Below are positions 1 through 20,513 of a stretch of 20,513 bases of DNA, in pieces. Under the pieces are notes generated by a model. That model saw nothing but the letters and a program-made list of their open reading frames with translations, searched no databases and was not told the origin of the DNA. Both the position numbers and the translations under genes were made by a program. Position 1 is the stretch's first letter, and each line of letters opens with the position of its first letter. Origin of the DNA: an uncultured Microcaldota archaeon (GTDB taxonomy: Archaea; Micrarchaeota; Micrarchaeia; Anstonellales; Bilamarchaeaceae); contig CAIXOA010000124.1 in NCBI GenBank assembly GCA_903920925.1, positions 1 through 20,513 of the forward strand. The letters are read 5' to 3'.

Positions 1-23
1 GCTTCTTATAATTAGATAATATG

Positions 24-70
24 CCCTCTATTTTCCCCTTTTCTATTATTCCCATGTAATAAATGGAGGG
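24..70. repeat. Imperfect inverted repeat near left edge
   Basis: The arms at 24-33 and 61-70 are complementary at nine of ten positions; the tenth is a T/G pair, which would be a G-U wobble in RNA. The 27-base spacer contains pyrimidine runs. It could be the 3' end or terminator of a transcript from outside the window, or chance in AT-rich DNA. The rest of 1-130 is AT-rich and I see no gene there. Confidence 0.3.
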
Positions 71-133
71 CTAAAATATAAAAACCTGAGATATATCCGG
101 AAAATGCATTTTTGCACCTTCCCGCATACATAT

Positions 134-140
134 TTTTAAA
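134..140 (+). promoter_or_regulatory. TATA box for the HEAT-like gene (leaderless)
   Basis: TTTTAAA is centred about 26 bases before the ATG at 163, the normal distance from an archaeal TATA box to the transcription start. The message is therefore probably leaderless. A second TTTTAAACAC follows at 143-152. No Shine-Dalgarno site precedes the ATG, which fits a leaderless transcript. Confidence 0.55.
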
Positions 141-162
141 CACTTTTAAACACGTATTACCT

Positions 163-861
163 ATGGCCTCAAACCCGCCCAGGGCATCCTGCGCAACCTC
201 CGACACAATGATCCCGGCTGCGCCCTTCGCACAGGCTGTTCATCCGTGGCTGAAGGGCTATTCAGCGGCGAAGCCATCGCCTGAAAAGCCCAAAACCAAC
301 GCAACGCTTTTTTACGAGGACCAGTGCAAAACAGTCCTCATCCGCTTTTACGACAACACCCGCGAACTCTCCGAAAGGGTGAAGGACGCTTTGGGCATAA
401 GCGCATTGCTCATAAAGATACGCGACGAAGACCTTGCAGAAGAATGCGCCATTACGCTCGTGGAAACTATGCAGGAAGATTCCGAACACCCCTCCCTCCG
501 GATGGCATGCGCCGTCTCCCTGGGCTCTTCCGGAGTAAAGGGTTTTGTCCAGGAGATGGAAGACGCGCTCAAATCCGAGGCGTCCTCGCATTCCAAAATC
601 CTCGCATTAAAGGCGCTTTCCATCTGCAGAAGCGACGAGGCGATAGAGCTGCTTGGCATGGAAGCCCAGTACGGGGACGTGGATGAAGTTTGTTTCGCAG
701 CTGCGAAGGAACTGGCCAACATCCCACTCTACCGGGCGCGGAAAATAGTGAAAGAAGTCATCAGCAACCCGCCGCAGGCATATATGCGTCACCCGGAATT
801 CGCCGCGGAGCTGAAGAGAATGGTGAGCGAGTGGAGTGAGTGCTACCTTCCCACAAACTGA
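163..861 (+). CDS. HEAT-repeat-like helical protein, function unknown
   Basis: This encodes a 232-residue protein with no recognised catalytic motif. The first ~50 residues are Pro/Ala/Ser-rich and probably flexible. From about residue 55 the chain reads as successive amphipathic helices, with helix-loop-helix units such as 'LRMACAVSLGSSGVKGF' and 'KILALKALSICRSDEAIELL'. This resembles HEAT/PBS-lyase-type repeats, which usually serve as binding scaffolds. I chose the ATG at 163 because it lies at leaderless distance from a TATA box; an in-frame ATG at 112 lies upstream of that box. The gene stands alone before the ribosomal cluster, with its own promoter. I see no signal peptide or membrane segment. 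The fold is inferred from pattern and the function is not known. Confidence 0.7.
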   Translation: MASNPPRASCATSDTMIPAAPFAQAVHPWLKGYSAAKPSPEKPKTNATLFYEDQCKTVLIRFYDNTRELSERVKDALGISALLIKIRDEDLAEECAITLVETMQEDSEHPSLRMACAVSLGSSGVKGFVQEMEDALKSEASSHSKILALKALSICRSDEAIELLGMEAQYGDVDEVCFAAAKELANIPLYRARKIVKEVISNPPQAYMRHPEFAAELKRMVSEWSECYLPTN

Positions 862-885
862 CTTTTCCTCGCGTTCTGCGCACCA

Positions 886-893
886 TTTATAAA
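886..893 (+). promoter_or_regulatory. TATA box of the uL3 ribosomal superoperon
   Basis: TTTATAAA is the only good TATA-like sequence in the 147-base gap before uL3. It predicts transcription starting near 912-918, leaving a leader of about 90-95 bases before the ATG at 1009. No other convincing promoter is visible until after Cbf5 at 17119, so this one probably drives all 30 genes. Internal promoters inside coding sequence cannot be excluded. Confidence 0.6.
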
Positions 894-937
894 CTCTTCT
901 CACAATTTATTCTCTTTACCTTATTCGGCATGCTCGA

Positions 938-993
938 AGTGCTCTTGCACTCACCGGGTTTTGCTCACGGCATCCCTCTCCGGAGGGCTATGC
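938..993 (+). ncRNA. Two-hairpin 5' leader of the uL3 operon
   Basis: Two hairpins lie in the predicted leader. The first pairs 938-942 with 947-951 around a UCUU loop. The second pairs 970-978 with 983-993: GCAU/AUGC below a 2-nt bulge, then CCCUC/GAGGG closed by a UCCG loop. C(UCCG)G belongs to the very stable UNCG tetraloop class, which suggests the structure acts as RNA. It ends 15 bases before the start codon and could influence loading of ribosomes on uL3. This is seen by eye only, with no comparative support. Confidence 0.45.
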
Positions 994-1008
994 AAAAAGG
1001 GTAATCAC

Positions 1009-1938
1009 ATGACGGACATACATAAACCCAGACGGGGTTCTCTAGCGTTCAGGCCCAGGAAGAGGGCGTACTCACAGATGCCTTCGGTCAATTTCTGGCC
1101 CCCAAGCACAGAAGTGAGGCTGCTCGGCGCGGCCGGCTACAAGGTCGGCATGTCGCAGGTCTGCCACATTGACGACAGCGAGAGCGTCACCAAGGGGCAG
1201 GAAATCACCTCCGCGGTCACGGTCGTGGAAATACCGCCGATGTACGTTTTCGGGTTCCGCGGCTACAAGCACACCCACAACGTCACGGACGTCCTCGTCC
1301 AGGACGAAGCCGTCCTCAAGAAGCTCGGGATAAAGAAAAAAAACAGCCGCGAAATTTCACCCGAGGCCGTGGACGAAATCTCCCTCCTCGTCTTCGCGCA
1401 GCCGGATAAGACCGGAATCGGGAAGAAGCACGTGGAGAGGATGGAAATCCGCGTAGGGGGGTCGGACGCAAAAGCGAAAATCGATTATGCAAAAAGCATG
1501 CTCGGCAAGGAGATCTCCCCCAAGGACATCTTCAAGCCCGGCGAATACGTCGACGTAATCTCAATCACAAAAGGCAAGGGATTCCAGGGCCCGGTGAAAA
1601 GGTTCGGCATCGCAAAGCAGAGGCCGAAAGCCACGGGAAAAGTAAGGCACGCCGGAACTTTGGGCCAATGGCACCCCGGCTACATCCTCTACACCGTGCC
1701 GCGCGCAGGCCAGATGGGCTACCACAAGCGCACGGAAGTAAATAAGAGAATTCTCAAAATAGGCGAAAACGTGGACGAGGTAAATCCGAAGGGAGGGTTC
1801 CCCCACTACGGCTTCGTCAAGAACCACTACGTCCTCATAAAGGGTTCTGTCCCAGGCCCGGTGAAGAGGCTCATCCGCCTCCGCATCGGCACAAGGGCGC
1901 CGGCAACCATGGAGCCGAAGATAACCCAGCTTCTGTAG
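1009..1938 (+). CDS. rpl3: 50S ribosomal protein uL3
   Basis: uL3 binds 23S rRNA near the peptidyl transferase centre and is an early assembly protein. The 309-residue product has the archaeal N-terminus (HKPRRGSLAFRPRKRA), the 'KGKGFQGPVKRFG' motif at about 188-200 and 'GQMGYHKRTE' at about 234-243, all hallmarks of the family. Archaeal members are usually somewhat longer (about 330-350). The ATG at 1009 starts exactly at the conserved N-terminus; an in-frame TTG at 961 would run through the leader hairpin and adds nothing conserved. It is the first gene of the long operon. The site before it, AAGGGTAATCAC, is a weaker match to the Shine-Dalgarno consensus than at the downstream genes. Confidence 0.97.
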   Translation: MTDIHKPRRGSLAFRPRKRAYSQMPSVNFWPPSTEVRLLGAAGYKVGMSQVCHIDDSESVTKGQEITSAVTVVEIPPMYVFGFRGYKHTHNVTDVLVQDEAVLKKLGIKKKNSREISPEAVDEISLLVFAQPDKTGIGKKHVERMEIRVGGSDAKAKIDYAKSMLGKEISPKDIFKPGEYVDVISITKGKGFQGPVKRFGIAKQRPKATGKVRHAGTLGQWHPGYILYTVPRAGQMGYHKRTEVNKRILKIGENVDEVNPKGGFPHYGFVKNHYVLIKGSVPGPVKRLIRLRIGTRAPATMEPKITQLL

Positions 1939-1947
1939 GTGTGAAAA

Positions 1948-2730
1948 ATGAAAGCAAAACTCCATTCACTCGACGGCTCTTCCGCCAAGAGCGTGGACCT
2001 GCCCCACCAGTTCGAGGAGGCGGTCCGCGGGGAGATAATCCGCAGGGCGGTCCTGAGCGACGAAACGAAGATCTACCAGCCCCAGGGAAATTTCTACAAG
2101 GCAGGCTTCCAGACCTCCGCCCGCTACAGGGGAAGGAAGGACGACTACGGCTCCCTGAAGAACAAGGGGCAGGCGAAGCTTCCGAGGGAAGTCCGCCCCA
2201 AGGGAGGCGCAGGAAAAGTGCGCAGGCTCCCCTCGTCCGTGGGAGGCCACAGGGCCCACCCGCCAAAGGTCGAATCCGTCCGCGTGGAAAATGTAAACAA
2301 GAAGGAATACCAGAAGGCGATAAGGAGCGCCCTCGCCGCGACGACAAAGCCCGAACTTGCGAAGGCACGCGGCCATCTGTTCGACTGCGAGCTCCCGCTC
2401 GTCTTCGACAACAAGCTTGAATCGCTCTCCAAGACAAAGGAAGTCCTTGCGGCGCTCGAAAAGTTCGCGGGCAAGGACCTGGAACGCGCGCGCAACAGCA
2501 GGAAATCAAGGAGCGGCACCCGCTCGAGAAAAGCCGGGACCCGCACCGCGAAATCCCTCCTGCTCGTAGTGGGCGGCGGCCACATCCTCAAGTCCGGAAG
2601 AAACATCCCTGGCGTGGACGTGGTGCAGGCGGAAAAGCTCCGCGTGAAGGACCTGGCCCCGGGCACGCATCCCGGCAGGCTCACCCTCTACACGGAGAAC
2701 GCCCTGAAGAAGATTTCCGAGGTGTACTGA
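1948..2730 (+). CDS. rpl4: 50S ribosomal protein uL4
   Basis: uL4 is a large-subunit protein whose extended loop lines the peptide exit tunnel. The 260-residue product has the archaeal order: a short N-terminal strand, the basic tunnel loop with 'GFQTSARYRGRKDDYGS' and 'VRRLPSSVGGHRAHPP', then a globular domain ending in 'LLLVVGGGHILKSGRNIPGV'. The Shine-Dalgarno GGTG stands 6 bases before the ATG. It follows uL3 after 9 bases, and its stop codon directly abuts the uL23 start. Length and motifs are normal for Archaea. Confidence 0.97.
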   Translation: MKAKLHSLDGSSAKSVDLPHQFEEAVRGEIIRRAVLSDETKIYQPQGNFYKAGFQTSARYRGRKDDYGSLKNKGQAKLPREVRPKGGAGKVRRLPSSVGGHRAHPPKVESVRVENVNKKEYQKAIRSALAATTKPELAKARGHLFDCELPLVFDNKLESLSKTKEVLAALEKFAGKDLERARNSRKSRSGTRSRKAGTRTAKSLLLVVGGGHILKSGRNIPGVDVVQAEKLRVKDLAPGTHPGRLTLYTENALKKISEVY

Positions 2731-2979
2731 ATGATACTTAAAGCCCCGATAAAGACGGAAAAAGCGATAGGGAGGATTGAGTTCGAAAACACAATCACCT
2801 TCCGCGTGTCCGTAAAGGCGACAAAGCCCGAGGTGAAATCCGAGGTGGAAAAGACCTTCGGCGTGAAGGTCCACTCCGTGCGCACCTTCATCACTCCCGC
2901 AGGAGAGAAGATGGCGATCGTCCGCCTGGCCGAGGGTTTCAAGGCCGAGGACATCTCTTCGAAACTAAAGATGGTGTAG
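2731..2979 (+). CDS. rpl23: 50S ribosomal protein uL23
   Basis: uL23 binds 23S rRNA domain III at the tunnel exit and helps dock SRP and SecY. The 82-residue product matches the compact archaeal form. It has 'LKAPIKTEKA' at the start and the conserved block 'KPEVKSEVEKTFGVKVHSVRT' carrying the rRNA-contacting residues. The ATG immediately follows the uL4 stop and has GGTG 6 bases upstream, located inside the end of uL4, so the two are probably translationally coupled. Confidence 0.97.
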   Translation: MILKAPIKTEKAIGRIEFENTITFRVSVKATKPEVKSEVEKTFGVKVHSVRTFITPAGEKMAIVRLAEGFKAEDISSKLKMV

Positions 2980-2981
2980 TT

Positions 2982-3731
2982 ATGGGCAAGAAACTCAAGC
3001 AGCAGAAGAGAGGAAAGGGTTCCCCGCGGTATCTTGCGCCGAGCAACAGGTACAAGGCGGAGCTCCTTTACAGAAATTACGATGACGTGGAAAAAACAAG
3101 CGTGGTGAAAGGCCAGGTCATGCAATTCGTGGACGACCCGTCCCGCGGCGCGCTCATCATGCTCGTGAAATACGACAACGGCGAAGAGGGATTCCTCCTC
3201 GCACCCGAGGGAATCTGCCTGCACGACAACATCGAGCAGGGCGCACAGGCGTCCCTTTCCATGGGCAACGTCCTTCCGTTATACAGGATTCCGGATGGCG
3301 CGTTCATCTACAATCTCGAATTGAACCCGGGGGACGGCGGCAAGCTCGTCCGCACACCCGGCTCCTACGCGGTCCTCGTTTCCAAGGAGGGCCCGCGCGC
3401 ATTTGTCAAGCTTCCAAGCAAGAAAGTGGTCGAGCTCTCATCCGACGTGCGCGCCCAGGTGGGCGTCGTATGCGGCGGAGGGCGTTCCGAAAGGCCGATG
3501 CTCAAGGCAGGCAACCAATACTACAAGAAGAAGGCCCAGAACAGGATCTGGCCCGTGCCCAGGGGGGTGCACCAGTCTGTGTACAACCACCCGCACGGAG
3601 GGAAGCAGCACCACGAGGGCAAGCCGACCACCGTTGCGAGGGGTTCGCCGCCCGGAAGCAAGGTCGGCCACCTGGCTGCAAGGAGCACCGGAAGGAGGAA
3701 GACCAAGAAGGCCAACGAGGGTGAATCATAA
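2982..3731 (+). CDS. rpl2: 50S ribosomal protein uL2 with an altered HPHGG region
   Basis: uL2 is a core 23S rRNA-binding protein needed for peptidyl transferase activity and subunit joining. The 249-residue product begins with the typical 'MGKKLKQQKRGKGSPRY'. The C-terminal domain carries 'NHPHGGKQHHEGKPTTVARG' and 'PPGSKVGHLAARSTGRR'. The normally near-invariant segment before HPHGG (family form RGVAMNxVDHP) here reads RGVHQSVYNHP, while the functionally important His of HPHGG is kept. The stop codon overlaps the uS19 ATG by one base (TAATG). Confidence 0.96.
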   Translation: MGKKLKQQKRGKGSPRYLAPSNRYKAELLYRNYDDVEKTSVVKGQVMQFVDDPSRGALIMLVKYDNGEEGFLLAPEGICLHDNIEQGAQASLSMGNVLPLYRIPDGAFIYNLELNPGDGGKLVRTPGSYAVLVSKEGPRAFVKLPSKKVVELSSDVRAQVGVVCGGGRSERPMLKAGNQYYKKKAQNRIWPVPRGVHQSVYNHPHGGKQHHEGKPTTVARGSPPGSKVGHLAARSTGRRKTKKANEGES

Positions 3732-4132
3732 TGCCAAGAAAAGAAGTATACCGGGGTTACGAGGAAGAGCAGATCCGCGACATGACGGTGGAGAATTTCA
3801 TACCGCTTCTCACATCCCGCGAGAGGAGGACGATGAAGCGCATAAACCAGAACCCCGCCTACAAGAAGCTCGTGGACAAGGTCAGGAAGCTGAAAAAGGA
3901 GGGGAACACCTCCAAGGTCATAAAGACCACGGTGAGGGAGGCGGTCATCCTCCCGGAATGGCTCGGCCTGCACTTCGGAATCCACAACGGAAAGGACTAC
4001 AAGCAGGTGCAGATAACGCTCAACGCCCTGGGCAAGAGGCTCGGCGAGCTTTCGCACTCAACGGGAAGGGTATTGCACTCCGGCCCCGGTGTGGGAGCAA
4101 CGAGAGGCAGTAAGTTCGTCCCGCTCAAGTGA
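3731..4132 (+). CDS. rps19: 30S ribosomal protein uS19
   Basis: uS19 sits in the small-subunit head next to uS13 and contacts A-site tRNA and the B1 bridges. The 133-residue product has the archaeal N-terminal extension (YRGYEEEQIRDMT) followed by the core. The core includes 'VREAVILPEWLGLHFGIHNG' and the C-terminal 'GRVLHSGPGVGATRGSKFV', which matches archaeal family members closely. The start overlaps the uL2 stop, so it is likely translated by re-initiation. Length is normal. Confidence 0.97.
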   Translation: MPRKEVYRGYEEEQIRDMTVENFIPLLTSRERRTMKRINQNPAYKKLVDKVRKLKKEGNTSKVIKTTVREAVILPEWLGLHFGIHNGKDYKQVQITLNALGKRLGELSHSTGRVLHSGPGVGATRGSKFVPLK

Positions 4133-4142
4133 GGTCTTCCAT

Positions 4143-4883
4143 ATGTACTCATATATCATAGAAAAGGGGAAGGAGGGCGATTTCGCCCGTGCGCGCGTTG
4201 AGGGAGTGGACGCATCCGTGAAGGACCTCGTCGAGGTCTGCGGAAACATCCGCTACAAGCCCGTGGACAAGGCGATAAGGCTCCTCGAGGCAGTCGCGGA
4301 CGGCTCGATGCCGATCCTTTACCGCTCCAACAACAAGAGGCTCGGCCACAGGCGCGAGCTCGGCGGAAGGAAGGGAAGGTACCCGCAGAAATCCGCAAAG
4401 ATAGTCCTCGGGGCCCTGAAGAGCGCAATCGCGAACGCCCAGCAGAAGGGCCTCAGCGAGGAGCTCATAGTTACGCACGCGTGCGCCAACAAGCTGGCCA
4501 CCTACATGCGCTACGCCCCGAAGGGAAGGCGCAACATTTCCGCGCTCCAGACAGCCCGCATTGAAATCGTCCTGAAGGAGAAGGAGGGCGCCAAGCGCCC
4601 GGCGAAGAAGCACGCCCACAAGGAGGAGGCGCAGAAGGCCCCTTCCAAGCAAGCAGCCAGCAAACAGCAACCAGCATCCAGGCAGGATGCCGGAAGCCGG
4701 AAGCTGGAAGCTGAGAAGGAGGCGGTGAAAAAAGAAACGGCCGCGGACAATGCCGAGGCAACCAAGGCCGAGGTCAGGGCCGAGGATGCGCAGTTCGAGG
4801 AGAAGCGGGAGGACAAGCTTAACGCCCATGTGAAGGATGAAAAGAATCTCCCGGGCAGGAAGCCGTCCCAGAAGGTGAAATGA
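4143..4883 (+). CDS. rpl22: 50S ribosomal protein uL22 with a long low-complexity tail
   Basis: uL22 contacts all 23S rRNA domains and reaches into the exit tunnel. Residues 1 to about 152 are a complete archaeal uL22, with 'NNKRLGHRRELGGRKGRYP' at about 63-81 and the C-terminal 'YMRYAPKGRRNISALQ'. Residues from about 155 to 246 form an extra tail of Lys, Glu, Ala and Gln that is absent from typical family members (about 150-155 aa). It is probably disordered. The DNA encoding it contains a perfect 6-bp hairpin at 4674-4690 and short internal repetitions (GGAAGC/GAAGCT). The ATG at 4143 starts the conserved 'YSYIIEKG' region; an in-frame start at 4089 lies inside uS19 and is rejected. Confidence 0.95.
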   Translation: MYSYIIEKGKEGDFARARVEGVDASVKDLVEVCGNIRYKPVDKAIRLLEAVADGSMPILYRSNNKRLGHRRELGGRKGRYPQKSAKIVLGALKSAIANAQQKGLSEELIVTHACANKLATYMRYAPKGRRNISALQTARIEIVLKEKEGAKRPAKKHAHKEEAQKAPSKQAASKQQPASRQDAGSRKLEAEKEAVKKETAADNAEATKAEVRAEDAQFEEKREDKLNAHVKDEKNLPGRKPSQKVK

Positions 4884-5512
4884 TGACAATAGAGAAAAAA
4901 TTCATAGAGTCCCCGATTGAAAAATACCGGGTGATGAAGTTTTTGGAGAAGGAGCTCGACAAGGCGGGAGTCGCCAACATAGAGATCCAGCGCACCCCCG
5001 TCGTCACCAGAATCTCCATAGAGGTCCTGAACCCCGGCCGTGTCATCGGCCGCAAGGGAAAGACCATCAACACGCTCACCGAAACCTTGAAGACGAAGTT
5101 CGGCCTCGAGAACCCGCAGATAAGCGTCGTGGAATCCAGGAACCCGTCGCTCGAGCCGCGCCTCGTCGCAAAGAAGGCGGCAAAATACATAGAGATGGGA
5201 AAGAAGGTCCGCGCGGTTTTGCACTTCCTCATCCGCGATACGATCAACAGCGGCGCGGTCGGCGCGGAGATAGTCGCCTCGGGAAAAATAGGCGCAAAGG
5301 GCGCGAGGGCGAAATCCCTCCGCGTCGCGGTCGGCTACATCCCCAAGTCCGGGGAGCCCTCCAGGCTCGTGAAGGAGGCCCACGTCGCCGCCAACACCAA
5401 GTCCGGCATCATCGGAGTTCTCGTGCGCATCGCGCCTCCGGGAACCGTATTCCCGGACAAGGGCGTGCCCACTGAAGTGGTACTTCCAAAAACGCTCGCC
5501 CAGGCGAAGTGA
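4883..5512 (+). CDS. rps3: 30S ribosomal protein uS3
   Basis: uS3 forms part of the mRNA entry channel. The 209-residue product has an N-terminal KH domain with the GxxG loop 'GRKG' at about 56-59. The C-terminal domain contains 'GAVGAEIVASGKIGAKGARA', the RNA helicase/mRNA channel region. Two ATGs lie in tandem at 4880 and 4883. The second gives a 5-base spacing from GGTG and the family-like N-terminus M-[TS]-I-E-K-K-F, so I prefer it; using 4880 only adds one Met. The start overlaps the uL22 stop. Confidence 0.95.
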   Translation: MTIEKKFIESPIEKYRVMKFLEKELDKAGVANIEIQRTPVVTRISIEVLNPGRVIGRKGKTINTLTETLKTKFGLENPQISVVESRNPSLEPRLVAKKAAKYIEMGKKVRAVLHFLIRDTINSGAVGAEIVASGKIGAKGARAKSLRVAVGYIPKSGEPSRLVKEAHVAANTKSGIIGVLVRIAPPGTVFPDKGVPTEVVLPKTLAQAK

Positions 5513-5517
5513 TCCCC

Positions 5518-5757
5518 ATGGCAGTCGCAAAAATCAACGATTTGAGGACGCTCGCACCGGACGAGCTTTCCAGGAGGCTCGAGTCCTACGAGCGCGAGAT
5601 GCTCGAGGTGGGCGACAACCCGAAGAAGCCGGGCAACCTGCGCAAGGCCATCGCCCGCATCAAGACACTGCTCAACGAGGGGAAAATGGCCCCGAATAAA
5701 GCGGAGGCCGCTAACAAAAAACAAGAAACAAAATCCGAAAAAAAGAAGGTGAAATGA
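5518..5757 (+). CDS. rpl29: 50S ribosomal protein uL29
   Basis: uL29 is a small helical-hairpin protein near the tunnel exit. The 79-residue product shows 'LRTLAPDELSRRLESYEREM' followed by 'NLRKAIARIKTLLNE', the two family helices, and ends in a Lys-rich tail. The start is the ATG at 5518, preceded by a GTGAT Shine-Dalgarno sequence; an in-frame GTG at 5509 lies inside the end of uS3. The next gene begins 1 base after the stop, with a TTG start. Confidence 0.95.
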   Translation: MAVAKINDLRTLAPDELSRRLESYEREMLEVGDNPKKPGNLRKAIARIKTLLNEGKMAPNKAEAANKKQETKSEKKKVK

Positions 5758-5758
5758 A

Positions 5759-6064
5759 TTGCCAGAGATATGCAAGAAATGCGGAATGATCAAGGATCTC
5801 TGCGTTTGCGAGATTCTTGACAAGGAGGAAGCGACGAAGATTCGCGTATATACCATAAAGGCAAAGTTCCAGAAGCTCGTCACGATTGTGGAAGGAATCG
5901 ACCGCAAGAACATCGACGACACGGCCAAGGAACTCAAGCATGCGCTCGCCTGCGGCGGCTCCGCAAAGGGCGGGCAGATAGTGCTCCAGGGGGACCACAA
6001 GAAGAAGATGAAGTCCGTCCTAGTAAAGATGGGCTACACTTCCGAGAGCATCCAGGTAGAATGA
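5759..6064 (+). CDS. Translation initiation factor aIF1 (SUI1/YciH family)
   Basis: aIF1 binds the small-subunit P site and enforces correct start-codon selection. The 101-residue product begins with the archaeal Cys-rich knuckle 'CKKCGMIKDLCVC' (C5, C8, C15, C17). The SUI1 fold follows, with 'IRVYTIKAKFQKLVTIVEGI', then 'LACGGSAKGGQIVLQGDHKK', which includes the rRNA-facing basic loop. The start is TTG at 5759, with GGTG 7 bases upstream (5748-5751); no ATG fits before the Cys knuckle. In many archaea rnp1 (RNase P p29) follows this gene, but here uS17 does. Confidence 0.93.
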   Translation: MPEICKKCGMIKDLCVCEILDKEEATKIRVYTIKAKFQKLVTIVEGIDRKNIDDTAKELKHALACGGSAKGGQIVLQGDHKKKMKSVLVKMGYTSESIQVE

Positions 6065-6083
6065 AGTTCATAAGGTGATGAAA

Positions 6084-6383
6084 TTGGCAGAATGCAAGGA
6101 TGAGAACTGTTATGTTCACGGAACGCTCTCCGTCCGCGGCGCCCGCATTACCGGCAGGGTCGTCAGCGACAAGGGCAAGCGCACCGTAATTGTGGAAAGG
6201 GACGTTACCAAGAAGGTCACCAAATACAAGAGGTGGGCCCGCGGGCGCTCCCGCATCCCGGCGCACAACCCCGACTGCATCGGGGCGAAGAAGGGGGACA
6301 TGGTCAGGCTCGGCGAATCCCGCAAGATAAGCCACACGAAGGCCTGGACCGTCCTCGAAGTACTGAAGGGTGAAGAGAAATGA
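6084..6383 (+). CDS. rps17: 30S ribosomal protein uS17
   Basis: uS17 is a primary 16S rRNA-binding protein of OB fold. The product has 'CKDENCYVHGTLSVRGARITGRV' as the archaeal N-terminus, 'RTVIVERDVTKKVTKYKRW' in the core and 'RSRIPAHNPDCIGAKKGD' near the end, all characteristic. GGTG at 6074-6077 stands exactly 6 bases before TTG (6084), giving 99 residues starting M-A-E-C. An in-frame ATG at 6078 would overlap the Shine-Dalgarno region, so TTG is favoured. The stop overlaps the uL14 ATG by 4 bases (ATGA). Confidence 0.93.
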   Translation: MAECKDENCYVHGTLSVRGARITGRVVSDKGKRTVIVERDVTKKVTKYKRWARGRSRIPAHNPDCIGAKKGDMVRLGESRKISHTKAWTVLEVLKGEEK

Positions 6384-6778
6384 AAGCACTTGCAGCGAAC
6401 GTAACAAAAGGCCTGAGCGTCGGCTCAAGGCTCCTCTGCCACGACAACAGCGGGGCGCGCGAAATCCAGATAATCGGCGTGCTCCACTCCAACACAACGC
6501 GCAAGAGGGTCCCGAGCGCCGGCGTCGGCAAGCTCGTAATCGCCTCCGTGAAGAAGGGCAACCCCGACATGGTGAAGAAAATAGTGCGCGCGGTCATCGT
6601 CCGCCAGAGGAAGGAATTCCGCAGGCCCAGCGGCCTCCGCATATCCTTCGAGGACAACGCAGCGGTTCTCATCACCGACGAGGGCCTGCCCGTAGGCACG
6701 GAAATCAAGGGCGTGGTCGCGAAAGAGGTCGCAGAGCGGTTCCCGAAAGTGGCGGCAATCTCGCCAGGAATCGTATAA
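6380..6778 (+). CDS. rpl14: 50S ribosomal protein uL14
   Basis: uL14 forms an intersubunit bridge and is where several assembly and anti-association factors dock. The 132-residue product matches archaeal uL14 throughout: 'LLCHDNSGAREIQIIGV' near residue 19, 'AGVGKLVIASVKKG', 'AVIVRQRKEFRRPSGLRISFEDNA', and the C-terminal 'GPV'-like segment reading 'VAAISPGIV'. It overlaps uS17 by 4 bases and has GGGTGA upstream. Length and motifs are normal. Confidence 0.97.
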   Translation: MKALAANVTKGLSVGSRLLCHDNSGAREIQIIGVLHSNTTRKRVPSAGVGKLVIASVKKGNPDMVKKIVRAVIVRQRKEFRRPSGLRISFEDNAAVLITDEGLPVGTEIKGVVAKEVAERFPKVAAISPGIV

Positions 6779-6790
6779 CGGGGGATATTT

Positions 6791-7207
6791 ATGCAGAGAC
6801 GAAGGGAAAGGAGAAAGGTTTACCACGGAAAGATACACAAGAAGAAGAACATGCTCCATGTGCACATCTCCAAGGAGCTCAAGGCGAAGCTGGGCACGAA
6901 GATCCGCGCCCTCCTCGTGAACAAGGGGGACGGCGTGAAGGTGCTCCGGGGCGACAACAGGGGCAAGGCCGGGAAGGTCGCCAGCGTCAGCGTCATGAAG
7001 AGAAAAGTCTACCTGGAAGGCGTGACGGTCCGCAACAGGCGGGGCGTTGAATCCCTCGTCCCGTTCGACCCGTCCAACCTGATGCTCACCGAATTGAAGG
7101 ATTCCCCGTTTAGGAAGGAAATGCTGAAAGGTGCGTCTTCACCTTCAGGCCGCCAGCATGGCGAACATCGCCCAGGCAGCCAGAGGGTGCAACCAGAAGG
7201 TGAATAG
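6791..7207 (+). CDS. rpl24: 50S ribosomal protein uL24 with an element-derived C-terminal tail
   Basis: uL24 initiates large-subunit assembly and carries a KOW motif. Residues 1 to about 114 are a normal archaeal uL24: 'YHGKIHKKKNMLHVHIS', then the KOW stretch around 46-75 ('VNKGDGVKVLRGDNRGKAG'), then 'GVTVRNRRGVESLVPFDPSN'. From about residue 116 to 138 the sequence turns into Ser/Gly/Arg/Gln-rich residues unlike the family. This part is encoded entirely by the palindromic element at 7138-7205. The tail is probably a by-product of insertion of that element across the original stop region. The ATG at 6791 has only a weak Shine-Dalgarno site (GGGGGA). Confidence 0.94.
   Translation: MQRRRERRKVYHGKIHKKKNMLHVHISKELKAKLGTKIRALLVNKGDGVKVLRGDNRGKAGKVASVSVMKRKVYLEGVTVRNRRGVESLVPFDPSNLMLTELKDSPFRKEMLKGASSPSGRQHGEHRPGSQRVQPEGE
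7138..7205 (-). repeat. Palindromic ~70-bp element, copy 1 (uL24/eS4 junction)
   Basis: TTCACCTTC (7138-7146) and GAAGGTGAA (7196-7204) are a perfect 9-bp terminal inverted repeat. Compared with copy 2 (14359-14429), the best match is in inverse orientation. Both then share the terminal repeats, an 11-base internal block (7181-7191 here, TGCACCCTCTG when inverted) and an 8-base block (7156-7163 here, CGCCATGC inverted). The element encodes the uL24 tail, and its right end is the Shine-Dalgarno site of eS4. Strand '-' means opposite to copy 2. Family identity is not known; a MITE- or REP-like element is possible. Confidence 0.75.
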
Positions 7208-7208
7208 A

Positions 7209-7910
7209 ATGGCAAAAAGAGGAAGAAGCAACCATATGAAGCGGCTTGCGGCGCCCAAGGCGGTGCCCATACACGACAAGAAGGCAAGGAAATGGATGGC
7301 CAGGTCGGTCCCCGGCCCCCACGGAACAGAGGGCGCAATCCCGCTCTCCGTCCTTATGCGCGACGTGCTGAAGCTTGCGGACACCCTTTTTGAGGTGAAG
7401 AAAATCCTCAATGCGCGCAAGGTCCTCATCGACGGCGTCGCACGCACCGAGCCCAGTTATCCCGTCGGCCTGATGGACGTCGTCTCCATCCCGGAGGCGA
7501 AACTCTACTACACCATTACGGTGGTACGCGGCAAACTCGAGCCGCACAAGATAGAGGAGAAGGACACCCACCACAAGCTTTTGAGGGTGGTCGGCAAGCG
7601 CACCACGCCCGGCGGGAAGATAAGCATACTTTTCCACGACGGCCGCAACGCCTTCGCCGACGCCCACGTCAAGGTGGGGGACTCCGTGCTCTTCTCGCTC
7701 AAGGACAGGAAAATCGAAAAGCTATTGAAGAGGGGCACGAAGGCGAAGTGCCTGATAGTGAGCGGAAAGCACTCCGGAAAGGAGGCCCAGATAGAGAAGT
7801 TCTTCGAGAGCAAGGAGGGGAGGCCCATGGAGGCCCTCGTGAAGACCAAGGAGGGCGAGGTCCGCACGCTCGCGGATTACCTCTTCATAACCGGTGAGGC
7901 CCATGAATGA
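7209..7910 (+). CDS. rps4e: 30S ribosomal protein eS4
   Basis: eS4 is an archaeal/eukaryotic small-subunit protein with an S4-type RNA-binding domain and a KOW domain. The 233-residue product has 'HMKRLAAPKAVPI' at the N-terminus and 'GPHGTEGAIPLSVLMRDVL', followed by the S4 domain at about 42-104 ('ILNARKVLIDGVARTEPSYP'). The C-terminal half contains 'KHSGKEAQIE'. The ATG at 7209 is 6 bases after GGTG and starts the conserved MAKRG.. end. The frame is open upstream to 7131 only because the palindromic element is open in this frame. It overlaps uL5 by 8 bases. Confidence 0.96.
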   Translation: MAKRGRSNHMKRLAAPKAVPIHDKKARKWMARSVPGPHGTEGAIPLSVLMRDVLKLADTLFEVKKILNARKVLIDGVARTEPSYPVGLMDVVSIPEAKLYYTITVVRGKLEPHKIEEKDTHHKLLRVVGKRTTPGGKISILFHDGRNAFADAHVKVGDSVLFSLKDRKIEKLLKRGTKAKCLIVSGKHSGKEAQIEKFFESKEGRPMEALVKTKEGEVRTLADYLFITGEAHE

Positions 7911-8418
7911 AACCAACCCAATGCGCGGCATCATGATCGAGAAGGTCACCGCGAACATCGGCATCGGCGCAAGCGGCGACCGCCTTGACAACGCGAAGGA
8001 GCTCTTGGAGAAGCTCACCGGCGCAAAAGTGGTGCTCACCCGCGCGAAGAAGAGGAACCCCGTCTTCAAGCTCAAGCCCGGCCTCGAGATCGGCGTAAAA
8101 ACCAATCTCCGCGGCCCCAAGGCCATGGCGTTCCTTGAGAAGTCCCTCGCCGCGAAGAAGAAGGCGCTCAACGCGTCCAACTTCGACAAGTTCGGAAACT
8201 TCTCGTTCGGCATCCACGAATACATCGATTTCCCGGGGGCGAAATACGACCCCAAGATAGGGATGATGGGCTTTGACGTCTGTGTCACGCTCAAGAGGCG
8301 CGGGAAGCGCGTAAGCGAAAGGCGCATAAAGCGCTCTTCGGTGGGCAAGTCCCACCTTATCTCCACGGAGGAGGGAATCGAGTTTGCGAAATCCGCGCTC
8401 GGAATAAAAGTGGAGTGA
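7903..8418 (+). CDS. rpl5: 50S ribosomal protein uL5
   Basis: uL5 binds 5S rRNA in the central protuberance and contacts the P-site tRNA T-loop. The 171-residue product begins '[20 protein letters not shown]', the archaeal form, and carries '[16 protein letters not shown]' and '[18 protein letters not shown]', both family signatures. The ATG at 7903 lies 6 bases after GGTG and overlaps the end of eS4. A GTG at 7894 in frame is the Shine-Dalgarno site itself and is rejected. Confidence 0.96.
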
Positions 8419-8422
8419 TTTG

Positions 8423-8578
8423 ATGGTTGCTACTCCAGACACGAAATTCAAGGGAAGGGGAAAGAGGAAATGCAGGTTCTGCGGCACGTCCCGCGGCCTC
8501 ATAAGGAAATACGGGCTCCAGATATGCAGGAGATGCTTCCGGGAGGCGGGAGAGTCGATAGGATTCAGGAAATACTGA
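8423..8578 (+). CDS. rps14: 30S ribosomal protein uS14, zinc-binding form
   Basis: A short frame codes for 51 residues. It contains '[11 protein letters not shown]' and '[20 protein letters not shown]', which is the archaeal zinc-binding uS14. The four cysteines C17, C20, C35 and C38 form two CxxC pairs that coordinate zinc. The protein sits in the 30S head next to uS3 and uS19. GTGAT just before the ATG can serve as the Shine-Dalgarno site. It lies 4 bases after uL5 and 9 bases before the preferred uS8 start, in its usual position. Confidence 0.95.
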
Positions 8579-8587
8579 GGTGTTATG

Positions 8588-8974
8588 ATGGCAATTGACC
8601 TTTTGGCTGACGCGCTCAACACGCTCAAGACCCACGAGATAAAGGGGGAGGAGAAGTGCGAAGTGCGCGCCTCGAAGATAGTGCGCGAGGTGTTCAAGAT
8701 ACTCGCGGTTAAGGGATACATCTCCGGCTACGATTTCGTGGACGACGGGAGAGGGGGCTTCTTCGAGGTGAAGCTCTCGGGAATGATAAACGACTGCGGA
8801 GTCATAAAGCCCCGCTTCCCGGTGAAGCGGAGCGAATGGGCGAAGACCGAGGAAAGGTTCATCCCCGGCGTCGGGGTTGGCCTGCTCGTGGTCTCCACCC
8901 CCCAGGGCATAATGACGAACACTGACGCCCACAACAGGCAGATAGGCGGAAGGCTCCTTGCCTTCATATACTAG
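8588..8974 (+). CDS. rps8: 30S ribosomal protein uS8
   Basis: uS8 binds the central domain of 16S rRNA (helix 21) and is a known translational repressor of spc-type operons in bacteria; whether it is one here is unknown. The 128-residue product shows 'DLLADALNTLKTHE' at the start, a central 'EVFKILAVKGYISGYDF' and the C-terminal 'GVGLLVVSTPQGIMTN', all characteristic. Two tandem ATGs occur at 8585 and 8588. I chose the second: it is 5 bases from GGTG and gives the family-like M-A-I-D start, the same arrangement as in uS3. Confidence 0.95.
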   Translation: MAIDLLADALNTLKTHEIKGEEKCEVRASKIVREVFKILAVKGYISGYDFVDDGRGGFFEVKLSGMINDCGVIKPRFPVKRSEWAKTEERFIPGVGVGLLVVSTPQGIMTNTDAHNRQIGGRLLAFIY

Positions 8975-8983
8975 GTGCGTGCG

Positions 8984-9478
8984 ATGATAGAAGTCACAAT
9001 CCCGGAAGGAGTGCAGTTCTCCCTCAACGGCAGGACCGCCAGGGCCAAGGGAAAGCTCGGCGAGGTCGAGAGGGAGTTCAAGGGCGCGCCCGTTTCAATA
9101 AAGCACGAGGGCAAGGCCATAAAGGTCTCGTCCGAGGACAAGGCGATCGAGGGAACGGTCGCCTCCCACCTGAACAACATGTTCCACGGCGTGCTGAACG
9201 GATACGAGAAGAAGATGGTCATCCGCTTCGCCCATTTCCCGATGAGCATCGAAATCAAGGCCACCGAGCTCTGGATAAAGAACTTCCTCGGGGAGAAGAA
9301 GCCCCGCAAGGCCAAGATAATCGGAAAGGTGAAGATAGAAGTCAAGGGCCAGGATATCCGCGTCCACGGCCCTGACAAGGAGGCGGTGGGCCAGACCGTG
9401 GCGAACATACGCACCGCCACCCGCATCCGCGAAAAGGACGGGCGGGTCTTCCAGGACGGAATATTCATTGTAGGGTGA
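8984..9478 (+). CDS. rpl6: 50S ribosomal protein uL6
   Basis: uL6 lies at the base of the L7/L12 stalk near the sarcin-ricin loop. The 164-residue product has two similar beta-alpha domains: 'VTIPEGVQFSLNGRTARAKG' opens the first, and 'IEIKATELWIKNFLGEKKPRKA' with 'KGQDIRVHGPDKEAVGQTVANI' opens the second. These are archaeal family features. The ATG at 8984 is 6 bases after GGTG; the upstream in-frame GTG at 8975 belongs to that site. It is slightly shorter than typical members (about 175-185). Confidence 0.95.
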   Translation: MIEVTIPEGVQFSLNGRTARAKGKLGEVEREFKGAPVSIKHEGKAIKVSSEDKAIEGTVASHLNNMFHGVLNGYEKKMVIRFAHFPMSIEIKATELWIKNFLGEKKPRKAKIIGKVKIEVKGQDIRVHGPDKEAVGQTVANIRTATRIREKDGRVFQDGIFIVG

Positions 9479-9483
9479 AACAA

Positions 9484-9837
9484 ATGGTGACGAAGAAAAC
9501 CCATCCATACTTCAACAGGCAAAACTACCGTGGCAAGCACGGCAAGAGGAGGGTGAAGAACACGTGGAGGAAGCCCAGGGGAGTGGACAACAAGAAGAAA
9601 AGGAAGGTGGCGTCCCACGGCGCGAGCCCGAAAGTGGGCTACGGCAACCCGCTGTCCATCAGGCATCTCCATCCAACCGGCCTCCAGGAGGCCCTGGTTT
9701 GCAACCTCAAGGACCTTGAGGGCGCGAAGGGCAAGGTCGCCCGCATCTCCGCTTCCGTCGGGAAGAAGAAGCGCCTGCTCATCCAGCAGAAAGCCAAGGA
9801 GCTCGGCATCCGGACCATAGGCAAGGTGGTATCATGA
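9484..9837 (+). CDS. rpl32e: 50S ribosomal protein eL32
   Basis: eL32 is an archaeal/eukaryotic large-subunit protein. The 117-residue product contains 'HPYFNRQNYRGKHGKRRVKNTWRKP', 'RGVDNKKKRK' and 'SPKVGYGNP', the core signature of the family, then 'HPTGLQEALVCNLKDLE'. Some archaea carry an additional N-terminal domain that is absent here. GGTG at 9474-9477 is 6 bases before the ATG at 9484. The stop overlaps the eL19 ATG (ATGA). Confidence 0.95.
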   Translation: MVTKKTHPYFNRQNYRGKHGKRRVKNTWRKPRGVDNKKKRKVASHGASPKVGYGNPLSIRHLHPTGLQEALVCNLKDLEGAKGKVARISASVGKKKRLLIQQKAKELGIRTIGKVVS

Positions 9838-10268
9838 CCGCACAGACAGTGAAAAGGCTCGCAGCAGACATCCTCGGCGTAGGCGTGAGCAGGATACGCC
9901 TCGACAAGGACAACCTCGCAAAGGTGGAGGAGGCGCTCACGCGCACGGACGTCCGCAACCTTCTGGAAGAAGGGACCGTTTACGCACTCCCGCCCAGGGC
10001 GGGCCACCGCAAAAAGGAGAAGCCCCGCAAGGGCAGGGGAAGCAGGAAGGGGCAGAAGAAGGCGCGCGGCGAGGGCGGCAAGTCCGCCTGGATGGTGCGC
10101 GTGCGCTCCCAGCGCAAATTCCTCGTAGAGCTCGTCCGTGGCGGAGAGCTCCCGAAGGAGCGCAAGCACGCCATATACATGAAGATAAAGGGCGGCGCTT
10201 TCAGGGGGAAGGCCGCGATGAGGGCATACCTTGCAGAAAACAAGATGCTGAAGGAGAAGGTGAAATAG
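9834..10268 (+). CDS. rpl19e: 50S ribosomal protein eL19
   Basis: eL19 forms a bridge to the small subunit in archaea and eukaryotes. The 144-residue product has an N-terminal helical domain ('VKRLAADILGVGVSRIRLD', 'IRKAITREDVR'-like 'EALTRTDVRNLLEEG'), the very basic linker 'GRGSRKGQKKARGEGGK', and a C-terminal helix rich in Lys. It overlaps eL32 by 4 bases. Its stop is followed directly by the uL18 ATG. Length and layout are normal for Archaea. Confidence 0.95.
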   Translation: MTAQTVKRLAADILGVGVSRIRLDKDNLAKVEEALTRTDVRNLLEEGTVYALPPRAGHRKKEKPRKGRGSRKGQKKARGEGGKSAWMVRVRSQRKFLVELVRGGELPKERKHAIYMKIKGGAFRGKAAMRAYLAENKMLKEKVK

Positions 10269-10847
10269 ATGGCAAGAGCAAAAGGTCCAAAATATGAGTC
10301 CGCGTTCCGCAGGAGGCGCGAGAACAAGACCAATTTCGCGAAGAGGCTCGCGCTCGTGAAGGGCGGTCTCCCGCGCATGGTGATCCGCAGGGGCAGCACC
10401 TCCCTCGTCGTCCAGTTCGTGAAATACTCCGAGAAGGGCGACGTGGTGCTCGCGGGCGTGAACTCCGCCGCACTGAAGAAGTTCAAGTGGGCGCCACGCG
10501 CCAACGTCCCCACGGCCTACCTCACCGGCTTGTACGCCGGCAAGCTCGCCAAGAAGAAGGGCGTGAAGGAATTCGTCCTTGACATCGGCCTCTACGCGCC
10601 GGTGAAGAACTCCGTCGCATTCGCCGCGCAGAAGGGCGCGCTCGACTCCGGGCTCTCCGCTTCGCACGGGGAGGGCCTCACGGACGAGGCGCGCATCTCC
10701 GGCACGCACATAGAGGCGTACGCCAAATCGCTGGACGAATCCGAATACAAAAAGAGGTTCTCCAGCTACCTGAAAGACGGCTTCAAGCCGAGGGACTTCG
10801 TTTCCCATTTCAAGGCTTCAAAAGAGGCCATCCTGAAAGAGGCATGA
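10269..10847 (+). CDS. rpl18: 50S ribosomal protein uL18
   Basis: uL18 binds 5S rRNA together with uL5. The 192-residue product is the long archaeal form. It includes 'GPKYESAFRRRRENKTNFAKRLALV' at the N-terminus, 'NVPTAYLTGLYAGKLAKKKG' and 'EFVLDIGLYAPVKNSVAFAAQKGALD', then the C-terminal archaeal extension 'RISGTHIEAYAKSL'. GGTG stands 6 bases before the ATG. Its stop is 4 bases before the uS5 start. Confidence 0.96.
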   Translation: MARAKGPKYESAFRRRRENKTNFAKRLALVKGGLPRMVIRRGSTSLVVQFVKYSEKGDVVLAGVNSAALKKFKWAPRANVPTAYLTGLYAGKLAKKKGVKEFVLDIGLYAPVKNSVAFAAQKGALDSGLSASHGEGLTDEARISGTHIEAYAKSLDESEYKKRFSSYLKDGFKPRDFVSHFKASKEAILKEA

Positions 10848-10851
10848 TACC

Positions 10852-11523
10852 ATGGCAAAGGGAAGAAAAGGAAAGAACACGAGCAAGAGGGAGGAGGTCG
10901 AGCTTCTCGACATAGCCTCCTGGATCCCGCGCACCAACATCGGAAAGAGGGTGAAGGCCGGCGAGATATCCAGCATCGACCAGATTTTAGACGAGGGCAT
11001 CGCAATACTCGAGCCGGAGATAGTGGATTCCCTCATCCCCGAGATGGAGGTCGAGACCCTCGCGGTTAATCCAACGCAGAGGTCCACGGACTCAGGAAGG
11101 AAGATGCAGTTCCGCGCCGTGGTCGTAATCGGGGACAAGAAGGGCCACGTGGGGATAGGCGTGGGCAAATGCGAAGAGGTCAAGCCCGCCCTGGACTATG
11201 CCATGAAGGACGCCCGCAAGAACATGATACACCTGAAGTTCGGATGCGGAAGCTGGGAGTGCAGGTGCGGCCAGCAGCATTCCCTTCCGCAAAAATTGGA
11301 GGGGAAGTACGGCAGCACCATAGTGGTGCTCAAGCCCGCGCCCAAGGGCCTCGGGCTCGCCGCAAGCGACGTGATAAAGAAGGTGCTCAGCATCGCCGGC
11401 CTCCGCGACATCTGGAGTTCCGCCGAGGGATCCACCTCCAACGTCTACAACACGGCCATGGCGACAATAGACGCTCTTGATTCCATCAACAAGAAGAAAC
11501 CCCAACCGGGTGAAACAATATGA
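10852..11523 (+). CDS. rps5: 30S ribosomal protein uS5
   Basis: uS5 is a small-subunit protein at the mRNA entry and important for decoding accuracy. The 223-residue product has the double-stranded RNA-binding domain at about 84-145: 'RKMQFRAVVVIGDKKGHVGIG', then the archaeal 'GCGSWECRCGQQHS' (cysteines 132, 137 and 139). The C-terminal domain has 'GLGLAASDVIKKVLSIAGLRDIWS'. The start ATG at 10852 is a Kozak-like 'ACCATGG' without a strong GGTG. The stop overlaps the uL30 ATG. Confidence 0.96.
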   Translation: MAKGRKGKNTSKREEVELLDIASWIPRTNIGKRVKAGEISSIDQILDEGIAILEPEIVDSLIPEMEVETLAVNPTQRSTDSGRKMQFRAVVVIGDKKGHVGIGVGKCEEVKPALDYAMKDARKNMIHLKFGCGSWECRCGQQHSLPQKLEGKYGSTIVVLKPAPKGLGLAASDVIKKVLSIAGLRDIWSSAEGSTSNVYNTAMATIDALDSINKKKPQPGETI

Positions 11524-11954
11524 CTATCGCAATTGTAAGGATAAGGGGAAGGAGGAGCATCGACCCGGACATAAAGAAGACGCTCGAGATTCTCTGCCTG
11601 TACCGCACCAGCCAGTGCGTAATAATGGAGGACACGCCCTCGCTCCGCGGGATGCTCCAGCTCTGCAAGGACTACGTCGCATTCGGCCCCGTAAAGGAGG
11701 AGACCATCGCCGCGCTGATGCAGAAGAGGGGCGAGAAGGGCAGCAGGAGGCTTTCCGAGATAATGGAGTCCGGGGAAATCGCGCAGGCCGCGAAGAAAAT
11801 CGCCCACGGCGAAAAAGTGAAGAATTTCGCCGACCGGGTATTCCGCCTCCACCCGCCCCGCAAGGGCTACGCCGACATAAAGAAGCAGGCTTCCCTGGGC
11901 GGGGACCTCGGCAAGCGGGACGACATGGACGACCTGATAAAAAGGATGATGTAA
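11520..11954 (+). CDS. rpl30: 50S ribosomal protein uL30
   Basis: The 144-residue product has the long archaeal form of uL30: 'AIVRIRGRRSIDPDIKKTLEIL' with the conserved RG motif, 'LRGMLQLCKDYVAFGPV', then a C-terminal extension ending in 'KRDDMDDLIKRM'. GGTG lies 7 bases before the ATG, inside the end of uS5, with which it overlaps by 4 bases. uL30 is a large-subunit surface protein near 5S rRNA. No irregularity seen. Confidence 0.95.
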   Translation: MTIAIVRIRGRRSIDPDIKKTLEILCLYRTSQCVIMEDTPSLRGMLQLCKDYVAFGPVKEETIAALMQKRGEKGSRRLSEIMESGEIAQAAKKIAHGEKVKNFADRVFRLHPPRKGYADIKKQASLGGDLGKRDDMDDLIKRMM

Positions 11955-11970
11955 TTCCAAAGGTGCTCAC

Positions 11971-12384
11971 ATGACAAGAAGACAAGCCAAAAGGAAAACC
12001 AAGATGAGGGGCTCGCGCTTCCACGGCTTCGGCAACGTGAAGAACAAGAGGGGGAAGGGCTGCCGGGGCGGAGTGGGCCGTGCCGGCCTCCACAAGCACA
12101 AGTTCTCCTGGACCACCAGGTACAACCCGGACTACCTGCGCGCGGACGGCTTCGTCGCCCACACGTTCCGCGACGTCCCGACCATGAACCTCTTCGAGGT
12201 GAGCAACCTCCTGGAAAAAGGGGCCATGGAGAAGAAGGACGGAAAGTTCCACTTCGAGTTCAAGGGCAAGATCCTCGGCTCCGGCGGAATCCGCCACCCA
12301 ATAGTATTAAAAGCGCTATCCTGGAGCAAGATAGCCGAGAGGAAAGTGAAGGAATCGGGCGGGGAGCTTTCCAAACTAGAGTGA
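11971..12384 (+). CDS. rpl15: 50S ribosomal protein uL15
   Basis: The 137-residue product has the glycine- and arginine-rich N-terminus 'KMRGSRFHGFGNVKNKRGKG' and 'RGGVGRAGLHKHKFSW', which threads into 23S rRNA, followed by a C-terminal globular part ('IRHPIVLKALSWSKIAERKV'). These match archaeal uL15. GGTG is 5 bases before the ATG. It is followed by secY after 7 bases, the near-universal arrangement. Confidence 0.96.
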   Translation: MTRRQAKRKTKMRGSRFHGFGNVKNKRGKGCRGGVGRAGLHKHKFSWTTRYNPDYLRADGFVAHTFRDVPTMNLFEVSNLLEKGAMEKKDGKFHFEFKGKILGSGGIRHPIVLKALSWSKIAERKVKESGGELSKLE

Positions 12385-12391
12385 TGAAAAA

Positions 12392-13816
12392 ATGGGAGCG
12401 ATAATAGATTTCATACACAAGCTTTCCACGTACCTTCCGGAGATAAAGGCACCCGTGAAGCTCCCTAGCATAAAGGAGCGCTTCCTCTGGACCGGAATAG
12501 CGCTGCTCCTGTTCTTCGTGATGTACAACGTCACGGTCTTCGGAGCGCAGCAGCACGCCGGGGGCTTCGACTTCCTCCAGATGATTACCGCTTCCAAGGT
12601 GGGCTCGCTGCTCACCACGTCCATCGGCCCCATAGTGCTCGCATCCATTTTCCTGCAGCTCTTTTCCGGCGCGGGCCTCATCGACCTTGACCCCAAGAAC
12701 CCCGATCAGAGGCAGAAATTCCAGGAGGTCCAGAAGGTGCTGGCGCTCCTGGTGGCCCTGGCCGAGGCAACCATATTCGTAATGACCGGCAGGGTCCCGC
12801 TCGTGCAGACCACCTTCCTTGACCCGACCCTCCTGGCGGCCCTGGTCATAGCGCAGATCGCCCTGGGTTCCGCCATCGTCCTTTACATGGACGAGATAGT
12901 GACCAAATACGGAATCGGCTCCGGCATCTCCCTTTTCATCGCGGCGGGTGTCTCCTTCTCCATTCTCGGGGGCGCCATCACCCTGTTCATAGGCGAAGGG
13001 GGCATCGCCTCCGTGGTCGCCGGAGGTGGAGCGGAGGCCATCCCCAACGCGTTGCTGGTGCTGCTCCCGCTCCTGGTGACGGTATTGGTGTTCCTTGTGG
13101 TATGCTACTGCGAGGGCGTCAAGGTTGAAATCCCGCTTGCCTACCAGCAGGCCCGCGGCATGGCGCCCAAGCTTCCGCTCAACTTTTTCTATCTGTCCAA
13201 CATTCCCGTCATCTTTGCATCCGCCCTCCTCCTCAACCTGCAGCTTTTCGCGGGCGGCCTTGGGGGAAAGAGCTTCATGGTGGGCGACTTCAACGTCGTA
13301 GACGCAATCGGCTACGTTGACTCCACCAGCCACCTGCGCGACGGGCTTCTCTATTTCTTCACCCCGGTATACGGCGGCAACACCCTCTCCCAGATAAACT
13401 TCCTCATGAACGGCGTCACGCCCATCTTCGGCATCCCCGAATGGGTCCATGCCATCACGTACGTATTGTTCCTCTCATTGGTCGCCGTCCTATTCGGGAT
13501 GTTCTGGGCCGAGACCTCCAACATGGACACGAAGGGGATGACGGACCAGCTCATGCAGTCCGGCATGCAGGTCCCCGGCTTCAGGCGCGACCCGCGCATC
13601 CTTGAAAAGGTCCTTGACAAATACATCCCGCCCCTCATAATCCTCGGTTCTTTCAGCGTCGGCCTTCTCGCAGGCCTTGCCGACCTCACCGGCGCCCTCG
13701 GCACCGGAACCGGCATACTGCTTACCGTAAGCATCTTCTACCGCACCTACCTGCAGATGAAGAGGCAGAGGATGCTCGAGGCGATGCCGTTCCTCGGAAA
13801 TCTCTCGGGTGAATAA
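12392..13816 (+). CDS. secY: Preprotein translocase subunit SecY
   Basis: SecY is the membrane channel through which secretory proteins pass and from which membrane proteins enter the bilayer. The 474-residue product has about ten hydrophobic segments. It includes a first transmembrane segment at about 31-51, the 'YGIGSGISLFIAAG' region in the middle and the conserved last segment with 'GALGTGTGILLTVSIFYRTY', which matches archaeal SecY. 'GLIDLDPKNPDQRQKFQEVQK' is a cytosolic loop typical of Archaea. The ATG follows uL15 by 7 bases, preceded by GTGATGAA. It is within the normal length range, slightly long. Confidence 0.96.
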   Translation: MGAIIDFIHKLSTYLPEIKAPVKLPSIKERFLWTGIALLLFFVMYNVTVFGAQQHAGGFDFLQMITASKVGSLLTTSIGPIVLASIFLQLFSGAGLIDLDPKNPDQRQKFQEVQKVLALLVALAEATIFVMTGRVPLVQTTFLDPTLLAALVIAQIALGSAIVLYMDEIVTKYGIGSGISLFIAAGVSFSILGGAITLFIGEGGIASVVAGGGAEAIPNALLVLLPLLVTVLVFLVVCYCEGVKVEIPLAYQQARGMAPKLPLNFFYLSNIPVIFASALLLNLQLFAGGLGGKSFMVGDFNVVDAIGYVDSTSHLRDGLLYFFTPVYGGNTLSQINFLMNGVTPIFGIPEWVHAITYVLFLSLVAVLFGMFWAETSNMDTKGMTDQLMQSGMQVPGFRRDPRILEKVLDKYIPPLIILGSFSVGLLAGLADLTGALGTGTGILLTVSIFYRTYLQMKRQRMLEAMPFLGNLSGE

Positions 13817-13818
13817 GA

Positions 13819-14427
13819 ATGATAATAATAATGGGCCTTCCCGGCGCAGGCAAATCCTCGGTCCTCGCCGGCGTAGAAAATATGGGCTGGAAAATCCTGA
13901 ACTACGGAACGCTCATGTTCGAGATTGCGCAGAAAGCCTACAAGCTCACCAACCGCGACGAGATGCGCAAGCTCCCCGTGGAGAAGCAGAAGAAGGTCCA
14001 GGAGGAGGTCGCGCTCCGCCTTTCCAGGGAGAAAGGGAAGGTAATCCTCGACACCCACTGCTCCATCAGGACAGCGAAGGGCTACCTTCCCGGGCTTCCG
14101 TTTTCGCTCCTGGAGAAGCTTCCCGTGGACTCGCTGGTGCTCATAACCGCAACCCCGGAGGAGATAATGGGCCGCCGCAAGAGCGACGAGACGCGCGTGC
14201 GCGACCCGGAGCCCATAGAATCCGTGCGAGAACATGACCTGATGAACAAGTCCCTCCTCGCGGCCTACGCGGCCCACCGCGGCTGCCCGGCGCGCATAAT
14301 CTACAACCACGACGGAAAACTGGAGGAAGCGGTGCGCCAGTTGCGCGAAATGTTGGATATTCACCTTCAGGCTGCACCCTCTGAGCCAAGCGGTGCGGCA
14401 TCCGCCATGCAGGCAGCCAGAAGGTGA
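13819..14427 (+). CDS. adkA: Archaeal adenylate kinase with an element-derived tail
   Basis: It converts AMP and ATP to two ADP, keeping the adenylate pool balanced. The N-terminal P-loop 'GLPGAGKS' is at residues 6-13. 'VILDTHCSIRTAKGYLPGLP' is the AMP/second-substrate region, and 'RRKSDETRVRD' is the lid, as in archaeal AdkA. The family body ends around residue 180 ('LREMLD'). Residues 181-202, Ala/Ser-rich and unlike AdkA, are encoded by the palindromic element. The ATG follows secY after 2 bases. The stop (TGA 14425-14427) sits in the element's right terminal repeat. Confidence 0.93.
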   Translation: MIIIMGLPGAGKSSVLAGVENMGWKILNYGTLMFEIAQKAYKLTNRDEMRKLPVEKQKKVQEEVALRLSREKGKVILDTHCSIRTAKGYLPGLPFSLLEKLPVDSLVLITATPEEIMGRRKSDETRVRDPEPIESVREHDLMNKSLLAAYAAHRGCPARIIYNHDGKLEEAVRQLREMLDIHLQAAPSEPSGAASAMQAARR

Positions 14428-14429
14428 AT
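14359..14429 (+). repeat. Palindromic ~70-bp element, copy 2 (adk/DUF106 junction)
   Basis: ATTCACCTTC (14359-14368) and GAAGGTGAAT (14420-14429) are a perfect 10-bp inverted repeat. The stem extends past one A-A mismatch to GGCTGC (14370-14375) pairing with GCAGCC (14413-14418), 16 pairs in all, around a 37-base centre. The centre holds GCGG...CCGC, a small inner stem. Blocks shared with inverted copy 1 lie at 14373-14383 and 14403-14410. The right end supplies the Shine-Dalgarno site of the DUF106 gene and the stop codon of adk. Confidence 0.78.
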
Positions 14430-14435
14430 GAACTC

Positions 14436-15239
14436 ATGATAACGACCGAAAACTATTTCTGGATAGTCACCATCCTGGCCCTCTTCTACACCGTGGCTGT
14501 CCGCCTCATACAGATGAGGCTGATGGACCCGGAGAAGAGCAAGGAGCTCCAGAAGCGCATGAACGACCTGAACAAGGAGTATCTCTCCGCGCTCAAGTCC
14601 GGCAACAAGAAGCGCATGGAATCCATCCAGGAGGAGCAGAACAAGCTCATGCCCGAATTCAACAAGCTCATGATGGGCCAGCTCAAGGTGATGGGCGTCG
14701 TTGTCGTCGTTTTCCTCGCATTCATGTACCCCGTGAACGTGCTCGACCCCTTCGTAACCGACGACCAGGCGTTCGAGCTTACCTCCCTTTCCTCCGTGCA
14801 AGGGATGTGGTGCGGCTCGTTCGCCGCCCGATGCGCCTCCACAGGCCCCTGGCTCGTCCAGGTGACCGCCTACTCCGGAACTTCCGAGAAAGGCACCAAC
14901 AGCACCTATATCTATTGCAACCAGGAGGCAGGAATACTTCCGTCCCCGGTGATGAAGGGCACCCTTTTCCCAATGACAACTGATAAAAAAGTTTACACAC
15001 AAAATGAGAACGCCACGGTGTGCATAACCGCACCCGATGGCACCGACCGCGCGGTGGGAAAGACCGATTCGGGCACGTGGTTCATGGTTCCGCTCCCATT
15101 CACCATACCCGTGCTGAACGCAAATGCGATAAACGGGGCTAACGTCTGGTTTATCGTGGTTTCCATAATATTCGGCCTGATATTCTCGTTCGTGTGGGGG
15201 AAAGTCCATAAGAAGAAACCAAAAGGTGAAGCCAAATGA
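14436..15239 (+). CDS. DUF106/EMC3-like membrane protein insertase with a Cys-bearing ectodomain
   Basis: DUF106 proteins are archaeal relatives of YidC/EMC3/Oxa1 that help insert membrane proteins. The 267-residue product has TM1 at about 8-24, a charged coiled-coil stretch (27-75, with 'LQKRMNDLNKEYLSALKSGN'), TM2 at about 83-100 and TM3 at about 236-254. This is the family order. Between TM2 and TM3 lies an outside domain of about 130 residues with four cysteines (126, 133, 161, 196) and possible glycosylation sites (N155, N192), larger than the short loop usual in the family. I chose the ATG at 14436; an in-frame GTG at 14424 lies in the Shine-Dalgarno site. Confidence 0.85.
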   Translation: MITTENYFWIVTILALFYTVAVRLIQMRLMDPEKSKELQKRMNDLNKEYLSALKSGNKKRMESIQEEQNKLMPEFNKLMMGQLKVMGVVVVVFLAFMYPVNVLDPFVTDDQAFELTSLSSVQGMWCGSFAARCASTGPWLVQVTAYSGTSEKGTNSTYIYCNQEAGILPSPVMKGTLFPMTTDKKVYTQNENATVCITAPDGTDRAVGKTDSGTWFMVPLPFTIPVLNANAINGANVWFIVVSIIFGLIFSFVWGKVHKKKPKGEAK

Positions 15240-15547
15240 CAAAAAGGAAAGACCGCTCAACCGCCGTTAGGAAGCTCAAGAGGCGCGTCCAGTCCGGCGA
15301 AAGCAGGGAATACTACAAGCGCAGGCTGAAGAAGGCGAAGGCCTCCTGTGCAATCTGCCACTCCGCGCTCCGCGGCATCAGCTACGGCGCGAAGAGCGAG
15401 CGCACGCCCAACCGCAAGTTCGGGGGCAACCTCTGCCACCGCTGCCAGTCAAAAGTGGTAGTGGAGGCGCAGCGCGTGCGCGAGAAGACCAAGTCCATCG
15501 ATGACGTGCAGATGCTGTACAGGAGGTATGTGCAGGGCCAACTATGA
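15236..15547 (+). CDS. rpl34e: 50S ribosomal protein eL34
   Basis: eL34 is an archaeal/eukaryotic large-subunit protein with zinc-ribbon character. The 103-residue product has two CxxC pairs (C38/C41 and C67/C70), the second inside 'RKFGGNLCHRCQSKV', plus Arg/Lys-rich flanks that bind rRNA. Archaeal members are usually about 85-95 residues, so this is slightly long at the N-terminus ('TKRKDRSTAVRKLKRRV'). It overlaps DUF106 by 4 bases, with GGTG about 9 bases upstream. Confidence 0.9.
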   Translation: MTKRKDRSTAVRKLKRRVQSGESREYYKRRLKKAKASCAICHSALRGISYGAKSERTPNRKFGGNLCHRCQSKVVVEAQRVREKTKSIDDVQMLYRRYVQGQL

Positions 15548-16065
15548 TAATAGCGGTATGGGGCTGGACAGGAAGCGGAAAGAACACGCTCGGGGAGCTT
15601 CTCGCGAAGCGCCTCGGCTACCGCACTGTTTCGCCTACGTTCAAGGACCTTGCCGCAAAGGAGGGCGTCTCGCTCCTGGAGTTCCAGAAGCGCGCCGAGA
15701 AGGATTCCAACATCGACAAGAAGTTCGACGCCCTTTTGAAGGAAGAAGCCTCCAAGGGAAATTGCGTCGTGACCACCTGGCTCGGGCCGTGGATGGTGCC
15801 CGCGGGCTTCCGCATCCTTGTCTTCGCTCCCGAAAAGGTGCGCATAGAGCGCGTCGCGAAGCGGGAATCCATCCCTGAAAAAGAGGCGGCAAAATATGTG
15901 CGCGAGAAGGATTCCGGCAACATAAAGAGGTACAAGAAGGTATACGGGATAGACGTGACGGACACAAGCTCCTTCGACCTGGCTTTGAGCGCGGACACAT
16001 ACCGCCCGGAGCAGATGGCCGACATTGCGCTTGCCGCGATGGAGAAGAAATTCGGAAAGAAATGA
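15544..16065 (+). CDS. cmk: Cytidylate kinase, archaeal Cmk type
   Basis: It phosphorylates (d)CMP with ATP, feeding CTP synthesis. The 173-residue product starts with a P-loop 'GWTGSGKNT' at residues 7-15. It then has 'LAKRLGYRTVSPTFKDLAAK', 'EKVRIERVAKRESIPEKEA' (lid-region arginines) and 'RYKKVYGIDVTDTSSFDL', as in archaeal Cmk. The P-loop has Asn where Thr or Ser usually follows Lys, with Thr one position later; that residue normally helps hold magnesium. It sits between eL34 and eL14, the usual place. The ATG overlaps the eL34 stop. Confidence 0.88.
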   Translation: MIIAVWGWTGSGKNTLGELLAKRLGYRTVSPTFKDLAAKEGVSLLEFQKRAEKDSNIDKKFDALLKEEASKGNCVVTTWLGPWMVPAGFRILVFAPEKVRIERVAKRESIPEKEAAKYVREKDSGNIKRYKKVYGIDVTDTSSFDLALSADTYRPEQMADIALAAMEKKFGKK

Positions 16066-16080
16066 AATGAGGTTTTACAC

Positions 16081-16254
16081 ATGGCTGCGATTGAGGAAGG
16101 GAAGGTTTGCATAAGGAAATTTGGGAAGGGCTCCGGCGAGGAGGTCACAATTTCTAAAGTGATAGACGACCACTTCGTCATGGTGAAGGACGCGAAGGGT
16201 AAGGAGAAGCGCGCGAACATAAAGCACTTGGAACCCGTCGCGAAGGCCCACTGA
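16081..16254 (+). CDS. rpl14e: 50S ribosomal protein eL14, short form
   Basis: A frame of 57 codons lies in the slot between cmk and cbf5 where archaea carry rpl14e. The product, 'IEEGKVCIRKFGKGSGEEV' then 'VIDDHFVMVKDAKGKEKR' and 'NIKHLEPVAK', has the KOW-like fold signature of eL14: 'GRVCVKxxGR...G...VIVDVIDxNFVLVxG', then the 'KRxNIKHLEP' motif. Archaeal eL14 is commonly 75-95 residues, so this copy lacks the C-terminal helix. I see no frameshift that would extend it. No clear GGTG precedes it: the leader before the ATG reads GAGGTTTTACAC. Confidence 0.88.
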   Translation: MAAIEEGKVCIRKFGKGSGEEVTISKVIDDHFVMVKDAKGKEKRANIKHLEPVAKAH

Positions 16255-16258
16255 TCAA

Positions 16259-17119
16259 ATGGACGTCGAAGCGCTCCTCAACAATTCCGTCGTAATAATC
16301 GACAAGCCCCGCGGCCCCACTTCCCATGAGGTCTCCTCCTGGGTGAAGAAGCTCTCAGGGGTGAGCCGCACCGGCCACGCAGGCACCCTGGACCCCAATG
16401 TTTCCGGAGTGCTTCCCATAGCTTTGGGCCGCGCCACTAAACTTTTGCGATACATTGCAGGCAAGCGCAAGGCGTATGTGTGCATTGTCCGCTTCAAGAA
16501 CGACCTCTCGGATGCGCAGCTCGAAAACATTTTTTCCAAATTCCGCGGCATGATAACCCAGACCCCTCCCAAAATTTCCGCGGTCAAGAAGGTCGCCCGC
16601 AGGCGCTTCGTTTATGATTTGCGCGTTCTGGAGAGGGAAGGCAAAAAAGTCCTCTTTTACGCGGATGTGGACGCAGGCACCTACATCCGCACCATCTGCT
16701 CAGACATGGGCAAATTCACAGGAGGTTCAAGGATGGAGGAGCTCCGCCGCGTCTCCGTCTGGAACATTTCCGAAAAGGACGCAATCACCCTGCAGGACTT
16801 CTCCGACGCCATTTACGCTTATAAAGAAAAGGGAAACCCCTCCCTCCTCCTTAAGATTCTCCACCCTCCCCAGGATTTGATAGACGCCAAGCGCATCCAA
16901 ATCCGCCCCTCAGCCGCGGAGGCGATAATGCACGGCGCCCAGCTCACCGCCCCCGGAGTTGAATCCTTGGACGACTCCATAAAGAAGGAGGAAATAGTCA
17001 AGCTCTACTGCGGGGACCGCTTCATCGGGATGGGAAAGACCATCTTCCCCGCCCGCAAAATAAAGGAAAGGACGCACGGATACGTTGTGAATATAGAAAG
17101 GATACACGCATCTCGATAA
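16259..17119 (+). CDS. cbf5: H/ACA RNP pseudouridine synthase Cbf5 (TruB family)
   Basis: Cbf5 makes pseudouridine in rRNA guided by H/ACA RNAs, and in archaea can also modify U55 of tRNA. The 286-residue product has the TruB catalytic motif 'GHAGTLDPNVSGVLP' with Asp45 as the nucleophile, then 'KRKAYVCIVRF', 'PPKISAVKKVARRRFVYDL' and 'DAGTYIRTICSDMG'. A C-terminal PUA domain runs from about 205 to 286, from 'IRPSAAEAIMHGAQLTAPG'. Archaeal Cbf5 is usually about 330 residues; the N-terminus here is shorter. It is the last gene of the superoperon, 4 bases after eL14, and no clear terminator follows. Confidence 0.94.
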   Translation: MDVEALLNNSVVIIDKPRGPTSHEVSSWVKKLSGVSRTGHAGTLDPNVSGVLPIALGRATKLLRYIAGKRKAYVCIVRFKNDLSDAQLENIFSKFRGMITQTPPKISAVKKVARRRFVYDLRVLEREGKKVLFYADVDAGTYIRTICSDMGKFTGGSRMEELRRVSVWNISEKDAITLQDFSDAIYAYKEKGNPSLLLKILHPPQDLIDAKRIQIRPSAAEAIMHGAQLTAPGVESLDDSIKKEEIVKLYCGDRFIGMGKTIFPARKIKERTHGYVVNIERIHASR

Positions 17120-17142
17120 TGCCCGTTCTCCTGCATGAAAAC

Positions 17143-17151
17143 ATTTAAAAA
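17143..17151 (+). promoter_or_regulatory. TATA box of the leaderless membrane-protein gene
   Basis: ATTTAAAAA is centred about 27 bases before the ATG at 17174. A second AT-rich unit, TATTTAACAC, follows at 17155-17164. The layout (TTTAAA, then CACT, then TTTAA and CAC, then ATG after 9-10 bases) closely repeats that before the HEAT-like gene at 163. No Shine-Dalgarno site is present, so a leaderless message is likely. Confidence 0.5.
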
Positions 17152-17173
17152 CACTATTTAACACTATGATATC

Positions 17174-17773
17174 ATGAAACCCCGCCACATCTATATTCAA
17201 CAGGCTGTGAGGCACCAAGTAGCACGCGAAGCTGTCGCCTGCAGGTCAATGGCGCCTCCGTGGGAAAGGTCTTTCTGGAAGGTAGAGATACCTATCCGCA
17301 CGAAGGGCGAGGCAAAAGTGCCTGAACCTGCACAAAAGCCGAGGGTACCATCCAGCCGCAATATAATCTTCTCATCCATTGACGACATCAAAATCATATC
17401 AAGTTTCCGCAGACCCGATTTTGATCAGGAAGAAGAGCCAAAGAGGTCGATACGAGTCCTCACTTTGCAGGACCTGCTGCGTGGCGAGGACTGGAAAGTA
17501 AAAGAATGGGAAAAGATGGTACAGGGAGATAAGGCGTTAATAGCGCTTTCATGGGTCGCAGGAGCGGCTTCGGCCACCATCTGCCTTGTGGATCTGGCAT
17601 CGAAAGCACAGGCCGGCGCATCTTCCTCCGCGATAGGGGTATCTATCGCACTGTTGGCTGGAATTGCCGCCGTTCTCATCAAGGTAGTCAAATACTTCAA
17701 AAAGACTAAATTGCAGGATGAACAAGAATTGCAAAAAGCTAGGGAAGAATTAAACGCGAAGGGGGAGATTTGA
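17174..17773 (+). CDS. Small two-helix membrane protein, function unknown
   Basis: I do not recognise this family. The 199-residue protein has a basic, Pro-containing N-terminal half (residues 1-65), an acidic-basic middle, then two hydrophobic segments at about 121-141 and 150-172 separated by a short Ala/Ser loop, and a charged helical tail (175-195). This suggests a helical hairpin in the membrane with both ends on the same side. The ATG at 17174 is at leaderless distance from its TATA box. The last 18 coding bases overlap the 3' end of the convergent tRNA-Ser, and the stop codon lies inside the tRNA gene. The gene is less GC-rich than its neighbours. Confidence 0.6.
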   Translation: MKPRHIYIQQAVRHQVAREAVACRSMAPPWERSFWKVEIPIRTKGEAKVPEPAQKPRVPSSRNIIFSSIDDIKIISSFRRPDFDQEEEPKRSIRVLTLQDLLRGEDWKVKEWEKMVQGDKALIALSWVAGAASATICLVDLASKAQAGASSSAIGVSIALLAGIAAVLIKVVKYFKKTKLQDEQELQKAREELNAKGEI

Positions 17774-17837
17774 ACTCCCAATCCCTTGCGGGACATGCTT
17801 TCCAGGCATGCGCACTACCGGGTTATGCGACCTCCGC
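17756..17837 (-). tRNA. tRNA-Ser (anticodon GGA)
   Basis: The minus strand folds into a full 82-nt class II tRNA. The 7-bp acceptor stem GCGGAGG/CCTTCGC has one G-U pair. There is a D arm with stem GCA/TGC, a 5-bp anticodon stem CATGC/GCATG with loop CTGGAAA, a variable arm TCCC-GCAA-GGGA, and a perfect T arm GGGAG-TTCAAAT-CTCCC. The anticodon GGA (positions 17801-17803) reads UCC and UCU. The long variable arm and D-arm layout fit serine. CCA is not encoded. Its 3' end overlaps the preceding plus-strand gene by 18 bases. Confidence 0.95.
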
Positions 17838-17866
17838 TCTCCTTTTTGCTGAATGGCAAGAAGGGA

Positions 17867-17877
17867 TTACTATACAG
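17867..17877 (-). promoter_or_regulatory. Possible TATA box for tRNA-Ser
   Basis: On the minus strand the sequence AACTGTATAGT lies about 35 bases upstream of the tRNA 5' end. That fits a TATA box with transcription starting a few bases before the tRNA. The match is modest, and an A-rich run further upstream (about 17881-17895) is an alternative. Confidence 0.35.
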
Positions 17878-17967
17878 TTGCGTTTTCCTTTTATTCTTTT
17901 GCCTATGCCACCCTGCTTAGGGCTGCCTTTTTTCTCCCGTTTTTGCCTTCCGCGCCCCCTCATCACG

Positions 17968-17977
17968 CTTTTTAAGC
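17968..17977 (+). promoter_or_regulatory. TATA box of the uS13-uS4-uS11-Rpo3 operon
   Basis: CTTTTTAAGC predicts transcription starting near 17998-18000. This gives a leader of about 105 bases before the GTG at 18105 that contains the three-way junction described separately. It shares the intergenic region with the divergent tRNA promoter. Between 17880 and 17965 the DNA is pyrimidine-rich and shows nothing else that I can name. Confidence 0.5.
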
Positions 17978-18019
17978 ATTTCTATGGAATATTCTTTCTA
18001 CGCGTGTTCTAGCGTTATA

Positions 18020-18092
18020 GAGTTTGGGTTCTTGAATCGGAAATCATCGGATTTCCGATAGCGGACAAAGTTTGCGAACTTTGCCCTAACTC
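18020..18092 (+). ncRNA. Predicted three-way-junction leader RNA of the uS13 operon
   Basis: Three nested helices can be drawn by eye. A closing stem pairs 18020-18028 (GAGTTTGGG) with 18084-18092 (CCCTAACTC), eight of nine pairs. Inside it, a perfect 10-bp hairpin pairs 18036-18045 with 18050-18059 around AUCG. A perfect 7-bp hairpin pairs 18066-18072 with 18077-18083 around UGCG, a UNCG-type loop, and abuts the closing stem. It lies wholly between the predicted transcription start and the GTG start of uS13. In bacteria the matching operon is controlled by S4 binding its leader; a similar role here is only inferred. Confidence 0.6.
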
Positions 18093-18104
18093 AATCTTTC
18101 TCGC

Positions 18105-18869
18105 GTGAGCTACGCATTTGGTGATTATCTGGCAAAGAAGGAAAGGAAAACCAAGAAAGAGGAAGAGCACGAAAAGGAAGTAAAGGTCGACGAGAAGAAG
18201 AAGGCCAAGCCGGCGGTCCCGAGGAAGGAGGAAGCCATGGAGCCAGGCGTCCGTGGAATCGTCCGCATCGCGGGAAAGGACATGCGCGGGAACCTCAAGC
18301 TTTCGAAGGGGCTTTTGCGCGTGCGCGGTCTCGGCCACACGATGAAGAACGTCGCCGCCAATGCCATCGCCGAGGAGCTCAGCATCTCACCCCAGGAAAA
18401 GGTCGGGAAGCTCTCCGACGAGCAGATAGAAAGGATAGATAAACTGCTCACCAATCTCCAATCCAAGAACGTCCCGCCCTACCTCCTCAACAGGAGGAAG
18501 GACCCGGACACCGGAAAGGACATCCACGTCATCATGAACGACCTCGCATTCACGCAAAGGCAGGATATAGAGCGCGAAAAGAAGCTCTACACCTGGAAGG
18601 GATACAGGCACGCCTACGGCAAGAAGGTGCGCGGTCAGAGAACCCGCAACACGGGCAGGAAGGGAATGGCCCTCGGAGTCATGAGGAAGACCATCCTCGC
18701 AGCCGCCCAGGCAGCGAAGGCGGGCCCGGCGGGCAAGCCAGGGGCACCGGGAGCGCCGGCAGCAGGGGCGCCGGCCGCGGGAGCAGCGCCGGCAGGCGCG
18801 AAGGCACCGGCAGGGAAGGCACCAACGGGGAAGGCACCGGCACCAGCCGCGAAAGAGGCAAAGAAATAG
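18105..18869 (+). CDS. rps13: 30S ribosomal protein uS13 with extensions at both ends
   Basis: uS13 sits at the top of the 30S head and contacts P-site tRNA and the large subunit. The conserved core begins near residue 45 ('MEPGVRGIVRIAGKDMRG'), continues with 'GLLRVRGLGHTMKNVAANA' and ends with 'YRHAYGKKVRGQRTRNTGRKG', the archaeal signature. Before the core lie 44 mostly Lys/Glu residues if GTG at 18105 is used. The ATG at 18237, preceded by a strong AAGGAGG, would give just the core and is a real alternative. About 55 C-terminal residues are Ala/Pro/Gly/Lys repeats. The GTG at 18105 lacks a Shine-Dalgarno site. Confidence 0.88.
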   Translation: MSYAFGDYLAKKERKTKKEEEHEKEVKVDEKKKAKPAVPRKEEAMEPGVRGIVRIAGKDMRGNLKLSKGLLRVRGLGHTMKNVAANAIAEELSISPQEKVGKLSDEQIERIDKLLTNLQSKNVPPYLLNRRKDPDTGKDIHVIMNDLAFTQRQDIEREKKLYTWKGYRHAYGKKVRGQRTRNTGRKGMALGVMRKTILAAAQAAKAGPAGKPGAPGAPAAGAPAAGAAPAGAKAPAGKAPTGKAPAPAAKEAKK

Positions 18870-18877
18870 GTGGCTAA

Positions 18878-19456
18878 ATGGGAGACCCAAGACGATTCTC
18901 AAACAAATACGAAAGGCCGAAGAGGCTTTGGGAAAGGGCAAGGCTCAAGGAAGAGAAGGGCCTGAAGAGCACCTACGGGCTCAAGAACATGCGCGAGCTC
19001 TGGACAATGGGGCTCGAGCTCAAGAAGGCGAGGCGTGACGCAAGGCGCCTGCTCTCCCTTTCCGAGGCGGAGCGCAGCAGGGACATGGTAAAGCTCATGG
19101 GCAAGCTCCACAAGATAGGCATCCTCCAGAAGGATGCGAAGCTGGAAGACGTCCTCTCCCTCTCCGTGAAGGAAATCCTTGAAAGGAGGCTGCAGACCCG
19201 CGTGGTCCGCAAGGGCCTCGCAAAGACCATGGCCCAGGCACGCCAGCTCATTACGCATGGTTTCATCGCCATAAGCGGGAGGAGGATATCTTCCCCCAGC
19301 TACGTGGTTTCCCATGATGAGGAAGACCGCATCGGTTACGCAAAGCCCATAAACCTGGAGCCCAAGGCGCCGGTGGAAACCGCAGAAGAGAAGGAGGAAA
19401 AAGCCGGGGAAAAGGCCGAAGAAAAGCCCGTGGAGAAGCCCGCGGAGGCAGCCTGA
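18878..19456 (+). CDS. rps4: 30S ribosomal protein uS4
   Basis: uS4 nucleates 30S assembly on 16S rRNA and borders the mRNA entry. The 192-residue product starts '[18 protein letters not shown]', the archaeal N-terminus. It has '[10 protein letters not shown]' and an S4 RNA-binding domain at about 103-150 ('[20 protein letters not shown]', then '[24 protein letters not shown]'). A Glu/Lys/Ala/Pro tail of about 27 residues follows the core (166-192). GGTGG lies 6 bases before the ATG. In bacteria the S4 of this operon represses its own leader. Confidence 0.96.
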
Positions 19457-19467
19457 GGTATCATGTT

Positions 19468-20034
19468 ATGCACGAAGAAAAAGAAATGAAGAAGGAAGAT
19501 GCCCCGAAGGCCGAGGAGAAGAAGCACGAGGCACATGCGGAAAAGAAAGCCGAGCACAAGCCTGCGGAGGAGAAGCCCGCCGAGGCAAAGCCGGCCCCGG
19601 CCGAGGCAAAGCCCGCAGCAGCAGAGCCGGAAAAGCCAAAAGAGAGAAAGAAGGGAAGGCTCGCGGTCGTGCATGTCTACTCATCCAAGAACGACACCAT
19701 AATCACCGCCACGGACGTGAGCGGCGCCGAGACCCTCGCGTGGGCGAGCGGCGGCATGATGGTCAAATCCTCCCGTGAGGAGGGAAAGCCCTACGCGGCG
19801 ATGCAGGCCGCGGCCAAGCTCGTAAACCAGCTCAAGGACAAGGGCGTGGACACGGTCCACATAAAGATACGCGCGCCAGGAGGGAACGGCTCCAAGACCC
19901 CGGGCGGAGGCGCCCAGGCGGTGGTCCGTACCATCGCAAGGATGAAGATGCGCGTTGGCAGGATTGAGGACGTCACTCCGTTGCCAACTGACTCCATGAA
20001 AAGGGCAGGAGGAAGGAGAGGCAGGAGGGTGTGA
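19468..20034 (+). CDS. rps11: 30S ribosomal protein uS11 with a long N-terminal extension
   Basis: uS11 lies on the 30S platform near the mRNA exit. Residues from about 61 are a normal archaeal uS11: '[21 protein letters not shown]', '[17 protein letters not shown]', '[20 protein letters not shown]' and the C-terminal '[16 protein letters not shown]'. Residues 1-60 are almost only Lys, Glu, Ala, Pro and His and look disordered; archaeal uS11 normally starts close to the core. The ATG at 19468 has GAGGT 8 bases upstream. The ATG at 19463 is in another frame and soon stops. Confidence 0.95.
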
Positions 20035-20036
20035 GC

Positions 20037-20513
20037 ATGCAGATTGAGGATGTCTCAGAGAAGGGAAACAGGCTTTCCCTCACCGTAAAAGGGGCCCCGC
20101 TCCCGCTTGTGAACGCCATCAGGCGCTACTCCATGAGCCATGTTCCCATACTGGCCATAGACAAGGTCGTCATGTACGAGAACTCCTCGCCGATTTTCGA
20201 TGAATACATCTCCCACCGCATAGGCATGTTTCCGATAAAGACCCCGAAGAACCTGCCCGCATCCACCGAAGTCTCCTTCGTTCTCGATGTGCAGGGCCCA
20301 AAGGCGGTTTTCGCCGAGGATTTGAAGAGCAGCGACTCGGGCATAGTCGTCGCCGAGCCCCGCATCCCGCTGGTCACCCTCATCGAGGGCCAGTCCGTGC
20401 GCTTGGAGGGAAAGGCAATTCTCGGCACAGGGAGGAAGCACGCAAAATTCCAGGCCGGCCTCGCATCCTACGAACAGAAGGAGGACGGCACGCTTCTGAT
20501 GAAGGTGGAAAGC
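20037..20513 (+). CDS. rpoD: DNA-directed RNA polymerase subunit Rpo3 (RpoD), 3' end outside window
   Basis: Rpo3 pairs with Rpo11 to form the assembly platform of archaeal RNA polymerase, the counterpart of bacterial alpha. The frame is open to the window end (159 codons). It shows 'PLVNAIRRYSMSHVPILAID' (about 23-42), where NAIRR is the alpha-type motif, 'EYISHRIGMFPIKTP' (about 56-70) and 'GTGRKHAKFQAG' (about 130-141), all typical of Rpo3. Any iron-sulfur loop would be just beyond the cut. It follows uS11 by 2 bases, with GTGAGC directly before the ATG. Confidence 0.95.
   Translation, partial: MQIEDVSEKGNRLSLTVKGAPLPLVNAIRRYSMSHVPILAIDKVVMYENSSPIFDEYISHRIGMFPIKTPKNLPASTEVSFVLDVQGPKAVFAEDLKSSDSGIVVAEPRIPLVTLIEGQSVRLEGKAILGTGRKHAKFQAGLASYEQKEDGTLLMKVES

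Follow-up and report, generated by a model that had tools for sequence, protein, structure and literature searches.

A palindromic DNA element, mostly 67-69 bp long, has dispersed within the genomes of a single small archaeal group, in part recently, and at about half of its sites one of its ends takes the place of the Shine-Dalgarno (SD) sequence of the next gene. We consider it highly probable that the element is a non-autonomous mobile palindrome, comparable to MITEs and to the palindromic elements of Rickettsia, and that its hosts tolerate it because its insertion gives back a ribosome-binding site. Two copies lie in the window, that is, the whole stretch of 20,513 nt that was analysed, and they have the following surroundings.

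6791..7207, + strand: uL24 (Pfam Ribosomal_L26), whose frame passes through copy 1 to a TAG stop at 7205-7207
7138..7205, + strand: copy 1 of the palindromic element, in its own sense; covariance model R2 matches 7137-7205 with 73 bits
7138..7146, + strand: 5′ stem arm of copy 1, TTCACCTTC, part of the covarying stem
7196..7204, + strand: 3′ stem arm of copy 1, GAAGGTGAA, which is the SD sequence of eS4 (ATG at 7209)
7209..7910, + strand: eS4 (Pfam Ribosomal_S4e), the gene downstream of copy 1
13819..14427, + strand: adenylate-kinase-like gene, adk (Pfam AAA_17), whose frame crosses copy 2 and stops in the GGTGA of that copy
14359..14429, - strand: copy 2, running opposite to copy 1; R2 matches on the - strand with 73 bits
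14420..14429, + strand: outer arm of copy 2, reading GAAGGTGAAT on the + strand, which is an SD sequence (ATG at 14436)
14436..15239, + strand: EMC3/TMCO1-like membrane protein, called DUF106 in the first-pass annotation, downstream of copy 2

When copy 1 is inverted, the two copies align end to end with 53 of 70 columns identical and one 2-nt gap, and the few bases that align in their flanks show no clear similarity. The positions given for both copies in the first-pass annotation are correct, and the blocks it listed as common to them (TGCACCCTCTG, CGCCATGC and GGC(G/A)GCC) are present. Its description of the shared terminal inverted repeats needs one correction: the outermost left A is a C in copy 1, so that perfect terminal pairing extends over 9 bp in that copy. 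Used as a blastn query, copy 2 recovered copy 1 (E 2e-7) as well as a third copy, on a different contig (E 6e-11), and gave no match among plasmids. Copy 1 supplies about the last 23 codons of the uL24 reading frame, stop included, and copy 2 supplies the end and stop of the adk frame (AGA AGG TGA). In relatives, uL24 stops at the insertion point of copy 1 and adk ends earlier, with GGAGTGA; because these proteins end before the element, the copies are not conserved C-terminal tails.

The covariance model located at least 23 copies at 21 sites, in all five genomes of the window's genus (Micrarchaeota) and at 10 places in the window's own genome (G000). The count is a minimum, because in each genome 150 out of 390-609 initial candidates went on to scoring and the five genomes are fragmented, incomplete MAGs, each 85-92% complete, whose kinship was judged from identity. 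It takes one strand per place and includes the weak copy C59 of G002, a case of one copy nested inside another. Two copies reach 115-117 nt, and the palindrome is imperfect and bulged. G000 C179, a weak match of model R1 (E 6.7), was dropped. None of 296 other genomes of the phylum carried the element under stricter filters, with 16 candidates scored per genome. A pattern scan of genome contigs returned four records of 'Candidatus Micrarchaeota archaeon isolate Sv319', equal in length to four G002 contigs, and one Sphingomonadales record that reached 14 bits with the covariance model and was taken as chance; viral contigs gave no match to the exact pattern. Among the genomes searched, none outside this single genus of Micrarchaeota yielded the element.

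For 16 of the 21 sites, alignment with a congener showed the corresponding place to be empty, C124b and C59 among them having an ambiguous exact junction; no clear empty counterpart was seen for C132, C60, G002 C34, G002 C24 and G001 C13. The uL24/eS4 site is also filled in G002 and is empty in G001, G003 and G004, and the site between adk and the next gene is empty in all four (G002, G001, G003 and G004). G002, the closest relative of G000, lacks the element at six of the G000 sites (cyclo-ligase, adk, V-ATPase E, eS27, C191 and secDF), and G000 lacks it at four of the G002 sites (C57, glyoxalase, C82 and Hsp20); only two of the 21 were found filled in two species. At the sole site common to G000 and G002 the element differs at 7 of 69 positions, against 51 of 400 and 33 of 400 in the flanks, and divergence at about the rate of the flanks is what is expected for an element without strong function. 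The first-pass annotation had proposed a small dispersed repeat and had suggested that it was mobile: the number of copies in the genus bears out the first claim and presence or absence between related species supports the second, and the two junctions, which might have proved to be conserved coding sequence, are empty in relatives. Together, the genome-wide copies and the empty sites rule out a chance likeness of SD-like sequences. The length of the target duplication varies, from 7 bp (or 2) at the cyclo-ligase to none that is clear at ftsZ, secDF and Hsp20, and since arm and target are alike, it can be parsed in more than one way. The secDF site may also record a precise loss of the element.

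At 11 of the 21 sites the 3′ arm is followed, at a distance of 0-4 nt, by an ATG start codon in the same orientation; there this arm constitutes the new SD, in line with the earlier suggestion of a repeat that ends in a ribosome-binding site and could insert between operon genes. For comparison, 162 of the 1968 GGTGA motifs of G001 precede an open ATG (binomial 2e-7). Where a start-codon site has an empty counterpart, a native GTG motif lies just ahead of the element in nine of ten cases, and because the element so often sits just behind a native GTG/SD motif, its 3′ arm comes to occupy the position required for the SD of the following gene. Orientation relative to the downstream gene is 11 to 2 (two-sided 0.022), the two exceptions being C124b and C130, which are reversed and serve the gene on the other side; eight sites have no adjoining start codon. 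Judged from sequence, genes with the element behind their native ribosome-binding site can probably still be read, through the replacement site.

When ten leaders were folded, the SD was largely paired in eight, partly paired in C57 and open in C103. This pairing, together with the covarying stem, the conserved core, the SD position and the orientation bias, is also what would be expected of a cis-regulatory RNA, in which the hairpin would sequester the SD of co-regulated genes until a signal, bound by the conserved unpaired core, opens it. We regard such a function as improbable, because the position before orthologous genes is not conserved, orientation is not fixed (C124b and C130), one copy lies within a coding sequence, eight of the sites have no start codon beside them, the named genes are of varied function, and divergence about equals that of the flanks at the single site compared. 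Nor is there an Rfam match at the gathering threshold: a scan of four sources at that threshold gave tRNAs only, and permissive scans of two copies gave chance-level microRNA- and snoRNA-like matches far under the gathering scores.

The mobile palindrome that we favour would reach this distribution in a few steps. A trans-acting enzyme would recognise the folded strand and insert it beside a sequence that contains GTG, duplicating little or none of the target. Selection would remove most insertions elsewhere, and those in the spacer between SD and ATG would survive, because the 3′ arm provides a replacement SD at roughly the former spacing and the hairpin, once folded, keeps the old SD about as near to the ATG as before. 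In operons such as those of uL24 and adk, the upstream ribosome could translate through the element and terminate within or next to the new SD, so that translational coupling would be preserved. Small, close-packed genomes have little room for mobile DNA, and landing between SD and ATG with a ribosome-binding site given back would be a way in. The natural series of empty and filled sites also offers a way to gauge the effect of a strong hairpin, placed between SD and AUG, on archaeal translation.

The arms vary between copies and still pair: an alignment of 20 copies (A5, which omits C59 and, for their long inserts, C60 and G004 C47) contains 67 double-change cells, compared with 27 after shuffling. 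For further pair types the observed value was reached in 73 of 500 shuffles, and shuffling leaves the kinship of the copies uncorrected. Between the arms lies a conserved unpaired core, GCC-UGCAUGGCGGA ... GGGUGC, and a bulged U (column 57) and a frequent mismatch (columns 11/64) persist across copies. Template switching between the arms during replication could correct the palindrome and so produce covariation, with rare replication or repair events spreading the copies; the matched arm changes with few unpaired intermediates, and the failure to find an enzyme in searches of the genus genomes, are consistent with this. It has, in our judgement, only a slim chance of being right, as correction should erase both the bulge and the mismatch, the core is conserved in sequence, and recent copies in two lineages require an active process. 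Since the arms differ in concert, structure-based or guided recognition by an enzyme becomes a testable question.

The right arm of each copy also resembles that copy's own left flank (sum 95, compared with 81.1 for the flanks of other copies, sd 4.0, p 0.0007; n=20, without C59 and the shared sites G002 C13 and G004 C38). This match may partly reflect the GTGTGA arms common to several G002 copies. It is conceivable, albeit doubtful, that the 5′ arm is a guide, its anti-SD-like sequence pairing with the GTG/SD motif of the target, with insertion a few nt behind and the target sequence copied into, or selected by, the arms. If so, ribosome-binding sites would both program the arms and be their specific targets, and each insertion would bring its own repair of the damage.

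Searches for a mobilising enzyme covered the genomes of the genus. The Y1 transposase domain (Y1_Tnp) was detected in none of the five, with the control positive in 6 of 14; separated half-elements, as a parent transposon would have, were absent from 838 kb of G001 and 720 kb of G002; and a hunt with crude recombinase patterns gave no convincing candidate. Integron attC sites carry R boxes (RYYYAAC / GTTRRRY) at their ends, and none of 22 copies does (C59 is left out of this and the other tag, GC and reading-frame tests). Movement by an IS200/IS605-like (RAYT) Y1 transposase, as for REP elements, would involve a single-stranded hairpin, no target duplication and a left-end target paired to a guide in the element. 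In agreement with it, several left junctions form short GTGA-N2-3-TCAC palindromes, the right arm is similar to the native target, several sites have little or no target duplication and secDF may show precise loss. The GTAG-tagged REP elements of RAYT transposases are described in PMC3733652 as palindromes dispersed over the genome, some within genes, and the present element is likewise a dispersed palindrome with some copies within genes; it differs in that GTAG stands at the stem foot in 0/22 copies and CGTC in 3/22, and this difference, with the lack of a Y1 transposase in the five genomes, makes a RAYT origin quite unlikely.

One copy lies inside a coding sequence. The 5-formyl-THF cyclo-ligase gene contains an in-frame element of 69 nt, which adds 23 residues without a match in four aligned relatives, is flanked by the direct repeat GTGAAGG and is absent in G001, G002 and G003. 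A search of solved structures confirmed the protein family and nothing further, and the structure prediction (mean pLDDT 36) was too low for use. In-frame placement in protein genes comprises this gene and the C-terminal tails of uL24 and adk. All 14 copies of 67 nt keep frame 3 open, where column shuffling expects 3.1 stops (P 0.021, with the kinship of the copies uncorrected), and over 22 copies and three frames 39 of 66 are open compared with 39.7 in shuffles. An archaeal mRNA intron excised by the splicing endonuclease is scarcely credible: precise removal of the 69 nt would restore the cyclo-ligase, but two copies are reversed relative to the gene they precede, several lie in non-coding DNA, and no bulge-helix-bulge is seen by eye at the stem foot.

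A literature search on archaeal and DPANN mobile palindromes, MITEs and ribosome-binding-site repeats, with many subscription journals outside its reach, found no such element described, and the following comparisons are by description. The palindromic elements of Rickettsia and Wolbachia (RPE) are, in the sections consulted of PMC2229807, PMC3733652 and PMC10969869, palindromic, genic and intergenic, in frame in coding sequences and with no dedicated transposase known; the same sections of PMC2229807 give a length of 105-146 bp. Our element is likewise palindromic, genic and intergenic, in frame in a coding sequence and without a transposase found; it differs in being mostly 67-69 bp, in its archaeal host, in having half of its sites in SD-to-ATG spacers and in carrying CGTC at one end in just three of 22 copies. 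Palindromic repeats with coding potential, fused into protein genes, are attributed to Methanocaldococcus jannaschii (Suyama et al. 2005, as cited in passages of PMC2229807 and PMC2996958); they too are archaeal palindromes fused into genes, in a different phylum, whereas the present element frequently adjoins a start codon. Prokaryotic MITEs (Correia/NEMIS, RUP, ERIC, Sulfolobus SM) differ from it in that its end sequence is not fixed, its two arms changing together, that searches found no insertion sequence as its parent and that its GC content is 0.60 (0.57 for G001 stretches; 22 copies), MITEs being typically AT-rich according to the portion of PMC10969869 that treats them. With these MITEs it shares shortness, inverted-repeat ends, the non-autonomous state, stable hairpin transcripts (predicted for this element) and presence/absence polymorphism: it is shorter than 500 bp, dispersed, bounded by terminal inverted repeats and too short for a transposase, and its insertions are polymorphic, with empty sites at 16 of 21 places.

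The first-pass annotation had taken two copies of a palindrome, inverted relative to each other, for a small dispersed repeat. Both lie, 7.2 kb apart, within the ribosomal-protein operon of this micrarchaeal MAG (G000; 197 contigs totalling 899,595 bases, completeness 87%):

7138-7205, + strand in the sense used: copy 1, ribosomal-protein operon
14359-14429, - strand in the sense used: copy 2, ribosomal-protein operon

In the sense orientation the 3′ arm resembles a Shine-Dalgarno (SD) sequence. A tRNA-Ser (GGA) gene lies at 17755-17837 on the - strand of the same contig. With one of them inverted, the two copies agree at 53 of 70 aligned columns. A four-copy model searched against 59 genomes found more copies in G000 and, elsewhere, only within the same genus. 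With a 20-copy model, the expectation of further copies was borne out at 23 places in all five genomes of the genus (10 in G000, 9 in G002, 2 in G004 and one each in G001 and G003); because two pairs of copies occupy the same site in two species, these amount to 21 distinct sites. Searches at the level of the family and the phylum, under stricter filters that lose weak matches, gave matches in 5/43 and 5/301 genomes, all of them these five.

The 20 aligned copies have a median pairwise identity of 58%, and their consensus in sense orientation, nTTCACCTTnTGGCCGCCTGCATGGCGGAnAnnGCCC...GGnCAGnGGGTGCGGCCAnAAGGTGAAn, combines a conserved core with an outer stem that reaches 18 pairs at most and contains a bulged U. 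The greatest variation between copies is found in the outer stem bases, where arm pairs differ from copy to copy (TTCACCTTC/GAAGGTGAA, TCACACCTC/GAGGTGTGA, ATACACCTC/GAGGTGTAT, GTGAACCATATG/CATATGGTTCAT, GCAAACCG/CGGTTTGG). In the named structure 85.6% of cells pair across the 20 copies, and 67 cells are changed on both sides, compared with a mean of 26.7 (sd 3.8) in shuffled alignments and 12-19 in slid versions; double changes occur at 13 of the 18 outer-stem pairs. The number of further pair types, a less telling measure, was 34 against 30.6 in shuffles and was reached by 73 of 500 shuffles. Support for the inner hairpin is weak (63.8% paired). Two copies (L023:1501-1617 and L035:981-1095) are extended to 115-117 nt by extra core sequence, and L023 adds another hairpin. 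Among the 14 copies of 67 nt, frame 3 (HLLAACxADxAxxAxGCGxKV-like) contains no stop in any, and stops close frame 1 in 11 copies and frame 2 in 4; the open frame might be a hint of former coding capacity, comparable to that of Rickettsia elements.

Aligned empty counterparts were obtained for 16 of the 21 sites. At the uL24/eS4 junction, G000 and G002 are filled and G001, G003 and G004 are empty, the G001 sequence reading GGTGC^TTAGGATGG (^, insertion point). The junction between adk and the next gene is filled only in G000; its flanks align, without a clear exact junction. Comparison of both junctions with relatives agreed with the insertions proposed in the first-pass annotation. In the 5-formyl-THF cyclo-ligase gene of G000, 69 nt stand in frame between GTGAAGG and GGAGAAG; they are absent from G001, G002 and G003 (no match in G004), and the protein, with 23 extra residues not present in four aligned relatives, still has its Pfam match. 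The ftsZ site is filled in G004 and empty in G000 and G001 (in G001, AAGGTGAATA^GATATGG), the site at the neighbouring VapB-like gene is filled in G000 and empty in G004 and G001, and the EF-2 site is filled in G003 and empty in G002 and G004. Empty counterparts were also found for the arginase-family site (G003, G004) and, partly aligned, for C59 (G001).

G000 and G002 are mutually the closest of the five genomes by adk identity (92%). Six G000 sites (cyclo-ligase, adk, V-ATPase E, eS27, C191 and secDF) are empty in G002, four G002 sites (C57, glyoxalase, C82 and Hsp20) are empty in G000, and one site is common to both. At C59 of G002 (L245, about 1337-1461), just before a gene start, a palindrome with the hairpin CAAACC...GGTTTG is nested in another copy. 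At secDF, G000 and G004 carry the element, their respective closest relatives by identity, G002 and G001, are empty, and G003 holds another short sequence. Since the G000 and G004 copies are 80% identical (14/69 differ) and share the same unusual arms, the site has undergone two insertions at the same point or, alternatively, two precise losses. Beside this site a 14-bp palindrome is kept in all five genomes, with one base different in G001:

L026, L033, L175, L177, L178 (stretches from these genomes): 14-bp palindrome GTAACCATGGTTAC, downstream of secDF

In sense orientation, an ATG follows the 3′ arm by 0-4 nt at 11 of the 21 sites: uL24/eS4, the PAP2 gene, V-ATPase E, eS27, C57, glyoxalase, C82, the arginase family, C59, EF-2 and ftsZ. 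The distance at eS27, C82 and C59 was read from the sequence, the frame listing covering only frames of at least 60 codons; gene names come from Pfam scans, which did not include C82 and C191 and gave no match for the C57 product. Two more sites have the gene on the other side (adk/next gene at 6 nt, VapB-like at 3 nt). The remaining eight lie in the cyclo-ligase coding sequence, at the 3′ ends of the PUA-protein, secDF and Hsp20 genes, in a promoter-like region (C191), and on G002 C34, G002 C24 and G001 C13. In the left flanks of G002 C24 (L039) and G001 C13 (L032), stretches of ~40-110 nt match several other places in G001 or G004 at 72-90%; they may represent RNA genes or a further dispersed repeat.

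A preference for GGTGA alone is insufficient to explain this placement: in G001, 162 of 1968 GGTGA motifs lie 2-10 nt before an open ATG, a rate at which 11 of 21 has a binomial probability of 2e-7. Survival or true SD targeting must contribute. GTG was counted by eye within 10 nt of the element in 11/20 left flanks, and at SD sites with an empty counterpart a native GTG lies just ahead of the insertion point in nine of ten, the exception being eS27 (GATGA). The right arm fits its own left flank better than those of other copies (p 0.0007), with a slight excess match to its own right flank (p 0.037); the left arm showed no such direct match to its own flanks (p 0.79 and 0.98). GTGTGA arms common to several G002 copies may contribute to the match. 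Two parsings fit: a 5-7 bp duplication making the foot of the stem, or arms that are the element ends, with a 0-2 bp duplication and a target resembling the arms. The latter is favoured at uL24 and eS27 because the relatives' native bases differ from the arm; the cyclo-ligase and C57 sites are compatible with both.

These results demonstrate insertion, spread and an SD-like arm positioned where an SD belongs. We propose that a trans-acting enzyme would recognise the folded strand and that most insertions elsewhere would be removed by selection. The folded hairpin would leave the old SD at about its distance from the ATG in the empty site. The uL24 and adk reading frames cross the element and stop in or beside the new SD, so coupled translation could persist. 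Of ten leaders folded, eight have most of the new SD paired, C57 has part of it paired and C103 leaves it open; uncoupled translation may therefore be weaker. At the site common to G000 and G002, the element (7/69 differences) diverges about like its flanks (51/400 left, 33/400 right), which argues, for this one site, against a strongly conserved regulatory role.

As to an enzyme, Y1 transposase was found in 0/5 genomes (control 6/14), and separated element halves marking a parent element were absent from the G001 and G002 stretches searched. Viral sequences gave no match to the exact pattern, plasmid sequences none with copy 2, and Rfam no family. The family does not belong to RPE or REP as defined in the consulted parts of four papers (PMC10969869, PMC2229807, PMC3733652, PMC2996958), in which no element rebuilding an SD was found; the palindromes and repeats described there are MITEs, Rickettsia palindromic elements with in-frame insertions, GTAG/CGTC repeats and M. 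jannaschii in-gene palindromes.
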